DNA of 64,000 bases. Origin: Streptomyces griseoviridis. Its GTDB lineage: Bacteria > Actinomycetota > Actinomycetes > Streptomycetales > Streptomycetaceae. The position numbers were made by a program, and so were the translations under genes. Shown one piece after another: positions 1-64,000 of the stretch. The notes under the pieces are model-generated. The model saw only the letters and a list, made by a program, of their open reading frames with translations. It had not been told where the DNA came from and made no database searches. The stretch spans positions 4,089,501 to 4,153,500 of the forward strand of contig NZ_CP029078.1 in the NCBI RefSeq assembly GCF_005222485.1, given 5' to 3'. The first letter of the stretch is position 1. Each line of letters opens with the position of its first letter.

Positions 1-495
1 CCAGTAGGCGTCGACGGCGGCGACGTGCTTGGGGTCGGGCTCGCCACGCCAGCGGATCATGAAGCGTTCGGTGATGGAGCGGGCCTTGTCGATCTCGGTC
101 TGCGGGACCATCGGCACGCCCTGGCCGCGCGCCGACTGGGCGACGTAGGACAGGGCCATCACGGCGGCCCGCGCGAGGTCGTCGCGGGCCCGGTCGGCGT
201 CGATGTCGAGGAGCGGCCGCAGCCCCCAGACCGGGGCGAGCATGGCCAGCGCGGACTGGACGTCCACCCGCACGTCACCGGAGTGCACGGGGATCGGGAA
301 CGGTTCGGCGGGCGGCAGTCCCGGGTTGAAGGCGCCGTCGACGAGCAGTCCCCAGACGTGTCCGAAGTCGACGTGTCCGACGAGATCCTCGATGTCGACG
401 CCCCGGTACCGCAGGGCGCCGCCTTCCTTGTCGGGTTCGGCGATCTCCGTCTCGAAGGCGACGACTCCTTCGAGTCCGGGTACGAAGTCGGACAT
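1..495 (-). CDS. citA: Citrate synthase 2, N-terminal part (runs off the window)
   Basis: Citrate synthase condenses acetyl-CoA with oxaloacetate in the cytoplasm. The 165 visible residues begin MSDFVPGLEGVVAFETEIAE and continue through the Gly-Gly-Ala-Leu-Arg-Tyr-Arg-Gly-Val-Asp-Ile block, the small-domain start that is typical of actinobacterial citrate synthases. The catalytic His/Asp residues lie beyond base 1, so they cannot be checked. The start is an ATG with a GGAG-like ribosome site just upstream. The gene is divergent from pdxH, and the shared 146-bp gap holds two dyads built from GTGCC/GGCAC half-sites. I assign it as the second (CitA-type) citrate synthase from sequence feel only; plain citrate synthase or 2-methylcitrate synthase remains possible. 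Confidence 0.85.
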   Translation of the reverse strand, partial: MSDFVPGLEGVVAFETEIAEPDKEGGALRYRGVDIEDLVGHVDFGHVWGLLVDGAFNPGLPPAEPFPIPVHSGDVRVDVQSALAMLAPVWGLRPLLDIDADRARDDLARAAVMALSYVAQSARGQGVPMVPQTEIDKARSITERFMIRWRGEPDPKHVAAVDAYW

Positions 496-546
496 GCGGC
501 GGCTCCTCGTGGCGTGACGGCTCGGCCTCTCGCACGATATCCCCGA

Positions 547-583
547 GTGCCACCTTTGGGCACCCCTTGCGGCACTCAGTGCC
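547..583. promoter_or_regulatory. Two GTGCC/GGCAC dyads in the citA-pdxH divergent promoter
   Basis: GTGCC-N7-GGCAC at 547-563 is followed by the perfect palindrome GGCACTCAGTGCC at 571-583. Both share the same half-site and sit between the divergent starts of the citrate synthase gene and pdxH, so they look like tandem operators for one regulator. The regulator is unknown. The dyads are seen directly; the regulatory role is inferred. Confidence 0.45.
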
Positions 584-641
584 ACCCGAGGGAGGGGTGA
601 AGTGACCCCGTTCCGGGCCGCACATACGGCAAGATGATCGC

Positions 642-1319
642 GTGACCGACCCCGACGCCGTCCCCCGCGGCCCTCTCGATCCTTCCGTGATGCGCGCGCG
701 GTACTCGGCCGAGGGGCTGTCCGAGTCCGCGCTCGCCGCGACGCCGACCGAGCAGTTCGCCCGCTGGTTCGAACAGGTCGTGACCGGGGCGCGGCTCCAC
801 GAGCCGAACGCCATGGTCGTCTCGACGTCCGACGCGGAGGGCAGGATCAGCTCCCGCACGGTGCTGCTGAAGCAGTTCGACGCCGACGGCTTCGTCTTCT
901 ACACCAACTACGGCTCCCGCAAGGCCCGCGACCTGGCCCAGAACCCGCACGTCTCGCTGCTGTTCCCGTGGCACCCGGTGGCACGGCAGGTCATCGTGAC
1001 CGGGGTGGCGCGGCGCACCGGGCGCGACGAGACCGCCGCCTACTTCCGCACCCGCCCGCACGGCTCCCAGCTGGGCGCCTGGGCCAGCGCGCAGTCCTCG
1101 GTGATCGGCTCGCGCGCCACGCTGGACAGCGCCTACGCCGAACTGGCGGCCCGCTATCCGGAGGGCGAGCAGGTGCCTGTGCCGCCGCACTGGGGCGGGT
1201 TCCGGGTGGTGCCGAGCGCGGTGGAGTTCTGGCAGGGGCGGGAGAACCGGCTGCACGACCGGCTGCGGTACGTGCCCGCGGCGGACGGCGCCTGGCGCGT
1301 GGAGCGCCTCAGCCCCTGA
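642..1319 (+). CDS. pdxH: Pyridoxamine/pyridoxine 5'-phosphate oxidase
   Basis: PdxH is a cytoplasmic FMN enzyme that oxidises pyridoxamine 5'-phosphate or pyridoxine 5'-phosphate to pyridoxal 5'-phosphate, the last step of vitamin B6 salvage. The 225-residue product has the normal length. It shows the FMN-binding stretch [20 protein letters not shown] (about residues 70-90), the substrate-binding segment around [17 protein letters not shown], and the family C-terminus with [13 protein letters not shown] followed by a final WRVERLSP. The start is GTG. A CAAGAT element 8 bases before the GTG could be a -10 box, which would make the transcript leaderless. It is convergent with the TetR gene downstream. 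Confidence 0.95.
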
Positions 1320-1392
1320 CCCTCGAGCCCTCACCCCCGGCCCCCGTCCCCCGGCCCGCGGTGAGGTCCGGGGCGGGTGGTGCCGGGGCCGG

Positions 1393-1998
1393 TCAGTCCG
1401 CCAGCTCCCGGTCCAGGATGTCCGCCCACTGCGCGACGACCCGGCCGCGCCTGGCGGTGTCGTCGGTGAGGAGGTGGGCGAGGCCGAGCCCCCGCGCCAT
1501 GTCCAGCAGGCCCTGGACGGTTTCGCGGACGCCCGGCCCGCTCTCGTCGGCGCCGAGCAGTTCGACGGCGGCCCGGTGGCTCTCCCGGCCGACGCGCGCC
1601 TCCAGCTCCGTCACCCGCGCGCCGAGCTGGTCCTCGTTCGAGGCGGCCACCCACAGGTGCAGGGCGGCCCGGAACAGCGGACCGGTGTAGAGGTCGACGA
1701 GGGCGGCGACGACGGCCCGCCGGTCACCGGCGGCGCCGTCCGGGAAGAGGGCGCGCAGGGCGGTGGAGCGTTCCTCGGCGACGTACTCGACGGCGGCCGT
1801 GAAGAGGTCCTCGCGGGTCGGGAAGTGGTGCTGGGCCGCGCCCCGGGAGACCCCGGCGCGCTCGGCGACGACGGAGACCGTGGAGCCCGCCCAGCCGTGT
1901 TCGGCGAGGCACGCGACGGCGGCCTCCAGCAGCCGCTGCCGGGTGGCCCGGCTGCGGTCCTGCTTGGGCGAGCGGTCGACTGCGGTCACAGCACCCAT
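1393..1998 (-). CDS. TetR/AcrR-family regulator at the end of the atu-like operon
   Basis: A DNA-binding repressor of about 200 residues. The N-terminal helix-turn-helix covers roughly residues 15-60 (RLLEAAVACLAEHGW, then VAERAGVSRGAAQHHFPTREDLF). The C-terminal ligand domain is not recognisable by eye. It is the last gene of the leftward catabolic operon, overlapping the enoyl-CoA hydratase stop. Two starts are possible: ATG at 1998 or GTG at 1989. The latter would reproduce the GTGA overlap used elsewhere in this operon. It probably represses the operon in response to an acyl-CoA or its precursor, and the likely target is the GCAAGC-N2-GCTTGC dyad at 11497-11510. That link is inference from gene position and operator shape. 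Confidence 0.85.
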   Translation of the reverse strand: MGAVTAVDRSPKQDRSRATRQRLLEAAVACLAEHGWAGSTVSVVAERAGVSRGAAQHHFPTREDLFTAAVEYVAEERSTALRALFPDGAAGDRRAVVAALVDLYTGPLFRAALHLWVAASNEDQLGARVTELEARVGRESHRAAVELLGADESGPGVRETVQGLLDMARGLGLAHLLTDDTARRGRVVAQWADILDRELAD

Positions 1999-2720
1999 GC
2001 GGGATCCCGTCGTTCTAGGAAGGCCGTCATCCCCTCGCGCGCGGGCGGTGACGAGAACAGCCGGCCCGAGAGCGCGGTGAGATCGGCCGCGTCCCGGTCG
2101 AAGGCTTCGAGCACCCTAGCCGTGAGCAGCTTCTTGGTCTCCGCGAGGGCCTGCGGTGCGGCTCGCCGCAGCCCGTCGAGGACGGGTCCGAGGACGGCGT
2201 CCACGTCGTCGCCCGCGGTGGTGAGCAGGCCGAGCCTGACGGCCTCGGCGGTGTCGAACCGCTCGCCGGTCAGACAGTGGCGGGCCAGGGCGCGCGGGTC
2301 GGCGCGGGGCAGCAGCGGCAGCGAGATGATCGCCGGGGCCACCCCGATGCGAACCTCGGTGAAGGCGAACGTGGCGGCGGTGCCCGCGGCGGCGATGTCG
2401 CAGGCGGCGAGCAGCCCGAGGCCGCCCGCCCTGACATGGCCGGTGACCCGGGCGACGACGGGCCTCGGCAGTTCGACGACGAGCCGCAGCAGCCGCACCA
2501 GGTCCTCGGGGGCGGGCGGGTCGCGCAGGTCGGCTCCGGCGCAGAAGGTGGTGCCGGTGTGGGTGAGGACGACGGCGCGCACGTCGTCGTCGTGCGCGCA
2601 CTCGGTGAGCGCGGCCGTCAACTCCCGCACCAGGGGCGCCGACAGGGCGTTGCGGGTGTCGGGGGAGTCGAGGCTGAGGGTCCGCACGCCGCGCGCGTGG
2701 GCGCGGCCGACGCCGCTCAC
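1986..2720 (-). CDS. Enoyl-CoA hydratase/isomerase (crotonase) family, AtuE/LiuC-like position
   Basis: The crotonase fold hydrates or isomerises enoyl-CoA esters in the cytoplasm. In the 244-residue product the CoA/oxyanion segment reads FCAGADLRD (about 62-70), followed by GHVRAGGLGLLAACD and FTEVRIGVAP. The second segment carries the Glu that matches the second catalytic Glu of crotonase. The first catalytic Glu position (GCEL in rat crotonase) appears as GLLA, so one of the two acids seems to be missing. The GTG start overlaps the upstream ligase stop as GTGA, which implies coupled translation. In the atu scheme it would hydrate the carboxylated enoyl-CoA. Isomerase or another crotonase chemistry is possible because of the lost Glu. 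Confidence 0.85.
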   Translation of the reverse strand: MSGVGRAHARGVRTLSLDSPDTRNALSAPLVRELTAALTECAHDDDVRAVVLTHTGTTFCAGADLRDPPAPEDLVRLLRLVVELPRPVVARVTGHVRAGGLGLLAACDIAAAGTAATFAFTEVRIGVAPAIISLPLLPRADPRALARHCLTGERFDTAEAVRLGLLTTAGDDVDAVLGPVLDGLRRAAPQALAETKKLLTARVLEAFDRDAADLTALSGRLFSSPPAREGMTAFLERRDPAWVL

Positions 2721-4279
2721 GCCCGGTCCCGCAGGACGCGGCGGAGGATCTTGCCGGTGGCGGCGCGCGGCACGGTGTCGACGAAGGTGACGGCGCGCAC
2801 CCGTTTGTAGGGGGCGACGCGTTCGGCGACGTACGTCATGACCTCCCCTTCGGAGAGGCCGGTGGCCGCGCGGACCACGTGGGCGTGCGGGATCTCGTCG
2901 CCGCGGTCGTCGAGGGCGCCGACGACGGCGGCGTCGGCGATGCCCGGGTGGGTGAGCAGGAGGGCCTCCAGTTCGGCGGGGGCCACCTGGTAGCCCTTGT
3001 ACTTGATGAGTTCCTTGACCCGGTCGACGACGAACAGCCAGCCGTCGGCGTCGACCCGGCCGACGTCCCCGGTGTGCAGCCAGCCGTCCGCGTCGAGGAT
3101 CGCGGCGGTGGCGTCGGGGCGGCCCAGGTAGCCCTTCATGACCTGGGGGCCGCGGATGAGGATCTCGCCGGTCTCGTCGACGCCGAGGTCGCGCGCGGGT
3201 CCTTCGAGGGGGACGACGCGCATCTCGGTGCCCGCGATGAGCTTGCCGACGGTGCCGGGCGGCGCGTGCTCCATGGCGTCGAGCGGGACGACGTGGGTGC
3301 CGGGGGAGAGTTCGGTCATGCCGTAGGCCTGGCCGACCGGCGGCAGGCCGAGCCGGTGGGCGCAGGCCGCGGCGAGGGTGGCGTCGAGGGGGGCGGCGGC
3401 GCTGAGGATGTAGCGCAGCGACGACAGGTCGTGGTCGGCGACCGCCGGGTGCTTGGCCAGCGCCAGGACGATCGGCGGGGCCACGTACAGGCCGGTGATG
3501 CGGTGGTTCTCGATGGCCGCGAGGAAGCTCTCCAGGTCGAAGCGGGGCAGGACGACGACGGTGGCGCCGGAGCGCAGCGGCGCGTTCATGAGGGCGGTCA
3601 GGCCGTAGATGTGGAAGAACGGCAGCACCGCGAGGATGCGCTCACCGGGTTCGACGCGCACCGAGGGCTCCAACTGGGCCAGGTTGGTGGCGATCTGGCG
3701 GTGGGTGAGCATCACGCCCTTGGGCAGTCCGGTGGTGCCTGAGGAGTACGGCAGGACCGCCACGTCGGTCACCGGGTCGAGGGTGACGTCGGGTTCCGGG
3801 TCCTGGCAGGCGAGCAGGTCGAGCAGGGAGCGGTGGCCCGGCGCGCGGTCGCAGACCAGGATCTCCCGTACCCCGCCCGCGAGTTCGGCGGCCCTGCGGG
3901 CGGTGTCGAGGAGCGGGGAGACGGTGACGATCCAGCGGGCGCCCGCGTCCCGCAGCTGGCCGGCGAACTCCTCGGCGGTGGCCAGTGGATGGACGGTGGT
4001 GACGGTGGCGCCCGCGCGGGTCGCCGCGTAGAACGCGGTCGGGAAGGCGATCGTGTTGGGGCTGTGCAGCGCGAGCACGTCCCCCTTGCGGACCCCGAGC
4101 GCGGCGAGCCCGGCGGCCACCCGCCGGTGGAAGCGGTCCAGTTGGGCGTAGGTGAGAGTGGTGCCGTCGGTGCCGTCGATCAGTGCGGGCCGCTCGCCGT
4201 ACTCGGCGGCCCGGCCCAGGACCGCTTCGTGGATGGGGAGTTCTACGGGCGGGACGTCGGCGTACTCGCTGCGGAACAC
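2717..4279 (-). CDS. AMP-forming acyl-CoA synthetase (4-coumarate-CoA-ligase-like)
   Basis: It activates a carboxylic acid to its CoA thioester through an acyl-adenylate. The 520-residue product has all the ANL-superfamily signatures: the phosphate loop YSSGTTGLPKGVM (about 178-190), YGMTELSPGT, the hinge HTGDVGRVDADGWLFVVDRV followed by KELIKYKGYQVAPAELE, and the catalytic-lysine block PRAATGKILRR near the C-terminus. The GTG start at 4279 was chosen because GGAGGA lies 4-9 bases upstream; an earlier GTG at 4297 lacks this. In this operon it would make the first CoA ester of the pathway (AtuH-like role). The true acid is unknown; the closest general family is 4-coumarate/medium-chain ligases. 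Confidence 0.9.
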   Translation of the reverse strand: MFRSEYADVPPVELPIHEAVLGRAAEYGERPALIDGTDGTTLTYAQLDRFHRRVAAGLAALGVRKGDVLALHSPNTIAFPTAFYAATRAGATVTTVHPLATAEEFAGQLRDAGARWIVTVSPLLDTARRAAELAGGVREILVCDRAPGHRSLLDLLACQDPEPDVTLDPVTDVAVLPYSSGTTGLPKGVMLTHRQIATNLAQLEPSVRVEPGERILAVLPFFHIYGLTALMNAPLRSGATVVVLPRFDLESFLAAIENHRITGLYVAPPIVLALAKHPAVADHDLSSLRYILSAAAPLDATLAAACAHRLGLPPVGQAYGMTELSPGTHVVPLDAMEHAPPGTVGKLIAGTEMRVVPLEGPARDLGVDETGEILIRGPQVMKGYLGRPDATAAILDADGWLHTGDVGRVDADGWLFVVDRVKELIKYKGYQVAPAELEALLLTHPGIADAAVVGALDDRGDEIPHAHVVRAATGLSEGEVMTYVAERVAPYKRVRAVTFVDTVPRAATGKILRRVLRDRA

Positions 4280-4307
4280 GGTTCCTCCTCGCACCACGCG
4301 GTGCCGG

Positions 4308-5468
4308 TCAGTACGACTTGGGCAGGCCGAGGCTCTGGTGGGAGACGTAGTTGAGGATCATCTCCCGGCTCACCGGGGCGATCCTGGCGACCCGGGCCGC
4401 GGTGATCAGGGAGGCGATCCCGAACTCGCGGGTGAGTCCGTTGCCGCCGAGGGTGTGCACGGCCTGGTCGACGGCGCGCACACACGCCTCCCCGGCCGCG
4501 TACTTGGCCATGTTGGCGGCCTCGCCGGCCCCGACGTCGTCGCCCGCGTCGTACAGCAGGGCCGCCTTCCGGGTCATCAGGCGGGCGAGTTCGAGTTCGA
4601 TGTGGGCCTGCGCGAGGGGGTGGGCGATGGCCTGGTGGGCGCCGATCGGGGTCTTCCACACGGTGCGTTCACGGGCGTACTCGACGGCCCGCCCGAGCGC
4701 GTAGCGGCCCATGCCGATCGCGAACGCGGCCGTCATCACACGCTCCGGGTTGAGTCCCGCGAACAGTTGGAGCAGTCCGGCGTCCTCGTCGCCGACGAGC
4801 GCCTCCTGCGGCAGCCGCACCTCGTCGAGGGTCAGCTCGAACTGCTTCTCCGCCGCGTTCAGTTCCATGTCGATGGGGCGCCGGGTGAAGCCGTCGGCGT
4901 CGCGCGGGACGATGAAGAGGCAGGGTTTGAGGGAGCCGGTGCGGGCGTCCTCGGTGCGGCCGACGATCAGGGTGGCGTCGGCGATGTCGACCCCGGAGAC
5001 GAACACCTTGCGGCCGGTGAGCAGCCAGTCCGCGCCGTCCCTGCGGGCGGTGGTGGTGATGCGGTGGCTGTTGGAGCCGGCGTCGGGCTCGGTGATGCCG
5101 AACGCCATCAGGCGGGTGCCGTCGGCGAGGGCGGGCAGCCACTCGTCCTTCTGCGCGTCGGTGCCGAACCGGGAGATCACCGTGCCGCAGATCGCCGGGG
5201 AGACGATCATCATCAGCAGCGGCGCCCCGACCGCGCCCAACTCCTCCAGGACGATGGAGAGTTCGGTGATGCCGGCGCCGCCACCGCCGTACCGCTCGGG
5301 GAGGTTGACGCCGATGTAGCCGAGGGCCGCCGCCTCCAGCCAGAGGTCCTTGGGGTAGCCGCCCTCCTCCTGGACGCGGGTGAGGTAGTCGCGGCCGTAG
5401 CGCCGCCCGAAGGCGGAGACCGCGGTGCGTAGTGCCTGGTGTTCGTCGGATTCCAGCAGGGTGGGCAT
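4308..5468 (-). CDS. Acyl-CoA dehydrogenase
   Basis: A flavoprotein that introduces an alpha,beta double bond into an acyl-CoA and passes electrons to ETF. The 386-residue length is standard. Family motifs are AFGITEPDAGSNSH (FAD/substrate loop, about 120-133), the middle beta-domain with WLLTGRKVFVSGVDIAD, and the C-terminal VHTLGGNGLTREFGIAS. The ATG start has AAGGAG directly upstream. It lies between the ligase and biotin carboxylase genes and matches AtuD (citronellyl-CoA dehydrogenase) or LiuA (isovaleryl-CoA dehydrogenase) by context. The sequence alone does not decide between them. Confidence 0.92.
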   Translation of the reverse strand: MPTLLESDEHQALRTAVSAFGRRYGRDYLTRVQEEGGYPKDLWLEAAALGYIGVNLPERYGGGGAGITELSIVLEELGAVGAPLLMMIVSPAICGTVISRFGTDAQKDEWLPALADGTRLMAFGITEPDAGSNSHRITTTARRDGADWLLTGRKVFVSGVDIADATLIVGRTEDARTGSLKPCLFIVPRDADGFTRRPIDMELNAAEKQFELTLDEVRLPQEALVGDEDAGLLQLFAGLNPERVMTAAFAIGMGRYALGRAVEYARERTVWKTPIGAHQAIAHPLAQAHIELELARLMTRKAALLYDAGDDVGAGEAANMAKYAAGEACVRAVDQAVHTLGGNGLTREFGIASLITAARVARIAPVSREMILNYVSHQSLGLPKSY

Positions 5469-5545
5469 GGGGCTCCTTGGGACGGGGGGACGGGTCTCGC
5501 GGTGCGGCGCCTTGCTCCTTGTGCGAGGGGGGAGGGCGTGGGCCG

Positions 5546-7387
5546 CTACCCGGGGCGGACCACCGCCAGCAGCGTGCCCACCGCCACCTGCCGGCCGGGG
5601 GCGACCTCGAGCGCGGTCAGCGTGCCCGTCACCGGGGCCGTGACGCGGTGTTCCATCTTCATCGCCTCGAGCCACAGCAGCGGCTCGCCCGCCTTCACCT
5701 CCACGCCGGGCGCCAGCCCCTCCGCCACCCGGACGACGGTGCCCGGCATCGGCGCCACCAGGGAGCCGGGGGCCAGCGGGGCGACCGGGTCGGGGAAGCG
5801 GGGCAGCGCGGTCAGGGCGGTGGCGTTCACCTGGACCCGGTCGCCGTACCTGGCCACCGCGAACCGCCGCCTGACGCCGTCGACTTCGAGGACGACGAGA
5901 GCGGCGTCGGCGTGGATCACCCGGACGCCGTCGGCGGCCAGGCCCTCCCGGGTGTGCCGGTAGTGGACCTCGTGCTCCTCGCCGTCGACCGCGTACCGCT
6001 TGGTCTGCGGCCCGGAGCCGAGGTTGCGCCAGCCGCCGAACCGGGAGCGGCCGTGGGCGTCGGCGAGGGCCGCCGCGAGCGGCGCGTACGGGTCGGGGTC
6101 GGGGGCGGTCAGGGCCGTCAGATGGCGGTCGTAGAACCCGGTGTCGAGGCGGCCCGAGGTGAACGCGTCATGGCGCAGGGACCGCACCAGCAGGTCGCGG
6201 TTGGTGACCGGGCCGTGGATCGTCGCCCGCTCCAGGGCGCCCGCCAGCGTGCGCAGCGCCTCCGCGCGGGTCGGGGCGTGCGCGATCACCTTGGCGAGCA
6301 TCGGGTCGTAGTGGACGCCGACGGTGTCGCCGTCGCCGTACCCGCTGTCCAGGCGGACGCCCTCGGGGACGGCGAGGCGGTGCAGGGTGCCGGTCTGCGG
6401 GGCCCAGTCGCGGGCCGGGTCCTCCGCGTAGAGGCGGGCCTCGACGGCGTGGCCGCGCGCGGGCGGTGGCGCGCTCTCCAGGGCCGCGCCCTCCGCGATC
6501 CGCAGTTGCAGCGCGACCAGGTCGATGCCGAACACGGCCTCGGTGACCGGGTGTTCGACCTGGAGGCGGGTGTTCATCTCCAGGAAGTGGGCGGTGTCGC
6601 CGTCGAGCAGGAACTCGACGGTGCCCGCGCCGACGTACGACACGGCGCGCGCCGCCCGCTCCGCGAACGCGCTGATCTCGTCGACGAGTTCGGCGCTCAG
6701 GCCGGGTGCGGGTGCCTCCTCGATCACCTTCTGGTGGCGGCGCTGGAGGGAGCAGTCGCGGGTGCCGAGGGTCCACACCGTGCCGTGGCCGTCGGCGAGG
6801 ATCTGCACCTCGACATGGCGGCCGCCCTCGACGTACGGCTCGACGAACACCTCGCCGTCCCCGAAGGCGCTCGCGGCCTCGGCGCGCGCCGCCGCCAGCG
6901 CGCCGTCCAGCTCCTCGACGCGGCGCACCACCCGCATGCCGCGCCCGCCGCCGCCCGCCGCCGCCTTCACCAGGACCGGCAGATCGGCGGCGGTGACACG
7001 GGTGAGGGGCGCGATGCCCAGCAGCTCCTTGGCGCGGGTCTTGGACGCCATCGCCTCGATCGCCTCGGGCGGCGGGCCGACCCAGACCAGGCCCGCGTCG
7101 AGGACGGCGCGGGCGAAGCCGGCGTTCTCGGAGAGGAAGCCGTAGCCGGGGTGGACGGCGTCGGCGCCCGCGGCGAGGGCCGCCCGCACGATCAGGTCGC
7201 CGCGCAGATACGTCTCGGCGGGGGTCGCGCCGGGCAGCCTGACCGCCAGGTCGGCCTCCCGGGTGTGCGGGGCGTCGGCGTCGGGGTCCGCGTGCACGGC
7301 GACCGTGCGGATGCCCGCCGCACGGCAGGTGCGGAAGACGCGGCGGGCTATCTCGCCCCGGTTGGCGACGAGCAGGGTGGAGATCAT
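5546..7387 (-). CDS. Biotin-dependent acyl-CoA carboxylase, biotin carboxylase/BCCP (alpha) subunit
   Basis: The alpha subunit carboxylates its own biotin with ATP and bicarbonate. In the 613-residue product the biotin-carboxylase N-domain starts STLLVANRGEIARRVFRT. The ATP-grasp glycine loop is KAAAGGGGRGMRVV (about 147-160), EMNTRLQVEHPVTEAVFGIDLV follows, and the C-terminal biotinyl domain carries the biotin lysine in LEAMKMEHRV (Lys near residue 576). It is slightly shorter than typical MccA/AtuF proteins (about 650-670). The start is the ATG of MISTLL, five bases after the carboxyltransferase stop. Together with the next gene upstream it forms a two-subunit methylcrotonyl-, geranyl- or related acyl-CoA carboxylase. 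Confidence 0.93.
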   Translation of the reverse strand: MISTLLVANRGEIARRVFRTCRAAGIRTVAVHADPDADAPHTREADLAVRLPGATPAETYLRGDLIVRAALAAGADAVHPGYGFLSENAGFARAVLDAGLVWVGPPPEAIEAMASKTRAKELLGIAPLTRVTAADLPVLVKAAAGGGGRGMRVVRRVEELDGALAAARAEAASAFGDGEVFVEPYVEGGRHVEVQILADGHGTVWTLGTRDCSLQRRHQKVIEEAPAPGLSAELVDEISAFAERAARAVSYVGAGTVEFLLDGDTAHFLEMNTRLQVEHPVTEAVFGIDLVALQLRIAEGAALESAPPPARGHAVEARLYAEDPARDWAPQTGTLHRLAVPEGVRLDSGYGDGDTVGVHYDPMLAKVIAHAPTRAEALRTLAGALERATIHGPVTNRDLLVRSLRHDAFTSGRLDTGFYDRHLTALTAPDPDPYAPLAAALADAHGRSRFGGWRNLGSGPQTKRYAVDGEEHEVHYRHTREGLAADGVRVIHADAALVVLEVDGVRRRFAVARYGDRVQVNATALTALPRFPDPVAPLAPGSLVAPMPGTVVRVAEGLAPGVEVKAGEPLLWLEAMKMEHRVTAPVTGTLTALEVAPGRQVAVGTLLAVVRPG

Positions 7388-7392
7388 GGGCC

Positions 7393-8991
7393 TCACATCC
7401 GGAAGACGCCGAAGCCGCCGCGCGCGCCCTCGTAGGGCGCGGTGTGCACGGCGGACAGGCACAGGCCGAGAACGGTGCGGGTGTCGCGCGGGTCGATGAC
7501 GCCGTCGTCGTAGAGCCGCCCGGACAGGAACATCGGCAGCGACTCCGACTCGATCTGCCGCTCCACCATGGCGCGCAGGGCGGCGTCCGCGTCGTCGTCG
7601 TACGGCTGCCCCTTCGCGAGCGCGGACTGGCGGGCGACGATCGACAGGACCCCGGCGAGCTGCTGCGGGCCCATGACGGCTGACTTGGCGCTGGGCCAGG
7701 AGAACAGGAAGCGCGGGTCGTAGGCGCGCCCGCACATGCCGTAGTGCCCGGCGCCGTAGGAGGCGCCCAGCAGGACGGACAGGTGCGGGACCCGGCTGTT
7801 GGCGACCGCGTTGATCATCATCGCGCCGTGTTTGATGATGCCGCCCTGCTCGTACTCCTTGCCGACCATGTAGCCGGTGGTGTTGTGCAGGAACAGCAGC
7901 GGGATGTCGCGCTGGTTGGCGAGCTGGATGAACTGGGCGGCCTTCTGCGACTCCTCGCTGAACAGCACGCCCTGCGCGTTGGCGAGGACGCCGACCGGGT
8001 AGCCGTGCAGGCGGGCCCAGCCGGTCGTCAGGCTGGTCCCGTACAGCGGCTTGAACGCGTCGAAGTCGGAGCCGTCGACGATCCTGGCGATCACCTCGCG
8101 CGGGTCGAAGGGCACCTTGAGGTCGCCGGGGACGATCCCGAGGAGTTCGTCGGGGTCGTACAGGGGCGGCTCGGCCGGACCCGGATCGCCGTACGCCTTG
8201 CGGTGGTTGAGGCGGGCCACCACCCGCCGCGCCTGGCGCAGCGCGTCCCGCTCGTCGACGGCGAAGTGGTCGGCGAGACCCGACACCCGCGCGTGCATCT
8301 CGGCGCCGCCGAGCGACTCGTCGTCGCTCTCCTCGCCGGTGGCCATCTTCACCAGCGGCGGCCCGCCGAGGAACACCTTGGCGCGCTCCTTGACCATGAT
8401 GACGTGGTCGGACATGCCGGGGATGTAGGCGCCGCCCGCCGTGGAGTTGCCGAAGACGACGGCGACGGTGGGGATGCCGGCCGCCGAGAGCCGGGTCAGA
8501 TCACGGAAGATGGCGCCGCCGGGGATGAAGATCTCTTTCTGGGACGGCAGATCGGCGCCGCCCGACTCGACGAGGCTCACGCAGGGCAGCCGGTTGGCGA
8601 GCGCGATGTCGTTGGCGCGCAGGGCCTTCTTCAGCGACCAGGGGTTGCTCGCGCCGCCGCGCACGGTCGGGTCGTTGGCGGTGATCAGGCACTCGACGCC
8701 CTCGACGACCCCGATGCCGGTGACGAGGGAGGCCCCGACGGTGTACTCGCTGCCCCAGGCGGCCAGCGGGGACAGTTCGAGGAACGGGGTGTCCGGGTCG
8801 AGGAGCAGCTCGATGCGCTCCCGGGCGAGCAACTTGCCGCGCTTGCGGTGCCGTTCGACGTATTTGACGCCGCCGCCCGCGAGCGCCTTGGCGTGCTCGG
8901 TGTCGAGGTCGGCGAGCTTGCCGAGCATGGCCGCGCGGTGGTCACGGTAGTCCTGTCCCGTGACGTCGAGCGCGGTGGGGAGGACGGTCAC
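7393..8991 (-). CDS. Acyl-CoA carboxylase, carboxyltransferase (beta) subunit, MCC/GCC-like
   Basis: It transfers CO2 from carboxybiotin to an acyl- or enoyl-CoA. The 532-residue product has the two crotonase-fold halves of AccD-type transferases: DPTVRGGASNPWSLKKALRA and VSLVESGGADLPSQ in the N-half; GVLANAQGVLFSEESQKAAQF, FLHNTTGYMVGKEYEQGG and GASYGAGHYGMCGRAYDPRF in the C-half. The last two are hallmark methylcrotonyl/geranyl-type segments. The loop after DLPSQ (KEIFIPGGAIFRDLTRLSA) differs from the FPDRDHFGRIFYNQA form I recall for methylcrotonyl-CoA carboxylases, so the substrate is open. The GTG start overlaps the upstream stop as GTGA. Confidence 0.93.
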   Translation of the reverse strand: MTVLPTALDVTGQDYRDHRAAMLGKLADLDTEHAKALAGGGVKYVERHRKRGKLLARERIELLLDPDTPFLELSPLAAWGSEYTVGASLVTGIGVVEGVECLITANDPTVRGGASNPWSLKKALRANDIALANRLPCVSLVESGGADLPSQKEIFIPGGAIFRDLTRLSAAGIPTVAVVFGNSTAGGAYIPGMSDHVIMVKERAKVFLGGPPLVKMATGEESDDESLGGAEMHARVSGLADHFAVDERDALRQARRVVARLNHRKAYGDPGPAEPPLYDPDELLGIVPGDLKVPFDPREVIARIVDGSDFDAFKPLYGTSLTTGWARLHGYPVGVLANAQGVLFSEESQKAAQFIQLANQRDIPLLFLHNTTGYMVGKEYEQGGIIKHGAMMINAVANSRVPHLSVLLGASYGAGHYGMCGRAYDPRFLFSWPSAKSAVMGPQQLAGVLSIVARQSALAKGQPYDDDADAALRAMVERQIESESLPMFLSGRLYDDGVIDPRDTRTVLGLCLSAVHTAPYEGARGGFGVFRM

Positions 8992-10673
8992 AGCAGGGCC
9001 TCCGGCAGATCGAGGTGGCGGGCGCGCAGCCATTCGCCGAGCGCCTTGGCCTGCGGGTCGAAGCGGTGCTGGGCGGCGACGCCCTCGCCGAGGATCCCCT
9101 CGACGACGAAGTTCAGGGCGCGCAGCCGGGGCAGGACGTGCCGGGTGACGGGCAGTCCACGGCTCTCCGGGATCAGCTCCTCGAACCGCTCGACGGTGAG
9201 TTCGTGGGCGAGCCACCGCCAGGCGTCCTCGGTGCGGGCCCACACCCCGACGTTGGCGTCCGCGCCCTTGTCGCCGCTGCGGGCCCCGGCGACCAGGCCG
9301 AGCGGCGCCCGCCGCACCGGCCCGGCGGGCAGCGGCTTCGGCAGCGCGGGCGGCGGGAGCGCGGCGAGGGCCAGGGTGGCGGCGGGCGGCGGCACGGGGT
9401 GGCGCTGCCCGTCGGGCAGGACGGCCACCTGCCGGACGTCGGACTGCGGCACGTACCCGGCCTCGAAGACGCCGTAGGGCGTGCCCTTCCCCGGCGGCGC
9501 GAGGACGTGGAAGCCCGGGTAGCTGGCGAGGGCCAGCTCGACGGCGGCACCGCTCAACGACCGTCCGACGACGGCCTGTTCGGCGTCCCGGACGACGAGC
9601 CGCAGCAGTGCGCTCGCGGTCTCCTCGGTCGGCGCGTCGGGCCGGTCGGTGCGGACCAGCTCCCACCGCACCTCCTTCGGGGGCGACTTGGCGAGCGCGT
9701 CGGCCATCTGGGCGCGCACCAGGTCGGCCTTGGCGTCGATGTCGAGTCCGGTGAGCACGAAGACGACCTCGCCCCTGAAGCCGCCGAGCCGGTTGCGGCC
9801 GACCTTGAGGTCGGGCGGCGGTGCCTCGCCGCGCACGCCCTCGATCCTGACCCGGTCGGGCCCGTCCTGGACGAGCCGCACGGTGTCGAGGCGGGCGGTG
9901 ACATCGGGCCCCGGGTAGCGGGCGCCGCCGGTCTCGTAGAGCAGTTGGGCGGTGACCGTGCCGACGTCGACGATCCCGCCGGTGCCGGGGTGCTTGGTGA
10001 TGACGGCGGTGCCGTCCTCGTGGATCTCGGCGAGCGGGAACCCGGGCCGCCCGAGCCCGCCCGGCACCTCGCCGAAGAAGGCGTAGTTGCCGCCGGTGGC
10101 CTGCGTCCCGCACTCCAGGACATGCCCGGCGACGACGGCCCCCGCGAGCCGGTCGTGGTCGTCGGGCCGCCAGCCGAAGTGGGCGGCGGCGGGCCCGGTG
10201 ACCAGCGCCGCGTCCGTCACCCGCCCGGTGACGACGACGTCCGCGCCGGCCGTCAGACAGGCGGCGATCCCGAACCCGCCGAGGTAGGCGTGGGCGGCGA
10301 GGCTGCCGGGGTGCGCGGCGGTGAGATCGTCCCCCTCGACATGCGCGACCCGGGCGGGCACCCCGACCCGCTCGGCCAACTCCCGTACGGCGACGGCGAG
10401 TCCGGCCGGGTTGAGGCCACCGGCGTTGACGACGATCCGCACCCCGCGCTCCGCCGCGAGCCCGAGCCCCTCCTCCAACTGCCGCAGGAACGTGCGCGCG
10501 TACCCGGCGTCGGGGTTCTTCAGCCGGTCCCTGGCGAGGATCAGCATGGTCAGCTCGGCGAGGTAGTCGCCGGTGAGGACGTCGAGTTCACCGCCGGTGA
10601 GCATCTCGCGCAGCGCGTCGAAGCGGTCGCCGTAGAACCCGGAGGCGTTGCCGATCCGCAGGGGCGCGGTCAC
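8988..10673 (-). CDS. AtuA-family protein (DUF1446), acyclic terpene utilization-type
   Basis: AtuA proteins are encoded in geraniol/citronellol degradation operons; their biochemical step is not established. In the 561-residue product the N-terminal AtuA domain is about 1-440 ([73 protein letters not shown]). A C-terminal ferredoxin-like domain starts at about 460 with [20 protein letters not shown]. The GTG start overlaps the upstream stop as GTGA, and the downstream carboxyltransferase overlaps in the same way, so these genes are translated as a coupled set. This gene is the best single argument that the operon is atu-like rather than a leucine (liu) operon. Confidence 0.9.
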
Positions 10674-11464
10674 GCGGCGGCCCCCTTCGGCGGGCGTCCG
10701 GGCCCCGGCGGGCCCGCGAAGGACTGGGCGATGTCGAGCCAGCGGTCGGCGTCCTGGCCGGTGGCGGTGACCGCCAGGTCGGCGCGGTGGGCGCGCTGGG
10801 TGACCAGCAGACAGAAGTCGAGGGCGGGCCCGGTGACCCGCTGCGCGGCGTCCTCGGGCCCGTACCCCCACAACTCGCCGCCGGGAGCCGTGAGTTCGAC
10901 CCGGAACGGCTCGGCGGGGACGGCCAGCGAACGGGCGGCGAAGGCGAAGTCGCGGGCCCGGACGCCGATGTGCGCGACATGCCGCAGCCGTTCGGTCGGC
11001 ACCCGGACCACGCCGAGCGCGTCCGCGACGTCCTGGCCGTGGGCCCAGGTCTCCATCAGCCGCCCGGTGGCCATGGACGCGGCCGACATCGGCGGCCCGT
11101 ACCAGGGGAAGCGGGCGCCGGGCGGGGCGTCGCGCAGGGCCCGCGCCAACGCGGACCGCCCGGCCCGCCACCGCGCGAGCAGCTCGGCGGGCGGCAGCGC
11201 GGCCCCTTCCTCCGCACCGGCGTCGACGAACGACTCGGGGGCGGCGAGGGCCTTCTCCACCAGCACACGGAAGCCGTCCTGGTCGGTCACGGCCAGCAGG
11301 GCGGAGTGGTCGGTCCAGGCGAGATGGGCGATCTGGTGCGCGATGCTCCAACGGGGCGCGGGAGTCGCGAGCGTCCACGACTCGGGCGCCAACTCGGCGA
11401 CGAGCAGATCGAGTTCGTCGCTCTCCGCACACAGGTCGTCGATGACGGGCGTCGGGTCGGCCAT
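10670..11464 (-). CDS. TIGR03084-type DinB/mycothiol-maleylpyruvate-isomerase-like metal-binding protein
   Basis: The 264-residue product belongs to the DinB/MDMPI-like four-helix family. The N-terminal helix bundle holds three spaced histidines of a metal site: [15 protein letters not shown] (about 45-59), and [13 protein letters not shown] near 165. The C-terminal half resembles the SCP-2-like tail ([17 protein letters not shown]). It is the first gene of the leftward operon. The ATG at 11464 gives a start matching the conserved [11 protein letters not shown] beginning. Upstream ATGs at 11479 and 11512 are in frame, but none has a good ribosome site, so a leaderless or weakly led message is possible. 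Its catalytic role in the pathway is unknown; a thiol-linked isomerase is one idea. Confidence 0.8.
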
Positions 11465-11496
11465 GAGGGGGAGCATGGCAGGGGCGCGATAAACAA

Positions 11497-11510
11497 GCAA
11501 GCGTGCTTGC
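11497..11510. promoter_or_regulatory. TetR-type operator candidate GCAAGC-N2-GCTTGC
   Basis: A perfect 6-bp inverted repeat with a 2-bp spacer lies 33 bases before the chosen start of the first operon gene. TetR repressors commonly bind such compact dyads, and a TetR gene closes this same operon. The inverted repeat is seen; the partnership is inferred. Confidence 0.55.
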
Positions 11511-11616
11511 ATGAATTGATGCGAGGGGGTGAGGCCGGGAGGGGTGGCCCGGCGGGGGCTGGACCTGGCCCACCGGGACCGGGCTCCGCTCGCTTGCCTG
11601 CTTGCTTGCCCGCTTG

Positions 11617-11634
11617 CTTGGAGTGCACTCCAAG
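11617..11634. promoter_or_regulatory. 18-bp perfect palindrome CTTGGAGTGCACTCCAAG
   Basis: It reads the same on both strands without a spacer and is preceded by GCTTG repeats. Its shape (GAGTGCACTC core) resembles operators of MerR-family activators. It lies about 150 bases upstream of the SDR start and about 150 bases upstream of the operon start. No MerR gene is present in the window, so the binding protein is unknown. Confidence 0.5.
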
Positions 11635-11729
11635 GTCATAGCGTCGAGCCGGCTGAACCGCACAGGCGAGGAGGCCGAACCCCACACCCGACGCGGCGAC
11701 GGCGTCGACGCGTCATCCCGTAGGACCGA

Positions 11730-11770
11730 CAAGCGCTAACAAGCGCTGACAAGCACCGACAACAAACCGA
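11730..11770 (+). repeat. 10-bp-phased direct repeats (CAAGCGCTRA-like) before the SDR gene
   Basis: Successive units begin at 11730, 11740, 11750 and 11760 and read CAAGCGCTAA, CAAGCGCTGA, CAAGCACCGA and CAACAAACCGA. The period matches one DNA helical turn, so a protein could bind one face of the helix. The last unit ends about 15 bases before the SDR start. Confidence 0.55.
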
Positions 11771-11785
11771 CAGGAACGGCGGCAC

Positions 11786-12580
11786 GTGGTGGACCACCCC
11801 TTCACACCCCATGCGGAACTCTTCAGTCTGCGAGGAAAGCGCGCGCTCGTCACCGGTGGCACCCGGGGCATCGGAATGATGATCGCGCGTGGCCTCCTCC
11901 AGGCGGGCGCCCGCGTGGTCATCAGCTCACGCGACGCAAAGGCGTGCGCTCGGGCGCGAGAACAGCTGTCCGCGTTCGGTGAGGTGCGGGCCGTCCCCGC
12001 CGACCTGTCCCGCCACGACGAGTGCCGGCGACTGTCCGACCTGGTCACGGCCGGCTCGGAGCGCCTCGACATCCTCGTCAACAACGCGGGCGCCCTGTGG
12101 GACGAGCCGCTGGAGACGTTCCCGGACGAGGCCTGGGACACGGTCGTCGACCTCAACCTGAAGTCGCCGTTCTGGCTGGTCCAGGCGCTGCTGCCGGCAC
12201 TGCGCGAGGCGGGCACCGCCGACGATCCCGCGCGGATCATCAACATCGGCAGCATCGCCGCCATCCACATCCCCCAGCGGCCCAACTACTCGTACTCCAG
12301 CAGCAAGGCCGCCCTGCACCAGCTCACCCGGGTGCTCGCCAAGGAACTGGGACCGCAGCACGTCACCGTGAACGCCGTGGCGCCCGGACCGTTCCCGTCG
12401 ACGATGATGGCGGCGACCCTCGACGAGTTCGGCGAGGCGATCGCGGCGGCGGCCCCCCTGCGCCGGATCGGCCGCGACGACGACATGGCGGGCGTCTCGG
12501 TGTTCCTCGCCGGCCGGGCGGGCGCGTACCTGACGGGGGCCGTGATCCCGGTCGACGGCGGCATCGCCACCACCGCGTAG
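11786..12580 (+). CDS. Short-chain dehydrogenase/reductase (SDR)
   Basis: An NAD(P)-dependent oxidoreductase of the classical SDR type, 264 residues. The cofactor loop is TGGTRGIG (about 23-30), followed by NNAG (LDILVNNAGALWD), the catalytic Ser in INIGSIAAI, Tyr-Ser-Ser-Ser-Lys near residue 170, and the VNAVAPGPFPSTM segment. The start is GTG at 11786 (a second GTG follows at once), with AGGAACG about ten bases upstream. It is divergent from the acyl-CoA operon and close to its repeat-rich control region. In Pseudomonas atu operons SDRs (AtuB, AtuG) are encoded with the same enzymes, so a terpenol or hydroxyacyl-CoA substrate is plausible but unproven. Confidence 0.9.
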   Translation: MVDHPFTPHAELFSLRGKRALVTGGTRGIGMMIARGLLQAGARVVISSRDAKACARAREQLSAFGEVRAVPADLSRHDECRRLSDLVTAGSERLDILVNNAGALWDEPLETFPDEAWDTVVDLNLKSPFWLVQALLPALREAGTADDPARIINIGSIAAIHIPQRPNYSYSSSKAALHQLTRVLAKELGPQHVTVNAVAPGPFPSTMMAATLDEFGEAIAAAAPLRRIGRDDDMAGVSVFLAGRAGAYLTGAVIPVDGGIATTA

Positions 12581-12635
12581 GCGGCCCAGGGTCACCGCCC
12601 TGCGCGGTCGCCGCAGCGGTCGCACAGCGGGCGCT

Positions 12636-13097
12636 TCACGAGGCGTACTGGTCCGAGATCTCGGTGGCGTAGCTCTTCCAGAGCGGCCCCATGGTCTCGG
12701 CGTTGACCGGCTGCCCGGAATCGATCATGGCCTTGAAGTCGCGGAAGTACTGCACGTACAGGTCAGGCGTGAAGGTGTTCAGCATGACGGCGTTCTCGTC
12801 GCCGACGTTGGCGAACGTGTGCGGCGCCCCGGCCGGCACGATGACCCAGGTGCCCGGCCCGGCGTCGTGGTGGTCCTCGCCGACGGTGAACCTAAACGTC
12901 CCCGCCAGCACGTAGAAACCCTCGTCGTGCTGGGCGTGGCGATGCTGCAACGGGCTCGGGGTGCCCGGCGGGATGGTGACCTCGGCGAACCCCAGCCGGT
13001 GGTCGGTGTGCTCGCCGTTCTCCAGGATGCGGATCCGCTGCGCCCCGCTGCCGAGGATCTCGCCCTCACCGGGGCGGACGATGTTGACCTTCGCCAT
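12636..13097 (-). CDS. Cupin-domain protein
   Basis: The 153-residue product is a single conserved cupin barrel. Motif 1 reads HRHAQHDEGFYVLAG (about 53-67), giving the usual two His plus Glu metal ligands, and motif 2 is PAGAPHTFANVGDENA with its His. The C-terminal helix (YFRDFKAMIDSGQPVNAETMG) resembles quercetin-dioxygenase-like cupins of actinobacteria. The ATG start has AGGAG upstream. It lies 8 bases behind the AraC-type regulator gene in the same orientation, so the two are probably co-transcribed. Substrate unknown. Confidence 0.85.
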   Translation of the reverse strand: MAKVNIVRPGEGEILGSGAQRIRILENGEHTDHRLGFAEVTIPPGTPSPLQHRHAQHDEGFYVLAGTFRFTVGEDHHDAGPGTWVIVPAGAPHTFANVGDENAVMLNTFTPDLYVQYFRDFKAMIDSGQPVNAETMGPLWKSYATEISDQYAS

Positions 13098-13105
13098 GAC
13101 GTCTC

Positions 13106-14065
13106 CTATTGCTCGTGCCTGCCTTGGTCACCACCATCCTTGTCCCGGCCGGCCGGGCGCGTCCTGGTCGTCCGCGCACGGTTGCTGGTCACCAGTGCAC
13201 GGGCGTTGTAGCCGTACGTCGCCTTGAAGAGCTTGCTGAAGTGGGTGGGGTCGGAGAATCCCCACCGGGCGGCCACGGCGGTGACCGTGCGTCCGCTTCC
13301 GGTCAGCTCGGCCCGGCAGCGCTCCAGGCGGCGACGGCGGATCAGGGCCGCGACGGTGAGCGGCTGGTCCTCGAACAGCTTGTGCAGCCGGCGTACGGAC
13401 ATGTGATGGGCGGCGGCGATGCCGGGCGGGGACAGACCGGGATCGGCGAGCCGGGTCTCGATGTAGCCGACGATCCGGCTCCGCAGCCACTCGTCGGGGG
13501 CCGGCTGTTCGTCGCCGAGCCGCGACTCCAGTGCGACGGCGATCAGCTCGACGACGGCCGCCGCCGACCGCAGCGCCTCCGCCTCGCGGAACGCGGACGC
13601 CGACCGCGCCGACTCCCGGGCCAGCACGGAGACGAGGGCACCCGGGCCGTGGCTGCCGTCGATGCGTCTGCCGACGAGCCGGTCGATCTGCGCGGGCCTG
13701 ATCCGAAGCTCCCGGCGCGGCACCAGGATGGTGACGTGCGCCGCGGCGGTGCTCTCGAACCGGAGCGCGCGGGTGGGGTCGAGCAGGACCAGGTCGGTCG
13801 GCCCGAGGTCGGCGTCGCTGCGCCCCTGCTCGATCCGCGTCCGGCCCCGGGTCATCACCTTGACCGCCAGGTGCTCGCCGTCGGAGGCGTCGCGCTCCCG
13901 CCCGACGCAGGCGCTCTCGGGGGTGTCGAGGGAGACCAGCCGCAGCGGCCCGAGGTCACAGGTGGCGATCCCGCCCCGGAAGCCGGCCCCGGCCAGTTTG
14001 TTGACCAGCGGCGGAAACCCGCTGGCAGCCAGCTCGTCCTGGAACGACTCAAGGTTGCCGATCAC
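13106..14065 (-). CDS. AraC-family transcriptional regulator
   Basis: The 319-residue product has an AraC/XylS double helix-turn-helix at about 205-305 (PGIAAAHHMSVRRLHKLFEDQ, then VTAVAARWGFSDPTHFSKLFKATYGY). The N-terminal region (HLAVKVMTRGRTRIEQ, DLGPTDLVLLDPTRALRFES) matches the AraC-binding-like cupin fold of NphR/FeaR-type regulators. That suggests it senses an aromatic or similar small molecule. It is upstream of and in an operon with the cupin gene; autoregulation is likely but no operator is evident by eye. The ATG start at 14065 follows a purine-poor leader. Confidence 0.9.
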   Translation of the reverse strand: MIGNLESFQDELAASGFPPLVNKLAGAGFRGGIATCDLGPLRLVSLDTPESACVGRERDASDGEHLAVKVMTRGRTRIEQGRSDADLGPTDLVLLDPTRALRFESTAAAHVTILVPRRELRIRPAQIDRLVGRRIDGSHGPGALVSVLARESARSASAFREAEALRSAAAVVELIAVALESRLGDEQPAPDEWLRSRIVGYIETRLADPGLSPPGIAAAHHMSVRRLHKLFEDQPLTVAALIRRRRLERCRAELTGSGRTVTAVAARWGFSDPTHFSKLFKATYGYNARALVTSNRARTTRTRPAGRDKDGGDQGRHEQ

Positions 14066-14116
14066 CGGTCCAGGGTAACGACGGCACGGATGCCCAGGCA
14101 GGCCGCCGGGCGGGGA

Positions 14117-15127
14117 TCACTCGCCCGAGGCCTGAACCCGACGACCGTCACCGTCGCCCTCGCCCCTGCCCGTGTCCCGGGCCTTCGCCCGCGTCCGGCG
14201 CCGCCGTCCCACCTGGGTCCGCACCGCGCCCATGCTGGCCGCGACGACGAACGCGATGGCGAGCGCCTGGGTCGCGGAGAGCGCCTGGTGCAGGACGAGG
14301 AAGCCGGCCGTCGCCGCGATCGCCGGTTCCAGGCTCATCAGGACGGCGAAGGTGGAGGCCGGGAGGCGGCGCAGGGCGAGGAGTTCGAGCGTGTAGGGCA
14401 GCACGGAGGAGAGCACCGCGACGCCCGCGCCGAGCAGCAGCGTCGTCGGGTCCAGGAGCTTCGAGCCGGACTCGGCGATGCCCAGCGGCAGGAAGAGGAC
14501 CGCCGCCACGGCCATGGCGAGCGCCAGCCCGTCGGCCTGTGGGAAGCGGCGTCCCGTGCGGGCGCTGAACAGGATGTACGTGGCCCACATGGCACCGGCG
14601 CCGAGCGCGTAGGCGACGCCGACCGGGTCGAGGGTGTCGAAGCCTCCGCCGCCGAGGAGGAAGACGCCGACCAGGGCGAGGGCGGCCCAGACGGCGTTGA
14701 CGGCGCGGCGGGACGCGAGGACGGAGAGGGCGAGCGGCCCGAGCACTTCCAGGGTGACGGCGGCGCCGAGCGGGATGCGGTCGACGGCCTGGTAGAAGAG
14801 GCCGTTCATGGCGCCCATGGTGACGCCGAAGACGACGACGGTGCCCCAGTCGGCCCGCGAGTGGCCGCGCAGCCGGGGCCGGCAGACCAGGAGCAGCACG
14901 ATCGCGGCGACCAGCAGCCGCAGCGAGACGACGCCGAGCGCGCCCGCCCTGGGCATCAGGGAGATCGCGAGCGCGGCGCCGAACTGCACGGAGATCCCCC
15001 CGGCGAGCACCAGCCCGACCGGGCCGAGGGAGCCCCGGCGACCGGGTTCGGGGACGTGGGACGCGGCGGCGGAAGGGGAGGACGGCGCCTGGGCGGCGGC
15101 TGCGACTGCTGCGTCGGGGGTGCTCAC
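14117..15127 (-). CDS. EamA/DMT-family membrane exporter (RhtA-like)
   Basis: The 336-residue product has about ten hydrophobic segments arranged as two EamA repeats, as in RhtA-type amino-acid or metabolite exporters. Segments such as GLVLAGGISVQFGAALAISL and SLEPAIAATAGFLVL are typical of this family. The first 35 residues are Ala/Ser-rich and probably cytoplasmic; the last 30 are basic. The GTG at 15127 (VSTPDAAV) was preferred over an upstream in-frame start because GGAACG precedes it. The promoter region carries a GAGTCCA-N6-TGGACTC dyad over a TACCCT-like -10 box. Confidence 0.88.
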   Translation of the reverse strand: MSTPDAAVAAAAQAPSSPSAAASHVPEPGRRGSLGPVGLVLAGGISVQFGAALAISLMPRAGALGVVSLRLLVAAIVLLLVCRPRLRGHSRADWGTVVVFGVTMGAMNGLFYQAVDRIPLGAAVTLEVLGPLALSVLASRRAVNAVWAALALVGVFLLGGGGFDTLDPVGVAYALGAGAMWATYILFSARTGRRFPQADGLALAMAVAAVLFLPLGIAESGSKLLDPTTLLLGAGVAVLSSVLPYTLELLALRRLPASTFAVLMSLEPAIAATAGFLVLHQALSATQALAIAFVVAASMGAVRTQVGRRRRTRAKARDTGRGEGDGDGRRVQASGE

Positions 15128-15190
15128 GGGCGTTCCACGGGGGCTCGGGCCTGACGGGCGGGTGCGGTTCGTGCAGTGCGATGGACTTCT

Positions 15191-15210
15191 GAGTCCAGGG
15201 TAGTGGACTC
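15191..15210. promoter_or_regulatory. Inverted repeat GAGTCCA-N6-TGGACTC over the exporter promoter
   Basis: A perfect 7-bp inverted repeat surrounds the leftward TACCCT sequence (a likely -10 box) upstream of the EamA exporter. A third TGGACT half-site lies at 15182. A repressor bound here would cover the promoter. The binding protein is unknown. Confidence 0.45.
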
Positions 15211-15285
15211 GGTCAGGTGTGTGAACTGATGACACCACTGTCAGGGGTGGCACTCACCACTCACGGAGCCAGCGGGGCGCTGCCG

Positions 15286-16080
15286 TCACTCGGGCCGGAA
15301 CTCGTACTCCACCTCGTACAGGTGACCGGCCTTGACCATCACACTGACCTCGATGGGGCGTTCACCGTCGGCGCCATCGGTGTGGACGACCCGGAGGGTG
15401 CGCAGGACGGGCAGGCTGCTGGTGAGGCGCAGGGCTTCGTACTGCTCGCGGGTGGGAATCCTCGCGGAGACGCGGTCCACGCTGCGGCGGGGCGGGTGGC
15501 CGAGCGCGTCCAGGAGGACCGGAGTGCCGCCTCTGATCTTGCGCCGGTCCATCATGGGCGTACCGCGAGCGATGTCCAACGGGTAGTACGACGAGACGAG
15601 TTCGGCGGGTTCGTCGTCGATCAGCAGGAGCTGGGCGCGCAGCAGCGCCGTGCCGTCCTCGGCGAGCCCGAGGGCGGCTCGGACATCTGCGGGCGGACGC
15701 CTCTCCCCGACGTCCAGAAGTTCGCTGCGGGCGTGCGTACCGTGGCGTGCCGCCTCGGTGAGCCAGCGGTGCGTCTCGCCGGCTCCGGCGGGCGCGAGGG
15801 AGGCCGCCGGACGTACGGTGCGCTGGCGGTGTTCACGGACGGTCACCGCGGCGCCCGCGCGCCCCACCACCAGGTGCTCGTCCTTGAGGAGCAGCAGCGC
15901 CTTCTGCACGGTGGCGTTCGAGGCGTCGAAGCGGGTCTTGAGCTGTGCGGTGGACGGGAGACTGGCCCCCGGCGGCAGCTCCCCGCTCATGATGTCGTCG
16001 CGCAGGTCGGCCGCGATGCGTTCGTGCAGCGAACGGCGGTCGAAGGATTCCGGGTCGGCCTTGGGCACGATCGTCGTCAC
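15286..16080 (-). CDS. GntR-family (HutC/UTRA) transcriptional regulator
   Basis: The 264-residue product has an N-terminal winged HTH at about 15-85 (LHERIAADLRDDIMSGELPPGASLPS, then TQLKTRFDASNATVQKALLLLKDEHLVVG) and a C-terminal UTRA effector domain at about 105-262. It resembles KorSA-like or HutC-subfamily regulators of actinomycetes. The GTG start overlaps the upstream UTRA-only gene stop as GTGA, so both are translationally coupled. The UTRA half is visibly similar to the upstream protein (KIRGGTPVLLDALGH against KIPGGAVTLLADLGH). Confidence 0.9.
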   Translation of the reverse strand: MTTIVPKADPESFDRRSLHERIAADLRDDIMSGELPPGASLPSTAQLKTRFDASNATVQKALLLLKDEHLVVGRAGAAVTVREHRQRTVRPAASLAPAGAGETHRWLTEAARHGTHARSELLDVGERRPPADVRAALGLAEDGTALLRAQLLLIDDEPAELVSSYYPLDIARGTPMMDRRKIRGGTPVLLDALGHPPRRSVDRVSARIPTREQYEALRLTSSLPVLRTLRVVHTDGADGERPIEVSVMVKAGHLYEVEYEFRPE

Positions 16081-16619
16081 CCGATCCTGATCTCGTAGCG
16101 CAGCCGTTGCCGTCGTGCGGGCATGACCATGCGGTCGACCTGGAGGGGGCGCTCGTCGCGGTCCAGGGTGACTCGGGTCAGCCGCAGCACCGGCTCGCCC
16201 GGGGCGGTCCGCAGGGCGTGCCGTTCGTCGTCGTCGGGGAGGTCCGCCGTGACGTCCTCCCGGACGAGGGCGCCGACGTGGCCGAGGTCCGCGAGGAGGG
16301 TGACGGCGCCGCCGGGGATCTTGGCGGTGCCAGCGAGTCCGGTGCCCCGGGCGATGGCGAGCGGGTAGTAGGTGTCGGTCAGTTCGCTCGGCTCGTCGTC
16401 CAGGAGGATCACCCGCCTCCGCACGACGACCGTCGCACCGTCCTCGACGCCGAGGAGCCCGGCCACCTCGGCGGGCGCGGGCACCTCACCGGCCCGCACG
16501 ATCCGCTGCGTCCCGCGCCGCCCGCGAGCCGCCGCCTCGGCGGCCCAGGCGTCACCCTGCCCGGCCGCGCGCGGCGTCAGATACGGCACGGACGTACTGA
16601 TCCACCCACCGACACCCAC
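16077..16619 (-). CDS. Stand-alone UTRA-domain protein (no HTH)
   Basis: The 180-residue product consists of a UTRA ligand domain only: YLTPRAAGQGDAWAAEAAARGRRGTQRI, then ATVVVRRRVILLDDEPSELTDTYYPLAIARGTG, KIPGGAVTLLADLGH and a final RLRYEIRIG. No winged HTH precedes it. The GTG at 16619 was chosen because GGGAGGG lies 5 bases upstream; an in-frame frame continues 33 codons further without homology. It is directly coupled to the GntR regulator downstream, and the two UTRA domains could form a heterodimer or compete for ligand. This is inference. Confidence 0.8.
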   Translation of the reverse strand: MGVGGWISTSVPYLTPRAAGQGDAWAAEAAARGRRGTQRIVRAGEVPAPAEVAGLLGVEDGATVVVRRRVILLDDEPSELTDTYYPLAIARGTGLAGTAKIPGGAVTLLADLGHVGALVREDVTADLPDDDERHALRTAPGEPVLRLTRVTLDRDERPLQVDRMVMPARRQRLRYEIRIG

Positions 16620-16790
16620 AACACCCTCCCGCACCCTCACCCGAAGACCTCTGCCCGAGCTTGCCGCGTCACACGTTAGGCGACCCCGCTGACGGGGCAC
16701 GTGTGCGATCCATCTCAACCTAGCTACCTTTCGCGAATAGCGATAAGGTTACGCCGTCAAACGCCCAGAGCCAAAGGCGGTGGCCCTCTC

Positions 16791-21595
<4,805 letters not shown>

Positions 21596-21620
21596 CGGCT
21601 AAGGCGACAGCGACGGACGA

Positions 21621-21668
21621 GACGGAGGGCGCCCGGCGGTTCCGACGAACCGCCGGGCGCCCTCCGTC
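21621..21668. terminator. Bidirectional hairpin terminator between serC and phzF-like gene
   Basis: A perfect 21-bp inverted repeat (21621-21641 with 21648-21668) with a 6-nt loop lies 26 bases after the serC stop and 29 bases after the stop of the convergent PhzF-like gene. No T-run follows, as usual in Streptomyces. Confidence 0.85.
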
Positions 21669-21696
21669 GTCCCGTCCCGTCTCGTCCCGTCCCGCC

Positions 21697-22605
21697 TCAG
21701 TGGTCGATGCGCGCGCCGGTCCCGCCGACGCGCACGCGCGGGTCGCCCGCCCGGAGGGTGACGGTCAGCTCACCGGGCCGGCCGAGGTCCTCCCCCTGCC
21801 GCAGGGTGAGCACGGCGTCCTCGGCGACGAGCCCCAACTCCCGCGCGTAGGCGCCGAAAGCGGCCGCTGCGGCGCCGGTCGCGGGATCTTCGACGACCCC
21901 GCCGACGGGGAACGGGTCCCGGACGTGGAAGACCGTGCCGGTGCCGGTTCCGGTGTCGTCCCGCCACACCAACTGGACGGTGGTCAGGTCGAGTCGGCGC
22001 ATCAGGGCTTCGAGGCGGGCGAAGTCGTAGTCGAGGTCGGCGAGTCGGGCGCGGGTCGCCGCGCCGAGGACGAGATGCCGGGCCCCCGCGAACGCGACGC
22101 GCGGCGGGAAGGCCGGGTCGAGATCGGCGGCGGGCCAGCGGAGCGCGGCGAGCGCCTCCTCGACGTCGGCGCCGTCGATGTCCTCGACGTAGGGCTCGAC
22201 GCTGGTGAGGGTGGCGCGGAGGGCGCCGCCGTCCTCGGTGACCACGACCGGGACGGTACCGGCGCGCGTCTCGAAGACCAGCTCACCCGGCCCGATCCGC
22301 TCGGCGAGCGCGACGGCGGTGGCGACGGTGGCGTGCCCGCAGAAGGGGACCTCGGCCTTGGGGCTGAAGTACCGGACGCGGAAGGTCCGCGCGTCCCCAC
22401 CCGGGTCGGGCGTGAGGAACGCAGACTCCGAGTACCCCAGCTCGGCGGCGACGGCGAGCATGTCACCGTCACCGAGCCCACGGGCGTCGAGCACGACACC
22501 GGCGGGGTTGCCGCCGCCGGGGGCGCTGGAGAAGGCGGTGTAGCGCAGCACGGCGGGGCGGGGCGGTTCGGTGGTCACGGGGGTGGGAACACGTCCGGTT
22601 CCCAT
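21697..22605 (-). CDS. PhzF-family isomerase/epimerase-like protein
   Basis: The 302-residue PhzF (diaminopimelate-epimerase-fold) protein starts with the family signature YTAFSSAPGGGNPAGVVLDA, has the catalytic-Glu region LGYSESAFLTP, and contains YFSPKAEVPFCGHATVATAVAL and DPATGAAAAAFGAY. These proteins isomerise small molecules; PhzF itself acts in phenazine synthesis, but most homologues, like this isolated one, have no known substrate. The ATG at 22605 has GGGAA upstream; a downstream GTG at 22578 is also possible. Confidence 0.88.
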   Translation of the reverse strand: MGTGRVPTPVTTEPPRPAVLRYTAFSSAPGGGNPAGVVLDARGLGDGDMLAVAAELGYSESAFLTPDPGGDARTFRVRYFSPKAEVPFCGHATVATAVALAERIGPGELVFETRAGTVPVVVTEDGGALRATLTSVEPYVEDIDGADVEEALAALRWPAADLDPAFPPRVAFAGARHLVLGAATRARLADLDYDFARLEALMRRLDLTTVQLVWRDDTGTGTGTVFHVRDPFPVGGVVEDPATGAAAAAFGAYARELGLVAEDAVLTLRQGEDLGRPGELTVTLRAGDPRVRVGGTGARIDH

Positions 22606-22622
22606 CCGTATTCCCGCCCCCG

Positions 22623-22802
22623 TCAGACGGCCCGAAGAAACCGCCGCCAACTCTCGACGGAGAGGGTGAGGAGGGGGCCGTCCGGGTGCTTGCTGTCGCG
22701 GATCGCTGCCCGGCCATCGCCAACCGAGTCGGCGACCTCTACGCAGTTGCCCTCCTGCGAGGAGTGTGACGACTTCCGAAAGTTTTCAACACCTCTGTTC
22801 AT
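22623..22802 (-). CDS. DUF397 protein, partner of the WhiJ-like XRE regulator
   Basis: The 59-residue product is too short for most frame scans. It carries the DUF397 core: FRKSSHSSQEGNCVEVADS followed by AAIRDSKHPDGPLLTLSVESW and a terminal RRFLRAV. The ATG overlaps the upstream XRE stop as ATGA. XRE-DUF397 gene pairs are common in Streptomyces and affect differentiation and antibiotic production in the studied cases (the Scr1/Scr2 pair of S. coelicolor). The DUF397 member probably modulates the XRE partner directly. Confidence 0.9.
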   Translation of the reverse strand: MNRGVENFRKSSHSSQEGNCVEVADSVGDGRAAIRDSKHPDGPLLTLSVESWRRFLRAV

Positions 22803-23668
22803 GATGCCTCCTTCTCGAGGTCGGCCAACACCTTGCGAATGAACCGTGCACTTGCCTCGGGTGACAGTGCCGCCGAACGTAGTTGGTCGTAAGCATTGCT
22901 GAAACGGGAGAGATCTTGGGGCGGCTCGATGATGGAGGTGCCCAGGAGGTTCTCCATGGTGACAGCCTCGACGACTGGCTCGGAGTCGAAACTGAAGGAG
23001 GAGAACGCGTAGGACGAGCCGGCGATTGCACCGGCGCTGAAAGGCAGCACCTGCAAGGTGACGTTCCGTCGCTTCGCCACCTCAAGGATCGCGGACAGCT
23101 GATCCCGATGGACCTCGACACTCATCAGTGGATGAGCGATGACCGCTTCCCACAGGATGGCCGAATAGACCGCATCACCCCTATCGATCTTGGCCTTTCG
23201 TCCCGCGCGGACCATGACCAAGTGCTCCAGCTGTTCTGGGGAAATGTAGTTCGGCCCAGCAGAGATCGTCGCCTCAGCGTAGGCCGGAGTCTGCAAGAGC
23301 CCAGGGACGAGTACCGGCTGCCACTCGCGGATGTACGTCGCGTCGTCCTCCAGCGCGATGTGGTCCAAATAGTCAGGTCGCAGATGTGCCGCGTGCTCCA
23401 ACCACCAGCCCCGGTTCTTGGAGTGCTTGGCCAGCTCCTCCAACTTGGCCCGGACATCCGGGTCCTTGATGCCGTACGCGTCCAACAGCAGCCGCACCTC
23501 GATGACGCGCGCGGTGACATGCCCGGTCTCAAGGCGGCTGATGCGGGCCTGACTTGCCGCGATGATGTCCGCGGCCTCCAACTGATCGAGCTTGGCGGCC
23601 AGTCGGTACGTCCTGAGCGCGGTTCCCAGACGCCTGCTGCGCACGGTCGGTCGTCCTGATGCGGGCAT
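22799..23668 (-). CDS. WhiJ/Scr1-like XRE regulator (HTH_31 + DUF5753)
   Basis: The 289-residue product has an XRE helix-turn-helix at about 13-70 (LGTALRTYRLAAKLDQLEAADIIAASQARISRLETG) and a DUF5753 domain from about 95 to the end (EWQPVLVPGLLQTPAYAEATI; VEVHRDQLSAILEVAKRRNVTLQVLPFSAGA). The gene is visibly lower in GC than the flanking core genes. It is coupled to a DUF397 gene. The divergent region to the ATPase gene (23669-23856) carries two palindromes that are probable operators. Confidence 0.92.
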   Translation of the reverse strand: MPASGRPTVRSRRLGTALRTYRLAAKLDQLEAADIIAASQARISRLETGHVTARVIEVRLLLDAYGIKDPDVRAKLEELAKHSKNRGWWLEHAAHLRPDYLDHIALEDDATYIREWQPVLVPGLLQTPAYAEATISAGPNYISPEQLEHLVMVRAGRKAKIDRGDAVYSAILWEAVIAHPLMSVEVHRDQLSAILEVAKRRNVTLQVLPFSAGAIAGSSYAFSSFSFDSEPVVEAVTMENLLGTSIIEPPQDLSRFSNAYDQLRSAALSPEASARFIRKVLADLEKEAS

Positions 23669-23727
23669 GGGCCCTCCCTTCTCCTGCGGTCACGATGACA
23701 CACAGGCAACGCCCATTGGGGTCGAGT

Positions 23728-23761
23728 CACTCGATCGAGTGGACGAGTGAATGTATTCACT
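23728..23761. promoter_or_regulatory. Two palindromes in the XRE/ATPase divergent promoter
   Basis: CACTCGATCGAGTG (23728-23741) is a perfect 14-bp palindrome. It is followed by AGTGAA-TGTA-TTCACT (23746-23761), a 6-bp inverted repeat with a 4-bp spacer. GTGAAT/ATTCAC half-sites reappear in the 26.8-kb divergent region of the same gene cluster, which suggests one shared regulator. Confidence 0.55.
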
Positions 23762-23856
23762 GAAGGCTATTGCGGGCCGACGGAAAATCGCCCTAGCTTC
23801 ATGGCGGCGCCCACAGCGAGCGCATCTTGACGGCACGTCAGGAGGTACGGCACCCC

Positions 23857-24279
23857 ATGCCCGCAACCGAGACCTTCCGCATCCCCAGACACCGAAGGCA
23901 CGTCCCGACCGCGCGCCACCACGTGCTCAAGGCGCTCGCGGGCTGGGGCGTCTCAGGCGAACTCGTCGACTGTGTCGTCCTGTTGGCCAACGAACTCGTC
24001 ACCAACGCGGTGACCCACTGCCGCGTCACGCACGCCCAGGTCAAGGTCACGCTGACGCTGGAGGGGCGGGACCTGCTGCTGGAGGTCTCGGACCCCGACC
24101 GGGATCGGCTGCCCCTCCCCCACCACTCCACCCCGGACGAGGAAGGCGGCCGCGGCCTCGCCCTCGTCGAGGCGCTGGCCGACGAATGGGGTCACCGGCA
24201 GGACCCGTTCACGAAGTGCGTGTGGGCCAGGTTCCGGCTTCCCGGCTCGGAGGGCGACGATGTTCCGCCGGCCGCGTAG
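23857..24279 (+). CDS. HATPase (RsbW/AbaA-like) regulatory ATP-binding protein
   Basis: A 140-residue GHKL ATPase with N-box ELVTNAVTHC, the G1 region LLLEVSDPDRDRLP, and GGRGLALVEALADEWG. It belongs to the orphan ATPases that accompany XRE/DUF397 pairs in Streptomyces. The ATG at 23857 follows AGGAGG by 11 bases; an in-frame ATG-like start further upstream is possible. The next gene overlaps its end by 20 bases. Confidence 0.88.
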   Translation: MPATETFRIPRHRRHVPTARHHVLKALAGWGVSGELVDCVVLLANELVTNAVTHCRVTHAQVKVTLTLEGRDLLLEVSDPDRDRLPLPHHSTPDEEGGRGLALVEALADEWGHRQDPFTKCVWARFRLPGSEGDDVPPAA

Positions 24280-24520
24280 GACTCGTCCCGAGGACGATCG
24301 CGAACTCGCCCGCGAGGTGCGGATACCGGACCCGTACGTCTGGCGGCTCCCGACTCCCCGCGACGCGCGCTGGATCCGCTGGTCCAAGCGGTGCCGCGCG
24401 GCCGGCCGCTATCTGCCGTTCCCGGGTGAGGAAGCCTGCTGGCAGACACCGGAACGCCCCGACCCACCTCACCGGCAGGCCGGGGACGACGTAGTGCGGC
24501 TGTACGTACTCAGACCGTGA
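24260..24520 (+). CDS. Small basic hypothetical protein downstream of the ATPase
   Basis: The 86-residue product is rich in Arg and Pro and contains VRIPDPYVWRLPTPRDARWIRW and a CW pair near the end. I do not recognise a domain. The ATG has GGAGGG 5 bases upstream and lies inside the ATPase 3' end, so translation is probably coupled to it. Its 3' end overlaps the convergent DUF5753 gene by 11 bases. Similar small proteins often follow such ATPases in Streptomyces; the role is unknown. Confidence 0.6.
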   Translation: MFRRPRRTRPEDDRELAREVRIPDPYVWRLPTPRDARWIRWSKRCRAAGRYLPFPGEEACWQTPERPDPPHRQAGDDVVRLYVLRP

Positions 24521-25124
24521 GACCGCTGCGCGCGCGGACGATGAGCTGCCGGGCGTCATCGCCGTGGACGGCGGACCGCGCGTGCGCGTCCCAGACCTTC
24601 CGATGCAGCGCGACGGCGTCAGCGTCGTCGAGCCAGTGCTCGGCATGCCAGTCCTCGACGACGACGAGACGTTCGTCCACCATCGTGAACGAGCTGCCGA
24701 CCAGCAGTCGCAGTCCGGCGCTGAACGGCACCACCCCGAGGCTGACGGTGTCCAGGTCCAACACCGCGAGGATCCGGTCCAGTTGAGCTGCCATGACCGC
24801 CGGCGGACCGAGCCGGGCGTGCAGCGCGCCCTCCCAGATGAGTTGATGCAACTTCTTACCCGGAAGTCCCAGCCACTCCTGCCGCTTCAGACGCGCGCTC
24901 ACCGCGTCGTTCGTGTCCTTGGGAATGTCCCTCAGCTCACCCAGGCCGTCGAAGACGCATCGCGCGTAGTCGGCGGTCTGGAAGAGGCCGGGGACGATGC
25001 CGGGCTCCCAGGAACGCACCGTGCTCGCGTTGAGCACCAGGGAGTTCCACTCGTCCTGGACCGGGCGGTGCCCTGCGTCCAGTCGCCCCTGCCAAGGACG
25101 CGTCCGTCCGGTATCGGTACTCAT
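24510..25124 (-). CDS. DUF5753 protein lacking the XRE HTH
   Basis: The 204-residue product corresponds to the DUF5753 half of its upstream neighbour: VQDEWNSLVLNASTVRSWEPGIVPGLFQTADYARCVF, then SARLKRQEWLGLPGKKLHQLIWEGAL and LDLDTVSLGVVPFSAGLRLLVGSSF. About 80 N-terminal residues that form the HTH in the neighbour are absent. The frame opens with MSTDTGRTRPWQGRLDAGHR preceded by GAGGAAGG, so it seems a designed or settled short form rather than a random break. It follows the full-length gene by 17 bases. Confidence 0.85.
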   Translation of the reverse strand: MSTDTGRTRPWQGRLDAGHRPVQDEWNSLVLNASTVRSWEPGIVPGLFQTADYARCVFDGLGELRDIPKDTNDAVSARLKRQEWLGLPGKKLHQLIWEGALHARLGPPAVMAAQLDRILAVLDLDTVSLGVVPFSAGLRLLVGSSFTMVDERLVVVEDWHAEHWLDDADAVALHRKVWDAHARSAVHGDDARQLIVRARSGLTV

Positions 25125-25141
25125 GGGCCCACCAGCCTTCC

Positions 25142-25990
25142 TCAGCGGTGCAGACCGCTCCGTGCTCGGGCGATGACTCTCTGTGCGTCGGGACCATACA
25201 CGGCACCGCGAGCGAGCATGGTCCAGATCCGGCCGTACAGGGCGACCGACTCCGCGTCGTCGAGAATGAGTCCGGCGTGCCAGGCCTCGACGGTGACCAG
25301 CCGTTCGTCAAGGATCGAGAAGGCGTGCCCCGGGGTCAGTTCTGTCTCGATATCGAGCGGCACGACCCCGAGCCGCACGGTGTCCATGCCGACCGCGCCC
25401 AGAAGCCGGTCCAACTGCGCCGCCTGGACCTCCGCCGAGCACACCCTGACCCGGAGCGCCGACTCCAGCATGAGGACGTGCAGTTCCTTGCCCGGCCGGT
25501 AGAGCCATTCCTGCCGCTTCATCCGCGCGCGTACCGCGTCGTCGGCGTCCTTCGGGGTGTTCCGGAGGTTCGCCCGGCTTTCGAAGAGGGCGCGCGCGTA
25601 GTCAGGGGTCTGCAACATGCCGTGGACGACACCGGTCTGCCAGGCCCGGATGGTTCGCGTGCCGGAGACGAGAGTGGTGTAGTTCTCCTGCGCCGCGCGG
25701 TGACCGCTGGCCAACTGGCGCCGCCAGGACCGGATATGGCTCTCGAAGCCCTTCAGCCGCGCGCTCAGCTCACCAAACACCTGAGGCTGTCCGGTGGCTT
25801 CGGCCCAGGCGCGGAGGTCGCCGTCGGTGGGGGTCTGCCTACCGTTCTCCAGCTTGCTGATTTTGGACTGGGGCCAGCCGAGCCGTCGGGCCAACTCCGC
25901 GCCGGTGAGCCGGCTCCGAGGACTCTCGTGCCGGAGTTCCCGGAGCCTTCGCCCCAGTTCCTCTCGCGCCCTCTGGTAATCCGTGCTCAC
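25142..25990 (-). CDS. XRE regulator with DUF5753 domain
   Basis: The 282-residue product has an N-terminal XRE HTH at about 10-70 (LGRRLRELRHESPRSRLTGAELARRLGWPQSKISKLENG) and DUF5753 from about 95 (YTTLVSGTRTIRAWQTGVVHGMLQTPDYARALF). It is an obvious paralogue of the HTH-less gene that follows it. The start at 25990 is GTG. It lies 29 bases after the DUF6879 gene in the same orientation, so a three-gene unit DUF6879-XRE-DUF5753 is likely. Confidence 0.92.
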   Translation of the reverse strand: MSTDYQRAREELGRRLRELRHESPRSRLTGAELARRLGWPQSKISKLENGRQTPTDGDLRAWAEATGQPQVFGELSARLKGFESHIRSWRRQLASGHRAAQENYTTLVSGTRTIRAWQTGVVHGMLQTPDYARALFESRANLRNTPKDADDAVRARMKRQEWLYRPGKELHVLMLESALRVRVCSAEVQAAQLDRLLGAVGMDTVRLGVVPLDIETELTPGHAFSILDERLVTVEAWHAGLILDDAESVALYGRIWTMLARGAVYGPDAQRVIARARSGLHR

Positions 25991-26019
25991 CGGTGCCCGT
26001 TCAGTGCTCTACATGTCGT

Positions 26020-26775
26020 TCAGTCGGCGCGCTCCAGCTTCGCCAGGAAGTCCCGCCGCTCGGATGCGTGATGCCAAGCAGCATCCCTGAATCGAGAGCA
26101 GCGCACCACCTCCGACGGTTCGGTGATCAGCTCGACGTGCATGAGGCGGTCGTCGTCGTCGAAGTGCATGAGGGCGACGATCCGGCTGTCGAACAGCCAG
26201 AAGTCCTCGGCGGGGAGCCGAAGCCGCTCGGCATCTGCTCGCCACAGGTTGCGGATGTCCTCACCAGCGGCGATGTTGCGCTTGGCGCTTTCGAGGAGGT
26301 AGCGCTGCCCGACGGTTGGTGGATCATCCACCAGACGCACCCGCTCGATCCTCTTGCCTGCCGCGACCCGGTCGGCGATCGCTCGGAACCAGTCGCTCCC
26401 CTGCGGGTCGTCGTCAAGCGCTCCAGTCTCGACGAACTGCCGCCAACGATCTCCGCGTTCGTCGCTGGCGTACCGGCGCCGGGTCTCCAGCCGCCATGCC
26501 GTGTGCTCGAACTTGTCGAACAACTTGCTGAATTCGTCCCGGCCGATCACTCGCGCTCTGCGCGTCCTGTCCTTCGGCGTCCAGTCCACGAGTAACTCAC
26601 GAGGGACGACCACTGCCACCTCCCCTTCCGAGAGGTGCTGGAGCTGCCCGATCTCATCAGGGCTGGTCAGGGGAGAGCCCTGCACGATCACTTCCCCGGT
26701 GTCCACGTCCTCGTGCACCGCCGGACACTCGTCCTCATCACTGGTCGTCCCGTTGAACCGCAGCCTGCGCGTCAC
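26020..26775 (-). CDS. DUF6879-family protein with an N-terminal extension
   Basis: The 251-residue product's C-terminal part (about 78-251; IGRDEFSKLFDKFEHTAWRLETRRRYASD, LWRADAERLRLPAEDFWLFDSRIVALMHFDDDDRL) matches DUF6879 proteins that accompany XRE genes in Streptomyces. The first 65 residues (LRFNGTTSDEDECPAVHEDVDTGEVIVQG, VAVVVPRELL) look like the small proteins that usually sit just upstream as a separate gene, so this may be a fusion. The start is GTG. Biochemical function is unknown. GC content is lower than that of the surrounding core genes. Confidence 0.8.
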   Translation of the reverse strand: MTRRLRFNGTTSDEDECPAVHEDVDTGEVIVQGSPLTSPDEIGQLQHLSEGEVAVVVPRELLVDWTPKDRTRRARVIGRDEFSKLFDKFEHTAWRLETRRRYASDERGDRWRQFVETGALDDDPQGSDWFRAIADRVAAGKRIERVRLVDDPPTVGQRYLLESAKRNIAAGEDIRNLWRADAERLRLPAEDFWLFDSRIVALMHFDDDDRLMHVELITEPSEVVRCSRFRDAAWHHASERRDFLAKLERAD

Positions 26776-26965
26776 CTGATGACCGCCCTTCCTGGTCGAT
26801 CTGCTGGGTGATCAAAGCTTGATGGCTGCGCTGAGTGAATGTCCACGCATCCAGAGTGACCACACCCGAATAATCGAAAATATTCACGCCCCCAAGCCCC
26901 GCCCCTTCCCTACGGTCGTCCCGGGTCAATCCCCCACCTCCATCGACCGATCCGGAAGGCACCTC

Positions 26966-27190
26966 ATGCAGAACGGCATCGACCTCTACGCCCTCGACAT
27001 CACCTCCGCCTCCTTCGTCCAGGCCTGCGGCGGCCCCTGTACCGAGGGGTGTGTCACCCTCGCCCGGATCGGGGTCGGCGTCTGGGCCCTCGGGGACAGC
27101 AAGCGGCCCGACCTCGAACCCCTCCGCTTCTCCACCGAGGAGCTGGCCGTCGCCGGGATCGACCCGGCGCGGTTCGGGTTGGACGGCTGA
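26966..27190 (+). CDS. DUF397-like small protein
   Basis: The 74-residue product contains DLYALDITSASFVQACGG followed by CTEGCVTLARIG, VWALGDSKRPDLEPLRFS and EELAVAGID. This is the C-containing variant of DUF397 found as a lone gene in WhiJ-like clusters. The ATG has GGAAGG 6 bases upstream; an in-frame upstream start at 26819 has no such site. It is divergent from the DUF6879 unit. Confidence 0.85.
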   Translation: MQNGIDLYALDITSASFVQACGGPCTEGCVTLARIGVGVWALGDSKRPDLEPLRFSTEELAVAGIDPARFGLDG

Positions 27191-27217
27191 GCAGCCCCCT
27201 CACCCGTAGCCGCCCCC

Positions 27218-27691
27218 GTGCACCACCACGCCTACCTCTGGTCAGGACCCAAGTCCCGTTTCGACCACGAGGCGTTGCGGCGGCCCCCGCACTCCGAGCC
27301 GCCGCCGCCCGGTGCCCGGCCCGAACTCCTCCAGCGTTATCGGGAGGTCGCCGCCGGGTTCCCCCTCTCCGATCTGCCTCCGCTCGAACCCGCCTACTGG
27401 CTCGTCAAGCCCGCCGCCCTGGTCCGTGGCACCTGGGCCGAGGCCGACCGTGCCGTCGCCTGGCTCGCGGAGCAACTCCACCTCCACGCGGCGCGGTTGG
27501 CGCACGAGCCGCCGCCCGCCCTCCTCGCCTCCGCCGCCGAGCGGCTCGCCTCCGGAGGTGACGTCTCCCTCGGGTTCTATCTCGAACGCCCCTCCTACCT
27601 CTCCCTCGCCCTCCTCACCTGCTCACCCAACCGCGCCGCCCCGCACCTGACTTGCCCGCTCGCCGGTCACTCCGCCGCCCACCCCACATGA
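27218..27691 (+). CDS. Conserved-looking hypothetical protein
   Basis: The 157-residue product opens MHHHAYLWSGPKSRFDHEALRRP, which has the look of a conserved Streptomyces start, and continues with PGARPELLQRYREVAAGFPLSDLPPLEPAYWLVKPAALVRG. No domain is recognised. The first 110 residues have normal coding character and the last 30 are weaker. Its end overlaps the convergent monooxygenase gene by 25 bases. The GTG start is 27 bases after the DUF397 gene, so the two may be co-transcribed. Confidence 0.6.
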   Translation: MHHHAYLWSGPKSRFDHEALRRPPHSEPPPPGARPELLQRYREVAAGFPLSDLPPLEPAYWLVKPAALVRGTWAEADRAVAWLAEQLHLHAARLAHEPPPALLASAAERLASGGDVSLGFYLERPSYLSLALLTCSPNRAAPHLTCPLAGHSAAHPT

Positions 27692-29172
27692 CCGTCCGGC
27701 CGGATCAGCGCCGTGCGGATCTCGGCCCACGCCCCCTCCCGCTTCGCCAGGCGGAGCGCGTGGCGGCGGGTACCGGCCGGGATCATCCGGTCCTCCCCGG
27801 CGACGGCGGAGCCGCCCGCGCCGCCCATCCCAGCGGCCTCGGCGACCTGAGCCACCTGCGCCACCTCAGCCGCCCCAGCCGCGGCCTCCGTCCCGCCCGT
27901 GAAATCGAGCAGCACGTGGGTGCCCTCCCGTAGCAGGGCGAACAAACTTGTGCCGTCCTCGAAGGGCAGGTCGGGAGCGCGGGTGCCGGTCAGCGGGTGC
28001 GCCGGGGACGCGGGCGGGTAGTGGACGTCGAGCGCCGCCAACTGCTCCGCCAACCCCCTTGCGAACTGCGGCTGTTCGCTCATCGCCGTCGAGAGGTGGT
28101 CCCGCAGCGCCTGGGTCTCCACCGACCAGGCCGCCATCAGCGCGGTCTGCGCCCGGGTGGACGCCAGCAGCCGGGCACCCACCGGGTGGCGCTCCCCGTG
28201 GTAGCTGTCGAGCAGGCCCTCGGACGCCGTCCCGCGCACCGTCGCCGCCAGCTTCCAGCCGAGGTTCGTCGCGTCCTGGAAGCCGACGTTGAGGCCCACC
28301 CCGCCGGTCGGGAAGTGCATGTGCGCCGCGTCGCCCGCGAGCAGCACCCGGCCCTTCCGGTAGACCTCGGCCTGCCGGGTCGCGTTGCCGAAGCGGGAGA
28401 TCCAGTACGGGTCATGGATGCCGAAGTCGGTGCCGAAGACCCGCACCACCCTCGACCTCATCTCCTCCAACGTCAACTCACCCGGATACGCCGAGACTTG
28501 GTCCTCCGGTGCCAGGCCGACGAAGCGGGTCAGACCGCCCGGCATCGGCACCGCCATCACCCCGCCCTCCGCGCCGAACCGGCTCACCGCGCCCCCGGCC
28601 GACGACAGGTCGGCCACCACGTCACCGAGCCACCCCCACAGGCTCGCGTCCGTGCCGGGGAAGTCGATGCCCGCCGCCGCCCTGACCGCACTGCGGGTGC
28701 CGTCGCACCCCACCACGTACCGGGCCTCGACGACGTGGTCACCGGCCGGGCCCGCCACCTCCACGCGGACCGCGTCGGGCCCCTGCGTCAGGCCCGTCAC
28801 CCGGTGGCCGCGCAGAATCCGCGCGCCCCGGGACCGCGCGTGCGCCTCAAGGAGTTCCTCCGTGCGGGCCTGCGGCAGGAACAGCGTGAAGGGGTAGGGC
28901 GTGTCGAGGCTCCGGAAGTCGAGGCGGCTGTCCAGCGCCCCGAAGTGGCCGGTGGGCAGCGGGAATCCGGCGCCGACGAACGCGTCCGCGAGGCCGCGCA
29001 TCCCCAGGATCTCGACCGTCCGCGGGTGGACGGTGAGCGCCTTGGAGTACGGGTCGCGCTCGCCCCTCGCCTCCAGAACGGTCACCGGCACGCCCTGGAG
29101 CCGCAGCTCCGCCGCCAGCCACAGGCCCGTGGGCCCCGCCCCCACGATGACGATCTCTTCCGTCGCGTCCAT
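27667..29172 (-). CDS. FAD-dependent aromatic-type monooxygenase (class A)
   Basis: A single-component flavoprotein hydroxylase of 501 residues. The Rossmann loop is VGAGPTGL (about 10-17), the DG motif is VVGCDGTRSAVR, and the GD motif is GRVLLAGDAAHMHFPTGGVGLNVG near residue 280. The C-terminal thioredoxin-like tail is interrupted by an Ala-Glu-Val-rich stretch (AAGAAEVAQVAQVAEAAG). It resembles rifampicin- and polyketide-hydroxylating enzymes (Rox, PgaE types), so drug inactivation or aromatic catabolism are both possible. It is divergent from a TetR gene with paired operators, so it is likely induced by its substrate. Confidence 0.9.
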   Translation of the reverse strand: MDATEEIVIVGAGPTGLWLAAELRLQGVPVTVLEARGERDPYSKALTVHPRTVEILGMRGLADAFVGAGFPLPTGHFGALDSRLDFRSLDTPYPFTLFLPQARTEELLEAHARSRGARILRGHRVTGLTQGPDAVRVEVAGPAGDHVVEARYVVGCDGTRSAVRAAAGIDFPGTDASLWGWLGDVVADLSSAGGAVSRFGAEGGVMAVPMPGGLTRFVGLAPEDQVSAYPGELTLEEMRSRVVRVFGTDFGIHDPYWISRFGNATRQAEVYRKGRVLLAGDAAHMHFPTGGVGLNVGFQDATNLGWKLAATVRGTASEGLLDSYHGERHPVGARLLASTRAQTALMAAWSVETQALRDHLSTAMSEQPQFARGLAEQLAALDVHYPPASPAHPLTGTRAPDLPFEDGTSLFALLREGTHVLLDFTGGTEAAAGAAEVAQVAQVAEAAGMGGAGGSAVAGEDRMIPAGTRRHALRLAKREGAWAEIRTALIRPDGHVGWAAE

Positions 29173-29189
29173 CACACACTCACCCTTTC

Positions 29190-29237
29190 TTGGTCGCTGA
29201 CCAATTACCCGAGCCAGTAAAATAGGTCAATGACCAA
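29190..29237. promoter_or_regulatory. Paired TetR operators between monooxygenase and tetR genes
   Basis: TTGGTC-GCT-GACCAA (29190-29204) and TAGGTC-AAT-GACCAA (29223-29237) share half-sites and spacer length. Their centres are 33 bp apart, about three helical turns. The second covers the tetR start codon, and a TAAAAT -10-like box lies between them at 29218. Together they could silence both divergent genes. Confidence 0.75.
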
Positions 29238-29856
29238 TAAGCAAGTCCCGTCCGCCGCCGCCCCGGCCCCCCGCACCCGGCTGACCCCCGCCACCGTCGT
29301 GGCCGCGGCCCTGCGGCTCCTCGACGACGAGGGCCTCGACACGGTCACCACACGGGCCGTCGCGGACCGGCTCGGCGTGCGCATGAACACCGTGCTGTGG
29401 CACGTCAAGACGAAACGGCGGCTCCTGGAGCTGATGGCCGACGGCATCGCCGGCACCATCACCTACGACGGGCTGCCCGAGGACCCGGCCGAACGCGCGC
29501 TGGAGCTGATCCGCCGCTACCGGCGCTCACTCCTCGCCCACCGGGACGGCGCCGCGCTGGTCACCGGCACCTACGCGGCCGAACCGCACACCCTGCGCTT
29601 CGCCGACACCGTCATCGGCGCCCTCACCGAGCACACCGGCTCGGTGGAGACCTCGGCGCGGACCTGCTTCGCCCTCATCTACTTCACCCTCGGCCTCACC
29701 CAGGAGGAACAGGCGATGGCCGACGCGGACCCCGGCCGACTGGACGAAGCCGTCACCAGCGGCCACTACCCCGCCCTGCTCGCCGCCCGCGCCGCCCTCG
29801 CCCAGGGCACCTTCCCCGACCGCTTCGAGGACGGCATCCGACGCATCCTCGGCTGA
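29230..29856 (+). CDS. TetR-family repressor (TetR_C type) of the divergent monooxygenase
   Basis: The 208-residue product has an N-terminal HTH at about 18-62 (TPATVVAAALRLLDDEGLDTVTTRAVADRLGVRMNTVLWHVKTKRRLLELMADG) that belongs to the tetracycline-repressor branch, with a TetR_C-like ligand domain after it. The start ATG lies within an operator and only 7 bases after a TAAAAT element, so the transcript is probably leaderless and autoregulated. Ligand unknown; the monooxygenase substrate is the first guess. Confidence 0.92.
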   Translation: MTNKQVPSAAAPAPRTRLTPATVVAAALRLLDDEGLDTVTTRAVADRLGVRMNTVLWHVKTKRRLLELMADGIAGTITYDGLPEDPAERALELIRRYRRSLLAHRDGAALVTGTYAAEPHTLRFADTVIGALTEHTGSVETSARTCFALIYFTLGLTQEEQAMADADPGRLDEAVTSGHYPALLAARAALAQGTFPDRFEDGIRRILG

Positions 29857-29900
29857 CGGCGAGGCGGTACGGGCGCCAACGCCGGACGCCGTCACCGCAT

Positions 29901-29946
29901 GCCGGGGCCGGGCGCCGGCTTCCTGCCCCGCGCGCCCGGCCCCGGC
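29901..29946. terminator. Hairpin terminator between tetR and the cellulase gene
   Basis: A perfect 15-bp GC stem (29901-29915 with 29932-29946) with a 16-nt loop sits in the convergent gap and can serve both genes. Confidence 0.75.
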
Positions 29947-29967
29947 GTCACGCCGCCCGCCGACTCC

Positions 29968-32638
<2,671 letters not shown>

Positions 32639-32803
32639 GGGCCAAGCCTGCCACTGCCGGCCGCCGCCCTCGGCCACGGACCGCCCCTGCCGCCGCCCGC
32701 CACCGGCTCCACCCGCCCGCATGTACGTTTCCTCCCGCTCTGCTCCCGTCCGGGTGTCCGGCCTCACACCCCGGCGGGACGGCCGGTCGTCCATCATGAG
32801 CGG

Positions 32804-33478
32804 ATGCTCAGGTTCATGCCCGTCGGCGACTCCATGACGATCGGAAGCGCGGGTGACCACACCTGGCGGTACCGGATCTGGCAGCACCTGTGCGCCACGC
32901 ACGACGGCCCGTTCACCCTCGTCGGCCCGCGCGAGACGCTCTACGACCCGTCCACCGACGCGCCGACCTCGTACCGGTACGCCGACCCCGGCTTCCCGCG
33001 CGGGCACCTGGCCGGCTGGGGCGAGGGCTGGACCCACCTGGCCCCGCTGATCGGCGACGCCGTCCGCGAGACCCGCGCGGACGTGCTGCTCGTCTCCCTC
33101 GGCCTGATCGACCTCGGCTTCTACACCAACCCCTGGCAGACGGCACAGAACGTCCGCGCCTTCGTCGCCGGGGCCCGCGCGGCCGCGCCGCGGGTCCGGA
33201 TGGTGGTGCTGCCGGTCGTACCGAACATCCGGTGCGCCGCGGACGACTCCTTCGCCGCCGAGGTCGCCCTCTTCAACGAACTCCTCGCGAAGGCCGTCGC
33301 CGACCTGGACGAGCCCCGCTCACCGCTGCTGCTGGCGTCGGTCCCGCCGTCGTACGACCTCCACCGGCACACCTACGACGGCACCCACCCGAACCCGGCG
33401 GGCGAACACCAGATCGCGGCGGCCTTCGCGAACGCCCTGCACCAGGGCTGGGGGGTCGGAGCCGGGTACGACGGGTAG
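32804..33478 (+). CDS. SGNH/GDSL-type hydrolase
   Basis: The 224-residue product has block I as MPVGDSMTIG with the nucleophile Ser near residue 10, and block V as DGTHPNPAGEHQIA with the Asp-His pair. In the middle, the usual GxND block appears as SLGLIDLG, so the oxyanion Asn is replaced. The family hydrolyses esters, often acetyl groups on carbohydrates. The ATG at 32804 gives the normal family start; no signal peptide is seen, so it is either cytoplasmic or exported by another path. It is divergent from the membrane-anchored protein gene. Confidence 0.85.
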   Translation: MLRFMPVGDSMTIGSAGDHTWRYRIWQHLCATHDGPFTLVGPRETLYDPSTDAPTSYRYADPGFPRGHLAGWGEGWTHLAPLIGDAVRETRADVLLVSLGLIDLGFYTNPWQTAQNVRAFVAGARAAAPRVRMVVLPVVPNIRCAADDSFAAEVALFNELLAKAVADLDEPRSPLLLASVPPSYDLHRHTYDGTHPNPAGEHQIAAAFANALHQGWGVGAGYDG

Positions 33479-33616
33479 GGGCAGCCCCGGGACGGCGAGC
33501 ACCGCGGCCGACCGTGCCCGAGGCATATGCGGCGGTAGCCGTGTCCCGGGCGACCTTCGTATCGTTGTACCGCGCGGTGGCACTTGTGCATGGTGCCGCC
33601 GGGGAAGAGCGCCACG

Positions 33617-34204
33617 ATGGCCGTCCTTGAAGACAGGATCGCGATGGCCGATACCAACAGCCCCAGCTTGGACGAGTGGTTCGAGCGGCTGGAACGGATG
33701 CCCGTCCCCGAAGGATTCAGGGTCGAGATCGTCGGGGGCAGCGTCCACATCACACCGCAGCGGGACTCTCACTGGGAGATCATCCGCCGGACGGTACGGG
33801 CGGTCGAGGACAGGTTCGGGATGGACGTGCGCGTCTTCTCCGACGTCCGCATCGACTTCCCCGGGAACGACAACGGCTTCTGCCCCGACGTAGCCAAGCT
33901 CCGCGCCTCCGCCGAGAAGGACGAGCGGGGCCGCTGGAGCCACGAGGACGTCGAGTTCGTCGCCGAGGTGATCTCCCAGGGCACCGCCGCCAACGACTAC
34001 GGCCCGAAGAAGACCGCCTACGCCGTCGCCGAGGTCCCCGTCTACCTCGTCGTCGACCCGTACCAGGGCCGCTGCTACGCCCACACCGACCCGAAGGACG
34101 GCGACTACGCCACCTGTACCCGGGTCGACTTCGGCGGTGGCGTCGACCTGACCGGGACCGTCGTCGACCTCATCCTCGACACCGCCGACTTCCCGCGCGA
34201 GTGA
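33617..34204 (+). CDS. Uma2-family (PD-(D/E)XK-like) protein
   Basis: The 195-residue product belongs to the Uma2/DUF820 nuclease-fold family, expanded in Streptomyces and cyanobacteria. Conserved pieces are RVEIVGGSVHITP, NGFCPDVAKLR (PD motif), EFVAEVISQGTAANDYGPKKTAYAVAEVPVYLVVDP. The EVIS...K arrangement matches the acidic/lysine part of the fold. Substrate and biological role are unknown; many members are orphans like this one. Start: ATG at 33617, with a second ATG at 33644 as the alternative. Confidence 0.85.
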   Translation: MAVLEDRIAMADTNSPSLDEWFERLERMPVPEGFRVEIVGGSVHITPQRDSHWEIIRRTVRAVEDRFGMDVRVFSDVRIDFPGNDNGFCPDVAKLRASAEKDERGRWSHEDVEFVAEVISQGTAANDYGPKKTAYAVAEVPVYLVVDPYQGRCYAHTDPKDGDYATCTRVDFGGGVDLTGTVVDLILDTADFPRE

Positions 34205-34251
34205 CCGTGTCCCTTGCCTAGAGCGCACTCCACGACGTTGGCTTGGTGACC

Positions 34252-35244
34252 ATGAAGTACACGCAGCTGGGACGTACCGGACTCGAAGTCAGCCGCCTGG
34301 TCCTCGGCACCATGAACTTCGGGCCGCAGACCGACGAAGCCGACAGCCACACGATCATGGACGCGGCGCTGGACGCGGGCATCAACTTCTTCGACACCGC
34401 CAATGTGTACGGCTGGGGCGAGAACAAGGGCCGCACCGAGAGCATCATCGGCACCTGGTTCGCCCAGGGCGGCGACCGGCGCGACAAGGTCGTGCTCGCC
34501 ACCAAGGTGTACGGGAACATGGGCCCCGAGGGCGACGCCTGGCCCAACCACCACAAGCTCTCCGCGCTGAACATCCGGCGCGCGGTGGACGCCAGCCTCA
34601 AGCGGCTCCAGACCGACCACATCGACGTCTACCAGTTCCACCACGTCGACCGTCAGACCCCGCTCGACGAGATCTGGCAGGCCATCGACGTCCTCGTGCA
34701 GCAGGGGAAGATCCTCTACGTCGGGTCGTCCAACTTCCCCGGCTACAAGATCGCCCAGGCCAACGAGATCGCCGCCAGGCGCGGCGGCACCATCGGCCTC
34801 GTCAGCGAACAGTGCCTGTACAACCTGGCCGAACGGCGGGCCGAGATGGAGGTGATCCCGGCCGCGCGGGAGTACGGGCTCGGGGTCATCCCCTGGTCGC
34901 CGCTGCACGGCGGTCTGCTGGGCGGGGTCATCAGGAAGCAGACCGAGGGCGGGCGCCGGGCCAGTGGCCGGGCCGCCGAGACCCTCGCCGACCCCAAGAG
35001 CCGCGCGCAGATCCAGTCCTACGAGGACCTGCTCGACAAGCACGGCATCGAGCCCGGTGAGGCGGCCCTGGCCTGGCTGCTGACCAGGCCGGGCGTGACC
35101 GGCCCGATCGTCGGCCCCCGCACCGCCGACCAGCTCGCGTCGGCGGTCCGCGCGGTGGACCTGGAGCTGTCCGAGGAGCTGCTCGCCTCCCTGGACGAGA
35201 TCTTCCCCGGCCCCGGTCCGTCCCCGGAGGCCTTCGCCTGGTGA
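34252..35244 (+). CDS. Aldo/keto reductase
   Basis: A 330-residue NADPH-dependent oxidoreductase. The N-terminal sequence MKYTQLGRTGLEVSRLVLGTMNFG is typical, followed by DAGINFFDTANVYGWGENKG with the catalytic Asp/Tyr, the Lys in VVLATKVYGNMG, and the His in DVYQFHHVD. The C-terminal cofactor segment is LLTRPGVTGPIVGPRTADQL. It resembles the YajO/Tas-like group that acts on small carbonyls. The ATG was chosen over TTG 34243 and GTG 34246. A degenerate GAGCGCACTC-type dyad precedes it, which could mean control by a MerR-type activator. Confidence 0.92.
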   Translation: MKYTQLGRTGLEVSRLVLGTMNFGPQTDEADSHTIMDAALDAGINFFDTANVYGWGENKGRTESIIGTWFAQGGDRRDKVVLATKVYGNMGPEGDAWPNHHKLSALNIRRAVDASLKRLQTDHIDVYQFHHVDRQTPLDEIWQAIDVLVQQGKILYVGSSNFPGYKIAQANEIAARRGGTIGLVSEQCLYNLAERRAEMEVIPAAREYGLGVIPWSPLHGGLLGGVIRKQTEGGRRASGRAAETLADPKSRAQIQSYEDLLDKHGIEPGEAALAWLLTRPGVTGPIVGPRTADQLASAVRAVDLELSEELLASLDEIFPGPGPSPEAFAW

Positions 35245-35250
35245 CCTGAA

Positions 35251-35289
35251 CGGCCGTGCGCCACGGCGGGGACCCGGGGCGCACGGCCG
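35251..35289. terminator. Hairpin terminator after the aldo/keto reductase gene
   Basis: CGGCCGTGCGCC (35251-35262) pairs perfectly with 35278-35289, leaving a 15-nt loop, 6 bases after the stop codon. Confidence 0.8.
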
Positions 35290-35545
35290 GAAGTTCCGCG
35301 GGGGGGGCGGCGGGGCGGCGAGACCGCGCGCGGCGGCTCGACGATCGTCCGTCCGACGACGACCGGGACTCTCCCGGCGTCGCCGCCGGGGCTCACCCGC
35401 GGGAGCCCGACCGGCTCCCACCTGCGGTCAGCCGTCGCCGCCGGGGCTCACCCGCGGCGGCCCGGTCGGCTCCCACCCGCGGTCAGCCACCCTCGCACCG
35501 CACCCCGCGCGGCGCTCCCGACCGACCGCCGGGGGCGCCCGTCGG
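35290..35545. other. Gene-free interval with only the tandem repeat
   Basis: Apart from the 55-bp duplication, I see no gene, hairpin of note or promoter in this stretch. It starts with a run of nine G at about 35301. Confidence 0.5.
35378..35487. repeat. Tandem 55-bp duplication
   Basis: Two head-to-tail copies, 35378-35432 and 35433-35487, differ at only a few positions. Both contain CGCCGGGGCTCACCCGCGG and end in GCGGTCAGC. The pair lies in the gene-free interval between the reductase and the small membrane peptide gene. Confidence 0.75.
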
Positions 35546-35635
35546 CTACCTGCCGACCGCCGCCGCCACCGCGACCACCACGAACATCAGCACGAGCGCA
35601 CCGGCCATGATCCGGTTCCGGGTTTTCGGGTCCAC
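35546..35635 (-). CDS. 29-residue single-span membrane peptide
   Basis: A very short frame begins with GTG and reads M-D-P-K-T-R-N-R-I-M-A-G, then a hydrophobic helix (ALVLMFVVVAVAAAVG) and a final Arg. The pattern, a charged N-terminal cap followed by one transmembrane helix and a basic end, is that of a bona fide small membrane protein rather than a chance frame. It lies 75 bases downstream of the MFS transporter stop on the same strand, so it may be the last member of the MarR-MFS unit. Similar tiny proteins exist as unnamed genes in other Streptomyces to my recollection. The ribosome site is weak. Confidence 0.65.
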   Translation of the reverse strand: MDPKTRNRIMAGALVLMFVVVAVAAAVGR

Positions 35636-35710
35636 GCGGTCGAGCCTAGCCGCCCGCGCCCGGCGGCCCTCCGCCGACCACCCCCGGTGACCGGGAGCGG
35701 CCGGCGGGGC

Positions 35711-37069
35711 TCACGCCGCGGCCAGTTGCTCCCTGGCCTCCCTCGGCACGAACCGGACGTGCGGATGGCCGCCGTTCCAGCCGACCGAGAGCCGCAGGTT
35801 GCCGACCCGGGTGAGGACCAGGCCGATGGCGACCGCGGCGACCGCCGAGACCACCCCGCCGACGGCGAGGCCCGCGCGGACGCCGTACGCGTCCGTGACC
35901 CAGCCGGCGATCGGGGCGCCCACCGGGGAGCCGCCCAGGAACACCATCATGTAGAGGGCCAGCACCCGGCCGCGCATCGCGGGGTCGGTGGACATCTGGA
36001 TGCTGGTGTTCGCCGTGACGTTGATCGTCATGCCGAACATCCCGATCGGCGCCATCAGCAGCGCGAACAGCCAGAGCGACGGCGCCCCCGAGGCGAGGAT
36101 CTCGAAGACGCCGAAGGCGAGCGCCGCCGCGATCATGACCCGCATCCTGGCCGTGCCGCGCCGGGCCGCGAGCAGCGCGCCGACCAGGGAACCGACCGCC
36201 ATCAGCGTGTTGAAGAGGCTGTAGGAGCCGGCGCCCGCGTGGAAGACGTCGTCCGCGAACGCCGAGAGGTACACGGGGAAGTTGAAGCCGAAGGTGCCGA
36301 TGAAACCGACGAGCACGATCGTCCAGATCAGGTCGGGCCGCCCGGCGACATAGTGCAGCCCCTCCCGCAGCTGGCCCTTGCCGCGCGGGGTGCGGCGCGC
36401 GGCGTGCAGGTCGCGGCCGCGCATCAGCAGCAGACCGGTGATGGGCGCGACGAACGACACTCCGTTGAGCAGGAACGCCCAGCCGGTGCCGACGCCGGTG
36501 ATGAGCAGCCCCGCGACGGCGGGACCAACCAGGCGGGCCGACTGGAAGTTCGCCGAGTTGAGGCTGACCGCGTTCTGGAGCTGGTCGGGGCCGACCATCT
36601 CGGAGACGAACGACTGCCGGGCCGGGTTGTCGACGACCGTGGCGAGGCCGACGGCGAACGCGGCGAGGTAGACGTGCCAGACCTGGACGTGACCGCTGAG
36701 GGTGAGCGCGGCGAGCGCGAGGCCGGTGAGGGCCATCGCCGTCTGGGTGAAGAGGAGCGTGGGCCGGCGGGGCAGCCGGTCGACGAGGACACCGCCGTAC
36801 AGGCCGAAGAGGAGCATCGGCAGGAACTGGAGGGCCGTCGTGACGCCGACGGCCGTGGCGGAACCGGTGAGGCTGAGGACCAGCCAGTCCTGGGCGATGC
36901 GCTGCATCCAGGTGCCTATGTTGGAGACGACCTGGCCGGCGAAGAACAGGCGGTAGTTCCTGATCCGCAGGGAGCTGAACATCGAGGACGGGCGGGGGCG
37001 CTCGGGGGCGGGCGGGGATTCGTGGGTGGCCGGTGCGGGGGCGGAGTCTGCTCCGGGTCCCGAACTCAA
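35711..37069 (-). CDS. MFS transporter (drug-efflux/EntS-like)
   Basis: The 452-residue product has about 11-12 membrane segments. The first repeat begins SSLRIRNYRLFFAGQVVSNIGTWMQRIAQDWLVLSL, a hallmark of MFS_3/EntS-type exporters, and the loop-2 motif reads GGVLVDRLPRRPTLL. The TTG at 37069 was chosen because GAGGAGG lies 8 bases upstream. The frame extends further but only into the MarR gene. It lies 26 bases after the MarR gene, so it is the likely target of that repressor. Confidence 0.9.
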   Translation of the reverse strand: MSSGPGADSAPAPATHESPPAPERPRPSSMFSSLRIRNYRLFFAGQVVSNIGTWMQRIAQDWLVLSLTGSATAVGVTTALQFLPMLLFGLYGGVLVDRLPRRPTLLFTQTAMALTGLALAALTLSGHVQVWHVYLAAFAVGLATVVDNPARQSFVSEMVGPDQLQNAVSLNSANFQSARLVGPAVAGLLITGVGTGWAFLLNGVSFVAPITGLLLMRGRDLHAARRTPRGKGQLREGLHYVAGRPDLIWTIVLVGFIGTFGFNFPVYLSAFADDVFHAGAGSYSLFNTLMAVGSLVGALLAARRGTARMRVMIAAALAFGVFEILASGAPSLWLFALLMAPIGMFGMTINVTANTSIQMSTDPAMRGRVLALYMMVFLGGSPVGAPIAGWVTDAYGVRAGLAVGGVVSAVAAVAIGLVLTRVGNLRLSVGWNGGHPHVRFVPREAREQLAAA

Positions 37070-37095
37070 AAGGGTCGCCTCCTCGTGGGGCTGGG

Positions 37096-37533
37096 TTACA
37101 GGTGTGCGAGCTTCTCCAGCACGGGGGCGGCGGCGCGGATCTTCGCCCACTCGTCCTCGTCCAGGTCCTCGACCAGATGGGCCAGGAAGGCGTTCCGCTT
37201 GCGGCGGCTCTCCTCGAGCATGGCCTCGGCCTGTTCGGTCTTGGTGACGACCTTCTGGCGCCGGTCCTCGGGGTGCGGCTCGAGTCGGACCAGACCCTTG
37301 GCCTCGAGCAGCGCGACGATGCGGGTCATCGACGGCGGCTGCACGTGCTCCTTGCGGGCCAGTTCGCCCGGGGTGGCGCTGCCGCAGACGGAGAGGGTGC
37401 CGAGCACCGACATCTCGGTGGGGCTGAGCGACTCGTCGACCCGCTGGTGCTTGAGTCGACGGGACAGCCGCATCACGGCTGACCGGAGGGAATTCACGGC
37501 GGCGGCATCGTCGCCATGGCTGAGGTCCGACAT
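37096..37533 (-). CDS. MarR-family repressor
   Basis: The 145-residue product has a winged HTH at about 35-105 (LSPTEMSVLGTLSVCGSATPGELARKEHVQPPSMTRIVALLEAKGLV, wing LEPHPEDRRQKVV). It is co-oriented with the MFS gene 26 bases downstream, the standard arrangement for an efflux pump and its ligand-released repressor. ATG 37533 is the conventional start (MSDLSHGDDAAAV), but GGA touches it; ATG 37551 is an in-frame alternative within the operator. Confidence 0.92.
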   Translation of the reverse strand: MSDLSHGDDAAAVNSLRSAVMRLSRRLKHQRVDESLSPTEMSVLGTLSVCGSATPGELARKEHVQPPSMTRIVALLEAKGLVRLEPHPEDRRQKVVTKTEQAEAMLEESRRKRNAFLAHLVEDLDEDEWAKIRAAAPVLEKLAHL

Positions 37534-37537
37534 TCCT

Positions 37538-37563
37538 TTAGCGTAACTCATTACTCTCGCTAA
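37538..37563. promoter_or_regulatory. MarR operator candidate TTAGCG-N14-CGCTAA
   Basis: A perfect 6-bp inverted repeat with a 14-bp AT-richer centre sits immediately upstream of the MarR gene start, also facing the divergent RHH gene. Autoregulation by steric block is the likely function. Confidence 0.6.
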
Positions 37564-37681
37564 GTACCAGCGGGAACGCGGGACCGTTCCCGTGACTCCC
37601 GCCACTGAACCCTTTCGTCACCCGTACGGGTGAGCCGGTTCCGAAAACCGACCCGGGGGCCCGGCCCGTCCGGCAACCCTC

Positions 37682-37879
37682 ATGGACATGAGGACCGACG
37701 TGCTCAGCCTGCGGATAGACGGGGAGCTGCTGGAGCGGCTCAGGGGCCATGCGGCGAAAAGGGGAATGAGCGTCCAGGACTACGTGGTCAGGACGCTCAT
37801 TCGGGACGACTTCGACGAGCGGTTCAAGACCGCCGTCGACGAGACGGACCGGTTCTACGGGGCCGACCGGATCACCTGA
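37682..37879 (+). CDS. Small ribbon-helix-helix-like protein
   Basis: The 65-residue product begins with DVLSLRIDGELLERLRGHAAKRGMSVQDYVVRTLIRDDFDERF. This fits a ribbon (strand) followed by two helices, as in Arc/MetJ-type antitoxins and small regulators. The C-terminal tail DETDRFYGADRIT could bind a partner. No toxin gene is next to it (neighbours are MarR and a permease), so it is an orphan regulator or antitoxin. It is divergent from the MarR gene. Confidence 0.8.
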   Translation: MDMRTDVLSLRIDGELLERLRGHAAKRGMSVQDYVVRTLIRDDFDERFKTAVDETDRFYGADRIT

Positions 37880-37912
37880 GACCCGGGCCGGGCGCCCACC
37901 CGGTCCGCCGGA

Positions 37913-39364
37913 TCAGGTGAGGCCGAGGGCTGGCATCAGGTAGTAGAACGCGAAGACCGCCGAGACCGCGTACATCGCCACCGGCACCTCCTTGGCGCGG
38001 CCCGCCGCCAGGCGCAGGACCACGAAGGTGATGAAGCCCATGCCGATGCCGTTGGTGATGGAGTAGGTGAACGGCATCATCAGCATCGTCACGAAGGCCG
38101 GGACGGCGATGGTGGCGTCCGACCAGTCGATCTCCCTGATCGAGCCGGACAGGATCAGGAAGCCGACCGCGAGCAGCGCCGGGGTGGCCGCCTGCGACGG
38201 GACCATGGTGGCGATCGGCGTCAGGAACAGCGCGACGGCGAAGAGGGCGCCGGTGACGATGTTCGCGAAGCCGGTGCGCGCGCCCTCGCCGACCCCGGCC
38301 GTGGACTCCACGAAGCAGGTGGTGGCGGAGGAGGAGCTGGCGCCGCCGGCCGCGACGGCGATGCCGTCGACGAAGAGGACCTTGTTGATGCCGGGCATCT
38401 GGCCCTCGGCGTCGGTCAGCTTCGCCTCGTCGGAGACGCCCATGATCGTGCCCATCGCGTCGAAGAAGCACGACAGCAGGACCGTGAAGACGAAGAGGAC
38501 GCCGGTCAGCACGCCGACCTTCTCGAAGCCGCCGAACAGGCTGAACTTCCCGATCAGGCCGAAGTCCGGGGTGGCGACCGGGTTCCCCGGCCACTTCGGC
38601 GTCGTCAGGCCCCAGGACGGGACCTTGGCGACGGCGTTGATGATCACCGCGAGGACCGTCATCGCGACGATCGAGATCAGGATGGCGCCCGACACCTTGC
38701 GCACGATCAGCGCCAGCGTCAGCAGCGCGCCGAGGACGAAGACCAGCACCGGCCACCCGTTCAGGTGACCGTCGCCGCCGAGCTGGAGCGGGACGGTGGT
38801 CTGGGCGGCGTCCGGGATGCGGGAGACGAAACCGGAGTCGACCAGGCCGATCAGCATGATGAAGAGGCCGATACCGATGGAGATGGCCTTGCGCAGGCCG
38901 TACGGGACGGCGCTCATGACGCGCTCGCGCAGCCCGGTCGCCACCAGCAGCATCACGATGAAGCCCGCGAGGACCACCATGCCCATGGCGTCCGGCCAGC
39001 TCATCCGGGGGGCGAGCTGGAGCGCGACGACCGAGTTGACGCCGAGGCCGGCCGCGAGCGCGATCGGGACGTTGCCGATGACGCCCATCAGGAGCGTGGT
39101 GAACGCGGCCGTCACGGCCGTCGCCGTCACCAGCTGGCCGTTGTCGAGGTGATGCCCGTACATGTCCTTCGCGCTGCCGAGGATGATCGGGTTCAGCACG
39201 ATGATGTAGGCCATCGCGAAGAAGGTGGCGAAGCCGCCGCGGATCTCGCGCGGGAGGGTGCTGCCCCGCTCGGAGATCTTGAAGTAGCGGTCGAGCGCGC
39301 CGTACGCGGGCCGTGACCCCGGCTGCTCGGGGGTGGGGACCTGGGCAGGGGCCGAGGTGGACAT
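37913..39364 (-). CDS. NCS2-family purine (guanine/hypoxanthine, AzgA-like) permease
   Basis: A 483-residue proton symporter in the cytoplasmic membrane with about 12-14 membrane segments. The AzgA-type signatures are visible: YFKISERGSTLPREIRGGFATFFAMAYIIVLNP near the N-terminus, the NCS2 substrate-site region GLGVNSVVALQLA, the FFDAMGTIMGVSDEA segment, and CFVESTAGVGEGARTG in TM10. The ATG has AGGAAC upstream. The preceding 60 bases are unusually AT-rich (around 39400-39440) and contain TTTACA and CATACT-like elements, the probable promoter. Confidence 0.92.
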   Translation of the reverse strand: MSTSAPAQVPTPEQPGSRPAYGALDRYFKISERGSTLPREIRGGFATFFAMAYIIVLNPIILGSAKDMYGHHLDNGQLVTATAVTAAFTTLLMGVIGNVPIALAAGLGVNSVVALQLAPRMSWPDAMGMVVLAGFIVMLLVATGLRERVMSAVPYGLRKAISIGIGLFIMLIGLVDSGFVSRIPDAAQTTVPLQLGGDGHLNGWPVLVFVLGALLTLALIVRKVSGAILISIVAMTVLAVIINAVAKVPSWGLTTPKWPGNPVATPDFGLIGKFSLFGGFEKVGVLTGVLFVFTVLLSCFFDAMGTIMGVSDEAKLTDAEGQMPGINKVLFVDGIAVAAGGASSSSATTCFVESTAGVGEGARTGFANIVTGALFAVALFLTPIATMVPSQAATPALLAVGFLILSGSIREIDWSDATIAVPAFVTMLMMPFTYSITNGIGMGFITFVVLRLAAGRAKEVPVAMYAVSAVFAFYYLMPALGLT

Positions 39365-39550
39365 GGAGGTTCCTACGAGCAGAAGTGGACAGAGAGAAAC
39401 GGTTTCAGTATGAACATATGAATCCTGTAAACGCTATCTCCGCGCGTAGACACCGGGCGCCGCCCGCACGGCCGGGCACCGGCCGCGGTACGGACCGGGG
39501 CCGGGGACCTGCGCCGCCGCGCCGGGGCGGGCGCCTCGTAAGCTGTGCCC

Positions 39551-39820
39551 ATGGCGAAGTGGACCCCAACGCACGAGGCGCCGGAGCCCCTGGAGGGCCC
39601 CGTGGTCGCCACCATCATCGGCGGCACCCTCCTGTGGTTCGTCCTCTTCCTGGTACAGCTCCCCTTCTACGGCTGGTTCGCCGACCACGACCACACCTGG
39701 TGGCTGTGGACCTGCCTGGCCGGCGCCGGGCTCGGCCTGATCGGGATCTGGTACGTGCGCGGCCGGGACGCCGCGCTCAAACGCGCGGCCGCCGCGGAGG
39801 GTGCTCCGCCCACCGGGTGA
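39551..39820 (+). CDS. DUF2530 membrane protein
   Basis: The 89-residue product has two membrane helices (VVATIIGGTLLWFVLFLVQLPFYG; WWLWTCLAGAGLGLIGIWYV) and a basic C-terminal tail, as in actinobacterial DUF2530 proteins. Next to NCS2 permease genes this family is recurrent, so a membrane partner role is possible. The ATG at 39551 is preferred; GTG 39545 is in frame. Function unknown. Confidence 0.8.
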   Translation: MAKWTPTHEAPEPLEGPVVATIIGGTLLWFVLFLVQLPFYGWFADHDHTWWLWTCLAGAGLGLIGIWYVRGRDAALKRAAAAEGAPPTG

Positions 39821-39941
39821 GCCTCCACCGCCCGACCCGTACAACCAGGGCATCACTCCCCCGCCGGGACTCTCGTCCTCTGGGCGGATCTTCGGGGCAC
39901 TCGGCGGGTGAAGCCGCAAAACCGCACGTACCGTCGGACGC

Positions 39942-42335
39942 ATGACGCACATCGACGCGGGCGCCGAACTCGACCCGGTGCACCCCGTGCCCCTGCCGGT
40001 GTCCGTGCACGGACTCAGCACCGCCGAGGTCGCCGAACGGACCGCCCGCGGCGAGGTCAACGACGTACCGGTGCGCTCCAGCAGGTCGCTGCCCGAGATC
40101 GTCCGCGCCAACGTCTTCACCCGGTTCAACGCGATCATCGGCGTGCTCTGGCTGATCATGCTGTTCGTCGCGCCGTTCCAGGACAGCCTGTTCGGCTACG
40201 TCATCCTCGCCAACACCGGCATCGGCATCGTCCAGGAGTGGCGGGCGAAGAAGACCCTCGACTCCCTCGCCGTGATCGGCGAGGCGAAGCCGACGGTACG
40301 GCGCGACGGCGCCGCCACCGCCGTCAGCACCTCCGCGATCGTGCTCGACGACGTCATCGAGATCGGCCCGGGGGACAAGGCCGTCGTCGACGGCGTGTGC
40401 GTCGAGGCGGACGGCCTGGAGATCGACGAGTCCCTCCTCACCGGCGAGGCCGACCCGGTGGTCAAACGGCCGGGCGACCCGGTGATGTCCGGCAGCTTCG
40501 TGGTCGCGGGCGGCGGCGCGTTCCGGGCGACCAAGGTCGGCCGCGCGGCCTACGCGGCCCAACTCGCCGAAGAGGCGTCCCGCTTCACCCTCGTCCACTC
40601 CGAACTGCGCACCGGCATCTCCACCATCCTCAAGTACGTGACCTGGATGATGATCCCGACCGCGATCGGCCTCATCATCAGCCAACTCGTCGTCAAGCAG
40701 CACGCGTTCAAGGACTCGGTGGCGCGGACCGTCGGCGGGATCGTGCCGATGGTCCCCGAGGGGCTGGTGCTGCTCACCTCCGTGGCCTTCGCGATCGGTG
40801 TGATCCGGCTCGGCCGCAAGCAGTGCCTGGTGCAGGAACTCCCCGCGATCGAGGGGCTGGCCCGCGTCGACACCGTCTGCCTCGACAAGACCGGCACCCT
40901 CACCGAGGGCGGCATGGACGTCACCGACCTGCGCCTGCTCGACGGCGCCGACGAACCGTACGTACGTGCCGTGCTCGGCGCGCTGGGCGAGTCCGACCCG
41001 CGGCCCAACGCGTCCCTGAAGGCCGTCGTCGACGCCTACCCGGCCCCCGACGGCTGGCGCTGCACCGAGTCGCTGCCCTTCTCCTCCGCCCGCAAGTACA
41101 GCGGCGCCGGGTTCAGCGAGAGCGACGGCGACACGAGCACCTGGCTCCTCGGCGCGCCCGACGTGCTGCTCGCCGACGACGACCCGGCGCTCACCGAGAC
41201 CGGGCGCCTCAACGAACAGGGGCTGCGGGTGCTGCTGCTGGCGCGCGCCGTACGGGATCTCGACGACCCCGAGGTCGCCCGGGGCGTCAGGCCCACCGCG
41301 CTCGTCGTCCTGGAGCAGCGGCTGCGGCCCGACGCGGCGGACACCCTGCGCTACTTCGCCGACCAGGACGTGCACGCGAAGGTCATCTCGGGCGACAACG
41401 CGGTGTCGGTGGGCGCCGTCGCCGGCAAGCTCGGCCTCAGCGGGACGACGGTCGACGCCCGGCACCTGCCCGCCGAGCGGGGCGAGATGGCGGCGGCCCT
41501 GGACGAGGGCACGGTGTTCGGGCGGGTCACCCCGCAGCAGAAGCGGGACATGGTGGGCGCCCTCCAGTCCCGCGGGCACACGGTCGCGATGACCGGGGAC
41601 GGCGTGAACGACGTCCTCGCCCTCAAGGACGCCGACATCGGCGTCTCGATGGGCTCAGGCTCGGAGGCCACCAGGGCGGTCGCGCAGATCGTGCTGCTGG
41701 ACAACAGCTTCGCCACCCTGCCCTCGGTGGTGGCGGAGGGCAGGCGGGTCATCGGCAACATCACCCGGGTCGCGACGCTCTTCCTGGTGAAGACCGTCTA
41801 CTCGGTGCTGCTGGCGATCCTGGTGGTCTGCTGGCAGGTCGAGTACCCGTTCCTGCCGCGGCACTTGACGCTGCTGTCCACCCTGACCATCGGCGTCCCC
41901 GCGTTCTTCCTCGCCCTCGCGCCCAACAAGGAGCGGGCGAAACCCCACTTCGTGCGGCGGGTGATGCGGTACTCGATCCCGGGCGGGGTGATCGCCGGGG
42001 TGGCGACCTTCGTCACCTATCTGATCGCCCGTCACCACTACACGGGCAGCGGCTCGCTGGGCGCCGAGACCAGCGCCGCCACCCTGACCCTGTTCCTGAT
42101 CTCGATGTGGGTGCTGGCCATCATCGCCCGCCCCTACACCTGGTGGAAGGTGGTCCTGGTGGCGTCGATGGGCGCGGCCTTCGTCGTCGTCCTCATCGTC
42201 CCGTGGCTCCAGCACTTCTTCGCGCTGAAGCTGGTGGGCGTGACGATGCCGTGGCTCGCGGTCGCCATCGCGGCGGTCGCGGCGGTCGTCCTGGAGGTGC
42301 TGTGGAGAGGGATCGACCGCCGCTTCGCCGTCTAG
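39942..42335 (+). CDS. CtpE-like P-type cation ATPase
   Basis: A 797-residue HAD P-type ATPase. The phosphorylation site is DKTGTLTEGG (about 315), the hinge is TGDGVNDVLALKDADIGVSMGSG (about 552), and the actuator motif is DESLLTGEADPV. The ion-site helix reads IVPMVPEGLVLLTS, the PEGL motif typical of mycobacterial CtpE rather than the CPC of heavy-metal pumps. CtpE of mycobacteria is a calcium importer, and its length matches. Around ten membrane helices are expected. No regulator or chaperone is adjacent. Confidence 0.9.
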   Translation: MTHIDAGAELDPVHPVPLPVSVHGLSTAEVAERTARGEVNDVPVRSSRSLPEIVRANVFTRFNAIIGVLWLIMLFVAPFQDSLFGYVILANTGIGIVQEWRAKKTLDSLAVIGEAKPTVRRDGAATAVSTSAIVLDDVIEIGPGDKAVVDGVCVEADGLEIDESLLTGEADPVVKRPGDPVMSGSFVVAGGGAFRATKVGRAAYAAQLAEEASRFTLVHSELRTGISTILKYVTWMMIPTAIGLIISQLVVKQHAFKDSVARTVGGIVPMVPEGLVLLTSVAFAIGVIRLGRKQCLVQELPAIEGLARVDTVCLDKTGTLTEGGMDVTDLRLLDGADEPYVRAVLGALGESDPRPNASLKAVVDAYPAPDGWRCTESLPFSSARKYSGAGFSESDGDTSTWLLGAPDVLLADDDPALTETGRLNEQGLRVLLLARAVRDLDDPEVARGVRPTALVVLEQRLRPDAADTLRYFADQDVHAKVISGDNAVSVGAVAGKLGLSGTTVDARHLPAERGEMAAALDEGTVFGRVTPQQKRDMVGALQSRGHTVAMTGDGVNDVLALKDADIGVSMGSGSEATRAVAQIVLLDNSFATLPSVVAEGRRVIGNITRVATLFLVKTVYSVLLAILVVCWQVEYPFLPRHLTLLSTLTIGVPAFFLALAPNKERAKPHFVRRVMRYSIPGGVIAGVATFVTYLIARHHYTGSGSLGAETSAATLTLFLISMWVLAIIARPYTWWKVVLVASMGAAFVVVLIVPWLQHFFALKLVGVTMPWLAVAIAAVAAVVLEVLWRGIDRRFAV

Positions 42336-42341
42336 GGCCGC

Positions 42342-43127
42342 TTACTTGACGTCGACGTAGTCACCCGTGGCGTTGACCGCGGGGGTCGTCGAGGTGCCCG
42401 CGTAGGAGTAGCGGAAGTAGCCGTCGACGGTCGCCTTCGTGGTCGTCTTCACGACGCCCGTCGAGTTCGACTTGACGGTCTTCAGCGTGGTGTACGTGCT
42501 GGCGCTCTTCTTGCGGAACTGGAGCTTCACCGGCTGCACGGTGTAGCCGGCGTACTTGCCGGTCTCCCAGTTGGCGCGGCTCAGCTTGCCGGTGACGGTG
42601 ATCGTCTTGCCCTTCTTCACCGGCTCGGGGGTGGCGTCGACCGTCAGCTTCGAGGCGCGCTGCACGTTGAAGGACTTCGCGGACTCCTTCAGGACGTAGT
42701 CGCTGTCCTTGCCGGTGGCGATCGCCCACACCTTCCAGGAACCGGCCACCTTGTTGATCAGGTTGAAGCCCGGCTCCAGGTCGTAGGTCGACTTGCAGGT
42801 CTTCGTCGTCGCGTTGACGGTGGTGCAGGTGGCGCGGCCGTCACGGCTGTTGGCCACGGCACCGCTGTCGGACGAGTCGATCGTCGAGCCGTGGTACAGG
42901 ATCGCCTGCGCCCAGTCGACGCCCGCGGCGTCCTTGACGGTGAAGGTGACGGTGATGGTCTTCTTCGCGGTCGGCCCGACGACGACCGCCTTGCCGGCGT
43001 TCACGACGACGTTCGAGATGGCCGTGTCGCCCTCGACCTCGTCGGCGTGCGCCGCCGGAACAGCGAGAGCGGACAGGGCGAGGGCGCCGGAAACGGCGGC
43101 CACGGTGGCGCGAATACGCATGTGCAT
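42342..43127 (-). CDS. Secreted protein with calcium/Ig-like fold features
   Basis: The 261-residue product has a signal peptide at about 1-29 (RIRATVAAVSGALALSALAVPAAHA then DEVEG). Two beta-rich domains follow, with repeated Lys/Thr-rich strands (KKTITVTFTVKDAAG; KKGKTITVTGKLSRANWETGKY; RKKSASTYTTLKTVKSNSTG), as in Streptomyces calcium-binding or cell-surface Ig-like proteins. It has no wall anchor. I recognise no enzymatic motif. Starts at 43133, 43127 and 43121 are all in frame; 43127 is preferred. A long hairpin sits just before the ribosome-binding region. Confidence 0.75.
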   Translation of the reverse strand: MHMRIRATVAAVSGALALSALAVPAAHADEVEGDTAISNVVVNAGKAVVVGPTAKKTITVTFTVKDAAGVDWAQAILYHGSTIDSSDSGAVANSRDGRATCTTVNATTKTCKSTYDLEPGFNLINKVAGSWKVWAIATGKDSDYVLKESAKSFNVQRASKLTVDATPEPVKKGKTITVTGKLSRANWETGKYAGYTVQPVKLQFRKKSASTYTTLKTVKSNSTGVVKTTTKATVDGYFRYSYAGTSTTPAVNATGDYVDVK

Positions 43128-43139
43128 CCCCACGTAGAG

Positions 43140-43189
43140 GGGTCCCGGCGCTCGTCATCCCCCAACGGCGCGTCGCATCACCGGGACCC
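43140..43189 (-). promoter_or_regulatory. 5' leader hairpin upstream of the secreted protein gene
   Basis: GGGTCCCGG (43140-43148) and CCGGGACCC (43181-43189) are perfect complements, enclosing 32 nt. The stem ends about 12 bases before the start codon, so it could affect translation or mRNA stability. It could equally be a second terminator for the upstream gene. Confidence 0.4.
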
Positions 43190-43191
43190 GA

Positions 43192-43225
43192 CTGATCATC
43201 CGAGCCAAGCGGCTCGGATGATCAG
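43192..43225. terminator. Strong hairpin terminator after the sacsin-like gene
   Basis: A perfect 15-bp stem (43192-43206 with 43211-43225) and a 4-nt AAGC loop lie about 165 bases past the stop of the leftward sacsin-like gene and before the next leftward gene. Confidence 0.8.
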
Positions 43226-43389
43226 ATCCACGAGCGTGTCGAATGGTTGTACGGGTGGTGGCGATTCCGTGCGGAATTTTCGATGAGCGCCGGGGGCGGG
43301 GGTCGGGGAGCGGGGGTCGGGGAGCGGGGGCTTGGTCGCGGTGGACGGCCGTTCCGTGGGTAGCCCGTGCCGTCGGTGGACGGCCCCGT

Positions 43390-46300
43390 TCAGTCGAACC
43401 AGCGGTCCCTCGCCAGTTCGTCCGTCCTCGACGGGTCCTCCAGCAGGGCCGCCACCTCGAAGCGGCGCGGCCACTGGCGGGTCGCCCAGGACAGCGCCGC
43501 CGCCACGCCTTCCAGGGTGGCCGCGTGCAGGACGCCGTCCCTGGTGACGCGCCAGTCCAACTCGGTTCCGTCCACGACCAGTTCCTCGTGCTCCACGTAC
43601 GCGGCGGGCGTACCCGGGCCCAGCAGGACCCGCACCGCGTCCGGCACCTCGTGCTCGGTGCCCTCGGAGTCGACCTCCGCCGTCACCGACTCGCTCAGCC
43701 GCCGCACCTGGAACAGCTCCGCCAGCTCCGCCGCCCGCGCCGGGCTGACCGGCAGCAGCGGCACGCCCTCCGTGAAGGGAAGCAGGTCAGGAGAGTCGAC
43801 GACCATCGTCTCCGCGGCGTCCACCACCTCGATGCGGCCGTCCACGACCGCCCGCAGCTCGTCGGGGAGGGTCACCTGGTCCGGGTCGAGGTCGGCCAAC
43901 GCGGTGTAGAGGGCGTGGAGTTGCGCGGGCGTGACCGTGCGGTCCCGGTCCGCGAGCCGGTCGAGCAGCTCCGCCGCGCCGCCCGGCTCCGCGAGGAGCG
44001 CCGCCACCGAGGTGCGCACGCCCAGGGCGCGCAGCACCTGCTCGTCGTCGAAGCCGGTCGCGTCCGCCTCGTCGTAGAGGCCGCGCAGCAGCGGGTCGCC
44101 GCCCGCCGCGAGCAGGCCGGCCGGGCGGCGGCCGTCGAGGACCGGGTTGCCCCGCAGCCACCACGCCGTGTAGGAGCGGACCGCCTCGTGGGTGCCGTCG
44201 GGCAGCAGGACCCGGACCGGCTGGGTGAGGGCGTCGCGGAACGGCGGTCGCGCGAGCATCGCCAGCGCCTGCGGCCAGTTGTCCTCGTCCACCAGGTCGA
44301 GGTCACGCACCGCCACCAGCTCGGTCGCCACCGGCGGGACCGGTGAGTCGGGGAAGCGGTCGAGGACGTCCTCGCTCCACACGTCGACGGCGTCCAGCAG
44401 TCCGGCGTCGTCGGGTTCCGCGAAGTCACCTTCCCTGGGGTCGAGTTCGTCCGGGTCGAGGACCACGTCGGTGGCCCGCACCAGGGCGAACGTGGCGAGC
44501 ACCCCGCAGGCGGCCAGTGGCTGTTCGCCCCACCTGTCGGCCAACTGCTGTTCAACGGCGGCGAGTTCGCCCTCGCGGATCACCTGTGCGAACGGGCTTC
44601 CCGGGAGGACCAGTTCGCCCGCGGGCGCCAGTTCGCCGTCCTCGTCGCGCAGCGCCAGCGCGCCGAGCCACGGCTCGTCGCCCGGCTCAAGGGCCGCGTC
44701 CCGCGCCAGCGTCAGGACCGTGTCCGCCAACTCGTCGGCGTCCAGGGTGTCCTGCTCCCAGTCGAGGCCGCCGTCGTCGTCGAGCGAGGCCGCCACCGCC
44801 GCCCGCACCTGCGGGGTCGTCAGCACCGCGCGGGGGGTCGCCGGGAGCGCGCCCAGCTTCTCCAGGAGCGGGTGCGCGGCGTCCGGGTGGGCGACCTTCA
44901 GGCCCAGGCGGGCCAGCGCCTCGGGGTCCGCGGTCGCCTCGTCGGGCGCGGGCAGCAGCACCTGGCGGGGGCCGATCGTCGTCCTGCCGTCCGCCAGCGG
45001 CACCGGCAGCCCCGAGAGGCGGTCGGGGTCCACCCCGGCCAGGCTCTCGTACAGGCGCCACCACCAGTCCGGGTCCTTCTCCAGGCCCGCGAGGCGGTCC
45101 ACCGCGTCCGCGAGCGACAGCCGGGCCACGCCCAGCGTGCGCAGCTCCGACCGGCGTTCGAGTCCCGCGGGCAGCAGGGTCGGGAGCACCTCGGCCAGGA
45201 CCCGGACGGTGTCGGCGCCCGCGCCCTCCACGATCTCGGCGTCCCTGGGGCGCAGGGCCCGCGGGATGCCGTCGGCCTCGTCCTCGGTGGCGTCGGCGTC
45301 GCCGGTCTCCGCCGCCGGCGGGAGGAACGCCGTGCGGGGCAGCAGGTCGAGGACGGCCTGCCGCAGGGCTCCGTCCAGTTCGCCCTGGCCGAGCGGGCCG
45401 GGCACCAGGTCGATGGCGGCCGTCGTCACCGGCCGCCAGGCGGCGAGGAGTTCGACGTACGCGTCGGCCGCCCGGCGCACCAGGAAGTCGGTCAGCGGGC
45501 CGGGCGCCGTGTGCCTGCGGGTGGTGTCCAGGGGGAACGAGCCGATCAGCAGGGCCGGGACGCCCAACGGCTCCTCGCTGGGGGTGGGGGCGTGCACGAC
45601 GGCGCTGGTGCGGGGGCGGGCCGGGGCGCCGTCCGGGGCCGTCGGCACCGCCCAGGTCACCGACCAGTGCGGGCGCAGGCGCTCCTCCAGGGGGCGGTCG
45701 GCCAGCAGGTCGGGGGTGAGGGGGCCCTGGGCGGAGTGGGTGCGCCAGTGGGTGGTGCCGTGGCGGGAGTCCTCGATGACGGTGACGGTGACGTCCGAGG
45801 CGGCCGAGGGCGCCGTCGTCCTGCGGAGGGTGCGGGTCTCCTCCGTCTCGATCACCACCTCGTCGAGGCCGGGGAGCGCCAGCAGGAGGGCGTCGTCGAC
45901 CGTGTCGAGGAGGCGGGCGGCGAGGTCGGCCGCCGCGGGGTCGCGCAGCGGGAGGATGACGGCCGTGTCGTACGGGTCGGGTGCCGTGCCCTGCGCCGCG
46001 AACGGCAGCCTCAGCAGCGGGAGATGGCCGTCCCTGCGGCGGATCTCGTCGCCGAGCCCCGGGCTGTGGCGGGCGGTGTCGGCGGCCAGTTCGCGGGCCT
46101 CGGACAGGGACCAGCGGACACCGCCGTGGCGGCCCACCACCGCGGGTTCGTCGGTGACCGCGAGGACGGCCGCGAAGCCGACGCCGAAGCGGCCGACCGC
46201 GCCCTCCGCGGTGTCACGCTTGGCGGAGGCGCGGAGGGTGGAGAGGGACTCGACGCCCGCCGCGTCCAGGGGGGCGCCGGTGTTGGCGGCCACCAGGACG

Positions 46301-46545
46301 TCGTCGCGGAGGGTGAGGCGCAGCCGTCCTGGGACGCCCGCGCGGGCGGCGGCGTCGGCGGCGTTCTGGGCCAGCTCGACGACCAGGCGGTCGCGGTAGC
46401 CGCCCAGGGCGAGGTCCTCCTCCGCGTTGGAGTCCTCACGGAACCGGGCGGGGCTGGTGGCCCAGGCGTCGAGCACGCCGCGCCGCAGCCGGGCCGTCCC
46501 GAAGGGGTCAGCGCCCTCGGGGGCGGGGCGCACGAACTTGCTCAC
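43390..46545 (-). CDS. Sacsin/Hsp90-type ATPase-domain protein
   Basis: The large 1051-residue protein has an N-terminal GHKL ATPase of the sacsin repeat/Hsp90 type. The N-box is ELAQNAADAAARAG (about 57-70), the G1 region is LVAANTGAPLDAAGVESLSTL, and the G2 region is AVGRFGVGFAAVLAVTDEP (about 116-134). The remaining 800 residues are acidic and Leu-rich without further known domains. Families like this occur in many actinobacteria as single genes; a chaperone or signalling role is inferred from the ATPase fold only. The GTG start has GAGGAG 9 bases upstream. Confidence 0.85.
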   Translation of the reverse strand: MSKFVRPAPEGADPFGTARLRRGVLDAWATSPARFREDSNAEEDLALGGYRDRLVVELAQNAADAAARAGVPGRLRLTLRDDVLVAANTGAPLDAAGVESLSTLRASAKRDTAEGAVGRFGVGFAAVLAVTDEPAVVGRHGGVRWSLSEARELAADTARHSPGLGDEIRRRDGHLPLLRLPFAAQGTAPDPYDTAVILPLRDPAAADLAARLLDTVDDALLLALPGLDEVVIETEETRTLRRTTAPSAASDVTVTVIEDSRHGTTHWRTHSAQGPLTPDLLADRPLEERLRPHWSVTWAVPTAPDGAPARPRTSAVVHAPTPSEEPLGVPALLIGSFPLDTTRRHTAPGPLTDFLVRRAADAYVELLAAWRPVTTAAIDLVPGPLGQGELDGALRQAVLDLLPRTAFLPPAAETGDADATEDEADGIPRALRPRDAEIVEGAGADTVRVLAEVLPTLLPAGLERRSELRTLGVARLSLADAVDRLAGLEKDPDWWWRLYESLAGVDPDRLSGLPVPLADGRTTIGPRQVLLPAPDEATADPEALARLGLKVAHPDAAHPLLEKLGALPATPRAVLTTPQVRAAVAASLDDDGGLDWEQDTLDADELADTVLTLARDAALEPGDEPWLGALALRDEDGELAPAGELVLPGSPFAQVIREGELAAVEQQLADRWGEQPLAACGVLATFALVRATDVVLDPDELDPREGDFAEPDDAGLLDAVDVWSEDVLDRFPDSPVPPVATELVAVRDLDLVDEDNWPQALAMLARPPFRDALTQPVRVLLPDGTHEAVRSYTAWWLRGNPVLDGRRPAGLLAAGGDPLLRGLYDEADATGFDDEQVLRALGVRTSVAALLAEPGGAAELLDRLADRDRTVTPAQLHALYTALADLDPDQVTLPDELRAVVDGRIEVVDAAETMVVDSPDLLPFTEGVPLLPVSPARAAELAELFQVRRLSESVTAEVDSEGTEHEVPDAVRVLLGPGTPAAYVEHEELVVDGTELDWRVTRDGVLHAATLEGVAAALSWATRQWPRRFEVAALLEDPSRTDELARDRWFD

Positions 46546-47292
46546 GTTGGTTCTCCTCGTCGACGACGACTGAAGGTACCGCGCCCGGCTGGTGGGGGTC
46601 GGGGCCGCGGGGGTGCGACGAGGTCCGCCCCTCGGCGCGCCGTCGGGTGCGGGGCGCCGAGGGGATCCGCGACGCGGTCGGGGCGGCCGAGCGACGCGCG
46701 GTGGCCGGCCGGCCGGGAGATCGCGTCGTCGCGGCGGGCGGCGAAGCGTCTCTGGATCCCGGGCCGCACGGAGGTGATGGGCGTGGTGCTCCGGTTGACG
46801 TCGGCCGAGGTCAGGTCGCCGGTGGCGGCACGTTCCGGGCGCGGCGGGGCCGAGGCCGCCCGGCGACACGGAGGAACTCCGCCGGCGGGGTAGCGCCCCC
46901 GGAAGGCTCCCGAAGGGACGACCGCCCGTGATCGGCCTCGCGGACCGGACCTGACCTGACGGGACCGCGGCAGCGGTACGCGCGGCCTCGCACCGGCCGG
47001 CCGAGGCGCTGGACGCCCCCGGCTGCCGGCCCGGCTGCCGGAACCTGCGCCAGACCTCCACGTCTCCTGGCACCCCGGTCCTCGCGACCACCGGCCACCC
47101 CGCCCGCACGGCGGAGCACCGAGGCCCGTCGACGGACCGGAGGGCCGCCGGCGCCGCTCGGGTGCGGCGGGCAGCGGGGTCTTCAACGTCCGGGTGGGTT
47201 CGGGCGGTTGGGGACGCGGCCCGTTCAGGGCCGATGCCCGAAGGGGGCGGGGTCCGGGAGCCGCAGCCCCCGGCCGTCGTCCCTCTCGCGCG
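46546..47292. other. Unassigned 750-bp GC-rich stretch
   Basis: No frame here has convincing codon structure, a good start or a recognisable motif on either strand. Most frames are Arg/Pro/Gly-rich translations of GC-rich DNA. It presumably holds the sacsin-like gene promoter at its left end. A small hairpin CGGCCC-GTTCA-GGGCCG (47217-47233), 60 bases past the DUF3027 gene stop, may be its terminator. It could also contain an untranslated RNA or the remains of a decayed gene. Confidence 0.5.
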
Positions 47293-48249
47293 TCACGAGT
47301 GGCCCAGGTCCGCCGCTGTCTCGTCGTCCTGGGGTGGGACCGAGCCCGTGTCCTGGGTCGGGCGGAGGGGGAAGGGGTCGACCCGGGTCTCGTCGATCAC
47401 CGGCTGGGCCGGCTGGGGTGGTGTGGGCATCACCGCCGCCTCCGAGTGGCCGCCGCAGCCGTACGCCAGGGAGACCACCCTGCCGTCCGCCGGGGCGAAC
47501 TCGTTGGCGCAGACGCCGAACGCCTGGCCCAGGGTGCCGCCGATGGGCTGGAGGAAGCCGCAGCTGACGCAGGTGGCCGGGGCCGCCTGGGCCATCGGGG
47601 TCTTCGCGCCGAACGCCTCGTCCCAGCGGTCCGCCGCGATGTGCAGGCCGTAGCGGGAGAGCACCCGCGCCCGCCGCAGGCCCAGTTCCTCGGCGACGGA
47701 CGCGATGGAGCCCCGGGTCGGCGCGGCCGGCAGGTGGGCCGGGACCACCGGGGTGACCTCCGCGTCCTCCGCCTCGACCAGTTCGGCCATGTCGGCGGAG
47801 AGCGGCGAGTTCGGCGTCGGCTCGTCGGCGCCCGTGTAGCCGGGGTCGAGGCGCTCGTCGTCGGTGTAGCCGGACTCCAGGCGGGCGTCGTCGGCGTCGG
47901 TGGGGAGCAGGTCCCCCGGGCCCATGTCGCCGGGGCGCAGCCGCTCGCTCCACGGCACCCACTCCGGTGCGAGCAGCGCGTCGGAGCCGGGGAGCAGGAC
48001 CACCTCGTCCAGCGTGACGATCTTCGCGCGGGAGGCGCGGGCCACCGTCACGGCCCAGCGCCAGCCCCGGTACCCGAGTTCCTTGCACTCGAAGTAGTGC
48101 GTGACAACACGGTCGCCCTCGCTCACGAGGCCGGCGTGCTCGCCGACCACGCCGGGTGCGGCCGCCTCCTCCGCGGCGGACCGGGCGAGGTCGACGGCCT
48201 CGGCGCACAGGCGGTCGGTGGTGCGGCTTCGCGTTGTCGCTGCGCTCAC
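47293..48249 (-). CDS. DUF3027 protein
   Basis: The 318-residue actinobacterial DUF3027 protein contains HYFECKELGYRGWRWAVTVARASRAKIVTLDEVVLLPG (about 52-88), the C-terminal RVLSRYGLHIAADRWDEAFG and a CVSCGFLQPIGG motif whose two Cys may bind a metal. The centre (about 115-150) is an Asp-rich linker with two similar DERLDPGYTGADE-type units. Function unknown. The GTG start is 333 bases from the divergent MFS gene, and an 8-bp inverted repeat lies at 48342-48363 between them. Confidence 0.88.
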   Translation of the reverse strand: MSAATTRSRTTDRLCAEAVDLARSAAEEAAAPGVVGEHAGLVSEGDRVVTHYFECKELGYRGWRWAVTVARASRAKIVTLDEVVLLPGSDALLAPEWVPWSERLRPGDMGPGDLLPTDADDARLESGYTDDERLDPGYTGADEPTPNSPLSADMAELVEAEDAEVTPVVPAHLPAAPTRGSIASVAEELGLRRARVLSRYGLHIAADRWDEAFGAKTPMAQAAPATCVSCGFLQPIGGTLGQAFGVCANEFAPADGRVVSLAYGCGGHSEAAVMPTPPQPAQPVIDETRVDPFPLRPTQDTGSVPPQDDETAADLGHS

Positions 48250-48581
48250 AGGTATCGCTTCTCTCCTACGCCGTCTCTCGATGCGCCGGCCTGAAGGCGG
48301 TGGACGCGGACGGAGCGGACCGCAGGACCGCGTCGACGTCCGCGCCCGATCGCGCTCGGGCGCACCTCATCCATCCATTCTGCGGGATGACCGAGAGGCG
48401 CGCGGCCGAGAACGTTCGCCACGGCGCGCTACGCACGCTACCTGCTCGCGACCGCTCGGCCTACACCGACGGGACGTTTCCCCGTGACTCGCCCTCATCG
48501 GCGACCGGCCAAGTCGGCCCTCGGACGGCCATACGCGCGGTAACCGCACTACGCACGGCCTTCTCGGGGCACTATGACGGG
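48250..48581. other. Divergent promoter region DUF3027/MFS
   Basis: A 332-bp intergenic stretch. It contains GCGCCCGA-N6-TCGGGCGC (48342-48363, perfect 8-bp arms) and a CACTATGAC sequence 8 bases before the MFS GTG that can serve as a -10 box for a leaderless message. No gene seen. Confidence 0.5.
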
Positions 48582-49988
48582 GTGGCAGCCGCAAGGACGC
48601 CCCAGGGTGCCGCCCGAGTCGGTGAAACCCGGGGCAGGGGTCGTGGTGGCGGTTCGGGCCGGTTCGGCGGGTCCGTCCGCGCGATCGGCCGTGCGCTGCG
48701 CTTCCCGGTGACCGGTGCGGGGCGCGGGATCAGGAAGGTCACGCACGCCCACGGCGCCGGGGAGTCGGGGCTCGGCAAGCTGATCGAGCTGCACGCGGTG
48801 AACGGCGCGGGCGACGTCATGATCACCGTCGCGCTCGCCTCCACCGTCTTCTTCTCGGTCCCCACCGACGAGGCGCGCGGGCGTGTCGCGCTCTACCTGG
48901 CGATCACGATGGCGCCCTTCACGGTGCTGGCGCCGGTGATCGGGCCGCTCCTCGACCGGCTCCCGCACGGCCGCAGGGCCGCCATGGCGGGCGCGATGCT
49001 GGCCCGCGCGCTCCTCGCCCTGATCATCTCCGGTGCCGCCGCCACCGGCAGCCTGGAGCTGTATCCCGCCGCCCTCGGGGTGCTCGTCGCCTCCAAGGCC
49101 TACGGCGTCGTGCGCAGCGCCGTGGTGCCCCGGCTGCTGCCGCCCCGGTTCTCGCTGGTCAAGGCCAACTCCCGGGTCACTCTCGGCGGGCTCCTCGCCA
49201 CCGGTGTGGCCGCTCCCGTCGGGGCCGGGCTCCAGGCGCTGGGGCCGCGCTATCCGCTCTACGGCGCCTTCGTGATCTTCATGGCCGGCACCTTCCTGTC
49301 GTTCACGCTGCCCCGGAAGGTCGACTCGGCCAAGGGCGAGTCGTTCGCGCTGCTGGCCGGCGAAGGGCGCCAGGAGCCGGCCGCCAGACGGCCGGGGCTG
49401 CGGACCGTCGGGGCCGCCGTCACGCACGCCCTGGGCGCCAACGCCTCGCTGCGCTGGCTCTCCGGTTTCCTCACCTTCTTCCTGGCCTTCCTGCTGCGCG
49501 ACCATCCCCTCACCGGGTCGAGCGCCGCCGTCTCGCTGGGCATAGTGGCCGTCTCGGCGGGGGCGGGCAACGCGATCGGCACGGCGGTGGGTGCCTGGCT
49601 GCGGGCCCGCGCCCCGGAGGTGATCATCGTGTTCGTGGTGGCGTTCGTGCTCGGCGCCGCGATCACCGCGGCCGTCTTCTTCGGCGCCTTCCTGGTCGCC
49701 TGCCTGGCCGCCGTCGCCGGTTTCTCCCAGGCCCTCGCCAAGCTCTCCCTGGACGCGCTGATCCAGCGGGACGTGCCGGAAGCGGTGCGGACGTCGGCGT
49801 TCGCCCGCTCAGAAACGCTTCTGCAGGTGTCCTGGGTGCTCGGCGGCGCCATCGGCATCGTCATGCCCCTGAACGGCACCCTGGGGCTCTGCACGGCCGC
49901 CGCGGTCATCGCCGCCGGGTGGCTGCTGACCGCCCGCGGGCTGCTCCGCTCGGCCAGGACGGGCGGCGGCGGACCCCGCGTGGTGTGA
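48582..49988 (+). CDS. MFS-type membrane protein
   Basis: A 468-residue membrane protein with about 11-12 hydrophobic helices. The first repeat contains ELHAVNGAGDVMITVALASTVFF, the loop LDRLPHGRRAAMAGAMLARA resembles the MFS loop-2 motif, and SLDALIQRDVPEAVRTSAFARSETLLQVSWVLGG is typical of a conserved actinobacterial MFS group. The N-terminal 60 residues are Gly/Arg-rich and cytoplasmic. Start: GTG 48582. Substrate unknown. Confidence 0.85.
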   Translation: MAAARTPQGAARVGETRGRGRGGGSGRFGGSVRAIGRALRFPVTGAGRGIRKVTHAHGAGESGLGKLIELHAVNGAGDVMITVALASTVFFSVPTDEARGRVALYLAITMAPFTVLAPVIGPLLDRLPHGRRAAMAGAMLARALLALIISGAAATGSLELYPAALGVLVASKAYGVVRSAVVPRLLPPRFSLVKANSRVTLGGLLATGVAAPVGAGLQALGPRYPLYGAFVIFMAGTFLSFTLPRKVDSAKGESFALLAGEGRQEPAARRPGLRTVGAAVTHALGANASLRWLSGFLTFFLAFLLRDHPLTGSSAAVSLGIVAVSAGAGNAIGTAVGAWLRARAPEVIIVFVVAFVLGAAITAAVFFGAFLVACLAAVAGFSQALAKLSLDALIQRDVPEAVRTSAFARSETLLQVSWVLGGAIGIVMPLNGTLGLCTAAAVIAAGWLLTARGLLRSARTGGGGPRVV

Positions 49989-50052
49989 CGCGCGGGCACC
50001 ACGCCGCACCCCACGTGGGGGCCGGGGCGGGCCCGCCCGATAGCCTTCGGCC

Positions 50053-50541
50053 ATGACCTCGATGCAATCCGCTGTGCGACGCCGCCGCGCCGTCGCCGCC
50101 GTCGGCGCTGTTGGTGCCGGGCTGCTCGTCCTGTCGGCCTGCGACAAGCCCACCCCGGTGGCGACGATCACCGTCGGCAGCTCCTCGGTCAACGAGGGCG
50201 CCACCTGCGGGGGCGAGAGCGCGTCCCTCAGCTCCGCCGAGCTGGCGAAGTGCCTGAAGGACACCGACATCGCGTCCATCAAGGTCGACCCCGACGAGAC
50301 CGTGCGCTTCGGTGTCGACCCGGCCATCGCCGACAAGCGCTGGACGATCCTGATGAACGGCCAGCCGCTCACCGAGGACAGCGACAAGACGTACCGGACC
50401 ATCCCCGGCAGCGTCTTCTTCAACGCCCAGTACGGCGCCCAGGGCGACTCCACCCTGGTCACCATCAAGGCCGCCGACGGCAAGTCCAGCAGCCAGAAGG
50501 TCACCGGGCTGTGGTCGTTCCGGCTGAAGAAGGACGACTGA
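50053..50541 (+). CDS. DUF2771 lipoprotein
   Basis: The 162-residue product has a lipoprotein signal ending in LSAC (Cys30), so it should be attached to the outer face of the membrane. The rest is a DUF2771 domain with a conserved disulfide-capable pair (ATCGG; KCLKD) and a C-terminal TGLWSFRLKKDD. It sits 8 bases upstream of mqnB and is probably co-transcribed with it. The meaning of this linkage to menaquinone synthesis is unknown. Confidence 0.88.
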   Translation: MTSMQSAVRRRRAVAAVGAVGAGLLVLSACDKPTPVATITVGSSSVNEGATCGGESASLSSAELAKCLKDTDIASIKVDPDETVRFGVDPAIADKRWTILMNGQPLTEDSDKTYRTIPGSVFFNAQYGAQGDSTLVTIKAADGKSSSQKVTGLWSFRLKKDD

Positions 50542-50549
50542 TCCCGCGG

Positions 50550-51254
50550 GTGCTGGTGGCCACCGCCGTTCCTGCCGAACAGGACGCGGTGGCACGGTCG
50601 TTCACCGCTGACGAGCCGCGTGGGACGCGGCTCGCCGGGGGCGTCGCGCTCCGCAGGTCCGCGGGGTTCGACCTGCTCGTCGTCGGGGTGGGACCGGGCA
50701 GCGCGGGGGCCCGTACCGGGGCCGCGCTCACCGCGGCCGCGCTCGCCGGCGAACCGTACGGGCTCGTCGTCTCCGCCGGGATCGGCGGCGGCTTCCCGCC
50801 GCACGCGCCGGTCGGCTCGCTCGTCGTCGCCGACGCGATCACCGCGGCCGACCTGGGCGCCGAGACCGCCGACGGCTTCGTGCCGGTCACGGAGCTCGGC
50901 TTCGGGACCGTCACCCACCGTCCGCCGGAAACACTCGTACGGGAGCTCACAGCCGTCTCAGGAGCCCTCTCGGGGACCGTCCTGACCGTCTCCACCGTCA
51001 CCGGCACCGCCGAACGCGCCGCCCTGCTGCGCGCCCGCCACCCGCACGCCCTCGCCGAGGCGATGGAGGGGTTCGGGGTCGCCGAGGCCGCCGCCGCGGC
51101 CGGTCTGCCGGTCCTGGAGATCCGCGCGGTCTCCAATCCGGTGGGCCCGCGGGACCGCGCCGCCTGGCGCATCGCCGACGCCCTCGCCGCACTGACCGAG
51201 GGTTTCGGGAAGTTCGCACCCGTCCTCGGGAGTTGGAATCCGTATGACCTCTGA
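50550..51254 (+). CDS. mqnB: Futalosine hydrolase
   Basis: MqnB removes the base from futalosine to give dehypoxanthine futalosine in the alternative menaquinone pathway. The 234-residue product has a nucleoside-phosphorylase/MTAN fold: LVVGVGPGSAGARTGAAL, LVVSAGIGGGFPPHAPVGSLVVAD, and ALAEAMEGFGVAEAAAAAGLPVLEIRAVSNPVG with the catalytic Glu and Asn. The frame enters from the upstream gene, so the GTG 8 bases after the DUF2771 stop is the start. The stop overlaps the mqnD start. Confidence 0.93.
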   Translation: MLVATAVPAEQDAVARSFTADEPRGTRLAGGVALRRSAGFDLLVVGVGPGSAGARTGAALTAAALAGEPYGLVVSAGIGGGFPPHAPVGSLVVADAITAADLGAETADGFVPVTELGFGTVTHRPPETLVRELTAVSGALSGTVLTVSTVTGTAERAALLRARHPHALAEAMEGFGVAEAAAAAGLPVLEIRAVSNPVGPRDRAAWRIADALAALTEGFGKFAPVLGSWNPYDL

Positions 51255-52098
51255 CCGCACGCCGTTGCAGATCGCCTTCTCGCCCTGCCCCAACGACACC
51301 TTCGTCTTCGACGCGCTCGCCCACGGCCGGATTCCCGGCGCCCCCGCGCTCGACGTCACGTTCGCCGACATCGACATCACCAACGGCCGCGCCGAACGCG
51401 GCGAGTTGGACGTCCTGAAGGTGTCCTACGCGGTCCTGCCCTATGTGCTCGACGAGTACGCGCTGCTGCCCTGCGGCGGCGCCCTGGGTCGCGGCTGCGG
51501 GCCGCTGGTGCTCACCCGGGAGGCGGGCGCCGACCTCACCGGACGCACGGTCGCCGTGCCCAGCGAGAAGTCGACCGCCTATCTGCTGTTCAGGCTGTGG
51601 GCCGCCGACACCGTCCCCGGCGGGGTCGGCGAGATCGTCGTCATGCCGTTCCACGAGATCATGCCCGCCGTGCGGGACGGCAAGGTCGACGCCGGTCTCG
51701 TCATCCACGAGGCCCGCTTCACGTACCAGAACTACGGGCTGCACAAGCTCGCCGACATGGGCGAGCACTGGGAGTCCACCACCGGGCTGCCGATCCCGCT
51801 CGGCGCGATCATCGCCAGGCGCTCTCTGGGCGCCGAGACCCTCACCGGCCTCGCCGACGCCATCCGCGCCTCGGTGCGCGCCGCCTGGGACGACCCGGAG
51901 GCGTCCCGCGGATACGTGATGGAACACGCCCAGGAAATGGACCCGGCGGTCGCCGACCAGCACATCGGGCTGTACGTCAACGAGTTCACGGCGGATCTCG
52001 GCGAGGACGGCTACGCGGCCGTGCGCGGACTGCTCACCCGCGCCGCGGCCGAGGGACTGGTACCGCCCCTCGGCCCGAACGCCCTGGATTTCCCGTGA
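51244..52098 (+). CDS. mqnD: 1,4-Dihydroxy-6-naphthoate synthase
   Basis: MqnD converts cyclic dehypoxanthine futalosine to 1,4-dihydroxy-6-naphthoate. The 284-residue product has the family start LQIAFSPCPNDTFVFDALAHGRI, the VLKVSYAVLPYVLDEYALLPCGGALGRGCGPLV core, and the VIHEARFTYQNYGL segment with the catalytic His. It overlaps mqnB by 11 bases, so both menaquinone steps are coupled. The remaining mqn genes are not in the window. Confidence 0.95.
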   Translation: MTSDRTPLQIAFSPCPNDTFVFDALAHGRIPGAPALDVTFADIDITNGRAERGELDVLKVSYAVLPYVLDEYALLPCGGALGRGCGPLVLTREAGADLTGRTVAVPSEKSTAYLLFRLWAADTVPGGVGEIVVMPFHEIMPAVRDGKVDAGLVIHEARFTYQNYGLHKLADMGEHWESTTGLPIPLGAIIARRSLGAETLTGLADAIRASVRAAWDDPEASRGYVMEHAQEMDPAVADQHIGLYVNEFTADLGEDGYAAVRGLLTRAAAEGLVPPLGPNALDFP

Positions 52099-52159
52099 CG
52101 GAACCCCGCGGGAAGGAAAAGGGAGACGCCGGCTCGCCGCACGATCCGAACGGCAGGCC

Positions 52160-52543
52160 CTAAACGTCGAGCTGATCGGCGACCGCGCGCAGCAGACCCG
52201 CGATCTTCTTGCCCGCCGCCTTGTCGGGATAGCGGCCGCGCTCCAGCATCGGCGTGATGTTCTCCAGGAGCGTCGTCAGATCCTGCACGATGGAGGCCAG
52301 TTCGTCGGGCTTGCGGCGCTGGGCCGCCGCGACCGATGGCGTCGGATCGAGAATGACGACCGAAAGGGCCTGGTCACCGCGTTGACCGGCGACGACGCCG
52401 AACTCGACGCGCTGGCCCGGCTTGAGCGCGTCGACGCCGTCGGGGAGGACCGAGGAATGGACGAAGACGTCACCGCCGTCGTCGCGGGAGAGAAAGCCGA
52501 AGCCCTTCTCGCTGTTGAACCACTTGACCTTGCCGGTAGGCAC
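52160..52543 (-). CDS. Cold-shock-domain protein with C-terminal extension
   Basis: The 127-residue product has an N-terminal cold-shock domain of about 65 residues with both RNA-binding motifs (KGFGFLS and DVFVHSS), preceded by [10 protein letters not shown]. An additional 60-residue tail follows ([46 protein letters not shown]), a helical piece absent from short CspA proteins. It binds single-stranded RNA or DNA. The GTG start follows GAGGAC. It is convergent with mqnD. Confidence 0.93.
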
Positions 52544-52708
52544 GTCTGTCCTCGTCCTCGTACTTGTCGGAAAACTGCTTCGGGAAACGGCTCTTGAGAG
52601 CACTCGGGCGGGTCGACCACGACCCGCCGGTACCCAGGCTAATGGTCTCGGGGCCGGTGACAAGACGTCACCCGGTTGTTCCTTCGCGCTGGGAACTACC
52701 CTGGTCCC

Positions 52709-52957
52709 GTGCCTGACAAAACCCAAACGAATTCCGCCGCGCCCGGCGACCGACTGATCCGCGCCGGTGCCGTCCTCTTCTTCGTCGGCGCGGTGGCGAC
52801 CCTGGTCACCGTGGCTCCGCTGTTCCTCCACGCGACGCCCTTTCCGACCTACATGTTCGGACTGAGCATGCTGATGGGCGTCGGATTCCTCGTCGCCTGC
52901 GGCGGTGTGCTCCGCTCGATCTCGGCGGGCCGCCGTCAGGCCCGCGCGGGCAGGTAG
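52709..52957 (+). CDS. Small two-helix membrane protein
   Basis: The 82-residue product has two membrane helices ([46 protein letters not shown]) and a basic C-terminal tail [14 protein letters not shown]. The GTG start is 7 bases after a TACCCT -10-like box with TTGTTC 15 bases before it, so the message is probably leaderless. Its end overlaps the convergent HAD gene by 22 bases. No domain recognised; similar small proteins sit beside HAD genes in other Streptomyces, by recollection. Confidence 0.75.
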
Positions 52958-53625
52958 TCCTCGGTCAGCCAGCGCGGGAACAGGGTGAGGTCGGCGAGGA
53001 CCACGTCCGCGCCCGCCGCCCGCAGCCCGTCGGCGTCGATCGGCCCGGTCGCCACCGCCACCGAGAGGGCGCCCGCCGTGCGGGCCCCGCGGACGTCCCC
53101 GACATGGTCGCCGACGTACACGGCCGCGCCGTGCTCCCGCAGCGCCAGCGCCTTCCGCTCGGCCCACAGGTCGCCGACGACCTCGTCGGGGTCGAGCCCG
53201 AGGTGCGCCAGGTGCAGCTTCGCGTTCGGCTCGAACTTGGCGGTCACGACGAGCGTCCGCCCGCCGGCCGCCCGCACCGCGTCGATCGCCTCCCGGGCGC
53301 CCGGCAGCGCGGGCGAGGCGGCGATGGCGATCTCCGGGTACATCGAGCGGTACAGGTCCGCCATCTCCGGTATCCGCTCCGCCGGGAACCAGTTGATCAG
53401 CTCGTCCGCGAGCGGCGGGCCGAGGCGGGTGACGGCGAGATCGGCGTCGATGTACGTCCCGGTCCGCTCCGCAAGCGCCTGGTAGCAGGCGCGGATGCCG
53501 GGCCGGGAATCGATCAACGTCATGTCGAGGTCGAACCCGACCGTGGGCGCCGAGGAGCCGTGCGGGGCGGAGGGACCGGGCGAGGCGGGCGAGGCGGGGG
53601 TGGTCATATCGGCCATTGTGCTCAT
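52936..53625 (-). CDS. HAD-superfamily phosphatase (PGP/Gph-like)
   Basis: A 229-residue HAD hydrolase. Motif I is [15 protein letters not shown] with the nucleophile Asp near residue 29, motif II is TLVVTAKF, motif III is the Lys in [12 protein letters not shown], and motif IV is [12 protein letters not shown]. The cap resembles phosphoglycolate phosphatases. Motif I reads DLDMT rather than the common DLDGT. The ATG at 53625 overlaps the upstream gene stop as ATGA; ATGs at 53616 and 53607 are also in frame. Confidence 0.88.
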
Positions 53626-54614
53626 ACCTTGCGCTGCGAGCGCCAGAGCACGTAGAGCGCCGACAGGACCGCCGCGCCCCGCACCACCCAGGGCCAGGTC
53701 TGCGCGAGGGCGTCGTTCATATGGCCCTGCGCGATGGGGCTCCCCCAGCGGCCGACGCTGCGGCCCCAGAGCCAGACGGCGCCCGCGGTGACGGCCAGGC
53801 CGGGCATCCCCATCACGGCCCACTTCGACTCGTTCTGCGTCAGCCGCCTGGACAGGTAGGCGATCAGCCAGCCCCCCAGCAGCGCCGCCCAGTTGCCGAG
53901 GACCGCGCCGACGACGAGGAGCCCCGCGGCGACCAGCAGGAGCGGGTTGCTCCAGTTCCCGGCCGGCAGCGGCACCCCGAACCGGCGGCGGACCGCGGCG
54001 GTCTCCGGCTCCGCCTCGACGACGGCGGGCCCGGCGTCCGCGTCCTTCGCGGCCTGCGCCTCACGGGCCGTGCGCTCCTCGCCGGTCTCCTTGCGCAGCG
54101 ACGGCCTGAGCAGCTCCGGGATCTCGATGCCGCCGACGAACCCCTCGACCTGGTCCCCCAGCGGCGTCCTGTCCACCCGCCACCAGTCGGCGGGGTAGGC
54201 GTCCGCCGCGGGGAGACCCGCGGCGGCGGGCGGCAGCGGGGGCTCGGGCGGCCGCGGGGCCGGCTCCTTCTCGGTGCGGGGGCGCGGGACGACCCGGCGC
54301 AGGCCCTTGGCGCGCACGGGCCTCGGCCCCTCGCCGTCCCGCTGCACGGGCACCTCGGTGGACGGCGGCCGCGGTCCCGCCGGGGCGCTGCCGTCGGCGG
54401 CCTCGACCACCTCGTCCGGGGTGCCGATCCGGTCGAGGATGCGGCGGACGGCGGCGGGCGAGTCGACGGTCGTCTTGGCGCGCCGCCTGTCGATCTCGTT
54501 GCGCAGCTCCGACACCAGCCGCATCCGCGCGCCCGACGGCAGCTGCCGCTGGTGCGCGACGTCGCCGACGCGGCTCAGATACTCGTAGACGACCTGGTCG
54601 CTCTCGATCCCCAC
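53622..54614 (-). CDS. Membrane protein of unknown function
   Basis: The 330-residue product's N-terminal 75 residues form a soluble helical region ([39 protein letters not shown]) with the look of an HAAS-type signalling domain. A Pro/Arg-rich linker (80-150) follows, then three to four membrane helices from about 223 ([33 protein letters not shown]). The GTG start has GGAGGGG upstream. It is translationally coupled to the HAD phosphatase. Function unknown. Confidence 0.8.
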
Positions 54615-54791
54615 GAAGTCCCCTCCGGGGCGGGTGCGTTGGATACCCCGACGCCACGACGGTAGCGCAGGTCACGGGCGACGGGGAGGCCGGTCCGGGA
54701 GGCGGGCGGCGGGCGGACCGCCGCCGGGAGGCGGTCCCGGGGCGGTCCCGGGGCCGTCCCGAGGTCGTGCCGGGGCAGGGGGACGGCCGCC

Positions 54792-54812
54792 GTGACGCCC
54801 CGCGGGCGTCAC
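54792..54812. promoter_or_regulatory. Perfect 9-bp inverted repeat before the XPB-partner gene
   Basis: GTGACGCCC-CGC-GGGCGTCAC at 54792-54812 lies 23 bases before the start codon. It can be an operator or an mRNA stem near the ribosome site. Seen directly; the role is open. Confidence 0.45.
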
Positions 54813-54835
54813 AGGCACCCGCTAACGTAGGTCGG

Positions 54836-57523
54836 ATGAGCAACCCGTCCACGTCGCCCCGGTCCCTCGCGGAAGCGCTCCGCTCGCGGGACGACGCGGC
54901 CCTGGCCGTGCTGCTGCGCAGCCGGCCCGATCTCATCACGCCCGTCCCCTCCGACCTGACGCAGCTCGCGACCCGGGCCGGCACCCGGGCCTCCGTGGTG
55001 CGGGCGCTCGAACGCCTCGACCGGTTCGCGCTCCAGACCGCCGAGGCGCTGGCGGTGGCCGCCGACCCGGCCCCCTACGACGAACTCCTCGCGCTGATGA
55101 CCGGCGACGACGGTGACGACACGGTCGCCGCCGCGCTTCCCCGCGCCGTCGCCACCCTGCGGGAACAGGCCCTGGTGTGGGGCGGCGACGACCGGCTCCG
55201 GCTGGTGCGCACCGCCCGCGAACTGCTCGCGCCGACCCCCCAGCACCCGTCCCCCACCGGGCTCGGACCCGGGGTGCGGGAGGCGACGGCGGGGATGTCG
55301 CCGGGGCGCGTCCAGGAGATCGTGACCGCCGCCGGGCTGCCGTCGACGCACGACGCGGTCTCCGCCGTCGCCGCGCTGACCGGCCTCTTCACCGACCGGC
55401 GCCGGATGGCGGAGCTGCTCGCCGGGCTTCCCGAGGAGTCGCTCGACGTGCTGGAGCGGCTGGTGTGGGGGCCGCCGTACGGGCAGGTCAGCGCGGAGCC
55501 CGCGGCCCGGCTGCGGCGGCTCCTGGACCGGGGGCTGCTGCTGCCGACGGCGCCGGGGACCGTCGTCCTGCCCCGGGAGGCCGCCCTGCATCTGCGCGGC
55601 GGGCGCGCGCACCGGACCGTCGAGCCGCTGCCGCCCGCGCTCGACGCGGCCGGCACGCACCGGCCGCGGGTGGTGGACGCGACGGCGGCGGGCCAGGCCC
55701 ACATGGCGCTGGCGACCGTCGAGGAACTGCTCAAGGAGTGGGACGAGGGCGGGCCCGCGGTGCTGCGCGCCGGCGGGCTCAGCATGCGCGACCTCAAGCG
55801 GACGGCGGTCGCCCTCGACGTGCCCGAGCCGGTCGGCGCGTTCTGGGTGGAGCTGGCGTACGCGGCCGGCCTGCTGGCCTCCGACGGCGAGGCCGACGAG
55901 CGGTACGCGGCGACCCCGGAGGCGGACGCCTGGCTGGAACGGCCGGCCGCCGAGCGGTGGGCGCGGCTCGCCGAGACATGGCTGACGGCGACCAGGACGC
56001 CGGGGCTCGTCGGCGGGCGGGACGCCAAGGACCGTTCGCTGTCCGCGCTCGGCCCGGGGCTCGACCGGTCCGCCGCGCCCGAGGTGCGGCACCGGGTGCT
56101 GACCCTGCTGGCCGCGCTGCCCGAGGGCACCGCCCCGACGCCCGACTCGGTCCTCGCCCGGCTGCGCTGGGAACGGCCCCTGCGCGGACCCCAGCCGCAG
56201 CAGAGCCCGCAGCCCGGCGCCCCGCAGGACGACGACCTGCGGGCCAGGCTGGCCCGCTGGACCCTCACCGAGGCTGAGCTGCTGGGCGTCACCGGCCGCG
56301 GCGCCCTCTCCACCCAGGGCCGGGCCCTGCTGGGGCTCACGGACCCGGCGGGCCCGCACGGGACGCACCCGGCTGGGCTCCCGGGAACGGCTACCGGTAC
56401 GGCGCCGGAAGCCGGGGCGGGCGCGGCGGGGCTCGATCTGGGGCCGGGGGACAAGCTTCCCGCCCGTCATGTGGCCGGCGGCGCCGTCGCGGGCCCCCTG
56501 ACGGGCGCCACCGGGCCGCTCCCGCCCGCCGCGCAGGCCGTCGCCACGGCCGCCGCCGGGCGGCTGCTCGCGCCGCTGCTGCCCGAGCCGCTCGACCACG
56601 TGCTGCTCCAGGCCGACCTGACGGCGGTGGCTCCAGGCCCGCTCGAACGGCCGCTGGCGGCGATGCTCGGCGTGCTCGCCGACGTGGAGTCGAAGGGCGG
56701 GGCGACGGTGTACCGGTTCACGCCCGGCTCCGTGCGGCGGGCGCTCGACGCCGGGCAGACCGCCACCGACCTGCACGCCTTCCTCGCCGCGCACGCGCGC
56801 ACGCCGGTGCCGCAGCCGCTGACGTATCTGATCGACGACGTGGCCCGCAGGCACGGGCGGCTGCGGGTGGGCGCGGCCTCGGCCTATCTGCGGTGCGACG
56901 ACGACGCGCTGCTCACCGAGATCCTCGCCGACAAGCGGGCCCAGCCGCTGCGGCTGCGCCGTCTCGCGCCGACGGTCCTGGCGACCCAGGCCGATCCGGC
57001 GGCGCTGCTCGACGGGCTGCGCGCGATGGGGTTCGCGCCCGCCGCCGAGTCGGCGGAGGGCGATGTGGTGATCACCAGGCCGGACGCCCACCGCACGCCG
57101 CCGCGCACCGCTCCGGCGCCGGTACCCGACGGCCCGCCGACGCCGGACGGCACGCTGCTGACGGCGGCGATCCGGGCGATCCGCGCGGGCGACCTGGCCG
57201 CCACGACGCCCCGCAAGCCGTCGCCTGCCGGCGTCGAGGACGGCCCGGGGCCCGGTGAACTCCCGCGCACCAGCGCGGCGGAGACCCTCGCCACCGTGCA
57301 GGCGGCCGTCCTCACCGGCGAGGCGGTGTGGATCGGCTTCGTCAACGCCGAGGGCGGCGCGAGCCAGCGGGTGATCGCCCCGATCCGGGTGGAGGGCGGC
57401 TTCGTGACGGCGTACGACCACACGGCGGACGAGGTGCGGACGTTCCCGCTGCACCGGGTGACCGGGGTGGCCGAACTGGCCGAGGGCGACGGCGGCGAGG
57501 GCGACGACGGCAACGGCTCCTAG
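54836..57523 (+). CDS. Helicase-associated (XPB/Ssl2-like C-terminal) domain protein
   Basis: The 895-residue actinobacterial protein is usually found near the XPB helicase gene. It has long winged-helix-like repeats (SVVRALERLDRFALQTAEALAVA; TLREQALVWGGDDRLRLVRTAREL), a helicase-C-associated module (PLLPEPLDHVLLQADLTAVAPGPLERPLAAML, TVYRFTPGSVRRALDAG) and a C-terminal WYL-like part (AVWIGFVNAEGGASQRVIAPIRVEGGFVTAYDHTADEVRTFPLHRV). It lacks Walker A/B motifs. It probably binds DNA or partners XPB. The ATG at 54836 follows a perfect inverted repeat. Confidence 0.85.
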   Translation: MSNPSTSPRSLAEALRSRDDAALAVLLRSRPDLITPVPSDLTQLATRAGTRASVVRALERLDRFALQTAEALAVAADPAPYDELLALMTGDDGDDTVAAALPRAVATLREQALVWGGDDRLRLVRTARELLAPTPQHPSPTGLGPGVREATAGMSPGRVQEIVTAAGLPSTHDAVSAVAALTGLFTDRRRMAELLAGLPEESLDVLERLVWGPPYGQVSAEPAARLRRLLDRGLLLPTAPGTVVLPREAALHLRGGRAHRTVEPLPPALDAAGTHRPRVVDATAAGQAHMALATVEELLKEWDEGGPAVLRAGGLSMRDLKRTAVALDVPEPVGAFWVELAYAAGLLASDGEADERYAATPEADAWLERPAAERWARLAETWLTATRTPGLVGGRDAKDRSLSALGPGLDRSAAPEVRHRVLTLLAALPEGTAPTPDSVLARLRWERPLRGPQPQQSPQPGAPQDDDLRARLARWTLTEAELLGVTGRGALSTQGRALLGLTDPAGPHGTHPAGLPGTATGTAPEAGAGAAGLDLGPGDKLPARHVAGGAVAGPLTGATGPLPPAAQAVATAAAGRLLAPLLPEPLDHVLLQADLTAVAPGPLERPLAAMLGVLADVESKGGATVYRFTPGSVRRALDAGQTATDLHAFLAAHARTPVPQPLTYLIDDVARRHGRLRVGAASAYLRCDDDALLTEILADKRAQPLRLRRLAPTVLATQADPAALLDGLRAMGFAPAAESAEGDVVITRPDAHRTPPRTAPAPVPDGPPTPDGTLLTAAIRAIRAGDLAATTPRKPSPAGVEDGPGPGELPRTSAAETLATVQAAVLTGEAVWIGFVNAEGGASQRVIAPIRVEGGFVTAYDHTADEVRTFPLHRVTGVAELAEGDGGEGDDGNGS

Positions 57524-57580
57524 GCGGGCCGCTGCGGGCGGCTCGCTGGGCTCGCCTCGGAACGGCGCGCCTCGGGTCGT

Positions 57581-59659
57581 TCACGCCACGGCGGGCTCCT
57601 CCGGGGCGAGTTGGTCAGGGAGCGGGGTGCTGTGGGTGACGATCAGGCCCGAGACCGCTCGGGTCAGGGACACGTACAGGCGGCGCAGGCCGGTGCGTTC
57701 GTCGGGTTCGGCGTCGACCACCGCCCGCGGCTCGTCGAGGACGACGTAGTCGTACTCCAGGCCCTTGGCCAGGGACGCCGGGACCAGGGTGAGGCGGGTG
57801 TCGGCCGTCGTCTCCTCGCCGGGCGCCAGATGGCCGATGCCCGCCTCGGCCAGGGCCCGTTCCAGGTCGGGGACGCGGGCGTCGGCGGCGATCAGGCCGG
57901 TGGAGCCCTCGTTGGCCAGCAACTCCCGGCAGGCGGCGACCACTTCGGCGGTGCCGGTGACGGCGCGCACGGCGAAGAAGCCGGGGTTCTCGCGCACCGA
58001 GGCGACCGGGGTGAGGCCGGGCGCGATGTGCGGCAGGAGCCTGGAGGCGTAGGTGATGACGTCTGTGGGGACGCGGAACCCGGCCGTCAGCTCCTCGATC
58101 ACGCCGTCCGCCTTGCCGAGGTGGGCCAGCGCCTCGTCCCAACTCCGGGTCGCCCAGGGGGTGGTGCCCTGCGCGAGGTCGCCGAGGACGGTCGCCGAGC
58201 CGGTGGTGCAGCGGCGGCCGACGGCGCGGTACTGCATCGGGGAGAGGTCCTGGGCCTCGTCGAGGACGACATGGCCGAGGGAGTGGGTGCGCTGCACGAT
58301 GTCGGTCGTCTCGTCGATCAACACGGCTTCGGCCGCCGACCAGTTGGCCGACCGCACGCTGCGCACCGGCTTCGCCCGCAGGAGGGTCCCGCGCTCCTCC
58401 TCGGTGAGGATGCCGTCGGCGTGCTCGGCGAGGAAGTCGGCGTCGGTGAGCAGCCGCAGGACGAGTCGGGCGGGGTCGACGGGCGGCCAGATCTGTTTCA
58501 CTGCGGCCTTGACGGCGGTGTTGCGGGCCACGGCGTCCTGCACCCGGTCGTCCGGTGCCTCGCCGGAGCGCTCCATCTGGACCAGCACGGCGTGCGCGAT
58601 GCGCTGCGGGAGTGCCTCGCGGGCGGCGCCGTAGCGGATGCCGCGGTCGAGCAACTCCTTGACGATGGTCTCCAGTTCGTGGGCCGGTACCCGCCAGCGG
58701 CGTGATCCGCGCACCACCATCACCGGTTCGGTGGGGAGGGTGACATGGGAGTAGACGGCGCGGCGCAGCACCTCGGCCATCCGGGCGTCGCCCTTGATGA
58801 CGGCGGCCGGGGCGTCGTCGGTGCCGGTCACCTCGACATGGCCGACCAGGTCGTCGACGGTCGCCTGCTGGACCGCCAACTCGCCGAGCGCGGGCAGCAC
58901 TTGCTCGATGTAGTGGAGGAAGGAGCGGTTCGGTCCGATGACCAGGGTGCCGGTGCGGGCCAGCCGCTCGCGGTGGGCGTAGAGGAGGTAGGCGACCCGG
59001 TGCAGGCCGACGGCCGTCTTACCGGTGCCTGGTCCGCCCTGCACGCAGACGGTGCCGCCGAGGCCGCTGCGGACGATCTCGTCCTGTTCGGGCTGGATCG
59101 TCGCGACGATGTCCCGCATCGGGCCGACGCGCGGGCGCTCGATCTCCCGCTGGAGGAGCCTGCTGGTGCGGGCCGCCTCCGCCGGGTCGGAGAGGTGTTC
59201 GTCCTCGTAGGCGGTGAGGTCGCCGCCGGTGTAGCCGAAGCGGCGGCGCAGCCCGACGTCCATCGGGTCCTTCTTGGAGGCCCGGTAGAACGGCTGCGAG
59301 ACCGGTGCCCGCCAGTCGATGACCATGGGGTCGCCGTCGCTGTCGTGGACGTGCCTGCGCCCGATGTAGAACCGCTCGCCCTCGGCGCCCTCGGCCCGCT
59401 CGGCGCCGGGCGCGTGCAGGTAGTCGAGGCGGCCGAAGAAGAGCGGGGTGTGGCTGAGGTCGGCGAGCGCCTTGATGCGTTCGTCGATCTGGCGGGCGAG
59501 GATCTGGGCGTTCACCCAGTTCGCGGTGACGTCGGCGATGTCGAGGGACTCGACGTCCTCGCGCATGGCGCGCAGCGCGGAGCGGGACTCGGCGAGGTGG
59601 GAGCGCTCGCGGGCGAGCGGGTCGTCGTCGGGGGCGGGCACGGACGGTGACGCGGACAA
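57581..59659 (-). CDS. HelR/HelD-type RNA-polymerase motor ATPase
   Basis: A 692-residue superfamily-1 protein related to HelD/HelR, which displace RNA polymerase from dead-end complexes; HelR of S. venezuelae gives rifamycin tolerance. An N-terminal coiled region is followed by Walker A GPGTGKTAVG (209-218), the Walker B/motif II DEAQD (467-471), motif III GDLAQGTTPWA, and the motif VI end RLYVSLTRAVSGLIVTH. The TTG at 59659 is the start because GGAGG lies 7 bases upstream. Upstream DNA (59660-60019) contains several palindromes. Class (HelR against other HelD forms) is inferred. Confidence 0.88.
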   Translation of the reverse strand: MSASPSVPAPDDDPLARERSHLAESRSALRAMREDVESLDIADVTANWVNAQILARQIDERIKALADLSHTPLFFGRLDYLHAPGAERAEGAEGERFYIGRRHVHDSDGDPMVIDWRAPVSQPFYRASKKDPMDVGLRRRFGYTGGDLTAYEDEHLSDPAEAARTSRLLQREIERPRVGPMRDIVATIQPEQDEIVRSGLGGTVCVQGGPGTGKTAVGLHRVAYLLYAHRERLARTGTLVIGPNRSFLHYIEQVLPALGELAVQQATVDDLVGHVEVTGTDDAPAAVIKGDARMAEVLRRAVYSHVTLPTEPVMVVRGSRRWRVPAHELETIVKELLDRGIRYGAAREALPQRIAHAVLVQMERSGEAPDDRVQDAVARNTAVKAAVKQIWPPVDPARLVLRLLTDADFLAEHADGILTEEERGTLLRAKPVRSVRSANWSAAEAVLIDETTDIVQRTHSLGHVVLDEAQDLSPMQYRAVGRRCTTGSATVLGDLAQGTTPWATRSWDEALAHLGKADGVIEELTAGFRVPTDVITYASRLLPHIAPGLTPVASVRENPGFFAVRAVTGTAEVVAACRELLANEGSTGLIAADARVPDLERALAEAGIGHLAPGEETTADTRLTLVPASLAKGLEYDYVVLDEPRAVVDAEPDERTGLRRLYVSLTRAVSGLIVTHSTPLPDQLAPEEPAVA

Positions 59660-60019
59660 GGGGGTGCCTCCGAGGGGCCTGCGGCGGATGCGCGCGGGGG
59701 GTGCGCGCGGGACGGCATGCCGGCCGGTTTCCGTCCGGTCGGCGGCACTCCTGGGGGAGGCGGGCAAGGCGGAGAGTGTAGGGCAGGGGTGGATGTGGGG
59801 GCCAACCGTTTTCGCGGCCCCGCGGTCGCCCGTCTGTCGGCCCCTCGGCGTGAGAGGGGTGCGCGGGAGGGGTGCGAGGGGCCCGGGTGGCGGCTCCCCT
59901 AGGGGACGGGGGTCCCTCTTCCGGGGGAAGGGTGTCTGTCCAGGGGTGGAGAGGGTCTCCACCCAGGTTCGGCCCACAGACCGATGCGGTCCTTATGTCC
60001 CGAAAGCCACCATGGGGAC
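59660..60019. other. Palindrome-rich control region between the HelR-like gene and the small gene
   Basis: This 360-bp gene-free stretch contains GGGGCC-N13-GGCCCC (59797-59821), CCCCTAGGGG (59896-59905) and the 9-bp inverted repeat GGGTGGAGA-GGG-TCTCCACCC (59944-59964). These flank the promoter of the HelR-like gene and of the divergent small gene. No open frame is convincing. Confidence 0.6.
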
Positions 60020-60205
60020 ATGAGCGCAGCCATTCTCCACCCAGCCCCCGTCCCGTCCCGGCCGCGCGGTGCCTCGGCCGTCACGGGCAGCCACCCCCAC
60101 CGCCTCGGGGACGCCCTGCGGGCCGTCAAGGTCTTCGCGGGCGCGGCCTTCGACGTCGTCATACTCGGCGAGTACGGCGAGGAGGCGGGCGTGCGTCGCA
60201 GGTGA
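60020..60205 (+). CDS. Small conserved-looking protein upstream of the GT87 gene
   Basis: The 61-residue product reads MSAAILHPAPVPSRPRG, then VTGSHPHRLGDALRAVKVFAGAAFDVVILGEYGEEAGVRRR. The last 35 residues are a clean amphipathic/hydrophobic helix followed by an acidic-basic tail. It ends 17 bases before the GT87 gene. I do not recognise it; the compositional order and position speak for a real gene. Confidence 0.6.
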   Translation: MSAAILHPAPVPSRPRGASAVTGSHPHRLGDALRAVKVFAGAAFDVVILGEYGEEAGVRRR

Positions 60206-60222
60206 CCGTCTAGGGTCACCGG

Positions 60223-61476
60223 GTGACCCGCCGATCACGGACAGCGACCTCCGTTCTCCTGCTCTCCGTCTCGCTCTGCTGCTTCGCCGCCCTCTGCCTC
60301 GCGCACGGCGTGCCGATGGCCGACGTGCTGGTCTACCGGGCCGAGGGCGAGGCCGTCCTGCACGGCGGCGACCTGTACGGCTTCACGGTCACCGAGTGGC
60401 GGCTGCCTGCCACCTACCCCCCGTTCGCGGCGCTGCTGTTCGTCCCGGCGGCCTTGCTGCCCGTCCCGGTCCTGAAGGTGGTCTTCCTCGCGGGCAACGC
60501 GCTCCTGCTCGCCTGGTTCGTCCGTCTCTCCGCCCGGCTGGCCGGGCGGGCGCTGCCGCTGCCGTCGCTGTGCGCGGTGACCGGGCTCGCGCTGTGGCTG
60601 GAACCCGTCTTCCAGACCGTGCTGTTCGGGCAGGTCAACCTGGCGCTCGCGGGCCTGGTGCTGTGGGACCTGACCCGTCCGCCGGGGGCGCGGCTGCGGG
60701 GGGCGGCGATCGGGGTGGCGGCGGGGATCAAGCTGACGCCCGCCGTGTTCCTGGTGCACCTGCTGCTGCGACGGCGCTACCGGGAGGCCGCGACGGCGGC
60801 GGGGGCGATGGCCGCGACCGTCGTCCTCGGGCTGCTGGTGCTGCCGTCCGCGACCGTGGACTTCTTCACCCGGCGCCTGTACGAGACGGGCCGGGTCGGC
60901 AAGGTGTGGATCATCGACAACCAGTCGCTGTCCGGCCTGATCGCGCGGACCCTCGGCGACCCGGCCCCGGGGCCGCTGTGGGCGCTGCCGGTGCTGGCGG
61001 TCGGGGTGCTGGGACTGTGGTGGGTGGGGCGGGCGGGGCTGCGCGCCGGGCGGGCCGGCCGGGCCGGGGACGAGCGGTACGGGGTGCTGGTGGCGGCGTT
61101 CACCGGGCTGCTGGTGTCGCCGATCAGCTGGTCGCACCACTGGGTGTGGTGCGTGCCGCTGCTCGCCGTGCTGCTGGCGGACGGGCGGCGGCGCCTCGCC
61201 GTCGCGGTGGCGGCGGTGTTCACGGCGCGCACGATGTGGCTGCTGCCGCACGCCGGGGACCTCGATCTGCGGTTCCCGTGGTGGCAGCAGCCGCTGGCGG
61301 CGCCGTACCCGCTGCTGGGGCTCGGCCTGCTCGGCTGCGCCTGGCTCGGCTACTTCTCCTCGGCGAGGAGTTCGTCGGCGTCGACGATCCGGTACGCGTA
61401 CCCCTGCTCGGCGAGGAAGCGCTGGCGGTGGGCGGCGAAGTCCTGGTCGACGGTGTCGCGGGCGACGACGGAGTAG
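60223..61476 (+). CDS. GT87-family (polyprenol-phosphate-mannose-dependent) mannosyltransferase-like membrane protein
   Basis: A 417-residue integral membrane protein with about ten membrane segments. The N-terminal loop ADVLVYRAEGEAVLHGGDLYGF with its Asp, and the LEPVFQTVLFGQVNLALAGLVLWD and ISWSHHWVWCVPLL segments, fit GT87/DUF2029 alpha-mannosyltransferases, which add mannose from polyprenyl phosphate on the outer face. The frame's last 42 residues are antisense to the XPB 3' end and look non-native (RSSSASTIRYAYPCSARKRW). Its true C-terminus may be shorter in function. The GTG start follows the small gene. Confidence 0.8.
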   Translation: MTRRSRTATSVLLLSVSLCCFAALCLAHGVPMADVLVYRAEGEAVLHGGDLYGFTVTEWRLPATYPPFAALLFVPAALLPVPVLKVVFLAGNALLLAWFVRLSARLAGRALPLPSLCAVTGLALWLEPVFQTVLFGQVNLALAGLVLWDLTRPPGARLRGAAIGVAAGIKLTPAVFLVHLLLRRRYREAATAAGAMAATVVLGLLVLPSATVDFFTRRLYETGRVGKVWIIDNQSLSGLIARTLGDPAPGPLWALPVLAVGVLGLWWVGRAGLRAGRAGRAGDERYGVLVAAFTGLLVSPISWSHHWVWCVPLLAVLLADGRRRLAVAVAAVFTARTMWLLPHAGDLDLRFPWWQQPLAAPYPLLGLGLLGCAWLGYFSSARSSSASTIRYAYPCSARKRWRWAAKSWSTVSRATTE

Positions 61477-62996
61477 AAGTGCGCCTGGTGGCCGTCGGCC
61501 TTGGGCCGCAGCACCCGGCCGAGGCGCTGGGCCTCCTCCTGGCGTGATCCGAACGTCCCGGAGACCTGGACGGCGACGGTCGCCTCCGGCAGGTCGATGG
61601 AGAAGTTGGCGACCTTGGAGACCACGAGGACGCTGATCTCGCCCTCGCGGAAGGCGCCGAACAGCTTCTCCCGCTGGGCGTTGCTGGTCTCGCCCTTGAT
61701 GACGGGCGCGTCGAGGTGTTCGCCGAGTTCGTCGAGCTGGTCGATGTACTGGCCGATGACGAGGATCTGCTGGCCGGCGAAGCGGCGCACGATCGCCTCG
61801 GTGACCTTCCGCTTGGTGGCGGTGGTGGCGCAGAAGCGGTACTTCTCCTCCGTCTCGGCGGTGGCGTAGGCGATCCGCTCGCTGTCGGTGAGGTTGACGC
61901 GCACCTCGACGCAGTCGGCGGGGGCGATGTAGCCCTGGGCCTCGATCTCCTTCCAGGGCGCGTCGAAGCGCTTGGGCCCGATGAGGGAGAACACGTCCGA
62001 CTCGCGGCCGTCCTCGCGCACGAGGGTGGCGGTCAGGCCGAGCCTGCGCCTGGCCTGGAGGTCGGCGGTGAACTTGAAGACGGGCGCGGGCAGCAGATGC
62101 ACCTCGTCGTAGAGGATGAGGCCCCAGTCCCGGGAGTCGAACAGCTCCAGGTGCGGGTAGACGCCCTTCCGCCGGGTCGTCAGCACCTGGTAGGTGGCGA
62201 TGGTGACGGGCCTGATCTCCTTCTTCGTGCCGCTGTACTCGCCGATCTCCTCCTCGGTGAGGGAGGTCCGCTTGATCAGCTCGTGCTTCCACTGGCGGGC
62301 CGAGACGGTGTTGGTGACGAGGATGAGCGTGGTGGACCTGGCCTGCGCCATGGCCCCGGCGCCGACCAGCGTCTTGCCCGCGCCGCAGGGCAGTACGACG
62401 ACGCCGCTGCCGCCGTGCCAGAAGTTCTCGACGGCCTGCTTCTGGTAGGGGCGCAGCGCCCAGCCGTCCTCGACCAGGTCGATCGCGTGCGCCTCGCCGT
62501 CGACGTATCCGGCGAGGTCCTCGGCGGGCCAGCCCAGCTTGAGCAGGGTCTGCTTGATCTGGCCGCGCTCGGAGGGGTGGACGGCGACGGTGTCGGCGTC
62601 GATGCGGGCGCCGACCAGCGGGGCGACCCGCTTCGAGCGCAGCACCTCTTCGAGGACCGGGCGGTCGGTGGTGGTGAGGACGAGGCCGTGCGTGGGGTGT
62701 TTGCTGAGGGTGAGCCGGCCGTAGCGGTCCATCGTCTCGGCGACGTCGACGAGCAGGGCGTGCGGCACGGGGTAGCGGCTGAACTGCACGAGGGCGTCCA
62801 CGACCTGCTCGGCGTCGTGGCCGGCCGCGCGCGCGTTCCACAGGCCCAGCGGGGTCACCCGGTAGGTGTGGATGTGCTCGGGCGCCCGCTCCAACTCCGC
62901 GAAGGGGGCGATGGCGCGACGGCACTCGTCGGCCTGCTCGTGGTCGACCTCCAGGAGCAGGGTCTTGTCTGACTGAACGATCAGCGGACCATTCAC
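61350..62996 (-). CDS. XPB-type DNA repair helicase
   Basis: A 548-residue superfamily-2 3'-5' helicase, bacterial XPB. The N-terminal damage-recognition region (VNGPLIVQSDKTLLLEV start; TYRVTPLGLWNARAAGHDAEQVVDAL) is followed by Walker A PCGAGKT (203-209), DEVH (297-300), the RED motif (LVREDGRE, about 327-329), and a C-terminal QEEAQRLGRVLRPK motif VI. It opens DNA around lesions. GTG 62996 is chosen over GTG 63005 because of spacing to GGAAAGGG. Its 3' end overlaps the convergent GT87 gene by 127 bases. The helicase-associated protein gene 4 kb away is a likely partner. Confidence 0.93.
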   Translation of the reverse strand: MNGPLIVQSDKTLLLEVDHEQADECRRAIAPFAELERAPEHIHTYRVTPLGLWNARAAGHDAEQVVDALVQFSRYPVPHALLVDVAETMDRYGRLTLSKHPTHGLVLTTTDRPVLEEVLRSKRVAPLVGARIDADTVAVHPSERGQIKQTLLKLGWPAEDLAGYVDGEAHAIDLVEDGWALRPYQKQAVENFWHGGSGVVVLPCGAGKTLVGAGAMAQARSTTLILVTNTVSARQWKHELIKRTSLTEEEIGEYSGTKKEIRPVTIATYQVLTTRRKGVYPHLELFDSRDWGLILYDEVHLLPAPVFKFTADLQARRRLGLTATLVREDGRESDVFSLIGPKRFDAPWKEIEAQGYIAPADCVEVRVNLTDSERIAYATAETEEKYRFCATTATKRKVTEAIVRRFAGQQILVIGQYIDQLDELGEHLDAPVIKGETSNAQREKLFGAFREGEISVLVVSKVANFSIDLPEATVAVQVSGTFGSRQEEAQRLGRVLRPKADGHQAHFYSVVARDTVDQDFAAHRQRFLAEQGYAYRIVDADELLAEEK

Positions 62997-63005
62997 GCGC
63001 GGCAC

Positions 63006-63228
63006 ACCCTTTCCGATCCGGCCGACGTCCGGCCAAACCTCCAGTGTGCCCTAACCGGCGGGGCGGACCGTGGCGCGTGGGTCACAGCCACGGTCGCCGC
63101 CCCCGTCCCCGTCACGGTTCCCGTCCGCGTCCCTGCCCCCGCCCCCGTCCCGGTCCCGGTCGCCGTCCCCTCCACGGTCGCAGCACCGGCCGGATCGGGG
63201 CGGCCGGGTCAGGTGGAGCCAGGCCGGG
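63006..63228. repeat. CCCGTC-rich low-complexity tract and a 14-bp direct repeat between cutC and XPB
   Basis: 63090-63180 is a run of CCCGTC/CCGTCC/CGGTCC units without coding character. At 63202-63215 and 63222-63235 the 14-mer GGCCGGGTCAGGTG occurs twice with a 20-bp period; the second copy covers the cutC stop, so it is a small tandem duplication of that gene end. Confidence 0.55.
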
Positions 63229-63930
63229 TCAGGTGCCGTCCACCGCGTGCCGCCACTCGGCGACCGCCGCCGCCGACACCGGGCCGGTCCAGCCGTCGGG
63301 GCGGGCCGCGCCGCCGATGTGGAAGGCGTCGAGGCCACGGGCGCGCAGCCGCGGGAGATGGGCGAGGCAGAGGCCGCCGCCGACCAGGATCTGCGGTGCG
63401 TAGCCGGGCTCGCCGCGCCGGTCCGCCTCGGCGAGGAGGACGGGGAGGCCGTCGTCGACTCCCGCGGCGGAACCGGCCGTCAGGTAGGTGTCGAGGCCGG
63501 GGACGCCGTCGAGCTGTTTGCGCAGGGCGTCGCGGTCGGCCGCGTGGTCGAGGGCGCGGTGGAAGGTCCAGGAGCAGCCGTCCAGCGCGTCGGCCAGCAG
63601 CTCGACGGCGCGCAGGTCGACTCCGCCGTCGTCGCCGAGGAACCCGAGCACGAACTCCCGCGCGCCCGACTCCCGCAGCTGCCCGGCGGTGCGGACCAGG
63701 CGGTCCAGGTCGGCGGCGGAACCGGCCGAGAAGCCGTCCGCCAGCCTCAGCATCACGCGCAGCGGGATGTCGACGGCGGCCCGGATCGAGGCGAACGTGC
63801 CGGGCGACGGGGTGAGTCCGTCGGCCGCCATGTCGGTGACCAGTTCCAGCCGGTCGGCGCCTCCGGCCTGGGCGGCGACGGCGTCCTCGGCGTCGAGGGC
63901 GATCACCTCCAGGACTGCACGCTTGCTCAT
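63229..63930 (-). CDS. cutC: CutC-family protein
   Basis: A 233-residue TIM-barrel protein. The family start is VLEVIALDAEDAVAAQAGGADRLELV, followed by GLTPSPGTFASIRAAV, PLRVMLR, EFVLGFL, WTFHRALDHAADR, and ILVGGGLC near the C-terminus. CutC was once linked to copper tolerance in E. coli; its biochemical role is unsettled. The ATG start has GGAG 12 bases upstream. A near-perfect DasR-type dre site sits 20 bases before the start, suggesting control by aminosugar levels. Confidence 0.9.
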   Translation of the reverse strand: MSKRAVLEVIALDAEDAVAAQAGGADRLELVTDMAADGLTPSPGTFASIRAAVDIPLRVMLRLADGFSAGSAADLDRLVRTAGQLRESGAREFVLGFLGDDGGVDLRAVELLADALDGCSWTFHRALDHAADRDALRKQLDGVPGLDTYLTAGSAAGVDDGLPVLLAEADRRGEPGYAPQILVGGGLCLAHLPRLRARGLDAFHIGGAARPDGWTGPVSAAAVAEWRHAVDGT

Positions 63931-63949
63931 GGGTCCCCACTCCTGCTAT

Positions 63950-63961
63950 AGGTCTAGTCCA
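63950..63961. promoter_or_regulatory. DasR-type dre-like site AGGTCTAGTCCA
   Basis: 10 of 12 positions match the core consensus TGGTCTAGACCA of DasR, the GntR/HutC regulator of N-acetylglucosamine metabolism in Streptomyces. It lies 20 bp upstream of the cutC start codon. The match is seen; DasR control is inferred. Confidence 0.6.
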
Positions 63962-64000
63962 ATTCAGGGTACGCCTCTCTCCGCCGCCGCTCACCAAGGA

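Follow-up and report, generated by a model that had tools for sequence, protein, structure and literature searches.

An eight-gene carboxylase operon of Streptomyces griseoviridis, atu-like in logic and distinct from the Pseudomonas atu operon in descent

The operon described here lies on the minus strand of a 64,000-nucleotide stretch of Streptomyces griseoviridis DNA (NZ_CP029078.1, positions 4,089,501 to 4,153,500; hereafter the window, numbered from its first letter) and is atu-like in logic and distinct in descent. The whole set looks built to carboxylate and then cut bulky branched acids, as Pseudomonas does with terpenes, and its role is probably to carboxylate 3-methyl-branched enoyl-CoAs of a size above methylcrotonyl-CoA at the gamma position and to cleave them. 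It is a common, ordinary-looking catabolic set, widespread in Streptomyces, and it links genes of this genus that have been treated piecemeal with the accA2/accD2 operon of mycobacteria. The original prediction of a complete atu-like set holds for the composition and for an active-site feature of geranyl-CoA carboxylase (GCC) type but not for descent, the carboxyltransferase (CT) and AtuA falling in separate actinobacterial clades in trees that include two rows of GCC and a single row of atu-type AtuA.

Gene content and conservation of the operon

Codon-composition gene calling together with family scans revealed eight minus-strand genes running from 11464 to 1393, which overlap or are separated by gaps of 5 to 77 bases. 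The first (10670..11464) encodes a TIGR03084 family protein with the MDMPI/DinB fold (376.7 bits against a cut-off of 247.95; PF11716), as had been predicted, and the second (8988..10673) an AtuA family protein (PF07287, E=1.9e-146, 488.8 bits; AtuA_ferredoxin PF23544) whose gene overlaps both of its neighbours by four bases. They are followed by the beta subunit of a carboxyltransferase, assigned by family scan and tree to an AccD2-like clade (7393..8991), and by an alpha subunit that combines biotin carboxylase (BC), BT and BCCP domains (5546..7387; PF00289, PF02786, PF02785, PF21139, PF00364). Family scans further identified an acyl-CoA dehydrogenase (ACD, 4308..5468), a 4-coumarate:CoA-ligase (4CL)-like acyl-CoA ligase (2717..4279), an enoyl-CoA hydratase (ECH) of the NF005879/PRK07827 type (1986..2720; 353.2 bits, cut-off 283) and, as last gene, a TetR family regulator (1393..1998). 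The domain scores rule out chance, and every component named beforehand was found in its place. Past the TetR end of the operon lie pdxH and a citrate synthase gene.

Upstream, a palindromic operator-like site, ATGCAAGCACGCTTGCTT (minus strand), was observed at 11495..11512, 31-48 bases before the TIGR03084 gene. An ATG at 11512 was rejected as the start of this gene because it falls within the site, and 11464 is the more likely start. A divergent SDR oxidoreductase is present on the plus strand at 11786..12580 by family scan, as had been described; its proposed membership of the set was rejected, since no SDR with at least 40% identity was found in any of 68 Streptomyces loci (among the best 80 described below) whose sequence reaches 2 kb or more upstream of TIGR03084, and it is a neighbour outside the conserved set. 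The predicted absence of an HMG-CoA lyase was borne out, none of the six HMGL-like PF00682 matches of the genome (E up to 0.001) lying in the window.

Conservation was followed in a one-genome-per-species AtuA scan, in which the best 80 loci of a longer list are near relatives (75 Streptomyces, 4 Amycolatopsis and 1 Rhodococcus). Among these best 80, 65 Streptomyces loci have at least 9.9 kb behind AtuA, and CT, BC and dehydrogenase genes were found in all 65 when both flanks were considered. Hydratase and TetR were found in 61 of the 65 and neither of them in L089, L091, L114 and L115, which counts against the proposed role. The seven genes other than the ligase occur all together in 61 of 65 loci, and this co-occurrence along with one operator site argues for a dedicated operon. 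The 4CL-like ligase, found in 54 of the same 65, is optional, and the 11 loci in which it was not found keep CT, BC and dehydrogenase. Of the 74 Streptomyces loci among the best 80 that extend 1 kb upstream, 73 have TIGR03084 ahead of AtuA, the exception being L128. AtuA itself is no rarity, as the genus sample has it in 24 of its 25 genomes (own genome counted) and databases already name it as such in Streptomyces; across the phylum, it was found in 52 of 246 genomes drawn.

Lineage and pocket of the carboxyltransferase

The CT tree comprised 47 rows, namely 42 loci chosen by the authors, four PDB chains and the window; it leaves out a 43rd locus, L165, with only a 364-aa frame, and M. tuberculosis AccD2. 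The window CT was found within an actinobacterial clade of 36 rows (support 91/96), separate from which stand six rows of methylcrotonyl-CoA carboxylase (MCC; 99/97) and two of GCC (100/100). All three groups are jointly apart from the PccB/AccD rows of the own genome (100/100), and by sequence the CT belongs to the gamma-carboxylase lineage of MCC and GCC, not to PccB/AccD. Set against AtuC and LiuB, as the original prediction had proposed, it stands outside each of the GCC and MCC clades and inside their joint lineage, so that the placement named there as refuting is seen by half. Forcing the window CT together with GCC was 54.9 log units worse (p-AU 0.0004, with two GCC rows), and forcing it with MCC gave a p-AU of 2e-7. 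The sister order of MCC, GCC and the 36-row clade is ambiguous, alternatives with p-AU of 0.36 and 0.34 not being rejected; this ambiguity, the clade support of 91/96 and the presence of two GCC rows only count against the proposed role. The same is true of sequence identity, which is higher to PaMCC (54.6%) than to PaGCC (45.5%) and reaches 77% with mycobacterial-type rows. Measured activities for members of the 36-row clade were not found in the literature consulted, which also counts against that role.

The marks that separate MCC from GCC are, according to PMC4673880, a three-residue insertion in MCC and a pocket-blocking Phe191 that is Gly in GCC. In the alignment, the window CT has Gly158 at the Phe191 position and lacks the insertion, its specificity loop reading FIPGGAIF against FPDREHFGRIF in the MCC form, in line with the earlier remark that this loop differs from the methylcrotonyl type. 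In the same way, the insertion is missing in 36/36 rows of the clade, and the residue equivalent to Phe191 is Gly in 30 of the 36, Ala in three, Ser in three and Phe in none. The window CT would hence combine a pocket of geranyl type with a backbone distinct from both GCC and MCC. Because Gly replaces the residue that narrows the MCC pocket, this signature yields a concrete prediction, a substrate bigger than methylcrotonyl-CoA.

As a further mark of the lineage, PMC4673880 gives a long helix at the N terminus that PCC beta does not have. In the alignment, 60 residues precede the RERI motif in the window CT against 52-56 in the own PccB/AccD rows, a difference of only 4-8 residues in which the helix is not clearly recognisable, and this counts against the proposed role. 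In the partner alpha subunit, the biotin site EAMKM and an MCC-type BT domain (PF21139) were identified, and the hook Trp of this domain is found in 16/16 aligned alpha subunits. Taken together, the CT lineage, PF21139, the hook Trp and both GCC marks argue for a gamma-carboxylase.

A second leucine/isovalerate pathway, with the CT as a methylcrotonyl-CoA carboxylase paralogue, is a very improbable explanation. The nearest solved relative of the CT among PDB sequences is PaMCC beta (582 bits), and the liu operon (MCC, HMG-CoA lyase) has ACD, CT, BC and the gamma-carboxylase lineage in common with the window, which differs from it in the missing HMG-CoA lyase and in the missing MCC Phe and insertion. 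At G000:C1:3.427-3.432 Mb the own genome contains a CT of liu type, 52% identical to that of the operon, next to an HMGL-like gene, so that the leucine pathway appears to be located elsewhere, as the original prediction implied in setting the operon apart from leucine breakdown. A hydratase was not found at this liu locus by tblastn with the operon hydratase, which could then serve liu. On the other hand, M. smegmatis without accD2-accA2 grows on isovalerate like the wild type, its authors having left the substrate open (PMC4347857), and together with the separate liu-type CT this mutant supports a role other than leucine. In a different assay, caprazamycin aglycon production was not impaired in a transposon mutant of sco4384 (PMC9636800), probably the hydratase gene of the S. 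coelicolor counterpart operon. The specificity loop, the CT tree and the existence of a liu-type locus of its own in the genome led us to reject the leucine operon.

Proposed pathway and candidate substrates

We infer the following reactions and their order for the preferred role, in which the operon would be a dedicated, TetR-controlled route for acids whose C3 methyl branch blocks direct beta-oxidation. The acid would be converted to its CoA ester, by the operon ligase where present, and the acyl-CoA dehydrogenase would produce the 2-enoyl-CoA. The BC-BCCP/CT pair, expected to be alpha6-beta6, would place a carboxyl onto the gamma-methyl carbon, after which the hydratase would add water to give a 3-hydroxy-3-alkylglutaryl-CoA. 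AtuA would then remove acetate and leave a 3-oxoacyl-CoA that ordinary beta-oxidation could finish. Geranyl-CoA is one candidate substrate among isoprenoid and other 3-methyl-branched acids; in open-access titles and the openings of abstracts, no substrate assigned to the operon was found for Streptomyces or mycobacteria.

In the phylum sample, a mycobacterial-type family, so called from a single genome (G110), whose CT has matches of up to 95% among named proteins of Mycobacterium and Mycolicibacterium, shows the order AtuA-ACD-CT-BC-ACD-ECH in 7/7 loci. This order fits the accA2/accD2 operon from Rv0976c to Rv0971c, in which Rv0976c would by its place be AtuA and Rv0975c is presumably fadE13. 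The genes accD2, accA2, fadE12 and echA7 are numbered within Rv0971c-Rv0976c (PMC9283954, PMC4564863). Linked AtuA, CT, BC, ACD and ECH genes are common to the mycobacterial-type loci and to the window, the CTs belonging to one clade and being 77% identical, and AccD2 is likewise described as devoid of the MCC motif (PMC4347857). The Streptomyces set differs in adding TIGR03084 in first place and usually a 4CL-like ligase, and in having no ACD between AtuA and CT. For the mycobacterial operon, a 20-300 fold upregulation under hypoxia and in stationary phase has been reported, its role being given as unassigned (PMC9283954, PMC4347857). In parallel, the S. coelicolor region SCO4380-SCO4385 has the gene order of the window, with the carboxylase pair 4380/81, the 4CL 4383, the hydratase 4384 and the TetR 4385; this likeness rests on gene order, and the literature seen treats the pieces separately.

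The Pseudomonas atu operon (AtuR, AtuA-H, with AtuC/AtuF as geranyl-CoA carboxylase) shares AtuA, CT, BC, ACD, ECH and TetR with the window as well as the GCC-type pocket site. A true acyclic-terpene operon, acting on citronellol or geraniol with geranyl-CoA as substrate, would agree with these enzyme types, with the GCC-type Gly and missing insertion of the CT and with a window devoid of HMGL-like genes, and is nonetheless unlikely. CT and AtuA fall outside the GCC and atu-type clades, and the hydratase is of another type, scoring 136.5 bits with the gamma-carboxygeranoyl-CoA hydratase model NF004227, below the cut-off of 426. Moreover, the SDR dehydrogenases AtuB/AtuG belong to the atu operon, while the SDR next to the window operon is not conserved (0/68 loci among the best 80), TIGR03084 is added and TetR comes last in the operon. 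The occurrence of AtuA in nearly all genomes of the genus sample also fits a general substrate better than a special one. With separate clades, this hydratase score, an unconserved SDR and an optional ligase, the original prediction of a complete atu-like set was not supported in the sense of descent.

The best PDB relative of the ligase is the plant 4CL 3a9u (413.6 bits) and SCO4383 is annotated as 4-coumarate-CoA ligase, which suggests aryl acids and counts against the preferred role. Catabolism of cinnamate-type aryl acids, with this ligase leading, is nevertheless quite improbable, given that 11 of the 65 loci (among the best 80) have CT, BC and dehydrogenase with no ligase and that a gamma-carboxylase needs a gamma carbon, which cinnamoyl-CoA does not have. 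An aryl acid with a 3-methyl group would be compatible with the ligase as well as with the gamma-carboxylase. Turnover of fatty-acid-like signals of the DSF type, or of other long 2-enoic acids, is a highly unlikely role, and we know of no link between DSF and Streptomyces. PMC9973270 reports for P. nitroreducens that DSF induces dmgA-G, homologues of the atu genes, and that deletion of dmgA-H impairs DSF degradation, but deletion of a different gene set, digA-D, had the larger effect.

AtuA, the TIGR03084 protein and the regulator

The AtuA tree comprised 52 rows (51 loci chosen by the authors and the window), none being dropped. The window AtuA is one of 39 actinobacterial rows that form a group (100/100). 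The Acinetobacter plasmid AtuA, the only row from a cluster with atu order, clusters with five rows, four of them proteobacterial and one actinobacterial (100/99), all five without a CT in the stretch. Further actinobacterial rows stand on that other side as well, and the deepest split is weakly supported (90/46). On the window side (40 rows), a CT occurs within the stretch in 32 and is missing in 8. AtuA was also observed next to genes for a CoA-transferase or a transporter in stretches devoid of a carboxylase, which counts against the proposed role. The gene context across the phylum was read from 40 stretches, likewise chosen by the authors. A search of PDB sequences with AtuA found nothing, even with E allowed up to 10. 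AtuA is presented in PMC4847356 as the lyase releasing acetate from 3-hydroxy-3-isohexenylglutaryl-CoA, a role termed speculated in PMC9973270. By analogy with this proposal for Pseudomonas, the window AtuA is likely an acetate-releasing lyase.

The H and E-x3-H residues of the TIGR03084 protein, which we take to be metal ligands, are intact in the window and identical in 15/15 aligned rows. TIGR03084 adjoins AtuA in 31 of the 33 genomes that have it in the sample of relatives, and over the 246 genomes (E up to 1e-40) it was found in 36 of the 52 that have AtuA and in 11 of the 194 that do not. All genomes of the mycobacterial-type family (7/7) contain it, beside AtuA in one only. Its superfamily model is named after mycothiol-dependent maleylpyruvate isomerase, an enzyme that turns cis into trans double bonds, and of the geometric isomers of geranyl-CoA, GCC favours one. 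On these two points, a thiol-dependent isomerase of enoyl-CoA geometry may be considered, doubtful as this function is. At a threshold of at least 344 bits set by the authors (22 genomes above the curated cut-off, 37 under it), an MshC-like gene was found in 32 of the 39 genomes whose TIGR03084 match exceeds its cut-off against 27 of 207 others, a comparison confounded by kinship. The 7 exceptions, in which TIGR03084 occurs with no clear MshC-like gene, disfavour strict use of mycothiol.

By gene order, the window TetR is likely the counterpart of Sco4385 of S. coelicolor, which is described as a DNA-binding dimer studied for its effects on foreign antibiotic clusters in PMC12093943, where sco4383-4386 are suggested to form a cluster. 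Within 250 bases upstream, the 18-base palindrome was found with up to 4 mismatches in 74/74 Streptomyces regions (window included, among the best 80), its consensus being derived from the same loci, and a Markov-1 control gave a mean of 0.0. In the own genome, a single site was found at up to 2 mismatches. The simplest reading is that the palindrome would be bound by the operon's TetR as its single-target operator, and operator and regulator offer a ready basis for a ligand screen. Finally, the five Amycolatopsis and Rhodococcus upstream regions match the palindrome only with 4-5 mismatches, too many to establish the site in these genera.

AtuA genes apart from carboxylase genes

At three sampled AtuA-bearing loci (L138, L140 and L143), AtuA genes were found without a carboxylase within the stretch examined, and their neighbours were CoA-transferase, hydratase or TRAP/TTT transporter genes. 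Because AtuA occurs there with these other partners, the range of its chemistry may be broader than terpene use.

Carboxylase subunits

In the alignment, the biotin carboxylase of the operon (window 5546-7387) lacks a segment ahead of the glycine-rich ATP-grasp segment. All aligned operon-type biotin carboxylases are shorter at this place than the liu (leucine/isovalerate) alpha subunits of Azospirillum and Sinorhizobium, and six of the seven Streptomyces rows, including that of the window, are even shorter. As regards the carboxyltransferase, the mycobacterial-type protein of one phylum-sample genome shares 91% identity with a database protein of 924 aa (P0145) that carries carboxyltransferase and acyl-CoA dehydrogenase domains on one chain. 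This protein could be a true fusion or else an assembly fault.

Ligase and hydratase genes

By gene order, the ligase gene (window 2717-4279) is the counterpart of SCO4383. Phage SV1 is reported to use that gene as its attB site, and integration of the phage in S. venezuelae is thought to be toxic (both from an excerpt of PMC4068962). Beside the liu-type carboxyltransferase and biotin carboxylase genes of the same genome (L020), tblastn with the hydratase of the operon as query detected no hydratase; for S. coelicolor, an excerpt of PMC9636800 reports that liuC is absent.

The palindrome beside the divergent oxidoreductase gene

A perfect 18-base palindrome, CTTGGAGTGCACTCCAAG, lies between the operon and the divergent SDR gene (window 11617-11634). 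In a genome-wide site search, this was its only exact copy, and three more sites were found at two mismatches. The palindrome is similar to MerR-type operators, and the SDR gene may have a separate regulator of its own. A cupin gene and an AraC regulator also adjoin the SDR gene (window 12636-14065).
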